Shown here: positions 1 to 64,000 of the stretch, piece after piece | How positions within the stretch are numbered: position 1 is the first letter of the stretch | Layout of the letters: each line of letters opens with the position of its first letter | Program-made: the position numbers and the translations under genes | Notes under the pieces: generated by a model | Seen by the model: the letters and a program-made list of their open reading frames with translations, nothing else | What the model was told of the DNA's origin: nothing | Database searches by the model: none | Assembly: GCF_020531985.1 (NCBI RefSeq) | Contig: NZ_JAJAVQ010000004.1 | Location: 620,001-684,000 of the forward strand | Source: Rheinheimera aquimaris | GTDB taxonomy: Bacteria > Pseudomonadota > Gammaproteobacteria > Enterobacterales > Alteromonadaceae | Length of the DNA stretch: 64,000 bases | Direction: 5' to 3'

Positions 1-4
1 CCCG

Positions 5-346
5 TTAGTTAGCTGCTGATGCCGCCACATCCTGAATAGTGACTTTACCTTTGATACGATCTTCATAAGGTTGCAGCATGCGGGTGACTTTTACCGCCTG
101 ATTAGCCCGGGCAAAATCCATTAATTGCTGACCGTTGCATACAATCCGCTCTACCGCGTCCTGCTTGCTGATATAGTGCGATTTTAACGTTTTGTGTAGG
201 CCTAAACGGTCATCTTCAGCGGTATCGGTACATACCTGCACCAAGGCTTTGTATAAATAACCATCTTTCTGATAATCGCCGGCGGTTGCCGGTACTGCCA
301 AACTGGCGCTTGCCAGAGATACTGCGAATAAAATTGCGGTTTTCAT
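5..346 (-). CDS. DUF3718 family exported protein
   Basis: Small exported protein of about 113 residues with no known function. The first in-frame ATG lies 13 codons further upstream (385), but the ATG at 346 starts a clean signal peptide (MKTAILFAVSLASASLAVPATA), so it was chosen. The mature part has the cysteine and acidic pattern VCTDTAEDD followed later by IVCNGQQL, which I recognise as the DUF3718 pattern of Alteromonadales. The two cysteines could form a periplasmic disulfide (inference). It stands alone, on the same strand as the sensory operon at 0.5-3.3 kb but separated from it by about 150 bases. Confidence 0.75.
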   Translation of the reverse strand: MKTAILFAVSLASASLAVPATAGDYQKDGYLYKALVQVCTDTAEDDRLGLHKTLKSHYISKQDAVERIVCNGQQLMDFARANQAVKVTRMLQPYEDRIKGKVTIQDVAASAAN

Positions 347-493
347 TGTGCTGTCCTCTGCTGTGGGAAACATGGCGTTTGCCATAACGATATTCTGGCA
401 GGGAGCAGGGGCTGTGACCGCTGTGTTGGGGTAAGAGGTGGCGCCGATGGTACTAAGTGATAAGGCGGCGCCGGGTAGGGATGAGCGGTGAAT

Positions 494-1228
494 TCAGCTT
501 TGTGGCAGGGCGCTCAGCTGCTCTGCCCAGTTCATTTTGTAGCGTCTTGACGCACTGACCAATTTGCCGTTAGTCAGAATAAACTGGTAGTCATTGTTGT
601 GTGGCTGAACTTTGTGCACATGATGCAGGTTAAGTAAGGTCGAACGGTGTACCTGAACAAACTGCTCCGGCAGACGCTGCAGCAATTCTTTCATCGTTTC
701 ACGGATCACCACTGTCTCGTTTAGCGTGTGAATACACATGTAATTGCCGGCAGCCTCAATCAGTAAGATCTCAACGTCATCCAGCAGCAGCGTTGAAGCG
801 CCGGTTTTAAAGGTTAATTTGTGGCTGGGTGTTGCTGCAACAGGTTGTTTGTCCAGTGCCGTTCTGGCATCAAGCAGTGTTTGCGCCAGACGCTGGCGCG
901 ATACCGGCTTGAGCAGATAATCAAAAGCGAAGTGCTCAAAGGCTGAGAACGCAAACTGCTCATAAGCTGTTACCAGAATAAACAGTGGCGGCGTCATCGC
1001 CGAGGCTTTGCCAGCTTGTTTTAAAATTTCAATACCCTTGATACCGGGCATCTGAATATCGAGAAACACCAGATCTATGTCTGTTGCTGTTTGCAAAAAT
1101 GCCAGGGTGTCGTCGCCATTGTCAAAACAAGCGACAATGTCAAGGTTGGGGTAAACTGCCAGCTTCGCTTTTAAGTTACTGATTGCTAAAGGTTCGTCGT
1201 CGGCGATAATTACATTAAGCGCTGCCAT
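494..1228 (-). CDS. LytTR-family response regulator
   Basis: DNA-binding response regulator of the AlgR/LytR type, 244 residues. The receiver domain covers about residues 4-115 with acidic pocket DDE (10-12), phospho-acceptor Asp57 in FLDIQMPG and Lys107 in LLKP. A LytTR DNA-binding domain covers about 135-240, ending in the typical VHRSTLLNLHHV and SRRYK segments. The ATG at 1228 was chosen over one 16 codons upstream because the receiver begins directly after it. It overlaps the end of the preceding kinase gene by 14 bases, so translation is probably coupled. It should act as the output of the two kinases upstream. The target genes cannot be told from the sequence. Confidence 0.9.
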   Translation of the reverse strand: MAALNVIIADDEPLAISNLKAKLAVYPNLDIVACFDNGDDTLAFLQTATDIDLVFLDIQMPGIKGIEILKQAGKASAMTPPLFILVTAYEQFAFSAFEHFAFDYLLKPVSRQRLAQTLLDARTALDKQPVAATPSHKLTFKTGASTLLLDDVEILLIEAAGNYMCIHTLNETVVIRETMKELLQRLPEQFVQVHRSTLLNLHHVHKVQPHNNDYQFILTNGKLVSASRRYKMNWAEQLSALPQS

Positions 1229-2297
1229 CCAGGGCCTCCGTCGGTAAACTGATCTGGCTGTAGAAGCCATTTGCACTCTGGCTTAGCAGCAAGTGCGCTT
1301 TGTCACCAAACAATAGCTGCAAGCGCTCGGCCAGGTTAAGTAAGTTTGTGGGTCGCTGCGTATCAGGCCAGCCGCCTTCAGCTGTGGCGCCCTCTTGCGC
1401 CAATGTGATCTGTAGTTTGTTGTCCTGCACGCGAACATCAATATGCAGCAGCACGTCACCACTTAGCTCTGCAACACTGTATTGAATAGCATTTTCTGCC
1501 AGCGGCTGCAGCAACAGCGGTGGGAAATTCAGTGCCGGAACTTTGGCCGGTAACTGCCAGTTTAATTGCAGTCGCTGGCCAAAGCGGATTTGCTGAATGG
1601 CCATATAAGCCGATAACGCATCCAGCTCCTGCTGCAGCGGGATAAAGTTGTCATGCTGATTCTTCAGTGAATGGCGCAGGTAAGTTGATAAGTACTCAAT
1701 CAGTTGCTCCGCCGCCAGCCCACTTCGCTGCACAATAAGCGCATTCAGCGCATTTAACGTATTAAACATAAAGTGCGGGTTAAGCTGATAGCGCAGCACT
1801 TTAAGCCGGGCTTGCCGGGCCTGCCTGGCCAGTTCCTGCTGTTTTAAAAAGCCGCTGTAATATAGCTGGTTGCTTTTTATCAGCATAAATACCGCCAGCC
1901 AGCCAGCGAGTGGCAATAGCACCAGCGAAAACGCCTGCAGATACTTAAGCGGTGAACTGACATCTGTCATTGTCTCTGATGCATAAGCCATAATCAGGCT
2001 TTGCCGCAGCACTACCATCAGTAGCCACAGCGGCAACAATACCGCCAGTAAACGGCGAAGCTGCTGCCGGAATGGACGGGGCTGGTGTAATTCGTGCTGG
2101 CCGAGCAAACCGGTAACCGTAAAATGTATCAGCGTTATCAGGCTGTATATCCACAGATAAGGCCAGGCAGCTTCATTTTGCAGCGGCACCAGTACGGCCA
2201 GGTGGATAAACTTTACCAACAGGTAGCTGAGCCAGAACATGGTGTGCCAGTACCAGAAATGACCGGCTCTGGAAGCCGAAAGACTTATCGCTGCCAT
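1215..2297 (-). CDS. LytS-type sensor kinase, degenerate ATP site
   Basis: Membrane histidine kinase of the His_kinase (LytS/YehU) family, 360 residues. About four membrane helices lie within residues 15-142, followed by a short coiled linker. The phospho-acceptor His175 is intact in the motif LNPHFMFN and the N box is intact (Asn269 in PLAENAIQY). The nucleotide-binding G boxes are not: where the sister kinase has SDDGPG this one has AQEGAT, and where the sister has GVGLDNIRNRL it has PTNLLNLAERL. It may therefore bind ATP poorly and work as a partner or phospho-acceptor of the neighbouring kinase (inference). Its start overlaps the preceding stop by one base (TGATG), so the operon is tightly coupled. 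Confidence 0.88.
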   Translation of the reverse strand: MAAISLSASRAGHFWYWHTMFWLSYLLVKFIHLAVLVPLQNEAAWPYLWIYSLITLIHFTVTGLLGQHELHQPRPFRQQLRRLLAVLLPLWLLMVVLRQSLIMAYASETMTDVSSPLKYLQAFSLVLLPLAGWLAVFMLIKSNQLYYSGFLKQQELARQARQARLKVLRYQLNPHFMFNTLNALNALIVQRSGLAAEQLIEYLSTYLRHSLKNQHDNFIPLQQELDALSAYMAIQQIRFGQRLQLNWQLPAKVPALNFPPLLLQPLAENAIQYSVAELSGDVLLHIDVRVQDNKLQITLAQEGATAEGGWPDTQRPTNLLNLAERLQLLFGDKAHLLLSQSANGFYSQISLPTEALDGSA

Positions 2298-3346
2298 CAG
2301 GCGCTCTGCCAGGGTAAGCTGATATCAACGGTAAAGCCTTGCGGTGTTGCCCCGATATCCAGCCGGGCGTCGGCGCCAAAGTGTTGTAGCAAGCGGTTAC
2401 GGATATTGTCCAGGCCAACACCAGAACTTTGTGCCGGTGCGGCCAGTTCAGAACCCGGGCCGTCATCAGAAACCTGCAGATGAACGCTATTTTGCCGGCG
2501 TGTACCCCCGATAGTAATAGTGGCACCTTGCTGACGGGTGGCGACGGCATACTTGATGGCATTTTCAACCAGAGGCTGCAGCAGCAGCGCAGGGATCCGT
2601 TGTTGCTTTAATGACTCATCAATTTGCCAGTTAACTTTCAGCTTGTCACCAAAACGGGTTTTCTGCAGCTGCAGATAAGCATTGATGGCCGATAATTCGT
2701 CTGCCAGCTGTACCAGGCTATCCGGCGACTTGCTCAGCGAATAACGTAAAAAGGTGGCCAGTTGTTCCGACATGATTTCTGCATCATCGTAGCGCTCAGC
2801 TTCCAGCAGTGCACAGACTGAATTTAACGCATTAAAGGTAAAGTGTGGGTTCAACTGATGGCTTAATGCCTGCAGTTCAAGCTGCTGAATTTTCTGGCTG
2901 AGCTGGCTGGTTTCGGCCTCGCGGGCCAGCTGCTGCTGGTTAATCAGCACAGTAAGGTAACAGGCCGCCCAGACAAAAAATGCCAGCACTGAGGTATCCA
3001 GGTTGCCGATCAGCATACGCATATCAATAATATCTTTATCCCACAGCACCATCCAGAAGGCGTTTTCAGCCGGTATATAAATCAGTGCCACCAGCGCCAC
3101 ACCGGCAAGCAGTTGCCAGTTAGCAAAGAATTGCTGCTGGATTCGCCGGTAAGACCATACCACTACGATAGCCGTCAGCAGCATGGCCACCATCTCGCTG
3201 GCCAGCATAGTGGGTAGGTAGCGCCACTCAAATTCTTTGTTATGTATCAGGGCATTATGCCAGGAGCTTAGTAGTCCCAGGCTGAAAATTGCACACCAGT
3301 AGTACAGGTTAAAACGCAATAACTTACTCAGGCTGATAAAGGGCAT
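2297..3346 (-). CDS. LytS-type sensor kinase
   Basis: Second His_kinase-family membrane sensor, about 349 residues, first gene of the three-gene operon. Around four membrane helices precede residue 142. His171 in LNPHFTFN, the N box (PLVENAIKYA) and both G boxes (SDDGPG, GVGLDNIRNRL) are canonical, so this copy should be catalytically active. It probably phosphorylates the LytTR regulator directly, possibly as a heterodimer with the degenerate kinase next to it. The ATG at 3346 was preferred, but a GTG nine bases upstream (3355) is in frame and cannot be excluded. No extracellular sensor domain is visible, so the signal is unknown. Confidence 0.9.
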   Translation of the reverse strand: MPFISLSKLLRFNLYYWCAIFSLGLLSSWHNALIHNKEFEWRYLPTMLASEMVAMLLTAIVVVWSYRRIQQQFFANWQLLAGVALVALIYIPAENAFWMVLWDKDIIDMRMLIGNLDTSVLAFFVWAACYLTVLINQQQLAREAETSQLSQKIQQLELQALSHQLNPHFTFNALNSVCALLEAERYDDAEIMSEQLATFLRYSLSKSPDSLVQLADELSAINAYLQLQKTRFGDKLKVNWQIDESLKQQRIPALLLQPLVENAIKYAVATRQQGATITIGGTRRQNSVHLQVSDDGPGSELAAPAQSSGVGLDNIRNRLLQHFGADARLDIGATPQGFTVDISLPWQSA

Positions 3347-3528
3347 AACGCGCACCGGTGGATAAACTGAGGTTCAGTATAAGCGATAGCGGTGTTTTTG
3401 CGCTAAGCGCTGGATAACCGGATGAAAATCCGGGGCAAAGCTGCTGTGAATATTCATAAAACTGCCATTTTTGTGCCGGGCGCGTCGGGTATGCTGTCAT
3501 ATAAACTTCATTACCGGGAGCACGACGG

Positions 3529-4542
3529 TTGTATAGCGAGACTGACACTATGCTGCCAGAGTTGTTGCAGTTGCAACAGATGATTGCGCAGGCGCCGGCG
3601 CAGCTGCGTACACAAGTGCTGACAAAAGTGCCGCACATGACAGAAAAGCTGCCGGTGTACGCACTGGCACTGGGCAAACAGGATAAAGCGCTACCCGCTG
3701 TTGTGCTGGTCGGTGGCGTACACGGTCTGGAACGTATTGGCACTCAGGTGGTGCTGGCTTACCTGCAAACCTTGCTAAACCGTTTACCCTGGGACTTATG
3801 CCTGCAGCATACGCTGGAGCATTGCTGTATTTATTTTATTCCGCTGCTAAACCCTGCCGGCATGGCCAATGGCTGGCGTGCCAATGGCAATAGTGTCGAT
3901 TTAATGCGTAATGCCCCGGTAGACTGCACCGAAGGTGCAGCCTGGCTGGTAGGCGGGCAGCGGATCAGCCGGGCGATTCCGTGGCATCGCGGTAATGCAG
4001 AGCTTATGGAAGCTGAAAGCCAGGCGCTGGTCAATTTTATTCAGCGAGAGCTGTTCGACAGGCCGTTTTCGCTGGTGCTGGATTGTCATTCCGGCTTTGG
4101 TACTACAGACCGGTTATGGTTTCCTTATGCGAAAAGCAAGCGGCAACCGATAGCACATCTGGCCGAAATGTACCGCTTACGGCAACTGTTATTTCAAAGC
4201 TATCCGCACCAGAACTACATTTTTGAGCCGCAGTCGCAGCATTATCTGTGTCATGGTGATTTATGGGACTACCTGTACGATTTAGCTCAGACGCAACAGA
4301 GCATGATGTTGCCGTTGACGCTGGAGATGGGGTCGTGGAACTGGGTGCGCAAAAACCCGTTTCAGTTACTGTCGTCGCTTGGCATGTTCCATCCGGTGAA
4401 ACCGCACCGGGTAAAACGGGTGCTGCGCAGCCATTTGATCCTGATTAATTTTTTGATTAACAGCACTATGTCCTATCAGAACTGGTTACCGCTGGCCAAC
4501 GCTGATGCGCTGTCAGCCGAGGCAAAAGCGCTGTGGTACTAA
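3529..4542 (+). CDS. M14-family zinc carboxypeptidase-like protein
   Basis: Cytoplasmic metallopeptidase of the M14/succinylglutamate-desuccinylase group, 337 residues. Zinc ligands appear as HGLE (His65, Glu68) and LDCHSG (His187). The substrate-binding segment is GNSVDLMRNAP, and the general base is probably Glu266 in LEMGSW. The likely start is TTG at 3529, eight bases after a GGGAG ribosome-binding site. An ATG at 3550 (seven codons later) is the alternative. No signal peptide is seen. An alpha/beta hydrolase follows 18 bases downstream, so the two are probably co-transcribed. The substrate is unknown; many relatives are simply annotated M14 family zinc carboxypeptidase. Confidence 0.82.
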   Translation: MYSETDTMLPELLQLQQMIAQAPAQLRTQVLTKVPHMTEKLPVYALALGKQDKALPAVVLVGGVHGLERIGTQVVLAYLQTLLNRLPWDLCLQHTLEHCCIYFIPLLNPAGMANGWRANGNSVDLMRNAPVDCTEGAAWLVGGQRISRAIPWHRGNAELMEAESQALVNFIQRELFDRPFSLVLDCHSGFGTTDRLWFPYAKSKRQPIAHLAEMYRLRQLLFQSYPHQNYIFEPQSQHYLCHGDLWDYLYDLAQTQQSMMLPLTLEMGSWNWVRKNPFQLLSSLGMFHPVKPHRVKRVLRSHLILINFLINSTMSYQNWLPLANADALSAEAKALWY

Positions 4543-4560
4543 ATACAGAAGGTCGCAACG

Positions 4561-5343
4561 ATGCACACTGTTGATACCACGCCGGTACTGTTGATCCGCG
4601 GCTTAATGCGCGAGCAGCGCCATTGGGGCGAGTTTAAACCGTTGCTGCAGGCGGCGTTACCCAATCCGGTATTGAGTCTGAACTTTGCCGGTTGTGGTGA
4701 GCTTTTTCAGCAGCGCTCGCCGTGTCATATCAGCGCACTGCGCCAGTCGGTGCGTCAGCAACTGCTGGTTGAACCGCAATTCAGTGGCAGGGTGCACCTG
4801 CTGGCGATTTCGCTTGGCGGTATGTTGGCGCTGGACTGGGCACTTAGCTATCCGCAAGAAGTGGCATCTCTCACGCTTATCAACAGCAGTGCCAGGCCGT
4901 TGTCGCCCTTTTACCGGCGGCTGAACTGGCGGAACTATCCGCGCATAGTAAGTACTCTGTTTGCCAGCGCCATGCAGCGCGAGCAGCTGATCCTGGCACT
5001 CACCAGCAATAACACAGCTAAGCATTCACACATTTTGCCTGATTGGCAGCGCTGGCAGCAGCAGTGTCCGGTCAGTACGGACAATGCACTGCGCCAGCTG
5101 TGGGCGGCGAGCCGCTTTAAGGTAACCGCTAAGCCACAATGCCCGCTGCTGCTTATCAGCAGTATGCAGGATCGGCTGGTGAGCCCACAATGCAGTGTCG
5201 ATTTAGTCCGCCACTGGCAGGCGCAGCATATACAGCATCCGTGGGCCGGGCACGATTTACCGCTGGATGATGCGCCGTGGCTGGTGCAGCGTTATCAGCA
5301 GCAGCTGCGCTCATTTGACAGTGCAGAGCGCAGGTTTAACTGA
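4561..5343 (+). CDS. Alpha/beta hydrolase
   Basis: Alpha/beta hydrolase of 260 residues, without signal peptide. The nucleophile elbow AISLGG carries Ser84. The acid is probably the Asp of SSMQDRLV and the catalytic His that of WAGHDLPLDD. It starts 18 bases after the M14 peptidase gene and probably shares its mRNA. Its last 49 bases overlap the convergent HAD phosphatase gene. The substrate cannot be deduced: the family includes esterases, peptidases and haloperoxidase-like enzymes. Confidence 0.82.
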   Translation: MHTVDTTPVLLIRGLMREQRHWGEFKPLLQAALPNPVLSLNFAGCGELFQQRSPCHISALRQSVRQQLLVEPQFSGRVHLLAISLGGMLALDWALSYPQEVASLTLINSSARPLSPFYRRLNWRNYPRIVSTLFASAMQREQLILALTSNNTAKHSHILPDWQRWQQQCPVSTDNALRQLWAASRFKVTAKPQCPLLLISSMQDRLVSPQCSVDLVRHWQAQHIQHPWAGHDLPLDDAPWLVQRYQQQLRSFDSAERRFN

Positions 5344-5978
5344 GTGAAATCCAGCTCGCTCAAGCAGCGCAGTTTCATATCGGCAGCATCAAACTTGCTA
5401 TGGTGCCAGTCGTGTTCGGCTGGTAAGGCGCAAACCTTCATACCGGCAGCTTTGGCGGCAGTCATGCCGGTGAAAGAGTCTTCAAATACCAGGCAGTGCT
5501 CTGGCGCAACACCCAGATTTTTCGCCGCCAGCAGATAAATATCCGGTGCCGGTTTACCTTCAGTGACCATTTCAACACTGCAGCAGGTGCTGAAATAAGG
5601 CCGGATCTGTAACTTTTGCAGCGTGGTATCCATTAAAAAGCCGGGCGAGTTGGTGGCCAAACCTACCGGCAATTCAGCCTGACGCAAATGATCCAACAGC
5701 CGCAGCAAGCCTTTTTTCGGCACACCAGCGGCGTTAATTTGTGTTGCTACCTGCTGTAACACTGCTTGTTCTGCTTCGTCTAACGACATAGACGACCACG
5801 GTGATTGCTGATACCAGTGTGCGGTGACCAGTTTGGTTGTCATACCAACGGTTTGTTGTTGGCGCTTGGGGCAAATGGTTACGCCAAGGCTACTGAACAC
5901 CTCAAGCTCGGCCTGTTGCCACATCGGCTCTGAATCAATCAGCACACCGTCCATATCAAAAATAACTGCCTGGATCAT
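5295..5978 (-). CDS. hxpB: HAD phosphatase, HxpB/YniC-like
   Basis: Soluble sugar-phosphate phosphatase of the haloacid dehalogenase superfamily, 227 residues. Motif I is DMDGVLIDSE, motif II lies in LATNSPG, the Lys of motif III is in EGKPAPDIY, and motif IV is FEDSFTGM. The cap insertion lies between motifs I and II. The pattern matches E. coli hexitol phosphatase B (YniC), which dephosphorylates 2-deoxyglucose-6-P and hexitol phosphates; the exact substrate here is inferred. The C terminus overlaps the convergent hydrolase gene by 49 bases. The family name is more secure than the symbol. Confidence 0.8.
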   Translation of the reverse strand: MIQAVIFDMDGVLIDSEPMWQQAELEVFSSLGVTICPKRQQQTVGMTTKLVTAHWYQQSPWSSMSLDEAEQAVLQQVATQINAAGVPKKGLLRLLDHLRQAELPVGLATNSPGFLMDTTLQKLQIRPYFSTCCSVEMVTEGKPAPDIYLLAAKNLGVAPEHCLVFEDSFTGMTAAKAAGMKVCALPAEHDWHHSKFDAADMKLRCLSELDFTQLNLRSALSNERSCC

Positions 5979-6005
5979 AATGCTCCCGTTAGCGTTTGGC
6001 CTGAA

Positions 6006-6695
6006 TCAGTCTGTCAGGCTCAAATGTGGTTTACCGGCAATATAGGCACTGCGAAAAGTAGCAAAATACTGTTGCAACGCTGTGGCAGCGGCGTCATCTT
6101 CGGCCAGTTTAAGTATTTCTATTGCCACTTCTGCCGTACAAAGCTGATGCAGATGTGCCGCTTCGCGCAGCGCATAGCTCGATGCCTGCTGCGGTTGAAT
6201 GCCCAGCACCGGCATTGTCGCCAGATAGGGGCTTTTAAACATTTTTTTTGCCTCGCGCCAGGTACCGTCCAGCATCACAAACAGCGGTGTTTTACCCTGC
6301 TGCACGGCCGGTAGTGTCAGCGGGCTGTCAATGCAGCGCTCTGCATCGGCATATTGCTGCGGAAATACCACTACAGGTGCGTAGTTGTCATTGACTAATA
6401 ACGCCAGCATCGCAGGATCTGGTCGGGTTCTGTCCCAAACATAGGCATGATTGTCGGTTATGACATCAGCAATAATGCGGCCGGTATTACTGGGTTTATA
6501 ACATTCACCGGTGTACATGATAAAACAAAAAGCACTTTTGCTTACAACATTGGGTCGGGCAGTGCAGATACAATCTGTCCTGGGCAGTAAACACGTGTCG
6601 CAGCGTTTTACTTTACTGCCGCGGGCATTAAATACCCTTGTGGCTTTGGCCAGTTCGCGAGCGCGAAGCGATAGTACAGAATTAAGATGTGACAC
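6006..6695 (-). CDS. tapT: tRNA-uridine aminocarboxypropyltransferase (DTW domain)
   Basis: DTW-domain protein of 229 residues, similar to E. coli TapT (YfiP), which places the acp3 group on U47 of tRNA using S-adenosylmethionine. Visible signs are the N-terminal cysteine cluster CDTCLLPRTDCIC (probably metal binding) and the signature DGTWREAKKM. It is the first of two minus-strand genes here, 27 bases before the HAD phosphatase gene, so the two may be co-transcribed. The assignment follows from family knowledge; E. coli also has a second, distinct DTW paralogue. Confidence 0.83.
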   Translation of the reverse strand: MSHLNSVLSLRARELAKATRVFNARGSKVKRCDTCLLPRTDCICTARPNVVSKSAFCFIMYTGECYKPSNTGRIIADVITDNHAYVWDRTRPDPAMLALLVNDNYAPVVVFPQQYADAERCIDSPLTLPAVQQGKTPLFVMLDGTWREAKKMFKSPYLATMPVLGIQPQQASSYALREAAHLHQLCTAEVAIEILKLAEDDAAATALQQYFATFRSAYIAGKPHLSLTD

Positions 6696-6763
6696 AAGCG
6701 CCCCGCATTGAGTTGACAGGGCGCTATTTTAGCCGCTTTTTACGTCAGGGCAATTGGCTTGTA

Positions 6764-7498
6764 TCACCGCGCGGTGGGTTTTTCTACTACCAGGACAAAG
6801 CGATCTGTTTTGCCGCGAACCAATTGATCGAATACTGACTTGCTGTAGTCATCATTGCGGTTGGCAAGCACAGTACTGTCCGTGACCAGATTAAAACCAA
6901 AACCTTGCAGCTCTTGGCTAACATAAGCGGCTTCAATGCGGTGTAATTCTTGTGCTGCGCTAACTCCGCTACCCGCTGCAGCATTATGATCTACCACCAG
7001 CATACGGCCACCGGGTTTCAGTGCGATGTATATTTGTTTCATCAGTTGCTGCGGGTTTATCTGCCAGCCATCACTGACATGATACATATCGTGATAACCC
7101 ATAATAAAGTACACCGCATCAATACTGTCGGGTTTAAGCGGTAATGCGTCCACTTCGGCATCCAGTCGCTCAACATTGCTTAACCGGTTCTTTGCCAGCC
7201 TGGTTTCAAGTTGCTTGCCGACATAAGGTAAATAAGCCTTGTTGTTATGCAGCAGAACCTTGCCGGTTTTGCCGACTTGTTGCGCCAGCAATTCACTGAA
7301 ATAGCCGCCGCCCCCGAGTAGATCCAAGACGGTATCACCCTGCTGCAGAGGCAATAATGTTGCCATCTCACAGGGTAAACTGGCCGCATCACGTATTTTA
7401 TCGGCGTCGCTGCGCGCGGCGTCATCAAGTTTAAGCTCGCACGCTATCAGCTGGGCATGAGTCAATACTAGGGTTATTGCTAATAATATACGGTACAT
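6764..7498 (-). CDS. Exported class I SAM-dependent methyltransferase-like protein
   Basis: Protein of 244 residues with an N-terminal signal peptide (MYRILLAITLVLTHAQLIAC) followed by a Rossmann methyltransferase fold. Motif I is VLDLLGGGGYFSELLA, an acidic residue follows in VERLDAEV, and post-motif segments LKPGGRMLVVDH are present. The signal peptide has a cysteine near the cleavage region, so a lipoprotein is possible. An exported SAM enzyme is unusual because SAM is cytoplasmic. Similar predicted periplasmic methyltransferases occur in related marine gammaproteobacteria, but their role is unknown to me. It is monocistronic by spacing. Confidence 0.75.
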   Translation of the reverse strand: MYRILLAITLVLTHAQLIACELKLDDAARSDADKIRDAASLPCEMATLLPLQQGDTVLDLLGGGGYFSELLAQQVGKTGKVLLHNNKAYLPYVGKQLETRLAKNRLSNVERLDAEVDALPLKPDSIDAVYFIMGYHDMYHVSDGWQINPQQLMKQIYIALKPGGRMLVVDHNAAAGSGVSAAQELHRIEAAYVSQELQGFGFNLVTDSTVLANRNDDYSKSVFDQLVRGKTDRFVLVVEKPTAR

Positions 7499-7674
7499 AA
7501 TTTTGCTGCCTTATTAGTCGGGAAACGACCCCAGCGTGACCGCCTGCAAGCAGGTGCAGCAGCAAATTGGTGCGGCCGGACGTGAAAATGTGGCAGGCGG
7601 GGCAATATTGCTGTGCTCACCTGTGACGGCACTGCTGTGCTAAACTGGCCGCTTTAAGCTGCTGCGGAGTTTGG

Positions 7675-8586
7675 GTGTCAATAGCAACTAAACCATCGGA
7701 AATAACCTTGCCGGCCGACAATGAAGGCTGGGCCACGGTATTACACTATTTAGCTGTAAAGTTTCCTTATATCGCCGAATCTGTCTGGCGACAGCGGATC
7801 CTGGCCGGCAAAGTGTACTGGTTTGGTGGCGAGCCCATTACTGTTGATACCCCGTTTAAAGCCAGCAAACGCCTTTGTTACTATCGCGAAGTAACAAAGG
7901 AACCTGTTATCCCTTTTACGCACAATATTTTATATCAGGACGAGCATATACTGGTGGCCGACAAACCTCATTTTCTGCCGGTAACGCCGGGCGGCGAATA
8001 TGTGAATGAGTGCTTATTGGCGCGGTTAAAGCGCGACACCGGCCTTGAGGATATAGTACCTGTACACCGGCTTGACCGCGACACAGCGGGGCTGGTGCTG
8101 TTTTCGGTCAATGCAGACAGCCGGCCGGCGTATTATCAGCTGTTTAGTCAGGCTAAGATTAGCAAAAGCTATCAGGCCGTAGCCCGTTTAACCCCGGCGC
8201 TCTGCAATGCCGCACTGCCGGTAAACTGGCATATTGCCAACCGTATTGAAAAAAGCCAGCCCGCTTTTATTAATGCGATAGTGCCGGGAGAGGTGAATGC
8301 AATGTCGGATATCAGCTTGCTGCAGCATGCTGATGGCCTGGGTCTGTTTGAACTGATTCCGCATAGTGGTAAAACCCATCAGTTGCGTTTACATATGCTT
8401 AGCCTGGGAATGCCAATTTTGCATGATAATTACTACCCGGTACTGCAGCCAAAGCGTCCGCCGCAGTTTGACAAACCTTTACATTTACTCGCCAAAACCT
8501 TGAGTTTTATCGACCCGGTGACGAACTCGGCACAGGCCTTTACCAGCCAACAGCAATTGGCGCTGCGGCCGGCGGCAGTATCTTAA
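7675..8586 (+). CDS. RluA-family pseudouridine synthase
   Basis: RNA pseudouridine synthase of 303 residues. The catalytic segment is HRLDRDTAGLVLFSVN, where the Asp of RLDRDT is the nucleophile, and the RNA-fold segment HSGKTHQLRLHM is typical of the RluA family. The start is GTG at 7675, five bases after a GGAG ribosome-binding site; no ATG is available before the domain. The N-terminal part (about 70 residues) is not a clear S4 domain. The target (rRNA or tRNA position) cannot be assigned without a tree against RluA, RluC, RluD and TruC. Confidence 0.85.
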   Translation: MSIATKPSEITLPADNEGWATVLHYLAVKFPYIAESVWRQRILAGKVYWFGGEPITVDTPFKASKRLCYYREVTKEPVIPFTHNILYQDEHILVADKPHFLPVTPGGEYVNECLLARLKRDTGLEDIVPVHRLDRDTAGLVLFSVNADSRPAYYQLFSQAKISKSYQAVARLTPALCNAALPVNWHIANRIEKSQPAFINAIVPGEVNAMSDISLLQHADGLGLFELIPHSGKTHQLRLHMLSLGMPILHDNYYPVLQPKRPPQFDKPLHLLAKTLSFIDPVTNSAQAFTSQQQLALRPAAVS

Positions 8587-8616
8587 GCACTTTCCGGTAT
8601 GCTAGCCGCGAGTAAA

Positions 8617-8698
8617 CGCCGCCCTAACATGCAATACTGTGCCGCAGTCGACATGACAGATAAATATTTTTTCTTTAAAAATCAAAATTAGGGCGGCG
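8617..8698. repeat. Long-range inverted repeat
   Basis: An 11-base arm CGCCGCCCTAA (8617-8627) is repeated inverted and without mismatch as TTAGGGCGGCG (8688-8698), with 60 bases between them. An inner AT-rich hairpin (ATTTTT, TCTTT, AAAAAT) lies at about 8666-8682. It sits between the end of the pseudouridine synthase gene and the chemoreceptor gene. It could be a terminator structure, a leader RNA of the chemoreceptor gene or a small MITE-like element. Confidence 0.45.
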
Positions 8699-8792
8699 CA
8701 ACAGGCAAGTACAAAAAACTCAACTATGCTAACAAGATTACAGAGTCTGAGTACTCTCTGGATTAAATCGTTGTCTTAGAGTGAGATAGATT

Positions 8793-10433
8793 ATGACCAG
8801 TCTGAAAAACATGTCTGTTAAATTGCAAATTGCATTACCTATTATCCTATTGTCACTTTTGATTGCCGTGGTAGGTATTAAAAGCCTGGTCACGGTCAAC
8901 GGCGTGATTGCGCAAACTGATATCGCTATTAATAATCTGACACCGGCAACGACAGCGGTATTAAATGCAGACCGCGATCTGTATCAGGCTGAACTTGCCA
9001 TGCGTGAATATGTATTATTAAGTTCGCAGGGGCGTCAGGTGGACGCTGCGATGCAAGATTTCGACGACAATGTGAAACAGGCGCTGGATCGGATGAATAA
9101 AGCATCAGCGCTGGTACGCCAACACGACGTTAGTGTGATGGCCGATGCAGAATTTAGCAAAGTGTTTGATAACTGGCTCAATCTGGCCAGGCAAGCAATG
9201 CAATATGCACAGCAAGGCAACGCCGAGCAAGCCCGTGCTTTAATTGAAGGTAGCGAAAGTGCTGCTTTTTCTACTTTGCGGGATGAATACAACGGCCTTG
9301 GTGAACGCATCGACAACCGGGCTATCGTTTTAGGCAAGGAGTTGTCCGCCTATGTCAGCCAGCAAAAAACACTGACTATTTTGCTGATGCTGATCGCCAT
9401 CGCTATTGCTATTGTGACCATAGTGTTCAGCCCAAGCCTGATTGTTAAACCGCTAACGCAGTTAAAAAATATGGTAAGTGAGCTGGCCAGTGTTGGCGGC
9501 GATCTTACCCGTCGCCTGCCAGTCAGCGGCAGTAACGAAATTGGTGATGTCGCAGCCAGAACCAACGATTTTATCAGTACGCTGCAAGCCATGATGCGTG
9601 AAGTACAACAGCAATTGATAGATCTTGAGCAAGCTTCTAGCAATATTGCAGTCAAAACCGAACTGACCAGCAGTAAAGCGGGTGAGCAAACCACGCATAT
9701 TGAACAGGTGCTGACAGCCATTCATCAAATGCAGCACGCCGTGCAGGAAATAGCCAGTAATGCTTCATTGACCAGTGGCGCGACTGAAGAAGCCAACAGT
9801 GCCGCAGACAGCTCAGGCAAAGTCATTCGTCAGTCGATGCAACAAATCAGTGTGTTGGCACGGGATATAGAGCAGGTGGTGCAAGCCATCAGCAATCTGG
9901 AAGTCGAAAGCCGTAACATCGTATCAGTGCTTGAAGTGATTGGCGGTATCGCTGAACAAACCAATTTATTGGCTCTGAATGCTGCTATTGAAGCGGCAAG
10001 GGCTGGCGATGCCGGAAGGGGCTTTGCGGTAGTTGCCGATGAGGTGCGTACGCTGGCGTCACGCACGCAGCAATCAACTAAAGACATCCACGATATGATT
10101 AGCCGGCTGCAAAATGGTGTAAGTCAGGCTGTCTCGGCAATGAATAATGCCAAAAGCCAGGTGACTCAAACCGAACAGCATGCTGAATCGGCCAGCGGCT
10201 ATCTTGATCATATCGTGGCCGGTATTGCCAATATTAACGATATGGCCATACAGATTGCAGCGGCAACCGAGCAGCAATCAACGGTGGCTGAGCATGTCAA
10301 CCAAACAGTCAACGGTATCAGCCAGAACGCAAATGAGCTGTCTGATATTGCACGTGAAACCGGTAATGATGGATCGAGGGTGCGACAGTTAGTGCAGTCG
10401 GTCAGTAATCAGGTTGGGCGCTTCAGGGTGTAG
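8793..10433 (+). CDS. Methyl-accepting chemotaxis protein
   Basis: Chemoreceptor of 546 residues. Membrane helix 1 is at about 11-29, a four-helix-bundle type periplasmic sensor at 30-190, membrane helix 2 at 193-213, HAMP domain at about 214-268, and the signalling coiled coil to the C terminus. The highly conserved hairpin tip reads [21 protein letters not shown] (about 392-412). No CheR-docking pentapeptide is visible at the C terminus. The ligand is unknown. No chemotaxis kinase genes lie in this window. The last 11 bases overlap the convergent yaiI gene. Confidence 0.93.
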
Positions 10434-10875
10434 CATGCTTCTGCAGTAAGGTGTCCAGTTTATTGGCAAAGGCTTGCCTGTCGCTCTGGTTAAGAGGCGG
10501 CGGGCCGCCTGTGTGTACACCGCTACCGCGCAGGGTGTCCATAAAATCGCGCATGGTCAGCTTTTGTTTAATGGTGTCGTTGCTGTACATCTCGCCGCGA
10601 GGATTCAACGCAAAGGCGCCTTTGGCCAGCACATCGGCGGCCAGCGGAATATCGGCGGTAATCACTAAATCACCGGCTTCGCAGCGGCGTACAATTTCGT
10701 TATCTGCCTCATCAAAGCCACTGGCAACGGTAATGGCAGAAATAAAGCGCGATGGCGGCACCCGGATCAGCTGGTTAGCCACCAGTAAAGTGCTGATTTG
10801 TTTGCGCTCGGCGGCACGAAAGATAATGTCTTTAATCACCACCGGGCAGGCATCGGCATCAACGTATATTTTCAT
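10423..10875 (-). CDS. yaiI: UPF0178 protein YaiI/YqxD
   Basis: Conserved cytoplasmic protein of 150 residues. The N terminus [18 protein letters not shown] and the segments [11 protein letters not shown] and [12 protein letters not shown] are diagnostic of the YaiI/YqxD (UPF0178) family, a PIN-like fold with unknown biochemical role. The next gene on the strand (hydrate dehydratase) ends only three bases upstream, so both are probably on one mRNA. Confidence 0.9.
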
Positions 10876-10878
10876 CTG

Positions 10879-11721
10879 TCAGGTTTTTCCGTTTAGCAGT
10901 TTTTGCAGCGGCAGCAGTATATCAGTTGCCAGCAAACCGCGCTCGCCCCGTTCTGCAGCCAGCTGATCTGCCGCGCTGCCATGCAGCCAGCCACCCAAAG
11001 CCGCTGCATCAAAACTGTTTAAGCCCTGGGCCAATAGTGCTGCAATAATGCCGGATAACACATCACCCATACCGCCGCTTGCCATGCCTGGGTTACCACA
11101 ACTGAGCCTTGCCAGTTGCTGCTTTGGCCCGGCAATCAGGCTGTGCTGGCCTTTTAATAATACTGTGCCACCAAACTGTTGTTGCAGCTGTTGTACGGCC
11201 GCTATTCTGTCGTGTTCAATCGCTGCTGTGGGGCAGTTGAGTAAACGCGCAGCCTCACCCGGGTGGGGTGTCAGCACCCGGTTGTCATGCTGCAGCTGCT
11301 GTTGTTCTGCGGTGCTAAGCGTGGCCAGATAATTCAGTGCATCGGCATCGAGTAGCTGTGGTTTATTACTAACAAGCAGTTGTGCCAGCAGGGCTTTGCC
11401 CCAGCTGTCAGGTCCAAGCCCCGGGCCGGCCAGAATTACCGTAGCGCGGTCCAGCATAGTGGTGAAATGCTGGTGGTTTGCCATCACCTCTGGCTGACGG
11501 CTTAACATGGCGCTGATATGCTCCTGGCGGGTGTATAAACTGACCAGGCCGGCACCGCTGCGTGCAGCAGCTTGCGCCGCCATAATAGCTGCGCCGCCAT
11601 AACCATGGTCACCACCCACCACCAGCACATGGCCAAAGTAACCTTTGTGGGCCTGAGCGGGGCGCCTCGGCAGCAAACGCTTTAGCCACTGCGCATCGAC
11701 AGTTTGAATTGTGCGGCTCAT
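10879..11721 (-). CDS. nnrD: ADP-dependent NAD(P)H-hydrate dehydratase
   Basis: Repairs hydrated NADH/NADPH (NAD(P)HX) by ADP-dependent dehydration. The 280 residues cover only the carbohydrate-kinase-like dehydratase domain, with KGYFGHVLVVGG near the N terminus and the signature GNPGMASGGMGDVLSG in the C-terminal part. The N-terminal epimerase domain (NnrE), fused to it in E. coli and many gammaproteobacteria, is absent here. The protein starts directly at the dehydratase, so this is a stand-alone form rather than a truncation visible in the DNA. It lies 38 bases downstream of aceK and 3 bases before yaiI. Confidence 0.88.
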   Translation of the reverse strand: MSRTIQTVDAQWLKRLLPRRPAQAHKGYFGHVLVVGGDHGYGGAAIMAAQAAARSGAGLVSLYTRQEHISAMLSRQPEVMANHQHFTTMLDRATVILAGPGLGPDSWGKALLAQLLVSNKPQLLDADALNYLATLSTAEQQQLQHDNRVLTPHPGEAARLLNCPTAAIEHDRIAAVQQLQQQFGGTVLLKGQHSLIAGPKQQLARLSCGNPGMASGGMGDVLSGIIAALLAQGLNSFDAAALGGWLHGSAADQLAAERGERGLLATDILLPLQKLLNGKT

Positions 11722-11759
11722 TAGGCATTTATCCTTCTGGCTGACGGTATCTGTTAACC

Positions 11760-13511
11760 CTAGTGTCTGTCGTCTGTGCTGTCATCCTGATATTGATGGT
11801 AAAAACGGATGTTATCAGGGTAGGGGAAGATATCCTCTACCACACCGTGGCGAATATTATCCTGCTTCTGCCGCCAATAGGCAGCATCGAGCAGTTCAGG
11901 ATGCTGGCTAAACAGCAGTTCACGGATTTGCGGCTGTGGTGTAACAAAGGTTGCCATCTGCTCCGGAAACACATCACCAGGCGCCGCGCAGACAGTGCCT
12001 TCGGCAAACATCGCATCTTCATAGTTATCTGTTTTCGGAAAGCTTCTGAAATTGACATCCAGCAGGTACTGCACTTCGTCGTAGTCATAAAACACCACCC
12101 GTTTATGCCGGGTTACGCCGAAGTTTTTCAGTAGCATATCGCCGGGAAAGATATTGGCAGCGATCATCTGCTTAATTGCCAGGCCATAATCGTCCATGAT
12201 CTGGGCTTTTTCATCTGTGGAGGCGTTTTCCAGATACAGATTAAGCGGGATCATCCGTCGCTCTATATACAGGTGTTTAATCACCACTAAATCATCTTCA
12301 AAGCTAAGTGACTGGCCAATAACCTGCTGCAGCTCATCCAGCAGCCCGGCCGAAAACCTGTGCCGGGGCAGCGCTACGTAAGAGTACTCCAGCGTATCGG
12401 CCATGCGGCCCACCCTGTCGTGCTGTTTCACCAGCTGATAGCGCGCTTTTACGGTGTCGCGGCCAAACTCTTTACTGGGAGCAAATTTGTCACGGATAAC
12501 CTTAAACACATATGGAAACGATGGCAGCGTAAACACCATCATCACCATGCCGCGAATACCGGGCGCCGCCACAAACTGATCTTTGCTGTTGGCCAAATGA
12601 TTTAACAACTCGCGGTAAAACTCGGTTTTGCCCTGCTTATGCAGGCCTATGCTGGCGTATAGCTCGGCCAGCGTTTTATGTGGCAGCAATTCACGTAAAA
12701 AATGCACCAGTGCCGATGGCACCTGGTTTTCTACCATAAAATAAGCACGCGAAAAGCCGAAGATGATGGTCATCTGCTTAGCATCTGTCACCAGTGTATC
12801 AATATATAAACCGGCGCCTTCGCGGTGTAACAGTGGAATAATAAACGGCTGCTGGCCGTCGGGCGTTACTGCCCGCCCGACAATATAAGCGGCTTTATTA
12901 CGGTAAAACACCGACTTCAAAATATCAAAACGGATCTGGTAGACCGGGTGGCGGCCATGGCTGGATTGCGCCATAAAGCTTTTTACAATCAGCCGGATAT
13001 CGCGGTCCAGGTCAATAAAGGGCGTAATAAAACCAAAACCGGACAAAATATTCCGCAGTGTTTGCTTTAAGCCATCCTGCGCCGGAAAGTAGCTGTCGTA
13101 CACCGAGGCCACCGGGGCGGGCAAATGGGTTTTATTTAATGTCGACTCGACAAAAATATTCTGGTTGTGGAAATACTTACGCTCAAACAGCTGGCAAAAT
13201 ACTGAGTTATAAAAAGTCTCGGCCAGTTCAGCCTGCGGGTGAAATGCCAGATATTCCATATAGTGCTGCTTCACCTGCTGCCACAAGGTTTCATCCAGGC
13301 ATTGTTTCGGCAGTTCTGTCGCCAGATGTGCTATCGCTTCAGTCACGCGCCTGTCGTAAAACGAAATACGCTCAGAGCTGTCCTGCTGAAACGCACGCCA
13401 GTCGGCCAGTTCAAAGCGTTGCTTGGCTTTGGCAGTAATAGCCTGAAACAAACTAAAGTGACGGCGGAAACCTTTTAAAATAATGTCGGCAATTTGCTTC
13501 GCCTGACTCAT
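11760..13511 (-). CDS. aceK: Isocitrate dehydrogenase kinase/phosphatase
   Basis: AceK, 583 residues, close to the usual 575-600. It switches isocitrate dehydrogenase off (phosphorylation) or on (dephosphorylation) at the branch between the TCA cycle and the glyoxylate shunt. Recognisable family segments include the N-terminal IADIILKGFRRHF, the ATP-loop region PGIRGMVMMVFTLPSFPYVFKVI and the kinase-like DYDEVQYL. In E. coli it ends the aceBAK operon; no aceA or aceB is next to it here. It probably begins the transcript that continues into nnrD and yaiI (gaps of 38 and 3 bases). Confidence 0.95.
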   Translation of the reverse strand: MSQAKQIADIILKGFRRHFSLFQAITAKAKQRFELADWRAFQQDSSERISFYDRRVTEAIAHLATELPKQCLDETLWQQVKQHYMEYLAFHPQAELAETFYNSVFCQLFERKYFHNQNIFVESTLNKTHLPAPVASVYDSYFPAQDGLKQTLRNILSGFGFITPFIDLDRDIRLIVKSFMAQSSHGRHPVYQIRFDILKSVFYRNKAAYIVGRAVTPDGQQPFIIPLLHREGAGLYIDTLVTDAKQMTIIFGFSRAYFMVENQVPSALVHFLRELLPHKTLAELYASIGLHKQGKTEFYRELLNHLANSKDQFVAAPGIRGMVMMVFTLPSFPYVFKVIRDKFAPSKEFGRDTVKARYQLVKQHDRVGRMADTLEYSYVALPRHRFSAGLLDELQQVIGQSLSFEDDLVVIKHLYIERRMIPLNLYLENASTDEKAQIMDDYGLAIKQMIAANIFPGDMLLKNFGVTRHKRVVFYDYDEVQYLLDVNFRSFPKTDNYEDAMFAEGTVCAAPGDVFPEQMATFVTPQPQIRELLFSQHPELLDAAYWRQKQDNIRHGVVEDIFPYPDNIRFYHQYQDDSTDDRH

Positions 13512-13694
13512 ATAGTGGCCTGTGATTAACGTGTTGGCTGCTGCCCGGTTAGCGTACTCTAATCAGGAAAGCCATTAAATGCCAGTAACACTGTGAGCAA
13601 CCGCAATACGTATTGCCTGTTGCCACTTGCCTGCACAGCGCCCTTTGTATAGGCTTGGCGCCCTCATTTGCTGTTGACTGTTCCGGAGCGTGCT

Positions 13695-15719
13695 GTGGCC
13701 TTGTTTGCCCTGACCATTTTTTTAAGTGCTGCGTTGTTGTTTTTAATTCAGCCGATGCTGGCCAAACAGCTGCTACCATATTTGGGTGGTGGTGCCGCAG
13801 TATGGACCGCCTGTATGCTGTTTTTTCAGGCTATGCTGTTGGCCGGCTATGCTTATGCCCATGCTCTGTGCCGTTTTCTGTCCCCGCTGGCACAGCGCCG
13901 GCTACACAGCCTGTTATTACTGCTGGCGCTATTAAGTTTGCCGCTGCTGTACCAGCCGGATGTCAGTGCCTTTAGCACGCAGCCGCCATTACTGGCGGTA
14001 TTGCTGTTTCTGCTGTTTACCACAGGGCTACCTTATTTTTTGCTGTCGGCCACCGGGCCTTTACTACAGCACTGGTTTGCCGGCTGCTATAGTACGGCGT
14101 CACCTTACCGCTTGTATGCGTTGTCAAATATCGGTTCTTTGGGTGGTTTGCTGGCATATCCGTTTTTACTTGAACCGGGCTTGTTGCTGTCGGAACAACG
14201 CTTGTATTGGGTGTCGGGTTTTGTCGTGTTTGCGGCTTGCTGCCTGGGCTTGATGTGGCGGCATCTGGCGGTGTTAGCGCCGTCGTATCGGGCCGGTGCG
14301 GCAAGGCTGCGTCAACCGGGGGCTGTACGCTGGCTGTTGTTGTCGGCCAGCGGTGTGGTGTTGCTACTGGCGGTCACGCAGCAACTTACTCAAAACGTGC
14401 CGCCGATCCCCTTTTTATGGGTAGTGCCGCTGTGTTTGTATTTACTCAGCTATATCCTGGTATTTAATAAACCGCATTGGTACCAGCGGGGGCTGTGGTG
14501 CTATCTGTTTTGTCTGAGCATGGTTTTTGGCCTGTTGTTGTTCTATATGGGCCGTCAGTTTGATTTAATCTCGCAGTTGCTATTGTATCTGCTGGTGCTG
14601 TTCAGTGGTTGCATGTTATGCCACGGCGAGCTGGCGCGGTTAAAGCCAGAGCCGCGTGGCTTAACCGGCTATTACCTGTTGCTGGCAGCAGGCGGTGCTC
14701 TGGGTAGCCTGGCTGTTAATTTGCTGGCGCCGCTCTGGTTTACCCAGCAGTGGGAATTTTTACTGGTACTGCTGGCTATTTATTTGCTGCTATGGCCAGT
14801 AGGGCCGGGTACGCGGCGCTGGCAGCAGGCGCTGTGGTTAAGTGGCGCTGTGCTGTTTACATTAAGTGTGCTGGCACTGGAGTGGCAACCTGGCCGGCAA
14901 AACGTTTATGCCGAACGTAATTTCTACGGCAGCCTGAGTGTGCGGGACATCAGCCTGAACGGCACTATGCAGCGGCGGTTAATTGATGGCACTACCAGCC
15001 ATGGTGCGCAGTATTTGGCTGCCCCGTTGTCGCTTGAAGCGCAAAGTTATTATCGCACCGGCACCGGCGCCGCGCTGGCATTAGAGTACTTTTTACCGGC
15101 AGTCCTGACACGCAGTGCCCAGCAGTTACAACAGCGTAAATTTGGTTTGGTCGGGCTGGGCGCCGGAGCTTTAGCCGTGTACGGCAAGCCTGGTGATACT
15201 ATGGTGTTTTACGAGCTGAACCCGGCCGTCATTAAAGTTGCGTCAGAGCATTTCAGTTACCTCAGCGACAGCGCGGCCACAGTGGACATTGTGCAGGGGG
15301 ATGCCAGGTTAATGCTACAGGCTCAGCTGGAGTCTGGTAGTCAGCAGTTTGATGTATTGGTGCTGGATGCTTTTAGCAGCGACAGCATTCCGCAGCATTT
15401 GCTGACGCTGGAAGCTATGCAGCTGTATTGGCAGCATTTACACAGCGATGGTGTGCTGGCAGTACACGTGTCGAATAACTATCTGGATTTAACCGGTTTA
15501 TTGCGAAATCAGGCTGCGAGTCGTGGCCTGCAGGCGTATTTTATTGCAACCCCGGCACAGGGCACTGACCCTGCCGCTCATTGGGTTTTGCTGACGAATA
15601 ATCAGCGCTTTATACAACAGCCGCAGGTGCAGCAGGCGTTAAGCCGTTGGCTCACCCCGGCACACGTTGCGGTTAACTGGACAGATCAGCACAGTAACTT
15701 GCTGCAGGTACTAAAATAA
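13695..15719 (+). CDS. Membrane-fused spermidine synthase-like protein
   Basis: Protein of about 674 residues. The first 430 residues form roughly 10-12 membrane helices. The C-terminal 220 residues form a spermidine-synthase-like methyltransferase fold (FGLVGLGAGALAVYG, YELNP, DIVQGDARLML, LVLDAFSSDSIP). The start was set to GTG at 13695, which has a GGAG site six bases upstream; a TTG nine codons earlier lacks one. Such proteins are common in proteobacteria, usually as fused MFS/spermidine synthase. Whether they make polyamines is doubtful, since the substrate-binding residues of SpeE are not clearly kept. No speD is adjacent. Confidence 0.8.
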   Translation: MALFALTIFLSAALLFLIQPMLAKQLLPYLGGGAAVWTACMLFFQAMLLAGYAYAHALCRFLSPLAQRRLHSLLLLLALLSLPLLYQPDVSAFSTQPPLLAVLLFLLFTTGLPYFLLSATGPLLQHWFAGCYSTASPYRLYALSNIGSLGGLLAYPFLLEPGLLLSEQRLYWVSGFVVFAACCLGLMWRHLAVLAPSYRAGAARLRQPGAVRWLLLSASGVVLLLAVTQQLTQNVPPIPFLWVVPLCLYLLSYILVFNKPHWYQRGLWCYLFCLSMVFGLLLFYMGRQFDLISQLLLYLLVLFSGCMLCHGELARLKPEPRGLTGYYLLLAAGGALGSLAVNLLAPLWFTQQWEFLLVLLAIYLLLWPVGPGTRRWQQALWLSGAVLFTLSVLALEWQPGRQNVYAERNFYGSLSVRDISLNGTMQRRLIDGTTSHGAQYLAAPLSLEAQSYYRTGTGAALALEYFLPAVLTRSAQQLQQRKFGLVGLGAGALAVYGKPGDTMVFYELNPAVIKVASEHFSYLSDSAATVDIVQGDARLMLQAQLESGSQQFDVLVLDAFSSDSIPQHLLTLEAMQLYWQHLHSDGVLAVHVSNNYLDLTGLLRNQAASRGLQAYFIATPAQGTDPAAHWVLLTNNQRFIQQPQVQQALSRWLTPAHVAVNWTDQHSNLLQVLK

Positions 15720-15736
15720 CGCCTGAGACACAATGC

Positions 15737-15760
15737 AAAAGGCCACCGTTAAGGGTGGCC
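15737..15760 (-). terminator. Probable putA terminator
   Basis: A perfect 7-base stem GGCCACC (15741-15747) with GGTGGCC (15754-15760) and a six-base loop. Read on the minus strand it is followed by TTTT, so it fits a factor-independent terminator for putA, which ends 18 bases earlier. On the plus strand there is no T run, but the hairpin could still slow transcription from the gene at 13.7-15.7 kb. Confidence 0.6.
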
Positions 15761-15777
15761 TGGCGCAGGTCCGGCTG

Positions 15778-18700
15778 TTACTCGTCGTCTTCTACCATCG
15801 TCATCAGTGAGGTATTACCGCCTGATGCGGTGGTATCAATACTGATCGTTTTCTCTGTCACCAGACGTTTGATCAGCGTGTCGTAATATTCGGCACTGAT
15901 CACCGGTAAAATTGCGCCGTCGCGCTCCGCCAGTTGCTGGCTGAAGTAGCCAAACCTGGATGAGCGTGCGGCAACGACAGCCCCGGCTAAATGCGGATGT
16001 GCCAGAATCGCCTGCAGTTGTCCGGGTTTAGCAACCTGAAATACACCCTCAGCCACGCCGGTTGCCAGAAACTTGTTTTTAAAGGCGTTGGCTTCTTCAT
16101 AAAACAGCTCAGACGCAACGGTAATCACAGTATTACCCACTCCTAACGCAGTGATAATCGAAATAGCCCAGAAGTTAAACGAGGTGCTTTTATCGGCGTA
16201 GCACACCACACAGCCACGAGGCTCGATATGCAGGGTGTTCGACTCACCGGTTGGCCCGGGCAGCTCGGTGCTTTTACGCATATATTTTTCCAGCCGGTTC
16301 AGCTGGGCACGGGCATCTGCCAGTGTCAGTGCCAAATCATCTGCCAGCTCATCAATAATATCGACAGTGGCTATTTTGGCCAGTAGCTGGCGCAGTGCCG
16401 ATACCCGGTCGTTTAGCGGCGTCGCGCGCCAGGTTTTTTCGTCGCGTAACGAGTTTGCCATTAACTGGGCAACCTGTTTTTCTGCGTCCGGGCTGTTGTG
16501 CCGGTTTAGCTCGTCCGGGCTTAAGTTGGTCATCTGTACGTTTTCCGGCGACGCTTTCTCTTTTACCAGCCGCAGCAGATAGTTCGGGCCACCGGCTTTG
16601 GGGCCTGTGCCAGATAAACCGCGGCCACCAAAAGGCTGCACACCAACAATAGCGCCGATCATATTGCGGTTAACATAGACATTGCCGGCGCGCGACATTT
16701 TAGCCAGATAATCACAGCGATCTTCAATGCGCGAGTGAATACCCATTGTCAGGCCATAACCGGTGCCATTTATCTGGTCGATAACCTTGTCCAGTTCGCT
16801 GGCTTTGTAGCGGATCACATGCACGCAGGGGCCGAACACTTCACGTTTTAGCACCGATAAATCTTTTATCTCGTACAAACGTGGTGCAAAGAAAAAGCCG
16901 TCGCTGCTTTGCTCTGGTAGCTTGCACTGATACAGCAAGCTGGCTTTGTCTTTCATGTCTTCAGCATGTTGCTGCAGGGTTTTCAGCGCTTTGCTGTCAA
17001 TTACCGGGCCGACATCGGTACTTAACAGCGCCGGATCGCCAACCTGCAGCTGCGCCAGTGCGCCTTTGAGCATATCGATAATACCATCGGCAACGTCCTG
17101 CTGGATAAACAGTACCCTAAGCGCTGAACAGCGCTGGCCGGCGCTTTGAAAGCCAGAACTTATCACATCGTCAATCACTTGCTCCGGCAGGGCGGTAGAG
17201 TCAACAATCATGCAGTTTTGGCCGCCGGTTTCGGCGATTAGCGGTACCTGAATATCATTGCGCTGCGCTAAGGTGCGCGAGATTAAGCTACCGGTATCGG
17301 TAGAGCCGGTAAACATCACGGCCTGAATGCGCGGGTCGGGCAGCAGGGTTTCACCGACATCAGCACCGCGGGCCAGAACTGCCTGCACCACGTGCTCGGG
17401 TAAACCGACGTTATGCATCAGCTCTATCGCACGCAGGGCAATCAGACTGGTTTGCTCGGCCGGTTTGGCGATAACGGTATTGCCGGTAACAATGGCAGCA
17501 GCTACCTGGCCGAGGAATATTGCCAACGGGAAATTCCACGGGCTGATACACAGCACCACGCCGCGCGGTTCAAAGCGCTCGTCTTGCGCCAACTCTTCAG
17601 CCCGGGCAGCATAGTAGCGGCAAAAATCGACGGCTTCACGTACTTCGTCTATGCCATCTTGCGCGACTTTGCCGGCTTCTTTAATACAAATGGCCACCAG
17701 TTCGTCGTGATGACGCTCCAGGCTATCGCCAATGCGGCGCAGCAAATTAGCACGCTGACTTATGCTGGTTTGAGACCAGCTGGCAAAGGCGTCATCTGCT
17801 TGTTTTAGCATTTTTTGCATATCATCGCTGTTGTGTAATCGCACAGCACCGATAACTTCCTGCTGGTTAGCTGGGTTTCTTACCGCCATCGCGCCTTCAG
17901 GCAGTTGCTGTTCACTCAGTGTGTGCTGGCGTAGCCAGTTATCGAGGTTGGCTTTAAACGGCAGCAGCGTATTGACATCGGTTAAATCCAGGCCCTTTGA
18001 ATTGGCCCGTTCATCGCCGTATAAATCAATAGGCATCTTTATCTGCGCATTGTGCTTATTGCGCAGGCCCTGCAAGGTTTCGACCGGATCAGGCAGCAGC
18101 GCTTCTACCGGCTGGCGGGTATCAACAATAGCATTAACAAAAGACGAGTTGGCGCCGTTTTCCAGCAGGCGCCGCACCAGATAAGCCAGCAGGTTTTCAT
18201 GTTCACCCACCGGTGCATAAACGCGACACTGAATTTTTTCGCTGCTGACAATCTGATCGAATAAGGATTCGCCCATGCCGTGCAGGCGCTGAAACTCAAA
18301 GCCACTGTGATCACCTTTGGCAACTTCTAATATGGTTGCGGCGGTATAGGCATTGTGGGTAGCAAACTGGGGGTACAGTACGTCGCGCGCCTCCAGCAGC
18401 TTGATGGCACAGGCTTTGTAGCAAACATCGGTGGACGCTTTGCGGGTAAAGACCGGGTAATGGTCAAGGCCTTTTTGCTGGGTGGTTTTGATTTCGGTAT
18501 CCCAGTAAGCCCCTTTTACCAGCCGCACCATCAGTGGCCGTTTTACCCGTCTTGCCAGTTGCACCAGCCACTCGATAACAAACAGGGCGCGTTTTTGATA
18601 CGCCTGCACGGCCAGACCAAAGCCGCCCCAGTCACCCAGCGCATCGTCGCTGTAAATTGCTTCAATGATATCCAGGGACAGATCAAGCCGGTCTGCTTCT

Positions 18701-19593
18701 TCGGCATCAACGGTAAAGCCAATGTCATAGCTTTTGGCTACCAGTACCAGCTCTTTTAGTTTTGGCAATAGCTCTGACATCACCCGCTCGCGGTGGCTAA
18801 ATTCATAACGCGGATGAATAGCTGACAGCTTAACTGAAATGCCGGGGCTTTTTACCGGGCCGCGGCCGTTTGCCGCTTTACCAATGGCATGTATAGCCGT
18901 TAAGTAATGCTGGTAATAACGTTCGGCATCCTCCATCGTGCGGGCACCTTCGCCCAGCATATCGTAAGAGTAGACATAGCCTTTTTTCTCAGTGTCGGCA
19001 GCGCGTTCTATCGCATCATCAATATTGGTGCCCATGACAAACTGCTTGCCCATAATTTTCATCGCATAGTTTACCGAGCGGCGGATCACCGGTTCACCAA
19101 GGCGGCCAATGGCTTTTTTCAGGATGCCAAATTGCTTTGCTTTGCTTTTATCACTGTAACTGACCATTTTGCCGGTGATCAGTAAGCCCCAGGACGAAGC
19201 GTTAACGAATAATGATTCGCTGGTGCCCAAATGCGCACTCCAGTCACCCTTGACCAGTTTGTCGCGGATCAGCAGCTCCTGCGTGTCGCTGTCGGGTACC
19301 CTGAGCAGTGCTTCCGCCAGACACATCAGTACTACACCTTCTTCGCTCGACAGCGAAAATTCGTTTAGCAAGGCATCTATGCCGCCCTGGCCGTCTTGCT
19401 CCTTACGGATCGTTTTAACCATCTGCCGTGCCCGTTCCCATGCCCGGCTGCGGGCCTTAACGCCGACTTCTGCCAGCGGCAACAGCAAATCAATTACGCT
19501 GTTTTCATCGACACGGTAATGGTTACGGATTTTCTGCCGCAACGGGCAAGAGGTGGTTAAATCAGCATCAAATAACATAAGTCGGCCTGTCAT
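15778..19593 (-). CDS. putA: Bifunctional proline dehydrogenase / P5C dehydrogenase
   Basis: PutA, 1271 residues, oxidises proline to glutamate in two steps with FAD and NAD. The proline dehydrogenase barrel shows RLVKGAYWDTEIK and the C-terminal barrel segment LVRRLLENGANSSFVN. The aldehyde dehydrogenase half shows IAETGGQN and the catalytic cysteine in SAGQRCSALR. A C-terminal domain of about 230 residues follows, as in long PutA forms. The N terminus begins directly with the helical arm; the ribbon-helix-helix DNA-binding domain of the E. coli protein is not present. It therefore cannot repress its own gene the way E. coli PutA does (inference). It probably joins the inner membrane in the reduced state. 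Confidence 0.97.
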   Translation of the reverse strand: MTGRLMLFDADLTTSCPLRQKIRNHYRVDENSVIDLLLPLAEVGVKARSRAWERARQMVKTIRKEQDGQGGIDALLNEFSLSSEEGVVLMCLAEALLRVPDSDTQELLIRDKLVKGDWSAHLGTSESLFVNASSWGLLITGKMVSYSDKSKAKQFGILKKAIGRLGEPVIRRSVNYAMKIMGKQFVMGTNIDDAIERAADTEKKGYVYSYDMLGEGARTMEDAERYYQHYLTAIHAIGKAANGRGPVKSPGISVKLSAIHPRYEFSHRERVMSELLPKLKELVLVAKSYDIGFTVDAEEADRLDLSLDIIEAIYSDDALGDWGGFGLAVQAYQKRALFVIEWLVQLARRVKRPLMVRLVKGAYWDTEIKTTQQKGLDHYPVFTRKASTDVCYKACAIKLLEARDVLYPQFATHNAYTAATILEVAKGDHSGFEFQRLHGMGESLFDQIVSSEKIQCRVYAPVGEHENLLAYLVRRLLENGANSSFVNAIVDTRQPVEALLPDPVETLQGLRNKHNAQIKMPIDLYGDERANSKGLDLTDVNTLLPFKANLDNWLRQHTLSEQQLPEGAMAVRNPANQQEVIGAVRLHNSDDMQKMLKQADDAFASWSQTSISQRANLLRRIGDSLERHHDELVAICIKEAGKVAQDGIDEVREAVDFCRYYAARAEELAQDERFEPRGVVLCISPWNFPLAIFLGQVAAAIVTGNTVIAKPAEQTSLIALRAIELMHNVGLPEHVVQAVLARGADVGETLLPDPRIQAVMFTGSTDTGSLISRTLAQRNDIQVPLIAETGGQNCMIVDSTALPEQVIDDVISSGFQSAGQRCSALRVLFIQQDVADGIIDMLKGALAQLQVGDPALLSTDVGPVIDSKALKTLQQHAEDMKDKASLLYQCKLPEQSSDGFFFAPRLYEIKDLSVLKREVFGPCVHVIRYKASELDKVIDQINGTGYGLTMGIHSRIEDRCDYLAKMSRAGNVYVNRNMIGAIVGVQPFGGRGLSGTGPKAGGPNYLLRLVKEKASPENVQMTNLSPDELNRHNSPDAEKQVAQLMANSLRDEKTWRATPLNDRVSALRQLLAKIATVDIIDELADDLALTLADARAQLNRLEKYMRKSTELPGPTGESNTLHIEPRGCVVCYADKSTSFNFWAISIITALGVGNTVITVASELFYEEANAFKNKFLATGVAEGVFQVAKPGQLQAILAHPHLAGAVVAARSSRFGYFSQQLAERDGAILPVISAEYYDTLIKRLVTEKTISIDTTASGGNTSLMTMVEDDE

Positions 19594-19839
19594 AGGGGCA
19601 TAATCACCGAAGCGCTACGCCGGGTTAACATGGGTTTACTTCGCGCATACTAAAGAAAATACGACAAAATAGGCTAGTGTAATTTGGTGTAAAAACAGTA
19701 AATCACATGGGTTATGTGTGTTTTATCGGTATAAAGTTCGGCGTTTTTTCGAAATAGCCGTGAATTGTTAAGCTGTGTCAGCCCGGCAAGCTGACGCAAC
19801 GGCAGTTTATTCTATGTCGTGCTGTTTGCAGGTTAAGCG

Positions 19840-20856
19840 CTATTTCTCCCGTAGCACCAGCGTATCGGCCAGTTTATCCTGTATCGCCTGACGGTTTGGG
19901 TCCCAGTATATCTGTAAGAAGCCCAGCAAACCGGTGGCAAAGCCAGCGCTGTAGCCGCCCTGGCGGCCAAAGGCTCCCCACAGCGACAGTGGCTTGTTGT
20001 CCAGTTGCACAACACGGATACCGCACAGCTTTTTGCCGATGGTCTGGCCGTTATTCCAGGCAATAAACAATGTGAAATAGCCTATCGCCCAGCCAAAACC
20101 GATACCCAGATCAGACAAAATGCCCTGGATCCATTTCAGAATGCTGTGATCAGAGCGCTGTAAACGTTGCCACCACGATGCAGTGATGTCAGCCTCGGCG
20201 GGAGCGCTGCCGGCAACAGCGGCAATGTTAGTGTCCGGCCCGGCTTGAAGTTGTTTGACTGCTTGTTTGTACAATGAAACTTTGCTGTCATCTTCGACGT
20301 TGCTGGCATCAAGCAATGCCTGCAGTATTTCTTTTTGCTCGGCTTCTGTCAGCGTGGCTGCATGCAGTTGCGGCAGCAGTAAGTTCAGCTGATCTTCTGC
20401 ACAAACGATATCACAACTCTCCTGCGACATTTTCAGTGCATTAGCCGCAAACAGCGCGCTGGCAGTAAATTGCTTAACGTTATTGTTAACCGGTAGTGAA
20501 GGCAGCCAGTTATTGCTGATAAACATCAGTAAGCCAGCTGTCAGCAGCAGCGCCATCTGGCCGGTTTTAGCTGCCCTCCAGCGCGCCCAGGCGATATACG
20601 CCAGCATAGGCAGCACAAAGATCAGGCTGCCGGATGTCAGAGCTGCAATAAAAAAACCATCTATCGCCATGGCAACACCCCGGCGCGCTGGTTTTGCCAA
20701 TGGCTTGCCGATCAGTTCCGGCGCTACCGCAAACACATGAGGGGTAACAACAGCGCGTATCTGATGCTCATCCAACTGATGACCGCTGCTATCGACAAAG
20801 GTATCCGGCGATACTTCGGTAATACTGGGGTTGTTTTCAGGTTGCGGGGTGCTCAT
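19840..20856 (-). CDS. RDD family membrane protein
   Basis: Membrane protein of 338 residues. An RDD-type core is seen as ARRGVAMAIDGFFIAALTSG (first helix with the Arg-Asp pair) and later NGQTIGKKLCGIRVVQLDNKPLS, which is very typical. Between them is a soluble insertion of about 120 residues (residues 130-250) rich in Ala and Asp. Function of RDD proteins is poorly known; some are ion exchangers. It is upstream of putA on the same strand, but 246 bases separate them. Confidence 0.82.
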   Translation of the reverse strand: MSTPQPENNPSITEVSPDTFVDSSGHQLDEHQIRAVVTPHVFAVAPELIGKPLAKPARRGVAMAIDGFFIAALTSGSLIFVLPMLAYIAWARWRAAKTGQMALLLTAGLLMFISNNWLPSLPVNNNVKQFTASALFAANALKMSQESCDIVCAEDQLNLLLPQLHAATLTEAEQKEILQALLDASNVEDDSKVSLYKQAVKQLQAGPDTNIAAVAGSAPAEADITASWWQRLQRSDHSILKWIQGILSDLGIGFGWAIGYFTLFIAWNNGQTIGKKLCGIRVVQLDNKPLSLWGAFGRQGGYSAGFATGLLGFLQIYWDPNRQAIQDKLADTLVLREK

Positions 20857-20968
20857 AGTTTGCTTACTCTAACCGGCTGAATTGAAATTACTTTAACTAT
20901 ACGGTTAGTGCAAAGCAATGCGAAATACTGTCTGGCTGAGTTGAGGCGGAGACAGCAGGAGATAAGCT

Positions 20969-21223
20969 ATTAAAACGACAAACAAGAAAAGCGCAGGCTT
21001 TTACTGGCTGCTTACACTATTTATCGGCATCGCATGGCTTGGCTGCGCCGCAGTGTTTGCAGATCTGTGCCTGAGTTTTGGTGGTGGTGGTAATAGTGGC
21101 TGTATCAGCCACTTTAATTACCCGGATCTGATCACCGGTATCGCTATCGCCGGTGTGGTGCTGTTGATCCCTGTTTTCTGCATTGCCGGCTTAGTCGCGC
21201 TGGTGGTCACATTTTTCAGGTAA
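20969..21223 (+). CDS. Small two-helix membrane protein with ATT start
   Basis: An open frame of 84 codons ending at TAA 21221. An in-frame stop lies at 20963-20965, and the only start-like codon before the first membrane helix is ATT at 20969, preceded six bases upstream by a strong AGGAGA ribosome-binding site (20957-20962). The product has two hydrophobic helices (about residues 11-37 and 49-83) joined by a Gly-rich loop FGGGGNSGC with cysteines. Codon use (GGC, GCC, CTG) is host-like. ATT as start is rare but known, for example in infC. The other explanation is a real or sequencing change from ATG. The function is unknown. Confidence 0.6.
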   Translation: MKTTNKKSAGFYWLLTLFIGIAWLGCAAVFADLCLSFGGGGNSGCISHFNYPDLITGIAIAGVVLLIPVFCIAGLVALVVTFFR

Positions 21224-21230
21224 AAAGAGC

Positions 21231-21428
21231 TTACGCCTGCAGTGAAGCAATTTTTTCCTTCAATGCGGCATTGCGGCTTTTTTCTTTTTCCAGCATTTGC
21301 TTTAGCTGGTTAATTTTGGCGAATGCATCATCATCCTGCACTGCTTTTAGTTGATAGTCCTGGCTGTCGGCGGTGCGAACTTTTTTGGCTCTGGCATTAC
21401 AGGTTGGGCAGATATGAATATCAGACAT
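21231..21428 (-). CDS. Small zinc-ribbon-like coiled-coil protein
   Basis: Protein of 65 residues starting SDIHICPTCNARAKK, with one CPTC knuckle, followed by a predicted coiled coil of about 35 residues rich in Lys and Glu. The ATG at 21428 was chosen because AGGAG lies six bases upstream; a second ATG is directly before it at 21431. Its promoter region faces the MarR gene and contains two palindromes, so MarR may control it. No function is known to me. Confidence 0.6.
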   Translation of the reverse strand: MSDIHICPTCNARAKKVRTADSQDYQLKAVQDDDAFAKINQLKQMLEKEKSRNAALKEKIASLQA

Positions 21429-21459
21429 CATTAACTCCTGACTGGTTTTTACGAAATTG

Positions 21460-21474
21460 GTTGATATAATCAAC
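21460..21474. promoter_or_regulatory. MarR operator candidate 1
   Basis: Perfect palindrome GTTGATATAATCAAC of 15 bases, between the divergent zinc-ribbon gene and the marR gene. It shares the outer GTTGA and TCAAC with a second palindrome 33 bases away (about three helical turns). The length and symmetry fit MarR-family operators. Confidence 0.65.
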
Positions 21475-21492
21475 TTTATTATTGGCTTTATG

Positions 21493-21507
21493 GTTGACAA
21501 TGTCAAC
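21493..21507. promoter_or_regulatory. MarR operator candidate 2
   Basis: Perfect palindrome GTTGACAATGTCAAC of 15 bases, 26 bases before the marR start codon. It has the same half-site GTTGA as candidate 1. Binding here would block the marR promoter, which suggests autorepression (inference). Confidence 0.65.
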
Positions 21508-21533
21508 TATGTGGGTATGCACAGGGTAAGGTA

Positions 21534-21968
21534 ATGGATAAACAGCAGGATATACTCGACCAATTGCAACAGCTAACTGCTGAGCTGCGTAGCCAGTTTT
21601 TTCAGCAGTTGGCACCCGAGTTGCCGGGGCTTAGCGCTATGCACAGCCGTTTGTTATTGCTGCTGGCGGCAAAACCAGGCATTAGTGCGCTGCAGCTGGC
21701 ACAGATGCTACGGCGCGATAAGGCGCAAATTACGCGGCTGGTAAATGATTTAGAGCAAGCAGCCTTATTACAACGTACACCAGATCCGGCCGACGGCCGG
21801 CGTCAGCAGTTGCTGTTATCGATAGCAGGGGAACAGTTGGCAGCAGAGCTAAAAGCTAAAAAGCGCGGCATAGCCGGTAAAATGCTGACAGGCATAACGC
21901 TACAGCAGCAGCAACAGGCCGCAACAGTGCTGGCGCAGATGTACCAGAACCTGGTTAACCCTGAATAA
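21534..21968 (+). CDS. MarR family transcriptional regulator
   Basis: Winged-helix regulator of 144 residues. The DNA-recognition region reads SALQLAQMLRRDKAQITRLVNDLEQAALLQRTPDPADGRRQQLLLS, the hallmark MarR helix-turn-helix plus wing with DGRR. It has no cysteine at all, so it is not a peroxide sensor of the OhrR type although an osmC gene lies nearby. Two palindromes upstream are the likely operators, which would make it control itself and the divergent small gene. The ligand is unknown. Confidence 0.9.
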   Translation: MDKQQDILDQLQQLTAELRSQFFQQLAPELPGLSAMHSRLLLLLAAKPGISALQLAQMLRRDKAQITRLVNDLEQAALLQRTPDPADGRRQQLLLSIAGEQLAAELKAKKRGIAGKMLTGITLQQQQQAATVLAQMYQNLVNPE

Positions 21969-21989
21969 TACATTATGCCTGCGCTACTG

Positions 21990-22205
21990 CTATTTACGCA
22001 CTGGCACCGCTTCGAGCAGGGCTATGATAGTGCGGTTATCATCCAGCCGGGCTAAATCCAGCAGATAGTCTTTTTCCAGTTGCTGCATCGACTTACCTGC
22101 CAGCAGCTCTTTTATCCGCTGCGCTTCATTGTTGGCTATTGCTGTTTTCAGTGCCTCATAGTTGGCAATACCGTGGCTGTTTTGCGTTGAGGTGTCTGTT
22201 GTCAT
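21990..22205 (-). CDS. Hypothetical protein, short helical
   Basis: Small protein of 71 residues with no signal peptide or membrane segment. The repeated helical pattern EALKTAIANNEAQRIKELLAG followed by YLLDLARLDDNRTIIALLEAV looks somewhat like one or two ankyrin-type helices, but I cannot assign a family. It lies downstream of osmC on the same strand, separated by a strong stem-loop, and its end converges with the marR gene. Confidence 0.6.
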   Translation of the reverse strand: MTTDTSTQNSHGIANYEALKTAIANNEAQRIKELLAGKSMQQLEKDYLLDLARLDDNRTIIALLEAVPVRK

Positions 22206-22228
22206 CTGCTTGGCCTCCGGGTTGTTTG

Positions 22229-22260
22229 CGCCTGCAAAGCAGAGTGCCGCTTTGCAGGCG
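22229..22260 (-). terminator. Strong stem-loop between osmC and the next gene
   Basis: A perfect 12-base stem CGCCTGCAAAGC (22229-22240) and GCTTTGCAGGCG (22249-22260) with an eight-base loop, starting nine bases past the osmC stop. There is no T run on the minus strand, so it is either a weak terminator, a 3-prime mRNA stabiliser or a processing site that separates expression of osmC from the small downstream gene. Confidence 0.55.
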
Positions 22261-22268
22261 CGGTGGCT

Positions 22269-22706
22269 TTAATTGCCGTCGAATGAGGTGATATCAAGCG
22301 TCACATCGCAGTTTAACAGCTTGGATATCGGGCAGTTTAATTTGGCTTCTACTGCGGTTTTCTCAAACTCTTCACCGCTGATACCGGGCACTTTCGCATC
22401 CAGACGGATTTCTGATTTGGTAATGGTGTAGCCGTCACCGTCTTTTACCAGCGTAATGTCCACTTTCGATTCGAGCGTACCTTTGCTAAAGCCCTGTTTG
22501 GCCAAAGCAAAAGACAGTGCCATGGTAAAGCATGATGCATGGGCGGCAGCTATCTGTTCTTCCGGGTTGGTGCCGGCCTTATTTTCAAACCGGGTGTTAA
22601 AACCATAAGGCTGTTGTTTTAACGCGCCTGACTGGGTAGACACCTGGCCTTTGCCGTCTTTACCCAGGCCTTCATATTTTGCCGTTGCCCAATTAATAAT
22701 TGCCAT
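22269..22706 (-). CDS. osmC: OsmC family peroxiredoxin
   Basis: Organic hydroperoxide reductase of 145 residues. The two reactive cysteines are in [13 protein letters not shown] and [11 protein letters not shown], and the N terminus [19 protein letters not shown] with [13 protein letters not shown] is typical of OsmC (not Ohr). It uses a thiol partner to reduce lipid or organic peroxides in the cytoplasm. A good GGAGGA site precedes the ATG. A tandem 13-base repeat lies just upstream of it. Confidence 0.93.
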
Positions 22707-22718
22707 CTGGTCCTCCTA

Positions 22719-22744
22719 AGTACTTAACATTAGTAGTTAACATT
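22719..22744. promoter_or_regulatory. Tandem 13-base repeat upstream of osmC
   Basis: AGTACTTAACATT (22719-22731) is followed directly by AGTAGTTAACATT (22732-22744), 12 of 13 bases identical. It lies immediately upstream of the osmC ribosome-binding site, so it falls in the leader or near the transcription start. It may bind a regulator. Confidence 0.4.
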
Positions 22745-22975
22745 CGCCGGTGGTGGCGGTAAATTCTGCTAAAGAGTACAGCAAGAGCTGTTCCAACCCG
22801 GCAAAAGTGCGTCATAGCGGCACTTGCAGTAACACTGCCGTTAGTCAGCCCTGTAAGGTGTTCATGTCAGCGAGTGTAATTTGTAAAAGTTGCAGGTTTG
22901 GTGCGAAGCAAAATGTTATCTTACGGCTGGTTACAGCCGCAGGCGGTAGTGGGTTGATGTGAAGCAGGTGATTAA

Positions 22976-23536
22976 GTGGGTAACAATATACTTCTGGTAA
23001 CAGATATTTTCGGTAACTGCAGCGCGCTGCAGCCCTTGCTGCAAGCTATTACGGCAGCAGGTGATGTGGTGACCATTATCGACCCTTATCAGGGCAAACT
23101 GCAGTGTTTTGCTGACGAGGCAGAGGCTTATCAGGTTTATAGCAGCCAATGTGGCCATGACGCTTATGCCGCCTGTGTTGCACAGGCGCTGACGCAACCC
23201 TGTGCGCTTGCGCTGGGCTTTAGTGCCGGCGCTACAGCCTTGTGGCGGGCACTCGGTGCAGCCAGTGCCGGGCAAATAACCCGAGCAGTACTGTTTTACC
23301 CCGGGCAAATTCATCAGCATCTTGCCGTTACACCAAAGCTGCCGGTGCAGGTTGTTTTTGGTCACAGCGAACCGCATTTTGCTGTGGCAGCTATCTGCAA
23401 AGAGCTTAGCCAGAACCCCGGTATAACTGCAGAGCACACAGCCTACGGCCACGGTTTTATGAATCCTGCATCAAAGGCGTTTGACAGCGAGGGCTATCAG
23501 TGTAACGTCAACATGCTTATAGCATTGTTGGGCTAG
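22976..23536 (+). CDS. Dienelactone-hydrolase-like alpha/beta hydrolase
   Basis: Protein of 186 residues. The nucleophile elbow is LGFSAGATALW, a late segment PVQVVFGHSEPHF may carry the acid, and YGHGFMNP the histidine, in the order expected for a small dienelactone hydrolase fold. The start is GTG at 22976, five bases after AGGTG; no in-frame ATG lies nearby. The function is unknown. It is isolated from its neighbours. Confidence 0.65.
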   Translation: MGNNILLVTDIFGNCSALQPLLQAITAAGDVVTIIDPYQGKLQCFADEAEAYQVYSSQCGHDAYAACVAQALTQPCALALGFSAGATALWRALGAASAGQITRAVLFYPGQIHQHLAVTPKLPVQVVFGHSEPHFAVAAICKELSQNPGITAEHTAYGHGFMNPASKAFDSEGYQCNVNMLIALLG

Positions 23537-23842
23537 GTCGCAATATTAAGGATATTTGGCATCAAGCATGTCAAATGCAGCTATTGCAATACTAAATTTA
23601 GCCCCATTTCTCTGAGTCAGATTGAACAGTTATATATTGCGACTGCTCTCAACCCGCAGTGAAGCAGCGTGTTATCTGAGCATGCTAATAGCATAAAACG
23701 TTATGTTATTGTTAATTATGCCGGCTTCCAGTATTGTATTTTAAACTGACCTTGGATAATTTCGGCAAAACATTAACCCGGTTTTATTACAACTTCGTTT
23801 GCAGTAGAGATCAGGTATGTCAGACTTTACAGGATGTATTGT
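23537..23842. other. Intergenic region with a 10-base inverted repeat
   Basis: This 306-base region contains no coding frame I can support. GTCGCAATAT directly after the stop codon (23537-23546) is repeated inverted without mismatch as ATATTGCGAC (23634-23643). The structure spans 107 bases and could be a long hairpin, a terminator or a MITE-like remnant. The remainder is AT-rich and probably holds the promoter of the next gene. Confidence 0.4.
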
Positions 23843-24610
23843 ATGAAAGTATTTTCAATTTTATTAATGGCTTTTTTAATTTCATTTAGTCATTTATCAC
23901 AGGCGAACGTCGATGAAATAGGCGGTTACAGAGTGCTTGTAACGAGTTCATTAGATGAGAATGGGATGCCAGTAGATGAACTTGAATCTATTCATTTCGA
24001 TCACAAGTTGTTCTACGTTTTCTCAGAATGGAACCTACCAGCAGGCGAATATAGATACAGTTGTATCATTTATGATGGAGAGCGGCGGGTAGTTAATTCC
24101 CAATTTAATACTTTCAATTCTGACGGCAGTAATTTCAATTTTTGGTGTTCACACTACTTAAATAAAAGCACTGATAAACCAGGAAGTTGGTATGCAGAAA
24201 TGGGTATAGAAGGTTATGGTTCTGCTGCTATATATTTCTCCGTCAGCGAAGATGATATTAGAAAATCGTTAACTGGCGATTGGGGTTGGAGTGATCAGAT
24301 AGATAGTTGTAAATCAGAGCATGCTATTACCATATCGTTTAATGATGCCGGTACTAAGATGTACCACACATCCAAATCTGGATTACATCTATCAACCAGC
24401 ACAGTGCAATATGAAAAAATTATTTATTCGATTCTATCTGAGGGTGATAAATATTTACGCACAATAGTGATTAATGAAGCGCAGAAAACAGACGATGGAG
24501 AAATGTTTCTCTGGGACTTAATCCTACTTGATGATGAGTCATTTTGTTGGAAGCAGTCTGAATGGCCTGAAGGGCATTGCACTGCAAAATTGCTAAAGTG
24601 TAGTGAGTGA
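23843..24610 (+). CDS. Hypothetical exported protein, AT-rich
   Basis: Protein of 255 residues with a signal peptide (KVFSILLMAFLISFSHLSQA). The ATG at 23843 was chosen because AGGA lies eight bases upstream; another ATG three codons earlier overlaps that site. The mature part is rich in Tyr, Trp, Asp and Ser with three or four cysteines and looks like a beta-rich secreted domain (GSWYAEMGIEGYGSAAIYF). I do not recognise the family. Codon use is clearly more AT-rich than in its neighbours, and inverted repeats lie just after the preceding stop and just after its own stop, which suggests acquired DNA. Confidence 0.6.
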   Translation: MKVFSILLMAFLISFSHLSQANVDEIGGYRVLVTSSLDENGMPVDELESIHFDHKLFYVFSEWNLPAGEYRYSCIIYDGERRVVNSQFNTFNSDGSNFNFWCSHYLNKSTDKPGSWYAEMGIEGYGSAAIYFSVSEDDIRKSLTGDWGWSDQIDSCKSEHAITISFNDAGTKMYHTSKSGLHLSTSTVQYEKIIYSILSEGDKYLRTIVINEAQKTDDGEMFLWDLILLDDESFCWKQSEWPEGHCTAKLLKCSE

Positions 24611-24638
24611 GTTTAAGCAGGCCGTAAGACAAAATCAT

Positions 24639-24681
24639 GACGAGCGGCTGACAGTATTTACTTGCCAGCCTGCAGCTCGTC
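24639..24681. other. Bulged stem-loop after the exported protein gene
   Basis: GACGAGC (24639-24645) pairs with GCTCGTC (24675-24681), and inside it GGCTG (24646-24650) pairs with CAGCC (24666-24670), leaving a four-base bulge on one side. It begins 28 bases after the stop codon at 24610. It may be a terminator without a T run. Apart from this, 24611-24847 holds nothing I can identify. Confidence 0.35.
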
Positions 24682-24847
24682 CCAACATAAACTGCAATGC
24701 ACCATGAGTAGAGTCTTTTCATAACGTTTGGACAATTCAGATCTGGGGCTTGAGTTTTGCCTTGGTGAAACGAATGCGTGCTTGATTGTGTCACCAAGTG
24801 TTTAAGTGTTCCCTAACACAGCGACTATAGCCATTTATTGACGTAGC

Positions 24848-25375
24848 TCAGCCACATTGCTGCAGCCAAATCCAACTCTCTGGCTTAATACCTAAATCAG
24901 TAGCCGTTTGCATAAAGGCATCACACTGCGTTTGGGCCGGGGTTTTACTGCGTGATAGCAATCAGGCGTAATCCAACGACGGCCCGATGACCAACGCCAT
25001 GCTGTAGTCGTCGCTTAAGCGTGCCACATTGTAGCTGCCGTAAAACGGGCCAAAGAACGATACCTTAAGCGCACCGGTATTAGAGTCACCGACAAAATAG
25101 GCCTTACCTTCGGCTTGCTCCCTGGCGTTATCCTCAGCGTTAAAACCACGGTTGATGACTTTTACACCACCATCCTCACGCAGGCTGTAGTTTGCAGTTA
25201 CATCCGTTAAACCGCGCTCAAAGCGGTGATCAAGCCGCGCAATTTCATGCCACTGGCCTAAATAACGCTCAAGCGCAAACGGCGTTACCGGCGTTACGCC
25301 ATCGGGTTTGCCGGTGCAGCCGGGCAGGGCGGTAAGCAGAATACATAACAAAGCAGTATAAATACGTGTTTTCAT
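24848..25375 (-). pseudogene. blc: Bacterial lipocalin (Blc-like), interrupted by TGA
   Basis: Outer-membrane lipocalin-like lipoprotein. The ATG at 25375 gives a lipobox-type leader (ALLCILLTALPGC). Lipocalin signs are LERYLGQWHEIARLDHRFERG and GPFYGSYNVARL. The frame stops at TGA 24962-24964 after ALVIGPSLDYA, exactly where relatives continue with Trp or Leu-Trp and LLSR. Reading through gives LLSRSKTPAQTQCDAFM and a natural family end IWLQQCG with TGA at 24848. One base change (TGG to TGA) explains this. The truncated 137-residue product lacks the last 37 residues, including the final strand and helix and the last cysteine. A sequencing error is possible. Confidence 0.8.
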
Positions 25376-25582
25376 CGTGGTCCTTTGATTTGTCTGTCTG
25401 ATAACCGGTACTACGGTATAACAAAGTTTTTGTATCAGTACAGCGGCAAACTGATGCAAAAACAGCGCTGGAAAAATATCAATGCAGCTGCATCCGGTTT
25501 AAAGCCTCAGTCGTTATATAGCCGATAACTGTAGTCCGTTGTTGGAGTTTATCGACATCACTGAACTTAACGGAGAAATACC

Positions 25583-26089
25583 ATGTTTAGCAATAAAACG
25601 GCTTTTACGTTGTTGATAGCAAGCGCTTTTCTCAGTACATCAGCCCTGGCTGGGCATACTAACAGCCTGTTGGAAGCGACCCTGGATGGCAGGCAGGAGG
25701 TCGCGGCCGATGGCAGCAACAAGCGGATAGTGGGTGACCCCAATGGCAGAGGGCATGCTTATGTGTTTGGCATTGATAACGACCCCTTTACGCTGTGCTA
25801 TGTGTTGACGGTTGCCAAAATTCAGCTGGTACCAGTGGGTAGTGGCATTGCGGCGCACATTCATCAGGGTAAACAAGGTGAAAATGGCCCTGTGGTGGCG
25901 GTGCTGGCCGGGCCGGAAGATGGCAATGCCGCCGATTGTTTAACTGAAGGCGAGGCCGGCAAGTTTCCCACCGGTATCAGCGTCAGCGAAATTCTGGAAA
26001 ACCCACAAGACTATTACATTAACGTACATAACCCCGATTACCCGGCCGGCGCCATTCGCGGGCAGTTGTTTTATCAGGCTGATGAATAA
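25583..26089 (+). CDS. CHRD domain-containing exported protein
   Basis: Exported protein of 168 residues: signal peptide (NKTAFTLLIASAFLSTSALA), then one CHRD domain with the marks GIAAHIHQGKQGENGPVVAVL and YYINVHNPDYPAGAIRGQLF. CHRD domains occur in chordin and many bacterial secreted proteins with unknown binding roles. Two cysteines (TLCYV, ADCL) may pair. A good terminator follows. It is probably monocistronic. Confidence 0.85.
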   Translation: MFSNKTAFTLLIASAFLSTSALAGHTNSLLEATLDGRQEVAADGSNKRIVGDPNGRGHAYVFGIDNDPFTLCYVLTVAKIQLVPVGSGIAAHIHQGKQGENGPVVAVLAGPEDGNAADCLTEGEAGKFPTGISVSEILENPQDYYINVHNPDYPAGAIRGQLFYQADE

Positions 26090-26102
26090 CCAAAGCCGAA
26101 AC

Positions 26103-26129
26103 AAAAAAAGGGCGCCTGCGCCCTTTTTT
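26103..26129. terminator. Factor-independent terminator
   Basis: Stem GGGCGC (26110-26115) and GCGCCC (26118-26123) with a tight CT loop, preceded by seven A and followed by six T. It lies 14 bases after the CHRD gene stop and is well formed for the plus strand (and could work on both). Confidence 0.85.
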
Positions 26130-26209
26130 AATTTCAGCCTGTGTTGTACTTTTCTTCTACACTGAAGGGGCTGCTGTTCACGTAGCATGAAATGGCCTTA
26201 GGAGCTTAA

Positions 26210-27064
26210 GTGATTAACAGGTACTTCTTCATTTTATTACCGCAGCTTCTGGTTATCACACTGATAATGTTGGCTTTTGCACCGGCTGATGCTTTAGCAG
26301 CGGACACAGAATCCAAGCCGCAGACTGCTCTGCGTATTATCACTGAACCCAGTGGCCGTGGCAGGTTAAAAGACAAATATGGCCAGGTTTATGGCATGTC
26401 TACCGAGTTGGTTAAGGCGATACAGCAACAACTGGGTGATACGGCAAAAATAGAAATCCTACCCTGGGCGCGTGCCTACGCTATAGCGGTAAGCAGCGAC
26501 AATGTCGTGGTGTACGACACTATCCGTTCGGCAGAACGGGAGAACAAATTTAAATGGGTAGGGCCAATTAAGCTTTATGCCGTCAACCTGTATGCCCAGC
26601 GTGGCACTGTCGCCGAAAATGCCAGCCTGGCCGACCTGCTAGACAAACATGTAGTATGTGAAACCCGTAACACCAGTATTGTCAACGAGTTGCTGTCGCT
26701 GGGTTTTGTTATTGATAAAAACCTGATCCTCAGCCTTCAGGCCGGTGATTGCTATAAAATGCTGCAGATTGGCCGTGCCGATTTACTTGCTATGCACAGC
26801 GACATCACCCCTAAACGTTTAGCTGAACTACAACATGCCGGTTTTGATTTACAACCGGTATATCCGCTTAAGAATATCGAAATGTATCTGGCTTTTTCTA
26901 AAACGGTTGATGACAAGGTGATACTTGACTGGCAGTGTGCACTGAACAAGGTCGTACTGGATGGCGGGTTCAGGCAGCTGTACCAGGGCGAATACGCTGA
27001 TTCGATGATAGCGGACATAGAAACCCGGGCGGCACAATCGCAGCAGCAACTGGCCTGCCATTAG
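26210..27064 (+). CDS. Periplasmic solute-binding protein (family 3-like)
   Basis: Exported protein of 284 residues with the type 3 substrate-binding fold common in amino-acid transporters: signal peptide to about residue 31, then LRIITEPSGRG, GMSTELVKAIQQQL, EILPWARAYAIAV and later LADLLDKHVVCETRNTSI. The start is GTG at 26210, five bases after TTAGGAG. No ABC permease or ATPase gene is near, so it may be an orphan binding protein of the kind found in many Alteromonadales. The ligand is unknown. Confidence 0.8.
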   Translation: MINRYFFILLPQLLVITLIMLAFAPADALAADTESKPQTALRIITEPSGRGRLKDKYGQVYGMSTELVKAIQQQLGDTAKIEILPWARAYAIAVSSDNVVVYDTIRSAERENKFKWVGPIKLYAVNLYAQRGTVAENASLADLLDKHVVCETRNTSIVNELLSLGFVIDKNLILSLQAGDCYKMLQIGRADLLAMHSDITPKRLAELQHAGFDLQPVYPLKNIEMYLAFSKTVDDKVILDWQCALNKVVLDGGFRQLYQGEYADSMIADIETRAAQSQQQLACH

Positions 27065-27261
27065 CTATCCCGGCTCCAGCCATTCTCTTTGCCCACTGGC
27101 TGCAAAACCTTAACTGATCGGCCTTACCTAATGTGGTGCTATTGCGGCAGACATAGCTTGTAACAATAACGCACTAGGCAAAAACAGTTTTTCCGCGCAG
27201 CATCATTTCAGCCGCCATCCGGGTGGTATCCCATCAGATTAATGACAAGGATGTGTAAAAG

Positions 27262-27969
27262 ATGAGCTCAGCTACTGCTGCAGTGTCACAGGGTTATGTG
27301 CGTTTTGCCGGCTGCTGTTATTTACTGATAATCGCGTTAGGTTTGTTTGCCGAAACCCAGGTGCGCGGCAGCCTGATTGTTGCCGGTGATGCCAGTGCCA
27401 CCGCCGCACAAATTGGCGCGGCAAGCACACTTTGGCGCAGCGGCATCGTCGCTGACTTGTGTATGCAGCTGTTAGACATTCCGATCATCGTGCTGTTTTA
27501 TCTGTTGTTTAAACGGGTGAATGCCGCGCTTAATTTAACCGCTACCGGTTTTAACCTGATCCAAACCGCCGTGCTGGTCGCCAACAAGCTTACCTTAATG
27601 CTGCCACTGCTGCTGGCAGGCAGCGGCGCATATTTAGCTGCCTTTTCCACCGAGCAGCGCGACGCCTTAGCGTATCTGGCAATACAGCTACACGGTTATG
27701 GCTTTGCCATTGGCTTGCTGTTTTTTGCGCTGGCCTGTGTTATCCGCGGTTATCTGATCATTCAATCGCAGTTTTTCCCAAAAATACTGGGGCTAATGCT
27801 GGGCCTGGCCGGTGTCTGTTATCTGGTCAATACGCTGGCACTGCTATTGGCGCCCGAGCTGGCTGATACGTTATTCCCGTGGATCATGCTGCCGGTGCTG
27901 GTAGGGGAGTTATCGCTTAGCCTGTGGATGATAGTGAAAGGCGCAAACTTTGCGGAGCAAGCAGCATGA
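27262..27969 (+). CDS. DUF4386 family membrane protein
   Basis: Membrane protein of 235 residues with about six helices. The N terminus VRFAGCCYLLIIALGLFAETQVRGSL and the central GIVADLCMQLLDIPIIVLFYLLFKRVN fit DUF4386. The function is unknown. Its stop overlaps the next start by four bases (ATGA at 27966-27969), so it is translationally coupled to a second membrane protein. Confidence 0.85.
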   Translation: MSSATAAVSQGYVRFAGCCYLLIIALGLFAETQVRGSLIVAGDASATAAQIGAASTLWRSGIVADLCMQLLDIPIIVLFYLLFKRVNAALNLTATGFNLIQTAVLVANKLTLMLPLLLAGSGAYLAAFSTEQRDALAYLAIQLHGYGFAIGLLFFALACVIRGYLIIQSQFFPKILGLMLGLAGVCYLVNTLALLLAPELADTLFPWIMLPVLVGELSLSLWMIVKGANFAEQAA

Positions 27970-28514
27970 AAGCCTACCGGGTATCACTGTGGTTTCCTCT
28001 GGTGGCCTTGTTATTGGCCGCTACCCATTTAACCATTGAGTATGTCTCCGGTGGTGTGCAAAGCCATCATTTGCTAAATGATGCCACTTTACCTGCCATT
28101 TCAAACTGGTTCGAACTGGTTACGTTACCGCTGCTGGGTTTAGCGTTGGCAAAATATGCGCAGTTACAGCCGGCACATATCGTGCGTCTGGCAACAGTGC
28201 CGGTTAGCTTATTGCCGGGGCTTATCGGTGCAGTCTGCTACGGTGCCGTGTTTGCTGCCAGTTTTGCACTGGGCCAGATGACATTAACTACAGTGTTGTT
28301 TTTCGGCCTGTTACCTTGTGCGGTGTTGTTTCCGCTGTACCGGCTGCACTATATCAGCGGCTTTACGGTGGCGATGACATTTACCTTCGGTGGCATACTG
28401 CCGCTGGTCATCGCTGCCGCGTTAGCGCTTGTGTCCTGGTGTAGCCGTTTTATCATCGCCCGTGTGGTGACAGGCTGGCGCAAATACCGGGCCTCGCCAG
28501 CACAACCGCTATAG
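27966..28514 (+). CDS. Hypothetical membrane protein
   Basis: Membrane protein of 182 residues with about five helices and an N-terminal MKAYRVSLWFPLVALLLAATHL. The ATG at 27966 overlaps the TGA of the DUF4386 gene, which makes this start much more likely than the longer frame. No family recognised. It probably works with the DUF4386 protein. Confidence 0.75.
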   Translation: MKAYRVSLWFPLVALLLAATHLTIEYVSGGVQSHHLLNDATLPAISNWFELVTLPLLGLALAKYAQLQPAHIVRLATVPVSLLPGLIGAVCYGAVFAASFALGQMTLTTVLFFGLLPCAVLFPLYRLHYISGFTVAMTFTFGGILPLVIAAALALVSWCSRFIIARVVTGWRKYRASPAQPL

Positions 28515-28591
28515 GCCGACTGGCTGCAAAGGCAGATATTAACGGCGGCCATTGTTCCTTGCCTATGCCACCGTTACATAGAATGACGGCT

Positions 28592-28984
28592 TTAGCTGAC
28601 GAGCGTAAAACCTTCATCCAGCCAGCCGGTAACACCGCCAATCATCTTTTTAACCGGCCGGCCGAGCCTGGCCAGTTTTATCGCGGCTTTTTCGGTGGCA
28701 TTACAATGCGGGCCGGCGCAGTACACCACAAACACAGTATCGTCAGGGTAGGCTTGCAGCGCAGCTTCGTTAATGCTCGGGTAGGGCAGCAGCACAGCAC
28801 CGGCAATATAGCCGCGCCTGGCAGTATCTAAGCCGCGTACATCCAGCAGCACAAAGTCATGCAGGTTATTGTTCAGTGCATAGTGCACATCCCAGCAGTC
28901 GGTTTCAAAGCTAAGTAAACGCTGAAAATGTGCCAACGCATCAGCGTTGTCGGCAGGTTTGGGGTTAACGACTTTAGATGGCAT
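28592..28984 (-). CDS. Rhodanese-like domain protein
   Basis: Single rhodanese domain of 130 residues. The active-site loop is VVYCAGPHCNATEKAA, with the first Cys as the persulfide-forming residue, and the structural segments DFVLLDVRGLDTARRGYIAGAVLLPY and IGGVTGWLDEGF are typical. It may move sulfur to cyanide or thiols. It is divergent from an FtrA-type regulator, and a nested palindrome lies between the two, so the regulator very probably controls it. Confidence 0.88.
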   Translation of the reverse strand: MPSKVVNPKPADNADALAHFQRLLSFETDCWDVHYALNNNLHDFVLLDVRGLDTARRGYIAGAVLLPYPSINEAALQAYPDDTVFVVYCAGPHCNATEKAAIKLARLGRPVKKMIGGVTGWLDEGFTLVS

Positions 28985-29034
28985 GCTGTTTCTCCGTATG
29001 GTGGTGTTAACCCTATTATCAGCTGCGCCGGTAT

Positions 29035-29069
29035 TTAGCGAAATTGTCTAAATAGACAACATTCGCTAA
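29035..29069. promoter_or_regulatory. Nested palindromic operator for FtrA/rhodanese
   Basis: Inner arms TTGTCTA (29044-29050) and TAGACAA (29053-29059) and outer arms TTAGCGAA (29035-29042) and TTCGCTAA (29062-29069) share nearly the same centre. It lies in the 120-base region between the divergent rhodanese and ftrA genes, 36 bases before the ftrA start. Confidence 0.65.
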
Positions 29070-29104
29070 TATCAAGCCATTGTTGATTAGGGTAAAGCGG
29101 CTTT

Positions 29105-30040
29105 ATGCGCGTAATTATTTTGCTGACAGAACAGTTGTCGTTATTTGAACTGGGCTGCGCTGTGGAGCTGTTTGCGATGCCAAGGCCCGAGTTTCAGCCC
29201 TGGTACAGTACACAAATTCTGTCGTTATCTGCGGGCAGCTATAACGGTTTAGCCGGAAGCAGCTTACAGTGCGAACAGGTTGATACCTTACCGCCAGCCG
29301 ATTTATTGCTGATCCCAAGCTTTCCGGTTTCGGTAATAACGCCAGACGCCAGGCTGATTGCCGAACTGCAGCGCCATTACCAGCAGGGTGGGCGTATCAT
29401 CAGTTTTTGCTCGGGCTCGTTTTTACTGGCTGCGGCAGGGCTATTAGATAACCGCATTGCCACCACCCACTGGCGCTACGCCGGGCAGTTTAAACAGCGT
29501 TATCCAACGCTTGAATACAAAGACAATATTCTTTATCACTACGATGGTGTCATCGGCTGTTCAGCGGGCAGTGCAGCGGCGATAGATTTAGGCATCGAAG
29601 TGATAAGGCAGGATTTTGGCTATCACTGTGCCAACAGCGTCGCCAGGCGGCTGGTGCTGCCTGCACACCGTAGTGGTGGCCAGGCGCAGTTTGTTGAAAA
29701 GCCACTCACGCTGACTAAATCGGGTATTTCACAGGCATTGGACTGGGCGACCAGTAATTTGTCGGCACAACTTAGCATTGACGACATCGCCAAAAAAGCC
29801 AATATGAGCCGGCGCACCTTTGACCGGCATATCAACAAGCACTACAACATGACAGCGCTGCAGTGGCTAACCGAGCGTAAGCTCGACAGTGCCAAAACGC
29901 TGCTGGAGGCAAGCGAACTGTCTATTGATGAAATCGCCGTGAAAGCCGGTTTCGACAATGCGGTAACGCTAAGGCATAACTTCAGAAAGTACTTGTCGGT
30001 ATCGCCGATGCAATACAAACGCACCTTTTTGCGCGGTTAA
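29105..30040 (+). CDS. ftrA: GlxA/FtrA-family AraC-type regulator
   Basis: Transcription regulator of 311 residues. An N-terminal DJ-1/PfpI-like amidase domain (residues 1-165, with SFCSGSFLLAAAGLLDN and TTHW) is followed by an AraC helix-turn-helix pair (about 215-310: SIDDIAKKANMSRRTFDRHI and SIDEIAVKAGFDNAVTLRHNFRK). FtrA-type regulators activate rhodanese genes in relatives, which matches the divergent rhodanese gene here. The family is secure; the symbol is by analogy. Confidence 0.85.
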   Translation: MRVIILLTEQLSLFELGCAVELFAMPRPEFQPWYSTQILSLSAGSYNGLAGSSLQCEQVDTLPPADLLLIPSFPVSVITPDARLIAELQRHYQQGGRIISFCSGSFLLAAAGLLDNRIATTHWRYAGQFKQRYPTLEYKDNILYHYDGVIGCSAGSAAAIDLGIEVIRQDFGYHCANSVARRLVLPAHRSGGQAQFVEKPLTLTKSGISQALDWATSNLSAQLSIDDIAKKANMSRRTFDRHINKHYNMTALQWLTERKLDSAKTLLEASELSIDEIAVKAGFDNAVTLRHNFRKYLSVSPMQYKRTFLRG

Positions 30041-30069
30041 GCCGTTATCGCTTTTGCCATATGCACATG

Positions 30070-31056
30070 TTAAAGCTGATTAACATTCACCAGGATACGG
30101 CCGCGCACCTGGCCGTCGAGTAAACGCTGGGCGGTATCACACACCTGCGCTAAACCTATCTCGGTGGAGACTTGTTCCAGTGTGTTGGCGCTTAACACCT
30201 TGGCTAATCTGTCCCAGGCTTCGATGCGATCGTGAAGTGGCCGCATCACACTGTCGATACCGGCCAGTGTGACACCGCGCAAAATAAAGGGCGCGACGCT
30301 ACCGGGTAAATCCATACCCTGGGCTAAGCCACAAGCCGCTACTATGCCGCCGTATTTGGTACTGGCGCAGGCATTTACCAGCGTATGGCTGCCGACCGAA
30401 TCCACTACACCGGCCCAGCGCTCTTTGGCCAACGGTTTGCCAGGTTCCGACAGCGTATGGCGGTCAATAATCTCGCTGGCGCCAAGCGCTGTTAAATACT
30501 GCGCTTCTGCCATTCTGCCCGTGGCGGCGACAACGCTGTAACCGAGCTTAGCCAGTATCGCGATGGCGTAGCTGCCCACGCCACCATTGGCACCTGTTAC
30601 CAGCACTTCGCCGGAATCCGGCTTTACACCATGCTTTTCCAGCGCCATCACGCACAGCATAGCGGTGTAGCCTGCGGTACCAATGGCCATTGCCTGTTTG
30701 GCCGACAACGTCTTGGGCAGGGCAATCAGCCACATACTTTGTAATTGGGTCTTTTGCGCCAGGCCGCCAGAGTGCACTTCACCCACACCAAAGCCATTTA
30801 GCAGCACCTCGTCACCGGCTTTAAACTTTCCCGAGCTGCAGCTTATTACCGTACCGGCCAAATCAATGCCCGGTATCAGCGGAAATTTACGCACCACCGG
30901 GGCTTTACCGGTAATCGCCAGCGCATCTTTATAATTCAGCGTGCTGTAGGCCACCTTTATCAGCGTATCGCCGTCCATCAGTAACGTATCGTCTATATCG
31001 CGCAGTGCGGCGCGATAACCTTGTTCGTCTTTTTCAATTAATACGCCTTTAAACAT
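30070..31056 (-). CDS. acuI: YhdH/AcuI-type quinone oxidoreductase
   Basis: NADPH-dependent acryloyl-CoA reductase-like MDR protein of 328 residues. It has no zinc ligands. Family marks are STLNYKDALAITGKAPVVRKFPLIPGIDLAGTV, TAGYTAMLC and the NADPH loop VTGANGGVGSYAIAILAKLGY. AcuI detoxifies acryloyl-CoA, for instance in DMSP breakdown; the physiological substrate here is an inference. The TetR regulator gene lies 52 bases upstream on the same strand, and a palindromic operator precedes each of the two genes. Confidence 0.9.
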   Translation of the reverse strand: MFKGVLIEKDEQGYRAALRDIDDTLLMDGDTLIKVAYSTLNYKDALAITGKAPVVRKFPLIPGIDLAGTVISCSSGKFKAGDEVLLNGFGVGEVHSGGLAQKTQLQSMWLIALPKTLSAKQAMAIGTAGYTAMLCVMALEKHGVKPDSGEVLVTGANGGVGSYAIAILAKLGYSVVAATGRMAEAQYLTALGASEIIDRHTLSEPGKPLAKERWAGVVDSVGSHTLVNACASTKYGGIVAACGLAQGMDLPGSVAPFILRGVTLAGIDSVMRPLHDRIEAWDRLAKVLSANTLEQVSTEIGLAQVCDTAQRLLDGQVRGRILVNVNQL

Positions 31057-31066
31057 ATCGCCTCCT

Positions 31067-31087
31067 AAATAGACCGGTCGTCTATTT
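31067..31087. promoter_or_regulatory. TetR operator upstream of acuI
   Basis: Perfect palindrome with arms AAATAGAC and GTCTATTT separated by CGGTC, directly upstream of the acuI ribosome-binding site. The same core ATAGACCGGT, then Y, then GTCTAT, is found upstream of the tetR-type gene at 31752-31768. Confidence 0.75.
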
Positions 31088-31108
31088 TTTGGTAAAAAAA
31101 CACAAAAA

Positions 31109-31741
31109 TTAACAGCCTAAGCCGCGCATAAACAGCGCTACATAACTATCCAGCGGCTTTGTACTTTGCTGCAGCCGCGCGCGGCTAACCGCGCCTTCCC
31201 AGCCAATCCAGAAAAACTCGGCCAGCGCATCACAATCAGCCGTTAGCGCTAACTCACGTGCTTCCTGTGCTTCCCGCAGGCAGTTCGCAATACGCTGCTG
31301 CCAGCTGTTTAGAATAGCTATCAGCACCGGGCGAAAACTGTCGGGTAACAAATCTACTTCCTGGCCTAAGTTACCCACCAGACAGCCGCGTTTAAACTGA
31401 TGCCTGGCAATACCGTGTTTGGCATCATCAACAAAATTACTAATGCGTTTAAGCGGCGTATAGGCTTTGTCCAGCAAACAGCTATCAAGCTTGCAGGCAA
31501 AGTAGTTGGCGTAGCTGTTTAGTACCGCATGGCCAAAGGTTTCTTTGCTTTGAAAGTAAAAATAAAACGAGCCTTTCGGTACACCGGCTTTTTTCAGAAT
31601 TTTATCCAGGCCCGAGGCGGTAAAACCGATTTCGGTTAAATGCTCCAGCCCGCTTCGAATAAGTTCAGCGCGGATATCCCGATCTTGTGCGGCCGCTTTG
31701 GGCGGCCGGCCCCGGCGAGGTGTGGTGTGTAATGTAGTCAT
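31109..31741 (-). CDS. TetR/AcrR regulator, AcuR-like
   Basis: TetR family repressor of 210 residues. An N-terminal basic tail RRGRPPK is followed by the helix-turn-helix (ELIRSGLEHLTEIGFTASGLDKILKKAGVPKGSFYFYFQSKETF). The ligand domain carries KRGCLVGNLGQEV, common in the NemR/AcuR branch. A matching operator is found upstream of itself and of acuI, so it probably represses both and is relieved by an electrophilic metabolite (inference). AcuR is the best guess, NemR-like the alternative. Confidence 0.85.
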   Translation of the reverse strand: MTTLHTTPRRGRPPKAAAQDRDIRAELIRSGLEHLTEIGFTASGLDKILKKAGVPKGSFYFYFQSKETFGHAVLNSYANYFACKLDSCLLDKAYTPLKRISNFVDDAKHGIARHQFKRGCLVGNLGQEVDLLPDSFRPVLIAILNSWQQRIANCLREAQEARELALTADCDALAEFFWIGWEGAVSRARLQQSTKPLDSYVALFMRGLGC

Positions 31742-31751
31742 GCAAAAAATA

Positions 31752-31768
31752 ATAGACCGGTTGTCTAT
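31752..31768. promoter_or_regulatory. TetR operator, autoregulatory site
   Basis: ATAGAC and GTCTAT arms separated by CGGTT, 10 bases upstream of the tetR-type start codon. It matches the acuI operator core at all but one base of the spacer. Confidence 0.72.
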
Positions 31769-31807
31769 AAAATAGCATTAGACAATAGTCGGGGTATTAA
31801 ACGATGC

Positions 31808-31981
31808 TGGTTTAGTGAACGTCAGTTGCTGGTAAATAATATTGATATCGCTACGCTTAACGGCGCGCAGTCACACTACACGCTGGATACCGGCAAACAT
31901 CAAACCTACTCTGTAACGTTGTTTGCTGCCGTTTTGCTTAAGTTAGTTTTCAGTCATTTTCACGCTTTCTATCCCGTCTAG
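31808..31981 (+). pseudogene. Possible gene remnant at the island edge
   Basis: A 57-codon open stretch without start codon encodes a host-like segment LLVNNIDIATLNG, followed by SHYTLDTGKHQ. This resembles the end of a beta-rich domain where a surface loop ends in GKHQ. It stops at TAG 31979. It may be the tail of a gene broken when the adjacent AT-rich island arrived. This is a weak call. Confidence 0.25.
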
Positions 31982-32310
31982 GCAGTAAAGTGCGATCAGT
32001 TGCATTATTATCGCTTTATTTACATAAGAAACAGTTAGCGAGGGAGTGACAGGAAAACGGCAATATCAGCAAGAAATCAGAAGTTCGTAGGTATTCTTTG
32101 GACCTAGAGTGGCAGTATGGCTTTTACTACTATTAGCGTAAGCATGGTAAAAAAAATGAAATTCAAGGATTTTGAATTATTTAATATCTTTACGATGTTT
32201 GGGTTTCAGGTAAAAGTGGTTGTTGTTGCAGGAATTAAAACTATTTTTTCATAGGTAAATCTAATGAAGTTTTGTTGGTTTTTGCCTAGTTTCCAGAGAA
32301 TATTTATAAC
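31982..32310. other. AT-rich intergenic region before the island genes
   Basis: No coding frame, RNA gene or clear repeat can be supported in these 329 bases. Base composition changes here from the GC-rich host style to the AT-rich style of the following three genes. The promoter of the island genes is probably located here. Confidence 0.4.
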
Positions 32311-32973
32311 ATGGCAGTGTTGAAGTTTGTTGCTCATAGCAAAAAGGCAATAAGTATTGCTTTAAGTCACGGATGGAGCCCGGGGGCTCGATATACAAAC
32401 ATGAGAGATGTAAAGACATTTAGATTCGAGGGTGTTGGTTTTCTTGATATTGACTGGAAGCACTATTGCTTTGGTCGCCACTTAGATGCTGCGCAAAAAT
32501 ATAAACCTAAGATTACGATGGCGCGAGATGTTGAGTGTATTTTCCAACTTGACAAGATTTTGCGAGAAGCTGAGATATTATTAAAGCACTCTGATCAAGT
32601 TGCAATTGTACCGAAGGATACACAGTTAAATGGAAGGTTATCGGAGCTAATTCCTAGGGAGTTTATTTTAGCTTACAGTGTTCCAACTAAATACGGCGGC
32701 ACTTCAGTATCAATAGAAAGTTTTGACCGGCCAGTTCATCTCCTTGGCGGGAGGCCCGATGTGCAAAGAGCGCTGGCTGGTAAGCTTAAAGTCTATTCAA
32801 TGGATTGCAATAGATTTACACTCGATGCACGTTTCGGAGATTATTTTGATGGAAAGAAATTTAGACCACACTCTGCAGGTGGCTATGAAAATTGTCTGAT
32901 AGACTCGATAAAAAATATTAATTCTTTATGGCATGACTATATTGTCCATGAAGACGTAAAAAATTTGTATTAA
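32311..32973 (+). CDS. DUF6610-like protein with TGT-like core
   Basis: Soluble protein of 220 residues. It resembles the DUF6610 family as I recall it from archaea and bacteria: HSKKAISIALSHGWSPGARY, FLDIDWKHY, AYSVPTKYGGT and PVHLLGGRPDVQ. The segment from HLLGG to MDCNRFTLDARFGDYF looks like the end of the barrel in tRNA-guanine transglycosylases, where an Asp-Cys motif carries the nucleophile (Asp165 here). No zinc-binding cysteines follow. A base-exchange or nucleic-acid role is therefore possible but only inferred. The ribosome-binding site is weak. The gene is AT-rich and starts a three-gene island. Confidence 0.6.
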   Translation: MAVLKFVAHSKKAISIALSHGWSPGARYTNMRDVKTFRFEGVGFLDIDWKHYCFGRHLDAAQKYKPKITMARDVECIFQLDKILREAEILLKHSDQVAIVPKDTQLNGRLSELIPREFILAYSVPTKYGGTSVSIESFDRPVHLLGGRPDVQRALAGKLKVYSMDCNRFTLDARFGDYFDGKKFRPHSAGGYENCLIDSIKNINSLWHDYIVHEDVKNLY

Positions 32974-32987
32974 CTGGTGGTGTGAAA

Positions 32988-33611
32988 ATGGCTTATAGAG
33001 AAGAATTACTACTTAGGATGTACGACCAACTATTTAATGACATCAACAGACATATTATGGTCGTTTGGCAGAGCGTTGGAGTTTTGGTCGGTGCATTCGC
33101 TATTTTTGCATTAGTTGAGAAAAATATTATATCAAATGATATTGCCTCTAGTATTATTATGCTGCTTTGTTCTTGGTTGATTGCTCATTTGTTCGATGCT
33201 GCATATTGGTATAACAGAAATTTAGTTATGATTGCAAATATTGAAAGGCAATTTCTGGTTAAAGCTGATCTTAAAGAAATTCATTACTATTTTGGGGCTC
33301 ACCGCCCGAATAATAAAATGATTGAGCATCTTCGTCTTCAGCTGGCTCTCGGCGTTGGATTAGGATTTATCGTGTTAGCTTATCATTTTTATGAACGGGT
33401 TGTACCTGGATTTAATTCTTCCCTAGAGAACTTCGATCCTGTAAGAGCAACACCATATGTTGTTGTTATTTTTTCTTGTGTTTATCTATATAAATTGAAA
33501 GGAAAACTAAAGGCAAAGTATCAAGAATTTATAATTAATTCACCTGGTAAAGTTGTGGATGCTTCTGAAGTTAGTTTTGGTGTTGGACATGGCCACGAAC
33601 CAAAAGTATAA
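32988..33611 (+). CDS. Four-helix membrane protein in the island
   Basis: Membrane protein of about 207 residues with predicted helices at about 24-43, 52-72, 116-136 and 152-170. Soluble stretches contain YWYNRNLVMIANIERQFL and YFGAHRPNNKM. The ATG at 32988 was chosen: GGTGG lies seven bases before it, while the in-frame GTG at 32982 is too close. It is separated from the DUF6610-like gene by 14 bases, so the two are co-transcribed. The family is unknown to me. Small multi-helix proteins in such islands often serve as membrane effectors, but nothing in the sequence proves this. Confidence 0.6.
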   Translation: MAYREELLLRMYDQLFNDINRHIMVVWQSVGVLVGAFAIFALVEKNIISNDIASSIIMLLCSWLIAHLFDAAYWYNRNLVMIANIERQFLVKADLKEIHYYFGAHRPNNKMIEHLRLQLALGVGLGFIVLAYHFYERVVPGFNSSLENFDPVRATPYVVVIFSCVYLYKLKGKLKAKYQEFIINSPGKVVDASEVSFGVGHGHEPKV

Positions 33612-33792
33612 ACGAGTTAGTGTAATGATAAATGGGTGGTAGAATATTGTATTTATTATGTTTGCATTAAAGGTTGTTGTTGTGGGGAGGCTGAGTGTCT
33701 AGTGACAAAAGGCAAGACCTGAAACTGAATTTTTTAAGATTGCAAAATTAATCAGAAGAAAAAGTTAGTAAAAGCCAACTTAAGAGGCTGTT

Positions 33793-35085
33793 TTGAAAAT
33801 AACTAGCACCATTAAAAAGGGCAATGAGCTTGAAGACGTGATTTTCAAAATATTGTCTTCAGATATCGAAAACGGCTTTTTTTGGGCACCTTCAGCATGC
33901 TGCAAAATTTTTCAAAAGAAAGGTTATTATTCCAAAGACCGAGAGAAAAATATAATATTTGATATATCAATAGAAGTTTTCCTTCCCGGTAAAGATGCGT
34001 ATTCATTATTAGTTCTAGTTGAATGTAAAAATTATAATCATAAAGTACCAGTAGATGATGTTGAAGAGTTTTACTCTAAAGTTCAGCAAGTTTCAGGGGC
34101 CAATATTAAAGCTGTAGTTGCTTCCAGCGATGCATTGCAAGATGGAGCTTTTAAATTCTCAAAATCTAAAGGTATTGGATTTCTTCGTTATTTTAGTGAG
34201 AAAAATAGCGAGTGGGTTTTAACTCGATCTCCCTCTTGCATAGGTCGCAGTGTTAAAGAAACAGAGCATGCATCAATTTCGCAAGCCATATTGCAGCAAG
34301 ATTTCGTCGGTAAGGGATTTGAATTTTACTGTTTTAATGGTATTGATTTTACAAACTCGATACATTATTTCTTTGAAAGACTTATGCTGTCAGACGTCCC
34401 AGAGTCTCAAATAGGTCAGTTCAAAAAAATACGCACAGATATTCTTATTCCAAGATCTTCAGTTTCATATGTTGATTTCAGCTTTATTGAAAGTAAAAGT
34501 AATGAACTGCTTAAGTTGATAGGTTATTTCAATGGTTTTGTGCGTGACGACAAATTAGTTGACGTTGCAAAGGAAAAATATGGCTTATCGTTGGATCTTG
34601 GTGCTGAATTGCCGCTTGGAGTGCTTGGGACGGTAGACTTTCAGAGAAACGCTATTTGTGTGGACAGCAATCAGTGCGGAACAAAGGAAAGAGCAAGGTT
34701 TACACTAGCGCATGAGTTAGGGCATTTCATTCTTGGGCATTCTAAGTATATTGAACGCGAGCGCTGTTATAATTCACATTTATCCGAAAGTCGCGACGAC
34801 ATTTCTATAAAAGATATTATGCGATTGGAGTGGCAGGCTAACCAGTTTGCTTCTTGTGTGTTGCTACCAAAGAAAGCTTTTGTTAATGCATTTATCGAGC
34901 AGGCCAACGTAAGGGGTATAAAAAATCGGGGTTTTGGTGCTTTATATGTTGATGAACAGCGTTGTAATATATCTGCTCTTAACTTAGTCACGGCTTCATT
35001 GATGAAGCAGTTTAACGTTTCAAAAACCGTAATTGTTATTAGGTTGAAGCAATTAGGTATTATACGTGAACGATTCCCTAAATAG
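33793..35085 (+). CDS. Mrr-type nuclease fused to ImmA/IrrE metalloprotease
   Basis: Protein of 430 residues joining two domains rarely seen together. Residues 8-140 form a PD-(D/E)xK restriction-endonuclease-like domain of Mrr type: Asp57 in FDISIEV, Glu77 and Lys79 in VLVECKNYNH, then IKAVVASSDALQDGA. Residues 270-400 form an ImmA/IrrE protease: HELGH (His307, Glu308, His311) with the third ligand Glu346 in EWQANQFAS and VLLPKKAF. A linker of about 120 residues (150-270) is unassigned. The start is TTG 33793 with AAGAGG five bases upstream. It is 181 bases after the membrane protein gene. It may cut foreign DNA while the protease cleaves a regulator (inference). Confidence 0.75.
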   Translation: MKITSTIKKGNELEDVIFKILSSDIENGFFWAPSACCKIFQKKGYYSKDREKNIIFDISIEVFLPGKDAYSLLVLVECKNYNHKVPVDDVEEFYSKVQQVSGANIKAVVASSDALQDGAFKFSKSKGIGFLRYFSEKNSEWVLTRSPSCIGRSVKETEHASISQAILQQDFVGKGFEFYCFNGIDFTNSIHYFFERLMLSDVPESQIGQFKKIRTDILIPRSSVSYVDFSFIESKSNELLKLIGYFNGFVRDDKLVDVAKEKYGLSLDLGAELPLGVLGTVDFQRNAICVDSNQCGTKERARFTLAHELGHFILGHSKYIERERCYNSHLSESRDDISIKDIMRLEWQANQFASCVLLPKKAFVNAFIEQANVRGIKNRGFGALYVDEQRCNISALNLVTASLMKQFNVSKTVIVIRLKQLGIIRERFPK

Positions 35086-35098
35086 AAAATGAAATAGA

Positions 35099-35128
35099 AG
35101 ATGGGGTCGGAGCAATTTAGATGTAAAT
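35099..35128 (+). repeat. Possible REP-type element remnant
   Basis: The stretch beginning GATGGGGTCGGAGC directly after the island resembles the GGGGTCGGAGC-type sequences that accompany Y1/RAYT transposases in marine gammaproteobacteria, as far as I recall. No inverted partner or transposase was found. It may mark the island boundary. Confidence 0.25.
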
Positions 35129-35139
35129 GACCAGAGATT

Positions 35140-35520
35140 TTGAAATTGCATAATAACAATACAAAACAGCAATTAATTGCACTGGAACAACTGCTGGTGC
35201 AGCCCGCTACGCGGTTATCTGCCGAGCTGCTTAACTGTTATTTAGCTGATGATTTCTACGAAATTGGTGCCAGCGGCCGCTGTTTTGGTAAAGCTGATGT
35301 GCTGGAACGTTTGCCCACTGAAACGCCGCCGGTGATTACTCAGCAAGATTTTGACTGCCGAGTGTTAGCCGACGGGCTGGCGCAATTGACTTACCGCGCC
35401 ACGATACAGCGCGAGGGGGACTATACAGTGGCGTATTCAATACGAAGCTCAATCTACCGTTTTGATGGTGAAAACTGGCAGATGATTTTTCACCAGGGCA
35501 CCGCATGCGAGCCGTTTTGA
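35140..35520 (+). CDS. DUF4440/SnoaL-like protein
   Basis: Protein of 126 residues with a single NTF2-like fold: LIALEQLLVQPATRLSAELLNCYLADDFYEIGASG and the final strand VAYSIRSSIYRFDGENWQMIFHQGT. The likely role is a small ligand-binding or isomerase-like protein, unknown in detail. No ATG is available; TTG at 35140 (or TTG 35146) must serve as the start. This is odd and suggests that the island insertion replaced the original 5-prime end. Codon use returns to the host style here. Confidence 0.7.
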   Translation: MKLHNNNTKQQLIALEQLLVQPATRLSAELLNCYLADDFYEIGASGRCFGKADVLERLPTETPPVITQQDFDCRVLADGLAQLTYRATIQREGDYTVAYSIRSSIYRFDGENWQMIFHQGTACEPF

Positions 35521-35542
35521 AAAATGGCGAAGCCAGTACAAA

Positions 35543-36454
35543 TTAGCTGTCGTTTAAACCTCGACTTTGATTTCTAAACGCACCGGGTGGCATCCCTACG
35601 TATTTATTAAACGCGACATGAAATGCGCTAGCTGATTGATAGCCAATTTGAAAAGCAATCTGCTCAAGCTTGTCTGCAGTGCACAACAAAGCCTTTTTGG
35701 CCAACGACATTCGCCAGAAGAGAAGGTATTGCATAGGTGGCATACCCACGACCTTGTTAAAGGTCGCGAAAAAAGATGATCTGGACATGGATGCCTGACT
35801 GGCGAGAGACGTTACTTGCCAATTGAAACTTGGTTTTTCGTGAATATTATGCAGCGCCAACGAGATCTTTTCATGTTGCAGACCTGCCAATACTCCCGCA
35901 GACTCAAACACACCATTATGTCCCCGCAGTGACTCAATCAATAACAATTGTAACAGTTGCACCAAAACGACCTCTCGACCAGGTCGTCTTGCTTTGCTCT
36001 CATCTAAAAGAAGTTCGAACAACGTTATAAATCGCGGCTGTTCTTTAATTAATATTTCTTTCGGTAGCAACGATAGGATCAGTTGCTTGTCTTGAGTGTC
36101 AAAATCGCAATGACCTAAATACATCAGCAGGTCTGGCTCTCCATCTGGTGAACCAATTCTCACATGGTTATTTGCAATCATTGTCGGCATAGTAATGTCA
36201 GACGTACGCTCTAACCCTGTATTTGTGTTTTCCAATGAATAAGCGGCGGGTATCAAAAGGAAATCACCGGCAACCAGCAATTGGGGCCCTTCGCCGTTGA
36301 TATTAATCAGGCATTCGCCTGCTAATACCGCGCAGAAAAACGCCTCGCCTCCGGCCTGCCGGACAATGCGCCAGATACCCGCACCTTCAACGAGTTTTGA
36401 ATGTGAAGGCTTGGGATTTAGCAAAGCGACAATATCGGTTAAAGGATCAGACAA
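35543..36454 (-). CDS. AraC family transcriptional regulator
   Basis: Regulator of 303 residues. The N-terminal cupin-like domain (residues 20-130) contains AGDFLLIPAAYSLENTN, and the C-terminal AraC double helix-turn-helix contains NWQVTSLASQASMSRSSFFATFNKVVGMPPMQYLLFWRM and LEQIAFQIGYQSASAFHVAFNKYVGMPPGAFR. It is divergent from a short-chain dehydrogenase, its probable target. The 94-base gap between them holds an AT-rich inverted repeat. Confidence 0.9.
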   Translation of the reverse strand: MSDPLTDIVALLNPKPSHSKLVEGAGIWRIVRQAGGEAFFCAVLAGECLININGEGPQLLVAGDFLLIPAAYSLENTNTGLERTSDITMPTMIANNHVRIGSPDGEPDLLMYLGHCDFDTQDKQLILSLLPKEILIKEQPRFITLFELLLDESKARRPGREVVLVQLLQLLLIESLRGHNGVFESAGVLAGLQHEKISLALHNIHEKPSFNWQVTSLASQASMSRSSFFATFNKVVGMPPMQYLLFWRMSLAKKALLCTADKLEQIAFQIGYQSASAFHVAFNKYVGMPPGAFRNQSRGLNDS

Positions 36455-36476
36455 TGGACTATCTCTAAATATATTC

Positions 36477-36499
36477 GGATTTTAGATTATATTAAATCC
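36477..36499. promoter_or_regulatory. Operator candidate between araC-type gene and SDR gene
   Basis: Arms GGATTT and AAATCC around an 11-base AT-rich centre, in the 94-base region between the two divergent genes. AraC-type regulators often bind direct repeats instead, so this is tentative. Confidence 0.35.
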
Positions 36500-36548
36500 A
36501 ACTTCTGCTGGCTATGATCGCCATTCTGGTCAACAGTGAGGAAAAAAT

Positions 36549-37319
36549 ATGTCTACAGTACTGATTACAGGTTGCTCATCCGGTTTTGGGCTTGAAACAG
36601 CCAAACTTTTTTTAGAAAAGGGCTGGCACGTCATTGCCACTATGAGAAAGACCGACCCATCACTATTACCAGAGAGCAATAATTTAACGCTGCTGCCTTT
36701 AGATATCACTTCTACCAGCAGTATTGATAACTTGATGCAAGAGGTTAAAAATATTGACGTTTTAGTCAATAACGCCGGTTTCGGTGCACCGGTGCCGGTT
36801 GAACTGACACCACTCGCGACCGCACAACAGTTAATGAATACGAACGTGCTGGGAACATTATCATTAACTCAACGGTTTCTTCCGCTGATGCGCCAACAAG
36901 GCAGCGGGGTAATAATCAATGTTTCTTCATCGGTAACAACCAAGGCGATGCCATTAATTGGTCTCTATCGTGCGAGTAAAGCGGCGCTTAACGCGTGGAG
37001 TGAGTCCCTGGCAGTAGAAGCTAAGCCCTTTGGTATTCGGGTACATGTTGTACTGCCCGGACGTTCACCTGAAACAAAATTCGGGGAAAATGCCAGAGCA
37101 TACTTTGCAGGGATGGACGACCCGGCGTACGGTAAAATGGTGAATGACTTTGTGCAAATGGCGGGTAAAACAAACTCGCCCGTGACATATGCTAAAGATG
37201 TGGCGAGTACCATCTTTGCTATTGCAATCGATCAAAATTCGCCGTTTTACTCGTCAGCCGGTGAAGATGCAAAACTGTGGTTAGAAGAATCACAACAACA
37301 ATCTCCGTTTTGCCGTTAA
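36549..37319 (+). CDS. Short-chain dehydrogenase/reductase
   Basis: NAD(P)-dependent oxidoreductase of 256 residues. The cofactor loop is TGCSSGFG, the structural VNNAG is present, and the catalytic Ser is followed by YRASK (Tyr and Lys). The C terminus lies in the classical SDR range (about 250). The substrate is unknown. It is probably under the divergent AraC regulator. The arrangement of an AraC (cupin) gene beside an SDR gene is common in proteobacteria for detoxifying carbonyl compounds (family knowledge). Confidence 0.9.
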   Translation: MSTVLITGCSSGFGLETAKLFLEKGWHVIATMRKTDPSLLPESNNLTLLPLDITSTSSIDNLMQEVKNIDVLVNNAGFGAPVPVELTPLATAQQLMNTNVLGTLSLTQRFLPLMRQQGSGVIINVSSSVTTKAMPLIGLYRASKAALNAWSESLAVEAKPFGIRVHVVLPGRSPETKFGENARAYFAGMDDPAYGKMVNDFVQMAGKTNSPVTYAKDVASTIFAIAIDQNSPFYSSAGEDAKLWLEESQQQSPFCR

Positions 37320-37405
37320 GCCAATATCGCTTAGTTGAGCCTGGTTTAAGACAATTCTGTTGAGGCCGCCACGCAGGCAGCAATTGAAATATTTTCAGAC
37401 CACCA

Positions 37406-37428
37406 GCCGGTAAAGATTATCTACCGGC
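37406..37428. terminator. Hairpin between convergent SDR and MocR genes
   Basis: Stem GCCGGTA (37406-37412) and TACCGGC (37422-37428) with a nine-base loop, 29 bases before the end of the minus-strand gene and 87 bases after the SDR stop. There is no T run, so it is only a possible terminator. Confidence 0.35.
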
Positions 37429-37456
37429 ATTAGGTGTAATAAACGACCAGATGCAG

Positions 37457-38860
37457 TTAATGTTTGTTGCGTAATAACCGGGCTAGTGTTTGCAGGGCAG
37501 TTAAGCGGCTGCCAACCATCGGGTTGGTAAAGCTGAGCCGCAAAAAATGCTGAAACTGCCCGCTACTGGAGAATAACTCACCCGGGGTTAGCACTATGCC
37601 TTGTTGCAAACAGTGGGTGTAAGCTTCTGTGCAATTCGGCTTGCCGGGTAATTCCAACCATAATGCCAGCCCGCCTTGTGGCACCGTGTAGCGTGCTTCT
37701 GGCCAGTAGAGCTGCAACGCATTAAGCAACTGATCGCGCTGGTGCTGCAGCTGGTTGCGATAGTGCTGCAAATGCCGTTTGTAATGGCCCTGAGCTAAAA
37801 ACAGCGCCAAGGCCTGCTGCACACTTTGGCTGCCTGCTAACTGGCTGACAAGTTTTAACCGCGCCACTTTGTCATGCCAGCGGCCGGCGGCTATCCAGCC
37901 TATGCGTAAATCCCGCGACAATGCTTTGGAAAACGAGCTGCATAAAATCACCCGCTGCTCGGTATCTAAGCTTTTAAGCGGCGACGGGCGCTGGTAAAAG
38001 CCCAGATCGCCATAGATATCATCTTCTATCACCGCCAAATCATACTGTGCTGCCAATGCCAGTAAATGTTGCTGTTTTGCCGGTGACATACAGGCACCAG
38101 TGGGGGTGGCATAGGCTGGGGTGACCACACAGGCTTTTACCTGCCAGCGGCTAAGCGCCTGCTGCAGTGCCGCGGTATCCAAGCCGTCTTGCTGAGTGGG
38201 AATTTCCAGTACCTGTAACTGCAGCTGCTGCAACAACTGCAGTACACCATAAAACGCCGGATGCTCCACAGCGACAATATCGCCGGGCTGGCACACCGCC
38301 TGCAGCGCTAAAAACAGCGCATGCTGGCAGCCGGCGGTAATACAGAATTGGTCTTCTTTTAGCGCTAAGCCATAGTGGCGATAATGCAGCGACAATTGCT
38401 CGCGCAGTGCCGGCAGCCCGGTTGGCTCGTCGTAGTGCAGCGCGTAGCGCGAACCATGCTGGCGTAAGGTGCGGCTTAATAAGCGGTGCAGCAGGGTTAA
38501 GTGCGGCAGGTTAACCACAGGCCCTTTTGGCTGAATATCAAAGGCTGCGCTGCGGTTCATAATATCCACAAATAACTCCGGTACCGTTACCGGTGCCGGG
38601 CTGGCAGGGGCTGACTCAGGTTTGGTGGTAGCAACCGCAGACAGCGGCTGACGCACATAATAACCGGAACGTGCTCTGGCCTCGACTAACCCCAAAGCTT
38701 CCAACTGATGCAGCGCATGCTGCACTGTGGCTAATGACAATTGATATTGTTTGCACAAGGCTCTGACTGACGGCAGGCGCTCTGCTGGCTGCCAATGGCC
38801 TTGTGCCAGCAACTGTTGCAACTGCTGTGTTAGCTGCTGATAGCGAAAGTTCTCTGCCAT
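37457..38860 (-). CDS. MocR-type regulator with aminotransferase domain
   Basis: Protein of 467 residues: N-terminal GntR winged helix (RLPSVRALCKQYQLSLATVQHALHQLEALGLVEARARSGYYV), a linker of about 45 residues, and a PLP-dependent aminotransferase-like domain (TAGCQHALFLALQAV, DDIYGDLGF, Schiff-base Lys in SSFSKALSRDLRIGWIAAG). It should sense an amino acid or vitamin B6 form and control nearby genes. The ATG at 38860 was preferred over a TTG seven codons upstream. It is divergent from ccoG. Direct repeats upstream fit MocR-type binding. Confidence 0.9.
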   Translation of the reverse strand: MAENFRYQQLTQQLQQLLAQGHWQPAERLPSVRALCKQYQLSLATVQHALHQLEALGLVEARARSGYYVRQPLSAVATTKPESAPASPAPVTVPELFVDIMNRSAAFDIQPKGPVVNLPHLTLLHRLLSRTLRQHGSRYALHYDEPTGLPALREQLSLHYRHYGLALKEDQFCITAGCQHALFLALQAVCQPGDIVAVEHPAFYGVLQLLQQLQLQVLEIPTQQDGLDTAALQQALSRWQVKACVVTPAYATPTGACMSPAKQQHLLALAAQYDLAVIEDDIYGDLGFYQRPSPLKSLDTEQRVILCSSFSKALSRDLRIGWIAAGRWHDKVARLKLVSQLAGSQSVQQALALFLAQGHYKRHLQHYRNQLQHQRDQLLNALQLYWPEARYTVPQGGLALWLELPGKPNCTEAYTHCLQQGIVLTPGELFSSSGQFQHFLRLSFTNPMVGSRLTALQTLARLLRNKH

Positions 38861-38883
38861 GGCTGTTTCCGGAAAATACAACT

Positions 38884-38914
38884 GTATCTATTTTAATTTA
38901 AATTTTTGTATCTG
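38884..38914. promoter_or_regulatory. Direct repeats in front of the MocR gene
   Basis: TGTATCT at 38884-38890 and again at 38908-38914, 24 bases apart on the same strand, within the AT-rich gap between mocR-type gene and ccoG. MocR regulators usually bind such spaced direct repeats. Confidence 0.4.
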
Positions 38915-39023
38915 TATTGGCTTTTGTCTGATCGTTACACTGGCGGCCCATTAAGTCACACCCTCACGGCGCTTAGACGCGAAGGTGTGTGCAGCATTTT
39001 TTTGCCAATATACAGGTCATTCT

Positions 39024-40385
39024 ATGCAACAACGCCCGGCCGCCGAACAGATTATTTTTTCAACCAAAGACAGTAGCGGTAAAATTTATATCCGCGAGCA
39101 AAAAGGCTACTTTCAAGTTATTCGTCGCAGCATTAACACGGTGTTGATGTTGATATTTGTCTGCCTGCCCTGGCTTAATTTTCAGGGGCAGCAGGCCATA
39201 CAGCTGGATGCCGCGCAGCAGCGTTTATATATCTTTGGCCGGGTATTGCTGCCGCAAGACTTTTTGATTTTTGCCCTGTTGTTTACGCTGGCCGCCTTTG
39301 CGCTGTTTTATCTGACCAAACTCTATGGCCGGATTTGGTGTGGCTATACCTGCCCGCAAACGGTCTGGACGTTAATGTTTGTCTGGCTGGAGCGGCGCAT
39401 TGAAGGTAGCCATAACCAAAGTAAAGCGCTGGACAACGCGCCCTGGCATGGTGCAAAACTGAGTAAAAAGCTGGCGAAACACAGCAGCTGGCTGCTGCTG
39501 TCACTACTCACTTCGCTGGCTTTTATCGCCTATTTTGTGCCGGCCCGTAGCCTGTATGCTGATTTTTTCAGCCTTAACAGCTCTGGCACTGTGTATGGCT
39601 GGGTAGGGTTTTTCGCGCTGTGTACCTACGTTAACGCCGGGCTTATCCGCGAAAAAATGTGCCTGCATATGTGCCCCTATGCCCGTTTTCAGTCGGCCAT
39701 GTTTGAGCCGGCGACCAAAATAGTGGCTTACGATGCACAGCGGGGTGAGCAGCGCGGGGCGCGTAAACGCCACAGCGAAAAACCGGCGGCAATGGGCGAT
39801 TGTGTCGACTGCCAGCTGTGCGTACAGGTATGCCCGGTGGGTATCGATATTCGCTATGGCATGCAGTACGAGTGTATTAACTGTGGCTTGTGTATCGATG
39901 CGTGCGACCAGACTATGCGCCAGTTTAATTATCCGGTTGGGCTGATACGTTATCAGGGCGAAGTATCAACACAAACGGCATGGCAGCGTCATTTGGGGTA
40001 TGGCAGCGCCATCTTGCTGACAGTGCTGGCGATGGCGGCCTGGGCGTATCAGTGGCAAAGCACTGAGCTGAGTATCAGCCGTGATCGCCAGGCGATGTAC
40101 CGCGTTAACAGCGACGGCCTGACCGAAAATACCTTTACCCTGACGCTGAGCAACAAAACACAACAACCGCGCCACTATCAGCTGAGCATCGCCGGGCTGG
40201 CCGGTGCTGAGCTTAAAGGCGCTGCACAGATAACGCTGAAACCGGCCGAGCAACGCCAACATATTATCAGTATTGCTATGCCCGAACAGGCGGCAGAAGT
40301 TTATACAGCTTTTACGTTGCAACTTACTGATGCCGAGCGCGGCGACAGTGTCAGTGCTGCCAGCCGCTTTTATCATGTTCGCTAA
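39024..40385 (+). CDS. ccoG: Cytochrome c oxidase accessory protein CcoG
   Basis: Membrane iron-sulfur protein of 453 residues (RdxA/FixG/CcoG). Several helices, CGYTCPQTVWTLMF in the NapH-like part, two 4Fe-4S motifs in CVDCQLCVQVCPVGIDI and CINCGLCIDACD, and a C-terminal immunoglobulin-like FixG domain (FTLTLSNKTQQPRHYQL). It helps reduce copper for the assembly of cbb3 oxidase. The ATG at 39024 has AGGT upstream and begins the usual FixG N terminus; an earlier GTG is unlikely. The ccoNOPQ genes are not in the window. Confidence 0.93.
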   Translation: MQQRPAAEQIIFSTKDSSGKIYIREQKGYFQVIRRSINTVLMLIFVCLPWLNFQGQQAIQLDAAQQRLYIFGRVLLPQDFLIFALLFTLAAFALFYLTKLYGRIWCGYTCPQTVWTLMFVWLERRIEGSHNQSKALDNAPWHGAKLSKKLAKHSSWLLLSLLTSLAFIAYFVPARSLYADFFSLNSSGTVYGWVGFFALCTYVNAGLIREKMCLHMCPYARFQSAMFEPATKIVAYDAQRGEQRGARKRHSEKPAAMGDCVDCQLCVQVCPVGIDIRYGMQYECINCGLCIDACDQTMRQFNYPVGLIRYQGEVSTQTAWQRHLGYGSAILLTVLAMAAWAYQWQSTELSISRDRQAMYRVNSDGLTENTFTLTLSNKTQQPRHYQLSIAGLAGAELKGAAQITLKPAEQRQHIISIAMPEQAAEVYTAFTLQLTDAERGDSVSAASRFYHVR

Positions 40386-40400
40386 AGCGCAAGCAGGTGG

Positions 40401-40883
40401 TTACAGCAGGGCTTTAGTTGCTACCAGAACGCCATTATTATCGGCATAAACATACTGGCCGGGGATAAAATCGACCCCGGCGAAGGTTATCGTCAGGTTG
40501 ATATCACCCAAATCACGTTTGTCAGTTTTCATCGGGTGAATACCCAGCGCCTGCACGCCAAGCGCCGTTTGGCGTATTTCGTCTATATCGCGAATACAGC
40601 CGTTGATAATAATGCCTTCCCAGCTATTTTGGGCTGCTTGCCCGGCCAGCATATCGCCCAGCAGCGCATGGCGTTTCGAGCCGCCACCATCGACCACTAA
40701 CACCTTACCCTGACCCGGTGTGGCGACTAACTGCTTAACCTTGGAGTTATCTTCAAAGCATTTAACGGTAACAATTTGCCCGCCAAAGGCGGTTTTGCCA
40801 CCGTAGTTGTGAAAGATAGGCTCGGCTACACGAATGCAGGCGGCGTGAGCGTCGCAGAGGTCGGGTAGGGTAAATGGTTGCAT
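40401..40883 (-). CDS. rraA: RraA-like protein
   Basis: Protein of 160 residues, very close in design to Rra[57 protein letters not shown] and the final [11 protein letters not shown]. RraA inhibits RNase E. The same fold also serves as 4-hydroxy-4-methyl-2-oxoglutarate aldolase, and the Arg/Asp pair CIRDID is consistent with either. The ATG at 40883 fits the family start; the extra ten codons upstream do not. The gene is alone, between ccoG and a membrane protein gene. Confidence 0.83.
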
Positions 40884-40937
40884 CAATAACCTCTTACTGA
40901 ATTTTGTGTTCACTCTGGTTGTTATTGTTACGGCGTG

Positions 40938-41684
40938 TCAATAGGCTAACTTGCCGGCAGACACCCGCTGCCCGGTTTTTAGCAGCATTAGCTGCAATGA
41001 CAGACTAAGTAAGATATACAGCAATTCCGGTGTTGTTTGAAATGCACCCAGCAGCAAAATTAGCACCAGCAGCATATTAAAACTTAAGATCGCCCGCAGG
41101 TATTGGCTTACTTTGCGCTGTATCAGTGTAGTTTGGTTGTCCACATCGTTAAAATTTTGCCGTTTGCGAAACACGGTGAAATACACTGCGAAAAATAATA
41201 TGGCATTGGTTAGCAAGCCCACAGCACTCAGCTGCCATAACTTTGCCATAGCCATTGGCCACTGACCGCTAAATGCCAGTGCGCTTGCCAAAAGCGGGAC
41301 GACAAGCACGGCACTTACTGACATTACCCGGACGGCTGGGGACACATAATCCAGCACCCGGCGCCGTTGTAAACTGGCTTTGCGTTGTGTTGGTAATATT
41401 GGCGCTGGTTGCAGCCATTGCCGCTGTGCCAGCAATAATAAGACTTGCAGACCGGTGAACGCCAATAATATGGCTAAGTTAAAGACTATCCAGCCAGTTA
41501 TCTGCGCCAGTAATAAAGCTGAACCTGCCAGCAGAACCAGCCGGTTTATCCATGTAAACCCAAGCTGTAGCAGCCGTTTGTCTGGCTGCCGCTTGTGCTG
41601 CTGACAACGGCGGGGCAACACTACAGACAGCAATGCCAACTGCAGCGCAAAGATCACATTTATCGCTATATGCATTATGGTCAT
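40938..41684 (-). CDS. Hypothetical membrane protein in GntR operon
   Basis: Membrane protein of 248 residues with about six to seven helices. It starts within the last codons of the GntR gene (ATGA overlap at 41681-41684), so the regulator and this protein are made together. YtrA-type regulators often control ABC or other transporters; this one has no ATP-binding motif. I cannot name a family. Confidence 0.75.
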   Translation of the reverse strand: MTIMHIAINVIFALQLALLSVVLPRRCQQHKRQPDKRLLQLGFTWINRLVLLAGSALLLAQITGWIVFNLAILLAFTGLQVLLLLAQRQWLQPAPILPTQRKASLQRRRVLDYVSPAVRVMSVSAVLVVPLLASALAFSGQWPMAMAKLWQLSAVGLLTNAILFFAVYFTVFRKRQNFNDVDNQTTLIQRKVSQYLRAILSFNMLLVLILLLGAFQTTPELLYILLSLSLQLMLLKTGQRVSAGKLAY

Positions 41685-42073
41685 AAGGCCTCCGTTAACG
41701 TTCTTTCTTTGATTAGCTCAGCAAACTGCAGGCGAATTTCAGAGTCAGTCAAACCAAGCTCCCGCAATTGCATGATGGTTGTACTCATCAGTTGCCGGGC
41801 TTGCTGACTGTAATCAATCAGGCAGTTTTGCTGTGCCTGAGAATGAATAAAAGTTCCGCGGTAGCCTTTGCCAATAATAACTTTGTCGCGTTCCAGTAAC
41901 TTATAGGCTTTGGCAACAGTATTTTGATTAATACCCAAATCGGCAGCCAATTGGCGAATAGAGGGTAACTGAAAGCCAGGCTCCAGGTTTCCATTGCTGA
42001 CCAATTGCTTAATCTGGCTGATCAGCTGCGCAAAAATCGGTTCTGTGCTGTCGGTATCAATCAGAATTTCCAT
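41681..42073 (-). CDS. YtrA-type GntR family regulator
   Basis: Short GntR regulator of 130 residues, the size of the YtrA subfamily: winged helix PIFAQLISQIKQLVSNGNLEPGFQLPSIRQLAADLGINQNTVAKAYKLLERDKVIIGKGYRGTFI and a short helical tail. The ATG at 42073 gives a clean YtrA N terminus; the longer frame does not. Two copies of a palindrome upstream probably allow it to repress itself and the divergent two-gene unit. Confidence 0.88.
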   Translation of the reverse strand: MEILIDTDSTEPIFAQLISQIKQLVSNGNLEPGFQLPSIRQLAADLGINQNTVAKAYKLLERDKVIIGKGYRGTFIHSQAQQNCLIDYSQQARQLMSTTIMQLRELGLTDSEIRLQFAELIKERTLTEAL

Positions 42074-42102
42074 ATTTCCCCCGCTAAATTCTGATTTTAA
42101 TT

Positions 42103-42124
42103 GTACTACTTGATCTAATAGTAC
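42103..42124. promoter_or_regulatory. YtrA-type operator 1
   Basis: Arms GTACTA and TAGTAC separated by ten bases, 30 bases upstream of the gntR-type start codon. A second copy lies 47 bases further away (42150-42171), with the same CTT start and CTAR end of the centre. Confidence 0.7.
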
Positions 42125-42149
42125 ACCGATGCTAGTCTGCCAGCAACAT

Positions 42150-42171
42150 GTACTACTTAACCTAGTAGTGC
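42150..42171. promoter_or_regulatory. YtrA-type operator 2
   Basis: Arms GTACTA and TAGTGC with the ten-base centre CTTAACCTAG. It is nearer to the divergent small membrane protein gene at 42255, so the regulator may repress both directions. Confidence 0.68.
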
Positions 42172-42254
42172 ATATGGGCTTGACGCTCCGGATAGATAAA
42201 GTTGTTAGATAAACCGTTAACTGCCGCACTGCGGTAAGTCATGAGGAAATACTG

Positions 42255-42470
42255 ATGAAAAAACTACCTGTTAATATGCTGCATAGCTTGCTCTGGGCCG
42301 CGATTATTCTGCTGCTGGCCTGGTTATTCCGTGATACTGCGCAATCTCAGAACTGGTTGTTTTGTGTCATTGCATTGTGGTGCTGCAGCAATTGCCTGTT
42401 GCAAAACCGCCTGTGCCGGCGGCAAAAGCCCTGCACGACATTGAGCGAAACCGACAAGGAGCTTAAATGA
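42255..42470 (+). CDS. Small two-helix membrane protein
   Basis: Protein of 71 residues with two predicted helices (about 10-25 and 33-50) and a short tail with cysteines (CCSNCLLQNRLC). Its stop overlaps the start of the next gene (ATGA at 42467-42470), so both belong to one unit, divergent from the GntR operon. No family is known to me. Confidence 0.65.
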   Translation: MKKLPVNMLHSLLWAAIILLLAWLFRDTAQSQNWLFCVIALWCCSNCLLQNRLCRRQKPCTTLSETDKELK

Positions 42471-43975
42471 ACACTCTGCAGCAGTGCCTTAAAAGAATGC
42501 ATTTAATTTTATGCAGCTTAAAAAGCAAAAAGATACAAAGGGTTGTACTGTCAGGTTGTTTGTCACTGAGCATGTTATTGCTACCCGTTCAGGCTGAAAC
42601 CGCAGCAGAACCCGATTTGCATGGCGCCTGGGTTGGAACGTTGCAGGTTGGTAGCAGCCAGTTGCGGCTGCGCTTTAATATTAGCCGTGAGCAGGATCAG
42701 CAATATAGCGCGACAATGGACAGCATTGATCAGGGAGCCAGTGGCATTCCTGTTAGCCGGGTTAGTGTTAAACAACAACATATTGAGCTGGAAATACAAG
42801 CCGCACAGGCTGTCTATGTTGGCGAGTACCAGCAGGCTTCTGAGCAAATTCAAGGCAAGTGGCAGCAAGGCGGCCAGGCTTTTGATTTGATTCTGAGCCG
42901 TCAGCAACAGCAAGAGCGCAAACCACAGGATCCGGTAAAACCTTATCCGTATATTGAAGAGCAAATCAGTTTTAACAACGCTGCAGCGGGTATTCAACTG
43001 GCGGGCACGCTTACCAGGCCGGCAAATACATTGCACCCTGTGCCAGCTGTGGTGTTAATTTCAGGCTCGGGACCTCAGGACAGAGATCAGCAATTACTTG
43101 GTCACAGACCATTTTTGGTAATGGCCGACTACTTAACACGACAAGGTTTCGCGGTGCTGCGCTTTGACGATAGGGGTATTGGCAAATCTGGCGGAACATT
43201 TTTTCAGGCGACCAGTCTGGATTTCGCCAGTGACGTTGGCGCTGCAGTGCGCTATTTGCAGCAGCGGACAGAGGTTCGTGCCGATCAAATTGGCTTAATC
43301 GGCCACAGCGAAGGAGGGCTGATTGCGCCAGTGGTTGCGCAGCAGCAAGCTGGGGTCAGTTTTCTGGTGCTACTGGCTGCCCCTGGCGTAACCGGAGCAG
43401 AAGTGTCAGCTAATCAGTTTGAGCGTATGCTCGTTGCGCAAGGACTAACTGAAACAACAGTGAGACATGCGACCACAATCTATACCAATATGAATAAGCT
43501 TGCGGCAAGGCCGGAAGCGCCAACGGCTGCAGAGCTTAAGGCGTATTATCAAACGCAGTGGCAGGCATTGCCCGAAGAAATTAAGCAGCAACTTCTTCCT
43601 TTAGGGGGCGGGGCATTGTCCGCAGAGCGGCTGGCCGAATTGCAAAATGCATGGTTTCGCTATTTTCAGCAGCATGATCCCTATATGTGGCTAAGTAAGA
43701 CAACGCTGCCAACGCTGGTGCTGTACGGCAGCAAAGACCGGCAGCTGGATGCTGAGATAAATCTTACCGCCATTGAGCATGCGCTGCAGGCTGCCAAAAA
43801 CAACCAATATAAGTTGCTCCGGTTGCCAGGGCTAAATCACCTGTTTCAGGAAGCAAACACCGGGCGCTGGGATGAATATGCCAATATCACGCAAACACTA
43901 TCGCCGACGTTACTCAGCAATCTTGCTGACTGGTTGCTACAGGTGACCAGCAGCAATGCTTCTGAGCACCGTTAA
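42467..43975 (+). CDS. Exported serine alpha/beta hydrolase
   Basis: Protein of 502 residues with an N-terminal leader (about residues 24-43; LSGCLSLSMLLLPVQAET), a beta-rich domain (50-145), and an alpha/beta hydrolase domain: PAVVLISGSGPQDRDQQ, FDDRGIGKSGG, nucleophile GHSEGG (about residue 280), acid in LYGSKDRQLD and His in LPGLNHLFQ. It resembles S9/S33-type peptidases or esterases, acting in the periplasm. It is co-translated with the small membrane protein and probably under the divergent YtrA-type regulator. Confidence 0.82.
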   Translation: MNTLQQCLKRMHLILCSLKSKKIQRVVLSGCLSLSMLLLPVQAETAAEPDLHGAWVGTLQVGSSQLRLRFNISREQDQQYSATMDSIDQGASGIPVSRVSVKQQHIELEIQAAQAVYVGEYQQASEQIQGKWQQGGQAFDLILSRQQQQERKPQDPVKPYPYIEEQISFNNAAAGIQLAGTLTRPANTLHPVPAVVLISGSGPQDRDQQLLGHRPFLVMADYLTRQGFAVLRFDDRGIGKSGGTFFQATSLDFASDVGAAVRYLQQRTEVRADQIGLIGHSEGGLIAPVVAQQQAGVSFLVLLAAPGVTGAEVSANQFERMLVAQGLTETTVRHATTIYTNMNKLAARPEAPTAAELKAYYQTQWQALPEEIKQQLLPLGGGALSAERLAELQNAWFRYFQQHDPYMWLSKTTLPTLVLYGSKDRQLDAEINLTAIEHALQAAKNNQYKLLRLPGLNHLFQEANTGRWDEYANITQTLSPTLLSNLADWLLQVTSSNASEHR

Positions 43976-43987
43976 GGCTTAAAGCAA

Positions 43988-44012
43988 CGGGCTGTCGATG
44001 TATAACAGCCCG
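43988..44012. terminator. Hairpin between hydrolase and gltD
   Basis: Stem CGGGCTGT (43988-43995) and ACAGCCCG (44005-44012) with a nine-base loop, between the convergent hydrolase and gltD. On the minus strand a TTGCTTT stretch follows it, so it may terminate the gltBD transcript; for the plus strand there is no T run. Confidence 0.45.
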
Positions 44013-44052
44013 GGCGAAACAACGGGTTAGCTGCCTGCTTTGGGCTGCTATG

Positions 44053-45474
<1,422 letters not shown>

Positions 45475-48400
45475 CTACATCGCCTGCACCCGCAGCTCGG
45501 CAGACGAGCGTGCGCGGTGACCCAGCAAGGTGTTTACATCGCTGGTTTTCGGTTTTACCAGCTTGAATTTGCTTAAATAGCTGCCAAAGTCGTTTAAGAT
45601 CTTTTGCGCTTTTTCGCTGCCGGTTTCCTCTACGTGCTGGTGCAGCAAGCTACGCAGGTGCTCCTGCAGTATCGGCGTGCTGACATCCAGCGCTTCTACC
45701 AGCTCCGGGTTAAGCCTTAAGGCTAAATCATCCTGCTCATCTAACAGGTAGGCAAAGCCACCGGTCATACCGGCACCAAAGTTCACACCGGTGCAGCCGA
45801 GCACCACGACCACGCCGCCGGTCATATATTCGCAGCAGTTATCGCCTGTGCCTTCAACCACCGCCAGCGCGCCGGAGTTTCGTACCGCAAAGCGCTCGCC
45901 GACTTTACCGGCAGCATAAAGCCTGCCGCCGGTGGCGCCGTATAAACAGGTGTTACCGGCAATGGTAAAACCGTTTTTAGCAAAAGTAGCGCCCTTGGCC
46001 GGGTAAATCGCCAGCATACCGCCGGTCATGCCTTTACCGACGTAGTCGTTGGCATCGCCCTGCAGCGACATATGCAGGCCGCCGGCGTTCCATACACCAA
46101 AGCTCTGGCCGGCGGTGCCGTTTAAGCGGATACGGATAGGGTCGGTTGCCATGCCCTGGTTACCGTGCTGACGGGCAATAAAGCCCGACAGCGCAGCACC
46201 GACAGAGCGATCCGTATTGCGGATATTGACACTTAACTGGCCACCGCTTTTGTTCAGTACCATCTGCTCGCAGCGCGCTAACAGCTCCTGATTCAGCTTG
46301 CCCTGATCAAAGGGTGTGTTGTTTTGCACGCAGTACAGCGCTTTATCAGACTGCACGCCACTGGCCTGCAGGATCGGTGTTAAATCCAGCTTGGCCTGCT
46401 TTTGCGTTTCACTGTCTCTAACGCTTAATAAATCAGTGCGGCCGATAAGCTCGGTCAGCTCAGTTACACCCAGCTGTGCCATCAGCTCGCGCACTTCATA
46501 GGCTAAGAACTTAAAGTAGTTCATTACCATTTCCGGCAGGCCGTTAAAGTGATCGCGGCGTAGTGTTGCATCCTGAGTTGCTACACCGGTGGCGCAGTTA
46601 TTTAAATGGCAAATCCGCAGGAACTTACAGCCCAGCGCCACCATAGGGCCGGTACCAAAGCCAAAGCTTTCGGCACCTAAAATAGCGGCTTTAATCACAT
46701 CGAGGCCAGTTTTTAAGCCGCCATCGACTTGCAGCCGCACGCGGTCGCGCAGACCGTTTTCCACCAAGGCCTGATGCACTTCAGCTAAACCCAGCTCCCA
46801 CGGGCTACCGGCGTATTTCACCGACGTTAACGGGCTGGCGCCGGTGCCGCCGTCGTAACCGGAGACGGTAATGAGATCGGCATAGGCTTTAGCCACACCG
46901 GTGGCGATGGTGCCGATGCCTGGCTCTGATACCAGTTTTACTGATACAAGCGCCTGCGGGTTAACCTGTTTTAAATCGAAAATCAGCTGGGCTAAATCTT
47001 CAATCGAGTAAATATCATGGTGCGGCGGTGGTGATATCAAGGTCACACCAGGCACCGAATAGCGCAGGCGGGCAATTTCCGCAGTGACCTTTTCACCCGG
47101 CAGCTGGCCACCTTCGCCAGGCTTGGCGCCTTGTGCCACTTTGATTTGGATAACTTCAGCGTTAACCAAATAATGCGGCGTCACCCCAAAGCGGCCGGAA
47201 GCGACCTGCTTAATCTTGGAGTTTTTCTCGGTGCCAAAGCGGCGCGGGTCTTCGCCGCCTTCACCCGAGTTAGAACGCCCGCCTAAGCGGTTCATTGCTA
47301 TGGCTAAGGCTTCATGCGCTTCCGGGCTAAGTGCACCTATCGACATAGCGGCACTGTCAAAGCGCGGGTACAGCTTATCTTCAGTTTCAACCTGCTCCAG
47401 CGGTATAGCGGCCGCCGCGTTTAACTTAAACAAGTCGCGCAGGTGTGCTACCGGGCGCTGGTTAACAATGCCGCTGTACTGCTGGTAGTCCTCGTACTTG
47501 CCTGAGCGCACGGCTTTTTGCAGTGTTTGCACCACATCCGGGTTATAGGCGTGGTACTCGCCATCGTGCACGTATTTGAGTAAACCACCATGGTTAAGCG
47601 GCTTGCGTTTAAGCCAGGCCACGTTAGCCAGTTGCTGTACATCCTGCTCAAAATCAGCAAAACCGGCACCACCGAGGCGCGATGGGATATCAGCAAAGCA
47701 CTGGCGCATCACGGCTTTGTCGATGCCGACGGCTTCAAACAGGTTAGAGCAGCGGTAGCTGGCCACTGTTGAAATGCCCATTTTCGACATGATTTTGTAC
47801 AGGCCTTTATTAATGCCTTTACGGTAATTCAGTACAGCCTGGCGCGCACTTAGGGTAATAACGCCTTTTTCTACCAGTTGCTCGACTGTTTCATAGGCCA
47901 GGAACGGGTAAATACCGGTGGCGCCAAGGCCAATCAGCACGGCAAAGTGATGCGGATCGCGCGCGGTAGCCGTTTCGACAATAATGTTTGAGTCGCAGCG
48001 CAGCTGGGCATTTACCAGCGCATGCTGCACAGCACCCACGGCCATCGCTGCCGGTATTGGCAGTTTGCCCTGTTCAATACGCCGGTCGGTTAGCATCACC
48101 AGCACCACGTTGTTGTCGCGCACGGCGCTGATCACATCTTCACATAATTTACTGACCGCTTGTTCCAGGCTGAAACTGGCCGGGTCGAAGTTCAGTGAGA
48201 AGATCTGGTGTTTGTAGTACTTCTCGTCCGCTTGTTTTAACTGCTTTAAGTCGGAATACATCATCACCGGCGATTCAAACTGAATACGGCGGGCGTAACC
48301 GGCGGTTTCTTTAAACACGTTATGCTCGCGGCCAATACTGGTGGCCAGCGACATCACATGTGCTTCGCGCAGTGGGTCAATCGGCGGGTTGGTCACCTGA

Positions 48401-49935
48401 GCAAACTGCTGGCGGAAATAATCATACATAGTGCGTGGTTTGCGCGACAGCACAGCCATTGGCGTGTCATCACCCATGGAACCGACCGCTTCCTGGCCAT
48501 CTTTGGCCAGTACTGTCATCACCTGATCAATTTCTTCATAGCTGTAGTTAAACAGCTTATGGTAGGTCAGCATTTCGTCGTCAGTAAATACGCGCTTACC
48601 GATAAGATCGGTTTCGTATTTCTCATACGGTACCAGCCGCTGCACGTTGTTGTTCAGCCAGTCGCGGTAGGGGTGGCGTGCCATTAAATCAGCATCGATT
48701 TTATCTGAGCGCCAGATCTCACCGCTGGTAGTATCCACCGCCAGCATTTCACCCGGGCCAACGCGGCCTTTTTCAACCACTTCATCCGGCGTGTAATCCC
48801 AGATCCCCACTTCTGAAGCCAACGTGATCAATTTATCGCGCGTAATCACAAAGCGCGCCGGACGCAGGCCGTTACGGTCGAGGTTACAGGCAACATGTTG
48901 ACCATTGGTCATTACGATGCCGGCCGGGCCGTCCCACGGCTCCATATGCATGGAGTTAAATTCATAGAAGGCTTTTAAGTTGTCGTCCATTACGCGGTTG
49001 CCCTGCCAGGCAGGCGGCACCAATAAACGCATGGCGCGGAATAAGTCCATACCGCCGGCCAGTAGCAGTTCCAGCATGTTGTCAAGCGAGCTGGAATCTG
49101 AGCCGCTTTGGCTGACAAAAGGTGCGGCATCCTGTAAGTCGCTCAGCAGCGGCGAGGCAAACTTATACTGGCGCGCACGAGCCCACTGCCGGTTACCGGT
49201 AATGGTATTAATTTCGCCGTTATGGGCTAAAAAGCGAAATGGCTGTGCCAGCTGCCAGCGCGGCATGGTGTTGGTAGAAAAGCGCTGGTGGAACACACAA
49301 ATGGCGGTTTCCATGCGGATGTCAGCTAAATCGAGATAATAGCGCGGCAAATCAGCCGGCATCATCAGGCCTTTAAATACGGTAACCAGTGACGAGAAGC
49401 TGGGAATGTAAAAGTCGGCATCGTCAGTTAATTGCTTTTCAATGCGGCGGCGCACCATATACAGGCGGCGCTCTAAGTCATGATCGCCCCAGCCGTGCGG
49501 CGCGTTGACAATAACCTGGGAAATCGCCGGCATAGAGCTAAGCGCTAATGGGCCGAGCACACTGCTGTCGATTGGCACTGTGCGCCAGGCCACCAGCGTT
49601 AAGGTTTCGCGGGCAATTTCCTGCTCGATAATTTTTTTTGCCAGCGCTGCCTTTACCGGATCCTGGCTGAAGAAAATCATACCGACGCCGTACTTCTTCG
49701 CCAGGTTCCAGCCGTTCTCTTCGGCTATAGCCCGGAAGAAACTGTCGGGCTTTTGCATTAATAAGCCGCAGCCGTCACCGGTTTTACCATCGGCAGAAAT
49801 ACCGCCGCGATGTTGCATCCGATCGAGGCCATTTATCGCAGTTCTGACTATTCTGTGGCTGGCCGCGCCCTCCAGATGAGCGATAAGACCGAAGCCACAG
49901 TTCTCTCTAGCCTGACTGTGCTGGTACAACGCCAT
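45475..49935 (-). CDS. gltB: Glutamate synthase large subunit
   Basis: Alpha subunit of 1486 residues. The N terminus MALYQHSQARENCGFGLIAH gives the glutaminase nucleophile Cys after removal of a short propeptide. The FMN-binding synthase domain is seen in GGRSNSGEGGEDPRRF and DGGTGASPLTS, the 3Fe-4S cluster in CKFLRICHLNNCATG, and the C-terminal Gly-rich beta-helix repeats in ATGGRLYAAGKVGERF. The ATG at 49935 has GGAGG six bases upstream. The leader upstream is AT-rich with one ARG-box-like site. Confidence 0.97.
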   Translation of the reverse strand: MALYQHSQARENCGFGLIAHLEGAASHRIVRTAINGLDRMQHRGGISADGKTGDGCGLLMQKPDSFFRAIAEENGWNLAKKYGVGMIFFSQDPVKAALAKKIIEQEIARETLTLVAWRTVPIDSSVLGPLALSSMPAISQVIVNAPHGWGDHDLERRLYMVRRRIEKQLTDDADFYIPSFSSLVTVFKGLMMPADLPRYYLDLADIRMETAICVFHQRFSTNTMPRWQLAQPFRFLAHNGEINTITGNRQWARARQYKFASPLLSDLQDAAPFVSQSGSDSSSLDNMLELLLAGGMDLFRAMRLLVPPAWQGNRVMDDNLKAFYEFNSMHMEPWDGPAGIVMTNGQHVACNLDRNGLRPARFVITRDKLITLASEVGIWDYTPDEVVEKGRVGPGEMLAVDTTSGEIWRSDKIDADLMARHPYRDWLNNNVQRLVPYEKYETDLIGKRVFTDDEMLTYHKLFNYSYEEIDQVMTVLAKDGQEAVGSMGDDTPMAVLSRKPRTMYDYFRQQFAQVTNPPIDPLREAHVMSLATSIGREHNVFKETAGYARRIQFESPVMMYSDLKQLKQADEKYYKHQIFSLNFDPASFSLEQAVSKLCEDVISAVRDNNVVLVMLTDRRIEQGKLPIPAAMAVGAVQHALVNAQLRCDSNIIVETATARDPHHFAVLIGLGATGIYPFLAYETVEQLVEKGVITLSARQAVLNYRKGINKGLYKIMSKMGISTVASYRCSNLFEAVGIDKAVMRQCFADIPSRLGGAGFADFEQDVQQLANVAWLKRKPLNHGGLLKYVHDGEYHAYNPDVVQTLQKAVRSGKYEDYQQYSGIVNQRPVAHLRDLFKLNAAAAIPLEQVETEDKLYPRFDSAAMSIGALSPEAHEALAIAMNRLGGRSNSGEGGEDPRRFGTEKNSKIKQVASGRFGVTPHYLVNAEVIQIKVAQGAKPGEGGQLPGEKVTAEIARLRYSVPGVTLISPPPHHDIYSIEDLAQLIFDLKQVNPQALVSVKLVSEPGIGTIATGVAKAYADLITVSGYDGGTGASPLTSVKYAGSPWELGLAEVHQALVENGLRDRVRLQVDGGLKTGLDVIKAAILGAESFGFGTGPMVALGCKFLRICHLNNCATGVATQDATLRRDHFNGLPEMVMNYFKFLAYEVRELMAQLGVTELTELIGRTDLLSVRDSETQKQAKLDLTPILQASGVQSDKALYCVQNNTPFDQGKLNQELLARCEQMVLNKSGGQLSVNIRNTDRSVGAALSGFIARQHGNQGMATDPIRIRLNGTAGQSFGVWNAGGLHMSLQGDANDYVGKGMTGGMLAIYPAKGATFAKNGFTIAGNTCLYGATGGRLYAAGKVGERFAVRNSGALAVVEGTGDNCCEYMTGGVVVVLGCTGVNFGAGMTGGFAYLLDEQDDLALRLNPELVEALDVSTPILQEHLRSLLHQHVEETGSEKAQKILNDFGSYLSKFKLVKPKTSDVNTLLGHRARSSAELRVQAM

Positions 49936-50336
49936 GACACACCTCCACACTTGTCCTGATATTTAAATAAATATTTATTATTTTTGAATTATTATTCTTT
50001 TTGTTGTTTTTTGCTGCTGCTGAAAGAAAATAACGGTTACTCTTTCAGAGGTCAATGCGTTGTAGAGTATTTACTCTTGAAATGTTTAGCCATCTAAACG
50101 TTCAATTGCTGACAGGTATACCGGCATTTTGCTAAAAAAGCAAGCGCGATTTGTGGCATCACGCTGGGTGAATAGCGCAGAAAGCGTACTTCTGAAATTG
50201 AAAATTAATTACATGAATTGACGATATTTTTGCCATTAATAACAGTTGGCATAGCAAAAAAGCAACGATAACAGTTTATTAGTCGGGGTTGTTACCGCTG
50301 CTTAGTGCCATATTTATGCGGATTTGTGTTTTGCGC
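49936..50336. other. Leader region upstream of gltB
   Basis: These 401 bases hold no coding frame. Near gltB is the palindrome AATAAATATTTATT (49966-49979) and, 19 bases on from centre to centre, TGAATTATTATTC (49985-49997), which matches the ARG box of ArgR in 13 consecutive positions. In E. coli gltBD is controlled by several global regulators including ArgR, so ArgR control is plausible. The spacing differs from the usual paired boxes. I see no riboswitch. The far end (50040-50336) is probably the gltB promoter region. Confidence 0.4.
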
Positions 50337-51518
50337 TTAGCGCTCGAAAGTGCCTTTTACCAGCGCCTGTCCGTGCTGCACTAACAGCCTGCCTTTGGCA
50401 AATACGCTGTCGATGAGCAGGTCATCGCGGCGCAGCAACACCAGATCGGCATCCAACTGCGCGGCGAGACGGCCTTTTTGTTTTAACCCCAGCACTGCGG
50501 CCGGCGCTGCAGTAATGCTGCAGATAGCATCGCTTAAGGCGACCTGATGTTTTTGTACTGCATCGCGTGCAGCCTGGTAAAGGCTTTGTACACTGCCAAC
50601 CTGCAGCCCAAGCAGCTCGCCTTCGTCGTTATAAATTGGCAGGCTGGCATTGCCATCGGAGCTGAGTGTCAATTGCATAGCATTGATGCCAAACGCCAGC
50701 GCTTCGGCCAAAGCCGCAGCAGCCGCCACTTCGCCGTGTTTTAAATCAAAGTCGGTGGTGCTGGTCGTGAAATCAATCACACCGCCTTTGCCGGCAAACT
50801 CTAAACCGGCTTCAAATACCCGGCGGTTTCGGTTCATATGGGTCGGGTAGAACTGCTTCAGTTTTAATTCCGTACCGGCGACAGCCTGATAAATGGGTTG
50901 TAAAATACGTTCGCCAGCGCCCATATGCACACTGACCACGCCACTTTTACCCGACAAAATGCCACCAACGCGGGCGGCGGCTGCCACTTTGCGGATTTCG
51001 TCGGTAGTGGGCTGTGACGAGCGGTGATCGCTGATAGCGATTTCACCAACACCGATAAATTTATCAATCAGGATTAAATCATCGGTAATATTGCCGGTTA
51101 GAGTGCGGCAGGGGATTTCATAAGAACCGGTATGGCAATAGGTGCTGATGCCTTCGGTTTCCAGCGCATGGGCTTTAGCCAGCAGATTCGTTAGCGTTCG
51201 GGTGGTAGCATCGGTACCTAGCACGCCAATGGCGGTAGTGACACCACCTAAAGTAGCGTCGGTCAGCTGCATTTCCGGCGTGCGGGTAGCAAAGCCACCT
51301 TCACCGCCGCCGCCAATAAAATGTACCAGCGAGTCGACAAAGCCCGGCGTAAGGTAAAAGTCCTTAGCGTCGATTACCGTTACCGGCAGGTTGGAGCCGG
51401 CCAGATTAAAGTCTTCTCCAATAGCGGCAATGGTATTGCCACTGACAACTACGTCTTTTTTGCCGAGACTGTGCGGGGCCAGCAGTTCAGCATTTTTTAT
51501 CAGAATAATGTTGTTCAA
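50337..51518 (-). CDS. iadA: Isoaspartyl dipeptidase (M38)
   Basis: Amidohydrolase-family beta-aspartyl peptidase, about 393 residues. IadA marks are IGGGGEGGFATRTPEM, GVLGTDATTR, ISDHRSSQP, VVSVHMGAGER, PTHMNRN and LSSDGNASLP. Expected metal ligands are mostly present (His in SVHMG, His in PTHMN, Asp in SSDG), but the usual HVH reads LVH and the bridging Lys is Glu (GEIAISDHR). The likely start is TTG 51518 with AAGG eight bases upstream; GTG 51539 is the alternative. It probably cleaves beta-Asp-Arg or similar isopeptides brought in by the transporter upstream. Confidence 0.85.
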   Translation of the reverse strand: MNNIILIKNAELLAPHSLGKKDVVVSGNTIAAIGEDFNLAGSNLPVTVIDAKDFYLTPGFVDSLVHFIGGGGEGGFATRTPEMQLTDATLGGVTTAIGVLGTDATTRTLTNLLAKAHALETEGISTYCHTGSYEIPCRTLTGNITDDLILIDKFIGVGEIAISDHRSSQPTTDEIRKVAAAARVGGILSGKSGVVSVHMGAGERILQPIYQAVAGTELKLKQFYPTHMNRNRRVFEAGLEFAGKGGVIDFTTSTTDFDLKHGEVAAAAALAEALAFGINAMQLTLSSDGNASLPIYNDEGELLGLQVGSVQSLYQAARDAVQKHQVALSDAICSITAAPAAVLGLKQKGRLAAQLDADLVLLRRDDLLIDSVFAKGRLLVQHGQALVKGTFER

Positions 51519-51547
51519 AATAATAACCTTAAACAGCACTCAGGCTG

Positions 51548-53032
51548 CTATTGATAAGCGACAGCGACGGCAATAAACATAAAGCTACTTGCCAGCGCAA
51601 ACAGGCATAGCTGCAGTTTCCAGACAAAACGCAACCAGACTGTCCAATCAACCCGCACGACGCCAAGACAGCCGATTAAGGCGGCAGAAGTGGGAATAAT
51701 ACAGTTGGTTAAGCCATCACCAAGCTGAAACGCCAATACCGCAATCTGGCGTGAAAGCCCGACTAAATCGGCCAGCGGCGCAATAAGTGGCATAGTCAGT
51801 GCGGCCTGACCGGAGCCGGAGGCAACAAAGAAATTAATCACTGATTGGATCACCAGCATCAGCCAGGCCGATAAATATGCTGGTAAATCGCCAAGCAGTT
51901 GCCCGCTGTAATACAACAGGGTATTGAGCACCGATGGTGACTCGGCATTGTCGCCACCTAACAGCAGCACTATACCTTTGGCCATACCGACAATCAGTGC
52001 TGCAGGCAATAGCTCGGCTGCACCGTGTTTAAAGCCATCAGCGGCGTCATTCATACTAAAACGCTTACCCATTACCGCGATAACGGCAATTACCACCCCT
52101 ATGGTAAAAAATTGGCTGGCAATTTCCGGAATGTAATACTGCCTGACGGTTACGCCCCAGATTATCCAGACTAAGCCGGCAAAAAACGCCAGCAGAATGA
52201 TGGAGTCCAGAGCGTTATATTGGTTTTTCGCGCTGTCACTTTGCTCTGAGCGCAGTTTTTGGTCGCTGGCAAAACTAAGCGATAGTTCAGGCTGAGCCTT
52301 AATTTTTGCGGCATATTTGATGGTGAAAATAATGCCAAACAGCGTGAACACTGCCCACATCACAATCCGTAGGTCACTGCCGGATAACAGCGGGATTTCA
52401 GCAATGCCCTGAGCTATAGCGACATTAAACGGGTTCATCCACGAAGTGGCAAAACCGATTTGGGTGGCAACATAGGTGACCAGTACTGTGGTAATAGCAT
52501 CGTAACCCAGCGCCAGCATCAGCGGCAGTAGTACTATGCAAAAGGCAATGGCTTCTTCGCCCATACCAAACACAGCGCCGCCTAACGAAAATAAACCAAA
52601 CATCAGCGGGATAAATAAAAACTGCATGCGCTGGGTTTTGGCGATAAGCGCCAGGATGCCATTGTGGATAGCACCGGTTTTCATAATGATGCCAAAGGCA
52701 CCACCGGTCAGCAGAGTAAAAGCAATAACGCCAACGGCGGAGCCCCATTTATCGCCCGATACCAGGCCCTCAAAGGCATAATTAAAAAAGCCAATACCTC
52801 CGCCTTCAGCAAACAGCGGTGCACCTTGTTCAGCGTCATGGTGCAGCGTAAAGCTGTTAGGGTCGATTTTGCTTTTCAGTTTGGCGGCGCCTTCAGTAAT
52901 TGGCGCTGGCTCCAGCATAGTAAAAGAGCCGGCAGGCACCAGATGGGATGCCAGTGCTGCCAGTATCATGACAAAAAACAGAATGATAAAGGCGTCAGGC
53001 ATCGATACCGGTTTGTTTGTTACGGCGGACAT
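51548..53032 (-). CDS. yfcC: YfcC family transporter
   Basis: Membrane transporter of 494 residues and about 12 helices, of the YfcC/DcuC-like group: PDAFIILFFVMILAALASHLVPAG, IMKTGAIHNGILALIAKT, FGMGEEAIAFCIVLLPLMLALGYD and ASGSGQAALTMPLIAPLADLVGLSRQ are all typical. The group is annotated as putative basic amino acid antiporters. It lies nine to 29 bases before iadA in one operon (depending on the iadA start) and divergent from a secreted cyanophycinase, so the imported substrate is probably a beta-Asp-Arg dipeptide or arginine (inference). Confidence 0.85.
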   Translation of the reverse strand: MSAVTNKPVSMPDAFIILFFVMILAALASHLVPAGSFTMLEPAPITEGAAKLKSKIDPNSFTLHHDAEQGAPLFAEGGGIGFFNYAFEGLVSGDKWGSAVGVIAFTLLTGGAFGIIMKTGAIHNGILALIAKTQRMQFLFIPLMFGLFSLGGAVFGMGEEAIAFCIVLLPLMLALGYDAITTVLVTYVATQIGFATSWMNPFNVAIAQGIAEIPLLSGSDLRIVMWAVFTLFGIIFTIKYAAKIKAQPELSLSFASDQKLRSEQSDSAKNQYNALDSIILLAFFAGLVWIIWGVTVRQYYIPEIASQFFTIGVVIAVIAVMGKRFSMNDAADGFKHGAAELLPAALIVGMAKGIVLLLGGDNAESPSVLNTLLYYSGQLLGDLPAYLSAWLMLVIQSVINFFVASGSGQAALTMPLIAPLADLVGLSRQIAVLAFQLGDGLTNCIIPTSAALIGCLGVVRVDWTVWLRFVWKLQLCLFALASSFMFIAVAVAYQ

Positions 53033-53403
53033 AAGGGGTACCTGTAAAGTAGCTGATAAAAACAGTATGCCTCTGTTAGGAAGCGATATTTATTCTTTGG
53101 TTTAAAGTGGATGATGGCAGCGGTAAACGCCAGCCAGGCACGGTTTAATGCCTGACATGTGTCTACTCGTTAAACCACTCTGACAGGTAGTAAGACGAGT
53201 AATGATATGAACTCAGCGTAAAGGCTTTTTTCAGCATATCGTTACCGGAAAATGAATGTTAAATGAATTTAACCCTGATATTAGAATTACTGCTAATTGG
53301 CAAAGAAGTCAATACAGGATAATCTATGTCCACTTTATTTTAGGGTTGCTATCTGTCGTAGTGGTAGTTAAACACGTCTGCGCTAATTATAAGAAAGAGA
53401 ACA
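53033..53403. other. Divergent promoter region of the cyanophycin genes
   Basis: A 371-base region between the YfcC and cyanophycinase genes, AT-rich, without supported genes. GTTAAAT (53258-53264) and ATTTAAC (53267-53273) form a near-continuous palindrome with a two-base centre, which may bind a regulator that controls both directions. No regulator gene is nearby. Confidence 0.45.
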
Positions 53404-55248
53404 ATGAGATCACTCAGCCTTTGTATCTTTGCAGCCTTACTGGCTGGTACGGCTTCTGCCGCAAATGTAAACGGTAATAAAAAATTCCCAGATTACTCTA
53501 TGGTGCTGATAGGTGGTGGGTTAAATACCTGCACTTCTGCCAGTGTGCGTGATTGCACCGACACGGATACCTTCAGTGCAGCCGCCAAAGCAGCAGATGT
53601 ATTTATGCTGACGCAGGAACATTTGGCAAATATTGCTGACAGCACCTTCTGGAGTGAAGAGCGGGTAATAGAACAGCAGCAAACGCTGGCCTTGCTGGAA
53701 TTTGTGCGCAGCCGGGTAGGTAGTGAACGGATATCTGAGCGCGAGCTGGCCAGATTATGGCGCTCTGCAGAGATTGAAATTGACGGTATCTGGGTGTCGG
53801 GCAGAGTGAACTACAACGCGTTAACCGACAGAGAGCGCAACTTTGTTTTTGATCAGCTGCAGATAATGGCTTCTGCGGACAAAGGTTCCAAACGTAATGC
53901 CACCCGGCAGAAAGAGTTTGCCAACCTGGCAAAAACCAAAGACGGTTTTACCGCTGAGATTTACCGCAAAATAGTTGAGCTGGCGCAGCAGGTGGCAGGG
54001 CCAAGCCGCGCACCAAGAATTCTGGTGGTTACCGCGTCCGGACGGGACCCTTTCGCTGCTGTCGATATGTATACCAATGTATTTGATGAAGCCGGTGCTC
54101 AGACCAGCTGGCTGCCGCTGAATGCCGCATATCAGGCAGCTCAGCATGAGCTGGTTGATAATAAACCAAGTTGCGATCAGCTGCCTCAGTATCTGGCCGC
54201 TTATCATGGTACTTATCAGCGCGAGCGGGTTTATCCTGACTTAATGCAGCAGCTGCAGACGTTTTGTAAACAAGGCACCGATGCTGCCGTTGAACAGATC
54301 CGCCGTGCTGATGCCATTTTCATTAATGGTGGTGATCAGAGCCTGACGTTACAGGCTTTTCGTCAGCCGGATGGCACGGCAACAGCTGAGCTGAAGCAAA
54401 TTGAATCTATGCTGGGTGCCGGACAGATTATTATTGCCGGTACCAGTGCTGGTACTGCTGTGATGGCAGGCGGCAGCTATCAGGGTCGCAGAACACCAAT
54501 GATCACTAACGGCGACAGTTACAGTGCGATGCAGTATGGCGCTTTTGATTTAGCTGCGCCTCAGCCCGGCTGCGATAAAGACCAAAGCTGCAGTAATGGC
54601 CTGGCAGAGCAGCATCTGACGTTTTCCGGCGCCGGTGGCCTCGGCTTGTTCCCTTGGGGCGTGCTCGATACGCACTTTTCTGAGCGCGGCCGGCAGGGAC
54701 GTTTGATCAGGCTACAGAACGATACCCAAACCCGTTTTGGCTTTGGCATTGATGAAGCAACGGCTTTGTTGGTTGCGCCGGGGCAGCAAGACAATGAGCC
54801 TGAAGTGACAATGGAGGTGCTTGGTGCCGGCGGCGTCTATATTGTCGATAATGAAAAAACACAAAGTGCCGGTGAGGGCGCGGCTACCAGTATTACTCAG
54901 GTCACTACTCACTACCTTACCCGTGAGGATAAACTGGAACTGAAAGAAGGTAATCTGCGCACCCGCTTTGCACAATGGAAGTTTGCCCCCAATAATAACC
55001 AGGCCCCGCTGTTAAATTCGGGTGATCTGTTTGAACGTGACAACTACCGGCAGTTGGCACAGTTGTTGTGTCTGACACAAAGCCGCCAGGCTACAGCCAG
55101 AGCGGTACGGGTTGGACAGGGGCATGAAATACGGCTTTATAAAGATTTATCTTCATATACGCGTGAAGGTGTATTTCGCCAGCCAGGCTCTGAGACTCAG
55201 TACTGTTCATATCGCAACGTGATGCTGGACATTCAGCCTGCTAACTGA
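53404..55248 (+). CDS. Secreted cyanophycinase-like S51 peptidase
   Basis: Exported serine peptidase of 614 residues. Signal peptide to about residue 19. The first strand and loop MVLIGGGLN (33-41) is followed by a helical insertion of about 160 residues (45-205). The peptidase fold resumes with RILVVTASGRDP, then ADAIFINGGDQ, the nucleophile elbow IIIAGTSAGTAVMAGG (Ser348) and GVLDTHFSERGRQGRL. Family members release beta-Asp-Arg from cyanophycin outside the cell. The size exceeds cytoplasmic CphB (about 270) and resembles secreted CphE forms. Divergent iadA and yfcC complete a likely pathway. Confidence 0.88.
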   Translation: MRSLSLCIFAALLAGTASAANVNGNKKFPDYSMVLIGGGLNTCTSASVRDCTDTDTFSAAAKAADVFMLTQEHLANIADSTFWSEERVIEQQQTLALLEFVRSRVGSERISERELARLWRSAEIEIDGIWVSGRVNYNALTDRERNFVFDQLQIMASADKGSKRNATRQKEFANLAKTKDGFTAEIYRKIVELAQQVAGPSRAPRILVVTASGRDPFAAVDMYTNVFDEAGAQTSWLPLNAAYQAAQHELVDNKPSCDQLPQYLAAYHGTYQRERVYPDLMQQLQTFCKQGTDAAVEQIRRADAIFINGGDQSLTLQAFRQPDGTATAELKQIESMLGAGQIIIAGTSAGTAVMAGGSYQGRRTPMITNGDSYSAMQYGAFDLAAPQPGCDKDQSCSNGLAEQHLTFSGAGGLGLFPWGVLDTHFSERGRQGRLIRLQNDTQTRFGFGIDEATALLVAPGQQDNEPEVTMEVLGAGGVYIVDNEKTQSAGEGAATSITQVTTHYLTREDKLELKEGNLRTRFAQWKFAPNNNQAPLLNSGDLFERDNYRQLAQLLCLTQSRQATARAVRVGQGHEIRLYKDLSSYTREGVFRQPGSETQYCSYRNVMLDIQPAN

Positions 55249-55274
55249 CAGCGATAAAGCGAGGTGAGCCCCTG

Positions 55275-57563
55275 ATGCAAGGACCGGTACATCCGCAGGT
55301 TAAAGCCTTTGCCAGTTGGATCCGGGCCTGGGGCAAGTTAAAACTGGCATTGATATGCCAGTTGTTGTTTGTGCTGTGCGCGGCGCTGCTAACTGCCTGT
55401 TATGGGGTGGTTGCTGGCAACAGCGTGGACTGGGCCCTGATAAAGGGCTCAGTGCTTGTGTCAGTTATTTTTGGTCCGCTATTTATTGCTTTTCTGTTTT
55501 ATCTGGTGTTGCACCTCGATGCCGCCCTGTCTTATCTGGAAGATTCTGCGCATCAGGAACGCCTGCTTAACGAAGGCATGCAGGATAATATCCGCCAGCT
55601 TAATTTTGAGATTGAAGAACGTAAAAAGGCATTTCAGGCCAAGCGGCGTGCTATAGACGAACTGCGCAAAGAAATCGCCGAGCGTAAAAAAGCCCAGATT
55701 GAACTGGAAGAGCAGAGCTTGCTTATCCGCTCCATTGTCGACAGCTCGCCTGACCTGTTTTACTACCGTGACGAAACCGGCCGTTTTGCCAGTTGTAATA
55801 AGATGTTTGAGCTGATTATGGGTAAGACGGCCAGTGAGCTTATCGGCCATTATCCGGCCGATATCTACACCGAAGACAGTGCCCAATCCGCTATTCTTAC
55901 CGAGTATGAAGTCAGTATGCAGCCGTCAGAGCTGACGTTAGATGTGCAGTTTGTTAAAGATGATGGCCAGGTACTGTGGTTTGAAATGCGTAAGGTACCA
56001 TTCTACGACCGCCATGGCCGTTACATTGGTCTGCTGGGCTTCGGCCGGGATATTACCTCACGTAAGTTGGCAGAACAGGCACTGGAGAAAGCTTATCAGG
56101 ACAAAGGTAAGTTCATTGCCACGCTAAGCCATGAGCTGCGTACGCCGCTAAATGGTATTGTGGGCTTAAGCCGGCGCTTATTGGAAACTAAGCTGAGTAA
56201 ACAGCAGCACGGCTGGGCTAACACTATTTTCAGCAGTGCTGAAACCCTGGGTAATATTTTCAACGACATTATCGATCTGGATAAAATAGACCGCCAGGAT
56301 CTGGATATTGTTTATCAAAGTGTGTCTTTAAAGCAGTTTATTAATGATATTGCTAACTTCGCGGAACTATTATGTCAGCAAAAAGGGCTGCAATTCACAC
56401 TGCAGTGTGATGGTCCTTTAGATATTAACCTTAAACTTGACCCAACACGCTTGCGCCAGGTGTTGTGGAACCTGATTAACAATGCGGTCAAATTTACTGC
56501 AAGTGGCGAAATTAGTTTGCATTGCCAACTGGATACCGAAGCTGGCCGCTTACATTTTTCCGTGCAGGATACCGGTATAGGCATCGCCGGCGAAGAGCTG
56601 GAACGCATTTTTGATATGTACTACAAATCCAATGATGGCCGGCGGCTGAGTATTATGGGGTCGGGCATAGGTTTGTCTGTTTCCAGAGCGTTAGTTGAAG
56701 CCATGCAGGGCGCTATTGCTGTGAACAGTGCAGTCGGGCAGGGTAGTTGTTTCAGTGTCGACCTGCCAGCACAGCAGCTGGCGCAGGAACAACAGCAGAC
56801 CATTGACTGCCCGGAACTGACCATACTGCTGGTAGAAGATGTGCCGTTAAATGCTGAGATAGCGACAGCCTTATTGGAGCAGCGCGGCCACACTGTCATT
56901 CTTGCTGAAACCGGTGAAGATGCCATAGCGCTGTTGGAAACCGAAGATGATATCGATTTGGTATTACTCGATATGCAACTACCTGACATGGACGGCGAAC
57001 AAATTGCGAAGTATATCCGCGAGGAACCGCATCTTGCGTCGTTGCCGATAGTGATACTCAGCGCCAATGTGCGCAAAGCAGAGCAACAATTGGCAAACCT
57101 ACAGATTAACGATGCTCTGGCTAAGCCAATTAATACTGCCCGGTTGGATCAGATGCTGGCAAGGCTGTTTTCACCCAGCGCGGTAAAATTACTGCAGGCT
57201 AAAGATACCGTAGAAGTCACAGAGCCACAGCTGTTAGATCAGGCGACATTAAATGATTATATCCAGTCTCTGGGCAAAGATGCTGTTAAGCGCAGTGCCC
57301 AGTTGTTTGCACAGCTGTTGCCTGGCTATATGAACCGTTTGATGGAAACCGCGGTACAACGTCATCTGACGGAATTTCAGGAAGCTGCGCATAAGCTGAA
57401 AGGTGCTGCAGCGTCAGTAGGGTTATTATGGGTACAGCAGCAGGCGAAGCGCTTTGAACAGGAAACGGTGAACTGGCAGGGGTTGGAGCGGCAGTTAGTG
57501 GACTTTCATTTGCAAACAGAGCAGCACCTGGCTGCTCTGTTTGAATACATCGATCAGGCTTAG
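55275..57563 (+). CDS. arcB: Aerobic respiration control sensor ArcB
   Basis: Hybrid histidine kinase of 762 residues. Two membrane helices (24-45, 57-79), coiled coil (about 95-150), PAS domain (about 152-262), HisKA with His286 in SHELRTPLNGIVGLSR, HATPase, receiver with Asp566 (LVLLDMQLPD) and HPt with His706 in HKLKGAAASVGL. This is the complete phosphorelay order of E. coli ArcB. In the PAS domain the equivalent of redox-active Cys180 is kept (Cys174, FASCNK). The equivalent of Cys241 is Trp235 (VLWFEMRK against ACFEIRK in E. coli). It starts 26 bases after the cyanophycinase stop with GAGGTGAG, so read-through is possible. Confidence 0.93.
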   Translation: MQGPVHPQVKAFASWIRAWGKLKLALICQLLFVLCAALLTACYGVVAGNSVDWALIKGSVLVSVIFGPLFIAFLFYLVLHLDAALSYLEDSAHQERLLNEGMQDNIRQLNFEIEERKKAFQAKRRAIDELRKEIAERKKAQIELEEQSLLIRSIVDSSPDLFYYRDETGRFASCNKMFELIMGKTASELIGHYPADIYTEDSAQSAILTEYEVSMQPSELTLDVQFVKDDGQVLWFEMRKVPFYDRHGRYIGLLGFGRDITSRKLAEQALEKAYQDKGKFIATLSHELRTPLNGIVGLSRRLLETKLSKQQHGWANTIFSSAETLGNIFNDIIDLDKIDRQDLDIVYQSVSLKQFINDIANFAELLCQQKGLQFTLQCDGPLDINLKLDPTRLRQVLWNLINNAVKFTASGEISLHCQLDTEAGRLHFSVQDTGIGIAGEELERIFDMYYKSNDGRRLSIMGSGIGLSVSRALVEAMQGAIAVNSAVGQGSCFSVDLPAQQLAQEQQQTIDCPELTILLVEDVPLNAEIATALLEQRGHTVILAETGEDAIALLETEDDIDLVLLDMQLPDMDGEQIAKYIREEPHLASLPIVILSANVRKAEQQLANLQINDALAKPINTARLDQMLARLFSPSAVKLLQAKDTVEVTEPQLLDQATLNDYIQSLGKDAVKRSAQLFAQLLPGYMNRLMETAVQRHLTEFQEAAHKLKGAAASVGLLWVQQQAKRFEQETVNWQGLERQLVDFHLQTEQHLAALFEYIDQA

Positions 57564-57567
57564 CAGC

Positions 57568-58275
57568 TTACTTTTCCAGTTTACCCACGAAGCGGTAGCC
57601 TTCACCATGGATAGTGCTGATTAACTCAGGGCTATCGATATCTGACTCGAAGTGTTTACGGATACGGCGGATAGTTACATCAACAGTACGATCGTTAGGG
57701 CGTAAATCGCGGCCAGTCATATGGCGAATTAACTGTTCACGGGTGAAGATTTTACCCGGTGTGTCCAGCATTAAACGCAGCGCGCGGTATTCGCCTTTTG
57801 GTAAACGACGTGCAACACCTTTTGGCGATGTCAGATTGCGGCTGTTCTCATCCAGTGTCCAACCGTTAAATTTAACTACGCTTTTGTGCTCTTCAACCAC
57901 AGGTTGCGCAACAGTACGGTTTAACAGGTTACGGGCGCGAATGGTTAGCTCACGTGGGTTAAATGGCTTAGTCAGGTAGTCGTCAGCACCAATTTCCAGA
58001 CCCAGGATGCGGTCAACTTCGCTGTCGCGGCCGGTCAGGAAAATCAGGCCGATATTTTCTTTTTGACGTAGTTCTCTTGCCAGAATAAGGCCATTTTTGC
58101 CTGGCAGATTAATGTCCATAACAACCAGATTTACCTTATTGTCGGTAAGCTTCTGGTTCATTTCTTCACCATTCACAGCTTCAATGACGTCATACCCTTC
58201 TCCCTGAAACAGGCTCACCAGGTTTAAACGGGTTACTTCTTCGTCTTCAACGATAAGAATCACAGGAGTTTGCAT
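57568..58275 (-). CDS. arcA: Two-component response regulator ArcA
   Basis: OmpR-type response regulator of 235 residues, very close to E. coli ArcA: receiver with Asp54 in [12 protein letters not shown], Lys at LTKPFNP, and winged-helix output with [31 protein letters not shown]. It receives phosphate from ArcB under low oxygen and mainly represses aerobic metabolism genes. Here it is convergent with arcB, with only four bases between the stops; in E. coli the two are unlinked. The upstream region holds an AT-rich palindrome and a GTTAAATTAATAAC stretch near the start which may serve for autoregulation. Confidence 0.96.
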
Positions 58276-58376
58276 TAGAGTTAGACCTTATGTGAATTGT
58301 GTTAAATTAATAACGGGATTTTGTTTTATATATGACTTGGAATTGTCAAATAATGCGTAATTATAACCAGCCATCC

Positions 58377-58405
58377 AATTGTTAACAAGTTTTTTGTTAA
58401 CAATT
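58377..58405. promoter_or_regulatory. Palindromic repeats upstream of arcA
   Basis: AATTGTTAACAA (58377-58388) and TTGTTAACAATT (58394-58405) form perfect 12-base arms around five bases. Each arm also contains the self-palindrome TTGTTAACAA. The region lies between the sensor kinase (stop 58462) and arcA (start 58275), so it may be a hairpin ending the kinase mRNA or a regulatory site of arcA. Confidence 0.45.
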
Positions 58406-58461
58406 AGATTTTTCTAATGTTCGTTGGTGGCAAATGACTGATAGCTACAGCAATTACTCAG

Positions 58462-60093
58462 TTAATGTTGATCGTTTTTAATCACGATAACGGGAAAATT
58501 TATGCTGATGCGGATACCGTGGCCTAAGGTACTGTCGAGCTGGATCTTGCCATTTAATGCCTGGGTGACCAGGTTATAGACCAGGTGTAGCCCTAAACCA
58601 CTGCCTCCTTCACCACGCTTGGTGGTGACAAAGGGATCAAAAATACGCTTTTTAATCGATTCCGGTACACCAGCACCATTGTCGGTGTAAATCAGCTGGC
58701 AGTTACTATCCTGCACCGAGATATCAATGGTCATTTCACCCTGTTCGATATGTTCAAATGCATGGATCAGGCTGTTCATGATAAGGTTTATCAGTATCTG
58801 ATTTATCGGTCCGGGTTTACTGTCAAGTTCGAGCTCAGCGGGGCAATTGACAATAATCTGATGCTGGGTTTTTTTCAGATTGGGTCTAAGTGACAGCAGC
58901 ACTTCATTGATCAACTGCTGCATATTAAACTGACGCCGGTTTTCATTGGACTGATCTACAGCAACCCGTTTAAAGCTGGAGATCAGGCTGGCAGCCCGTT
59001 CCATATTGCGATAGATGATACCGAGGTTTTCTTTACTCTCAGACAAAAACTTTGCCAGCTGTGAAGAGGTGAGTTTTTTCTCATCAAAAGCGCGCTGGAT
59101 ATCAGCCAGTTTGTCCTGCAGCAAGGTTGATGCCGTCACACCAAGACCAATTGGCGTGTTAACTTCATGCGCAACGCCGGCGACCATCTGGCCCAGGCTG
59201 GCCATTTTCTCGGTTTCAACAATCTGGTTCTGATACTGATGCAAGGTGGCCAGCGTGTTCAGCAGCTCCTGATTAGATGTTTTCAGGGCGTCAGTACGTT
59301 CTGCTATTTTCTGCTCCAGGCTCAGCGTCAGTTGTCTGTTTTCCTGTTCAGCCAGCTGCAGTTTACTGATTTGCTGTTCGATACGGTCCAGCATGGTGTT
59401 AAAGGCGCGGCTTAACATGTTGTACTCTTTGATCGGCGCTGTAGGTGCCCTGACCTGATAGTCTTTTTGCTTGGACACTTTTTGCATCACGTTAAGTAAA
59501 TTCTCTATCGGGCTGGTAAAGCGTTTCTGCAGTTTAGAGCTAATAAAAAAGGCACTGCCAAGTGCAATCAGTGCAATAAGAATATCGAGCAGAATGCGCG
59601 TCTGAATATAAGCGCTCAGTTCTTCCTGGCTTGCGCGTACATAGACATAACCTGATATTTCCTCATCAGCATAAATGGCTTTAGTCAGTTCGATATAATT
59701 GTCACTGATATAAGGCTTAAGAAACTGCTGCACCCGGGAGAACTGCACCGGGAAAGGGCCAATGCCATCACGGTTGTAGCTGGCAAAAAAACTCAGCTCA
59801 TCTGAGCCGGGAGTCTTTTTGTAGATATGAATATTGTGCAAAATATTAACCGCTTTAAAGGATTTCAGCCGGTTTTCCTCTGTATCGGCATCGTCCTGCA
59901 GAATGCTGTTTTGGGCATTGAAGGCAATAATGCTGACGTAACCCTCTAACTGGGTTACCAGCTTTTTTTGCTGTAGCTTTACATCCTGAGCTGTCGATAC
60001 CAACATCGCGAGGCAGAGTGTCAGACTGCAGATAAGCATAATCACCCAAATCAATGCACTTTTAATGGACGTGGTTTTATCTATTGCAATCAT
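58462..60093 (-). CDS. Membrane sensor histidine kinase
   Basis: Sensor kinase of 543 residues. Membrane helices at about 13-33 and 168-186 enclose a periplasmic sensor of about 135 residues resembling the CHASE8-type domain found in similar kinases. A HAMP-like segment (190-245), coiled coil, HisKA with His309 in VAGVAHEVNTPIG, and HATPase with DNGAGVPESIKKRIFDPFVTTKRGEGGSGLGL follow. No response regulator is adjacent except arcA 186 bases downstream on the same strand, so a link to ArcA is possible but not shown. The signal is unknown. Confidence 0.88.
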   Translation of the reverse strand: MIAIDKTTSIKSALIWVIMLICSLTLCLAMLVSTAQDVKLQQKKLVTQLEGYVSIIAFNAQNSILQDDADTEENRLKSFKAVNILHNIHIYKKTPGSDELSFFASYNRDGIGPFPVQFSRVQQFLKPYISDNYIELTKAIYADEEISGYVYVRASQEELSAYIQTRILLDILIALIALGSAFFISSKLQKRFTSPIENLLNVMQKVSKQKDYQVRAPTAPIKEYNMLSRAFNTMLDRIEQQISKLQLAEQENRQLTLSLEQKIAERTDALKTSNQELLNTLATLHQYQNQIVETEKMASLGQMVAGVAHEVNTPIGLGVTASTLLQDKLADIQRAFDEKKLTSSQLAKFLSESKENLGIIYRNMERAASLISSFKRVAVDQSNENRRQFNMQQLINEVLLSLRPNLKKTQHQIIVNCPAELELDSKPGPINQILINLIMNSLIHAFEHIEQGEMTIDISVQDSNCQLIYTDNGAGVPESIKKRIFDPFVTTKRGEGGSGLGLHLVYNLVTQALNGKIQLDSTLGHGIRISINFPVIVIKNDQH

Positions 60094-60238
60094 TCAGTTA
60101 TCTCTGTGAACTTGATGGCCGTTGCGGCTCTGACAGCCTGCATTGATGTTATGCACATTAAGCCAAATTAGCAAACTGCGCTGGTAAATTTCGTAAAGCA
60201 GTTTATAGTTGGAGCACTTGTTACTTTTAGGGCTGGTT

Positions 60239-60637
60239 ATGAGTCTGTGGGAAAGTTATAAGACCAGTGTTTTTATCTGCCATCAGGTGCTGAACTGCAA
60301 TATTGATTTTGCCATTATCAGCGCTCAGAACCCCGCCGGTGTAACCGGGCATCCCTATCTTAACCTTCGTCGTGACAAAGAATTTCAGGCTTATCTTAAT
60401 CAGCAAAAATTGCCTTATCGCTCTGTTATAGGCTGTGCTCCGGATCACAGTTTTCAGGAGAAAAGCTGGATAGTGCTGTGTGAGAAAAATACGGCTATTA
60501 CGCTGGCGCGGCAGTTTGAACAAAATGCTATTTACTGGGTTGAGCAGGGTGAGTTATTTCTGGTGCCTGTACTGCTGACTCAACATGAAGAAAGCCTGGG
60601 TAATTTCAGCGAACGTCTGGTATTGATGCCTGACTAA
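60239..60637 (+). CDS. DUF3293 domain protein
   Basis: Protein of 132 residues. IDFAIISAQNPAGVTGHPYLN and the later SWIVLCEKNTAITLARQFEQNAIYWVEQGELFLVPV fit DUF3293, a small cytoplasmic family of unknown function in gammaproteobacteria. The ATG at 60239 has AGGG upstream and starts at the family boundary. It is divergent from the sensor kinase and convergent with the next gene (4-base overlap). Confidence 0.8.
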   Translation: MSLWESYKTSVFICHQVLNCNIDFAIISAQNPAGVTGHPYLNLRRDKEFQAYLNQQKLPYRSVIGCAPDHSFQEKSWIVLCEKNTAITLARQFEQNAIYWVEQGELFLVPVLLTQHEESLGNFSERLVLMPD

Positions 60638-60939
60638 TTTTTACGCTGCAGAATGTCCAGCACCGCTTGCAATTTGTCACCGTAGATCACTTCCATCTGT
60701 CTTCTGGTCATGTTCTGGCTGACTTTTTCACCTTCTGTTTGCGGTTGCTGCAGCAGTGCTGCAAAATCACTGGCACAAATGCAGATCAGGCCTGGTGCTG
60801 CCATGCCGGGTAACTGTGCTGTGCGGTACAACATATTCGGGCAGGCTTTGGTGCGTTTCGGGCTCTGTACACAGCTAAAATTGTCAGCTGCTGCCGATGC
60901 TACTGTGAATAACAAAAACAGCGCTGACAATTTATACAT
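60634..60939 (-). CDS. Hypothetical exported protein with paired cysteines
   Basis: Exported protein of 101 residues: signal peptide MYKLSALFLLFTVASAAA, then four cysteines (FSCVQ, KACPN, LICICAS) that could form disulfides in the periplasm, then a helical C terminus. No known family recognised. It lies nine bases downstream of rsmC and may be co-transcribed with rsmC and trmB. Confidence 0.65.
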   Translation of the reverse strand: MYKLSALFLLFTVASAAADNFSCVQSPKRTKACPNMLYRTAQLPGMAAPGLICICASDFAALLQQPQTEGEKVSQNMTRRQMEVIYGDKLQAVLDILQRKN

Positions 60940-60948
60940 AAGAAGCCC

Positions 60949-61968
60949 TTAGTTTTTCTGGCTTGCGCGGTATATCACAAAGCCATTAGCTTTTGCGATA
61001 ACACTTACCTGCTTAAATGAGTTTTGCAGCAGTTCCTGATAGGCCAGATGGCTGTTAGCCACAATGGTTAAGTTGCCCTGGCTGCTCAAGCGGGTAGCAC
61101 TTTGAGCAATAAAAGCCTCGACAATACTGTAGTCAGTTTTTATGCCGGTGTGAAATGGCGGGTTACTGACAATGTAGTCAAACTGCTTCGGGAACTCTGG
61201 CAGGCCGTCTGCCGCTATCACGGTTCCACTTAACTTATTCGCCGCCAGCGTAAGTTCTGTCGCCTTAACGGCCAGGGCACTGATGTCAGAGCTGAACAGT
61301 TCAATCTGGGGATGTTTACGTTTTAACACGGCACCAATGACACCGCAGCCACAGGCGAAATCAAGCACCTTACCCTGGCTGATAACTGGCAGGTTGTCCA
61401 GCAGCAGCGCAGTACCAAGATCGAGCTTGCCGTGGTTGAACACCCCAGGCAACGAATGCAGCCTAAGCTGTTCACCGGCGGCTGTAATACTGAAGTGGCT
61501 GTCAGCTATCTTTGGCAGTGCAGCAAAATCACCAAACAGTGAAAACCACAGGCAATGCTTGGCGTTATCCAGCTTGTTAGCACCCAAACCAAGCTTCTGA
61601 GCGTGGCTGCCGAGGCTCTTAATGCCTCCTTTATTATCACCGGTAACGAAAACTGCGGTAGTACTTTTAATCGCAGGTTTAAGCTGACTGAGGGTATACG
61701 CCAGCTGCTCTTTGCTTTTGGGGTAGAAAATTACAATGGTATCAAAGCTGTCGCTAAATGCCGGTTCTGCGCTGTTGTACAGCGTAACGGCTGGCTGTCG
61801 CCAGCTGGTAGCGACGGCGGCGTCAGTGCTGTAACAGCTTAACTGTAACTGCGGCACCAGATGCAGAAGTTCAGCGGCTAAGTTATCTGCCATAGGCTCT
61901 GCCAGCAGCACTTTACCGCTCAGATCGGCAATGTTACGTAAAACCAGTTGACTGGCGTTGGCTAACAT
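60949..61968 (-). CDS. rsmC: 16S rRNA (guanine1207-N2)-methyltransferase
   Basis: RsmC, 339 residues: an N-terminal non-catalytic methyltransferase-like half and a C-terminal catalytic half with VLDFACGCGVIGAVLKRKHP and the substrate-base motif NPPFHTG. It methylates G1207 of 16S rRNA in the 30S subunit with SAM. Its start directly follows the trmB stop, so both are co-translated. Confidence 0.92.
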   Translation of the reverse strand: MLANASQLVLRNIADLSGKVLLAEPMADNLAAELLHLVPQLQLSCYSTDAAVATSWRQPAVTLYNSAEPAFSDSFDTIVIFYPKSKEQLAYTLSQLKPAIKSTTAVFVTGDNKGGIKSLGSHAQKLGLGANKLDNAKHCLWFSLFGDFAALPKIADSHFSITAAGEQLRLHSLPGVFNHGKLDLGTALLLDNLPVISQGKVLDFACGCGVIGAVLKRKHPQIELFSSDISALAVKATELTLAANKLSGTVIAADGLPEFPKQFDYIVSNPPFHTGIKTDYSIVEAFIAQSATRLSSQGNLTIVANSHLAYQELLQNSFKQVSVIAKANGFVIYRASQKN

Positions 61969-62691
61969 TTAGTTGTCCTTTTTATACATCAGATCCCAGA
62001 CGCCGTGGCCTAAACGCTGGCCGCGCTGTTCAAACTTGGTCAAAGGTCTGTGTTCAGGCCGTTCAACATAGGTGTTATCAGCAGAGAGGTTACTAAAGCC
62101 CTCTGCTGCCTGCATGACTTCCAGCATATGCTCGGCATAGTTTTCCCAGTCAGTTGCCATATGAAACACACCGCCGGGTTTTAGTTTTCGCCTGAGCAGT
62201 TGTACAAACTCCGGCTGCACAATGCGGCGTTTGTGATGACGTTTCTTATGCCACGGATCAGGGAAAAACAGCTGAACGGTGTCCAGGCTATTGTCCGCGA
62301 TGGTATCTTCCAGTACTTCAACGGCATCGTGCTCAAATACCCGCAGGTTTTTTACCTGCTGTGCAACTGCATCAGACAAACAGGCACCGACGCCCGGACG
62401 GTGAACTTCAATACCGATAAAATCTTTTTCCGGCGCTTCTTTTGCCATCTGTACCAGAGATTTACCCATACCAAAGCCAATTTCCAGCACTACTGCACTG
62501 CTACGGCCAAACACATCTGCCAATTGCAGTGCAGAGCTTTGGTATTGCAGGCCATAATCTGGCCAGTAGGTATCCAGCGCATGTTGCTGGCCTTTGGTCA
62601 GCCGGCCTTCGCGCAGCACAAACGAGCGGATTTTCCGCATATAAGTTGTGTTTTCAGCCTGTTCGCCGTGCTGCTCGGTACTGTCTGTCAT
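61969..62691 (-). CDS. trmB: tRNA (guanosine46-N7)-methyltransferase
   Basis: TrmB, 240 residues, makes m7G46 in tRNA. Visible are the family N terminus [30 protein letters not shown], the SAM loop [26 protein letters not shown], and [17 protein letters not shown], typical for the active site. The ATG at 62691 has GGAG upstream and fits the family; the frame before it does not. It is divergent from mutY, as in many gammaproteobacteria. Confidence 0.95.
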
Positions 62692-62820
62692 GTGTTGCTC
62701 CGCATAATCGTTAACGGCGCGTATTATCCTTGTATTAGCGCCTTTGCTCAACCGCGATTATGGTTGGCAAGGTCAGGCGCTGTGCTTATACTGCCGGCAA
62801 TTGTTCTGGCAGAGGCCGTT

Positions 62821-63900
62821 ATGTTACAACAACAGGATGCAGTTTGGTTTTCAAATCAGTTAGTTAGCTGGTATCAGCAGCACGGACGTAAAACACTGCC
62901 GTGGCAACTGGAGAAAACGCCTTATAAAACCTGGCTCAGTGAAATAATGCTGCAGCAAACCCAGGTTGCGACTGTTATTCCTTATTTTGAACGCTTCTTG
63001 GCACGTTTTAACGATGTCGAGGCATTGGCTGCAGCAGAGCTTGATGAAGTACTACATTTATGGACCGGGCTTGGTTACTACGCCCGGGCGCGCAATCTGC
63101 ATAAAGCCGCAAAAATGATAGTGGCAGAGCATCGGGGCCAGTTCCCGCTAGGGTTTGAACAGGTACTGGCACTGCCGGGCATTGGCAGGTCAACCGCCGG
63201 TGCCGTACTGTCGTTAGCTTTGGGCCAGCATTACCCTATTCTGGATGGTAACTGTAAGCGCGTTTTGGCGCGTTTTGCGGCAGTACCCGGCTGGCCGGGA
63301 GACAAAGCTACAGAACAAACACTGTGGCAACTGGCTGAGCAGATAACACCAAAACAGACGGTGGCGCAGTTTAATCAGGCCATGATGGATCTTGGCGCGA
63401 CATTATGCAGCCGCAGTAAGCCGCGCTGCAGCGAATGTCCGCTGAAATTAAAGTGTAAAGCGGCGCTGGCAGGCGAACAGGCGCTTTATCCGGGCAAAAA
63501 ACCGAAGAAAGCGCTGCCGGAGAGGCAAAGCTTCTGGTTGCTGCTGCAGCACCAGCAGCAGGTGTTGTTGTTACAGCGACCGGCAGCAGGCTTGTGGGGG
63601 GGGTTGTATGGCTTTATTGAATTTGCCACCGCACAGGAGCGCGAGCAGTACCTGGCGTTACATGCTTTGCAAATTGAGACTACCGAACAGCTACCGGCTT
63701 TTCGGCATACCTTCAGCCATTTTCATCTGTGGATCCAACCGCAATTGCTTAAGTTGAAATCGTTGCCGGATGCAGTGCAGGAGCATTCTGGTGCAAGTTG
63801 GTTTAGAATAGATGCCATTCCTGCGGTTGGTTTGTCAGCTCCGGCAAAGCAGCTGTTTCAACAACTGATTGCTACAACAGCGGATTCTGAGGATCGTTAA
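62821..63900 (+). CDS. mutY: A/G-specific adenine glycosylase
   Basis: MutY, 359 residues, removes A opposite 8-oxoG. The helix-hairpin-helix glycosylase domain has [35 protein letters not shown] and catalytic Asp in [11 protein letters not shown]. The 4Fe-4S ligands follow the pattern C-x6-C-x2-C-x5-C in [23 protein letters not shown]-like C-terminal domain recognises 8-oxoG. The ATG at 62821 is the first that fits the family; the open frame extends far upstream opposite trmB but is not coding. yggX follows two bases downstream, in the usual mutY-yggX order. Confidence 0.96.
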
Positions 63901-63902
63901 GT

Positions 63903-64000
63903 ATGAGCCGTACAGTATTTTGTGAATATTTAAAAAAAGAAGCACCAGGCCTGGATTTTCAATTGTATCCGGGAGATTTGGGCAAGAAAATTTTTAACTC
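63903..64000 (+). CDS. yggX: Fe(2+)-trafficking protein YggX, partial
   Basis: The first 32 codons of Ygg[20 protein letters not shown] with the conserved Cys7. YggX protects iron-sulfur proteins from oxidative damage. The window ends within the gene. It lies two bases after mutY, in the order found in most gammaproteobacteria. Confidence 0.93.

What the first reader, a model, noticed from the sequence alone, without database searches (positions are those of the whole stretch)
31770..35139. AT-rich three-gene island: candidate new defence or conflict system
Three + strand genes (DUF6610-like, four-helix membrane protein, nuclease-metalloprotease fusion) differ in base composition from both flanks. 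They sit between a possible host gene remnant and a gene lacking an ATG start, and a GGGGTCGGAGC-like sequence follows. A nucleotide- or nucleic-acid-type enzyme, a membrane protein and a nuclease with a regulatory-type protease is an arrangement that fits anti-phage systems. I know no described system with these three parts.
Basis: partly seen in the sequence, partly recalled or inferred. Interest (0 to 1): 0.75.

Follow-up and report, generated by a model that had tools for sequence, protein, structure and literature searches.

The report
Two-gene transglycosylase-like defence candidate
A mobile pair of genes, one for a small enzyme shaped like those that swap guanine for a modified base and one for a membrane protein, sits in a chromosomal slot where related bacteria keep known anti-phage systems, and may be an undescribed phage-defence module.

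Summary
The AT-rich island is real (GC 0.35-0.40; window 0.50), but it is not one three-gene system. DUF6610 and the membrane protein form a tightly linked pair, found together in 9 of 9 loci with the short (about 220 aa) DUF6610 form. The nuclease-metalloprotease gene is absent from the fetched flanks of the 8 other pairs, so it looks like separate cargo.

The site is a defence hotspot: upstream of the same DUF4440 gene, 7 of 11 congener loci scanned (17 exist) hold a known system, such as retrons, Hachiman, Kiwa or DRT3.

DUF6610 models at pLDDT 94 as a small TIM-type barrel; 24 of 31 PDB chains at E<=0.001 are tRNA-guanine transglycosylases, though KPHMT has the best E-value. Three Asp are invariant in 17 of 17 homologues. 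Viral relatives lie in preQ0 gene clusters, including that of HVTV-1.

Best reading: a minimal two-gene anti-phage (or element-protecting) module that couples a DpdA-like guanine-exchange enzyme to a membrane partner. The fold is well supported, defence rests on genomic context only, and the mechanism is inferred.

The parts
31109..31741 (-). TetR-type regulator, left border of the hotspot
   Evidence: Pfam TetR_C_13, TetR_N; with the ADH gene it lies on the far side of the cargo also in G013 and G014
31814..31930 (+). remnant of a host gene (C-terminal part)
   Evidence: 39 aa, 85% identical to a 506-aa reading frame of congener G011
32311..32973 (+). DUF6610 protein, minimal TGT/DpdA-like TIM-type barrel; invariant D46, D73, D165
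   Evidence: Pfam 3e-50; AF2 pLDDT 94.4; Foldseek; 17-sequence alignment
32982..33611 (+). membrane protein with four long helices, partner of DUF6610
   Evidence: directly downstream of DUF6610 in 9 of 9 loci with the short form; AF2 model, pLDDT 72.9; hydropathy
33793..35085 (+). Mrr-type nuclease fused to an M78 (ImmA/IrrE-type) metalloprotease; separate cargo
   Evidence: Pfam; absent from the flanks of the 8 other pairs; full-length relatives without the pair in Acinetobacter and Spirosoma records
35140..35520 (+). DUF4440 gene, right border of the hotspot, TTG start
   Evidence: Pfam 1.8e-15; matched in 18 of 31 genus genomes, own included; start codons

Best explanation
The island is accessory cargo in a genus-wide defence hotspot and holds two independent items. 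The main one is a mobile two-gene module: a minimal TGT/DpdA-like enzyme (DUF6610) and a cognate inner-membrane protein. Most likely it acts against incoming phage: DUF6610 binds a guanine, attacks its glycosidic bond with D165, and exchanges it for a 7-deazaguanine from the host queuosine pathway (or removes it) in phage nucleic acid; the membrane protein anchors the enzyme where DNA enters, or is the effector that it switches on. Shown: the pair and its tight linkage, the hotspot, the modelled fold, the invariant residues, the linkage of some relatives to preQ0 genes. Inferred: catalysis, substrate, defence, role of the membrane protein. The second item, the nuclease-metalloprotease gene, is a stand-alone defence candidate.
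For: Hotspot: 7 of 11 congener loci scanned (17 exist) hold known defence systems 5' of the same DUF4440 gene; 0 of 10 host proteins around the island match PADLOC. Pair: 9 of 9 loci with the short DUF6610 form; stop/start offset -4 in five of nine; in 369 class genomes both genes occur in the same 2. Mobile: beside phage repressors, between tail genes, beside integrases. Neighbours in PADLOC candidate families in L002 and L084. Fold: pLDDT 94.4, 24 of 31 PDB chains at E<=0.001 are TGT, best TMq 0.66. D46, D73, D165 invariant in 17 of 17. Relatives: HVTV-1 gene 69 within a preQ0 cluster, Rinkes gene 1, a DUF6610-GNAT gene beside a Vut_1 transporter. Five of five pair-bearing bacterial genomes checked have TGT and QueC.
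Against: No experiment. The best Foldseek E-value is a KPHMT, not a TGT (2.1e-5 against 4.5e-4), and TGT chains in the PDB are redundant. Sequence profiles do not reach significance. The Zn-binding Cys motif of TGT is absent. QueC and TGT are common: 12 and 14 of 14 control genomes. No preQ0 gene is annotated in the fetched surroundings of HF2 or the Natronosalvus plasmid. Rinkes also has a dpdA, and the 2019 paper suggests that the host DpdA may act on HVTV-1 DNA. No fold match for the membrane protein. G545 and G779 pairs show no defence or mobile neighbours that I recognised. Proteins for PADLOC were chosen by eye, and 6 of 17 hotspot loci were not scanned.
Confidence: 0.5

Rival explanations
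1. Anti-restriction: the pair modifies the DNA of the prophage or island that carries it with a 7-deazaguanine, so that the element survives restriction in a new host, as viral 7-deazaguanine systems do; the membrane protein helps at DNA entry.
For: Relatives lie in viral preQ0 clusters; 7-deazaguanines protect phage DNA (PMC6884629, passages); three of nine pairs are on IMG/VR contigs, and two others lie near integrases.
Against: The pair carries no preQ0 genes of its own, the haloviral and Rinkes relatives examined have no such membrane partner, and in the window it lies in a slot otherwise used by defence systems.
Confidence: 0.2
2. Signal and effector: DUF6610 does not modify nucleic acid but acts on a nucleotide or base (hydrolysis or exchange) when phage infects, and the membrane protein is a channel-like effector that stops growth (abortive infection).
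For: Enzyme plus membrane protein with tight gene linkage; a nucleoside deoxyribosyltransferase retron (G028) and Kiwa with its membrane subunit (G011) occur in the same hotspot.
Against: Relatives point to 7-deazaguanine in DNA; no known channel fold was found for the membrane protein.
Confidence: 0.15
3. A three-gene system as first read: DUF6610, membrane protein and nuclease-protease act together.
For: Same strand, same low GC, adjacent; in G1052 a different Mrr-type nuclease also follows the pair directly.
Against: The third protein's family is not found beside the 8 other pairs; the G1052 nuclease is not significantly similar; 181 bases separate the second and third genes here; full-length relatives lie without the pair.
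Confidence: 0.06
4. Import or salvage: the membrane protein takes up a queuosine precursor and DUF6610 is a tRNA enzyme; no role in conflict.
For: A DUF6610-GNAT gene lies beside a Vut_1 transporter in L085.
Against: The membrane protein does not match Vut_1; five of five genomes checked have QueC and an ordinary TGT; hotspot and prophage location.
Confidence: 0.04

Closest known systems
DpdA, 7-deazaguanine DNA transglycosylase of phages and of bacterial Dpd restriction-modification islands
   Same: TGT-type barrel by fold comparison; DUF6610 genes beside preQ0 genes in HVTV-1 and Rinkes; aspartate-centred motif
   Different: Much divergent in sequence; about 220 aa; dedicated membrane partner; no preQ0 or Dpd restriction genes beside the pair. 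DpdA4 of archaeal viruses (doi 10.1093/nar/gkad657, recalled, not held) may be this very family
tRNA-guanine transglycosylase (TGT)
   Same: Fold (TMq up to 0.66); Asp at the same barrel strands (inference)
   Different: No Zn-binding Cys motif, far shorter; the host has its own TGT
BRC systems (BREX-related, with TGT and GNAT) of PMC12839542
   Same: TGT homologues, sometimes fused to GNAT, in a defence operon (passages); a DUF6610-GNAT fusion exists in L085
   Different: Multi-gene systems with PglZ, HerA and others; none of these matched in the window's island
Kiwa (KwaA membrane protein plus KwaB)
   Same: Two-gene plan with one membrane protein; occupies the same hotspot in G011
   Different: No match of either protein to Kiwa models; membrane protein not similar to the G011 KwaA
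CapP / RmrA metalloproteases (for the third gene)
   Same: M78 domain matches CapP (2.4e-17) and RmrA (7.8e-13)
   Different: Matches cover the protease part only (about residues 279-370); an Mrr-type nuclease is fused and no repressor gene lies beside it

Membership tests
TGT/DpdA superfamily (DUF6610) | TIM-type barrel most like TGT | tested here: met
   24 of 31 PDB chains at E<=0.001 are TGT, best TMq 0.66; five KPHMT and two aldolases also pass, KPHMT with the best E-value
TGT/DpdA superfamily (DUF6610) | Active-site Asp on strands 3, 4 and 8 | tested here: met
   D46, D73, D165 invariant in 17 of 17, in or just after the 3rd, 4th and 8th strands of the model; TGT residue numbers recalled; no superposition was available
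TGT/DpdA superfamily (DUF6610) | Significant sequence-profile similarity | tested here: inconclusive
   hhalign probability 4% to DpdA and 0.2% to TGT, positive control DpdA-TGT only 2%; motif scan in register in 5 of 5 TGT and 4 of 7 DpdA, but not above background scores
TGT/DpdA superfamily (DUF6610) | Zn-binding CxCxxC site of TGT | tested here: not met
   present in the host TGT, absent from the DUF6610 sequences
TGT/DpdA superfamily (DUF6610) | Base-exchange activity | not testable with these tools
   needs biochemistry
Dpd restriction-modification island | dpdB, dpdC and restriction genes beside dpdA | tested here: not met
   no such families among the window's neighbouring proteins; only the near neighbourhood was looked at
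Any system in PADLOC-DB 2.0.0 | match of DUF6610 or of the membrane protein to a model | tested here: not met
   0 families at E<=1 for both
Defence hotspot cargo | same chromosomal site holds different known defence systems in relatives | tested here: met
   7 of 11 loci scanned, of 17 existing; proteins chosen by eye; 0 of 10 host proteins as control
Kiwa | KwaA and KwaB models | tested here: not met
   no match; BLASTP with the G011 KwaA not significant

The most novel reading that the evidence does not exclude
A two-gene immune system in which a minimal DpdA-like enzyme, shared with viral DNA-modification pathways, uses the host's queuosine precursor to alter phage nucleic acid at the membrane, with a dedicated membrane protein as anchor or effector: base exchange used as a weapon rather than as camouflage.
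Probability: 0.28. Interest if true: 0.85.

Novelty: new variant of a known kind. Interest (0 to 1): 0.62.

Why it matters
It gives a testable identity to DUF6610, a name found in no paper of the held library, and ties the family to 7-deazaguanine chemistry. It offers a candidate for the transglycosylase that the 2019 study did not find in HVTV-1 (a later paper, recalled and not held, may already have named it). It also nominates a small module that can be cloned, found in a slot where congeners keep known defence systems. If true, chemistry that viruses use to hide their DNA is used against them.

Tried and rejected
Three-gene system: set aside, since the third protein's family is not beside the 8 other pairs; a different Mrr-type nuclease does follow the G1052 pair. 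GGGGTCGGAGC as a repeat or att site: rejected. Missing ATG as a sign of a broken gene: rejected. Membrane protein as a known family: no Pfam match over cut-off, none in NCBIfam, PADLOC or PDB sequences, two PHROG matches at E 0.09 and 0.26, no fold match (best Foldseek E 0.12). Pair on plasmids or named phages: membrane protein 0 records in both collections; DUF6610 in 1 plasmid record and 52 phage records, by organism name haloviral or mycobacteriophage. Pair in E. coli complete genomes: no DNA match. Rfam and tRNA genes in the window: none. Promoter and terminator scan: no clear excess over shuffles. hhalign: underpowered. A weak DUF6610 match in G954 (20.5 bits, under the cut-off of 27) was dropped before counting. 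Type IV CBASS, where I recall a TGT-like protein: one paper listed for the search, no such name in the passages of PMC13279940, no PADLOC match. Known nuclease-ImmA fusion in defence papers: search listing only, nothing pursued.
Full report
What is there. The window holds three + strand ORFs at 32311-32973, 32982-33611 and 33793-35085, with GC 0.395, 0.348 and 0.364 against 0.498 for the window. The first is DUF6610 (3e-50), the third combines Mrr_cat and Peptidase_M78, and the second has no Pfam match over a cut-off. An HELGH motif and an ECK motif are visible in the third protein. On the left lie a TetR and an alcohol dehydrogenase gene, and a scrap (31814-31930) of a host gene whose frame is open over 506 aa in one congener, G011. 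On the right lies a DUF4440 gene with an ordinary TTG start. The GGGGTCGGAGC sequence is chance.

A defence hotspot. The DUF4440 gene is matched in 18 of 31 genus genomes, own included. I fetched about 6 kb or more of its 5' side from the 17 congeners and scanned 23 proteins from 11 of these loci with PADLOC; the proteins were picked by eye, and six loci (L047, L056, L059, L060, L061, L064) were not scanned. Seven of the 11 hold a known system: retron I-A with ATPase and HNH (G008), HamA and HamB (G024), DUF4297 and HerA (G027), AriA and AriB, weaker (G021), an OLD-like protein plus the NDT and RT of retron II-A (G028), Drt3a and Drt3b (G029), KwaA and KwaB (G011). G014 gives a weak PDC-S33 match; the single proteins scanned from G017, G012 and G013 gave none. 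TetR and ADH lie on the far side of the cargo in G013 and G014, as in the window. Ten host proteins around the window's island gave no PADLOC match at E<=1e-5.

The unit is a pair. A membrane-protein search of genome contigs found Aliidiomarina sedimenti (L002) and Pseudomonas aylmerensis (L003), each with DUF6610 directly upstream. DUF6610 searches found G545, G779, G1052 and three IMG/VR contigs (L006, L007, L008), each with the membrane gene directly downstream. Membrane-profile searches returned the same three viral contigs, and in 369 class genomes the same two genomes as DUF6610 did, own included. So 9 of 9 loci with the short form are paired; stop-to-start offsets are -4 in five of them and 8, 11, -8 and -14 in the others. 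One further bacterial locus over the cut-off, G1147 (L085), is a DUF6610-GNAT fusion without the partner but beside a Vut_1 transporter. The haloviral, Rinkes and Natronosalvus loci examined lack the partner too. The pair is rare: DUF6610 in 2 of 369, 2 of 398, 2 of 246 and 2 of 109 genomes over the cut-off, the membrane protein in 1 of 197 relatives. Relatives of the third protein were not found in the flanks of the 8 other pairs, and its two full-length relatives in the plasmid collection (Acinetobacter and Spirosoma records, about 31-32% identity) have no pair within 8 kb. In G1052 another Mrr-type nuclease follows the pair after 27 bases, but it is not significantly similar to the window's third protein.

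Mobility. L006 and L007 lie beside phage repressors, L008 between a tail protein and a tail fibre gene, L003 beside an integrase. L084 (G1052) has an integrase about 2 kb upstream and a PDC-S02 nuclease just downstream. L002 has a PDC-M34B, HEPN-type protein upstream and a PDC-S31 protein about 1.2 kb downstream. G545 and G779 show nothing of this kind that I recognised.

What DUF6610 is. AlphaFold2 with 13 sequences gave pLDDT 94.4 and pTM 0.90. The model has ten strands of three or more residues; I read the first eight as the barrel. Foldseek against the PDB found 31 chains at E<=0.001: 24 tRNA-guanine transglycosylases (TMq up to 0.66), five KPHMT (best E, 2.1e-5; TMq about 0.5) and two class II aldolases. 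TGT chains are redundant in the PDB, so 24 is not 24 independent matches. In an alignment of 17 homologues, some of them close to each other, D46, D73, P101, H143, G146, G147, Q152 and D165 never vary. The three Asp lie in or just after strands 3, 4 and 8. In TGT the catalytic or base-binding Asp sit on the same strands (recalled, D102, D156, D280); the own-genome TGT shows TDSGG, FDEC and FDCV in that order. A motif-profile scan put its best window on the MGVG...FDCV motif in 5 of 5 TGTs and on the SVDSxSW-type motif in 4 of 7 DpdAs; but 1 to 19 of 182 background proteins scored at least as high as a TGT, and 11 to 87 as high as a DpdA. hhalign was weak, and so was its positive control. The assignment rests on structure, not on sequence statistics.

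Function links. HVTV-1 gene 69 is DUF6610 (2.7e-56), next to GTP cyclohydrolase and near a radical SAM gene, queD, queC and a 7-cyano-7-deazaguanine reductase. The 2019 paper reports dPreQ1 at about 30% of G in HVTV-1 DNA and no DpdA in that virus, and suggests that the host's DpdA may act there (passages of PMC6884629). Mycobacteriophage Rinkes gene 1 carries DUF6610 beside a dpdA, queC, queD, queE and folE, so there it is not the only transglycosylase candidate. No preQ0 gene is annotated near the DUF6610 genes of HF2 and the Natronosalvus plasmid. I recall a 2023 paper that names DpdA4 of archaeal viruses; it is not held, and no held paper uses that name. Five of five pair-bearing bacterial genomes checked (G000, G545, G779 and those of L002 and L003) have TGT and QueC, as have 14 and 12 of 14 control genomes.

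Mechanism. I commit to a two-gene anti-phage module: the enzyme exchanges guanine in phage nucleic acid for a host queuosine precursor, or removes it, with the membrane protein as anchor or effector. The membrane model (pLDDT 72.9, four long helices) has no fold match, so its role is a guess. The main rivals are anti-restriction for the carrying element, and a membrane effector triggered by the enzyme's product.

Known or new. TGT homologues in defence are described: Dpd islands and BRC systems (passages of PMC12839542). QueC relatives act in type IV CBASS and Qat (passages of PMC13279940). No held paper mentions DUF6610. Three searches for transglycosylase defence systems listed nothing that I recognised as this pair; I saw 20 of 554, 10 of 740 and 1 of 1 listings, by title and start of abstract. 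PADLOC-DB has no match for either protein. Hence a new variant of a known kind, pending a test of function.

Noticed in passing
L085 8211-10421 (G1147): A DUF6610-GNAT fusion gene lies beside a Vut_1 (YhhQ-type) transporter, on a contig with a DnaB-type primase-helicase gene.
   Followed up: partly
L012 1-1302 (Mycobacterium phage Rinkes): Gene 1, annotated as ParB-like, carries DUF6610 in its C-terminal half and precedes a separate dpdA and preQ0 genes.
   Followed up: partly
L010 5608-6768 (Halovirus HVTV-1): Gene 69, a hypothetical protein in the preQ0 cluster, is DUF6610: a candidate for the transglycosylase not found in this virus in 2019.
   Followed up: partly
L084 9916-15534 (G1052): Downstream of the pair: an Mrr-type PDC-S02 nuclease and a 1449-aa protein with no Pfam or PADLOC match, with a P-loop-like GTGKT stretch near its start.
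   Followed up: no
L065 911-2204 (G011): Two genes (293 and 139 aa) downstream of KwaA/KwaB in the hotspot; the 293-aa protein has no PADLOC match, the other was not scanned.
   Followed up: no
L062 614-2655 (G014): A two-gene cargo at the hotspot: one protein with a weak PDC-S33 match, the other with none.
   Followed up: no
window 23500-24700: A second AT-rich dip (GC down to 0.37) around a 258-aa ORF at 23834-24610.
   Followed up: no
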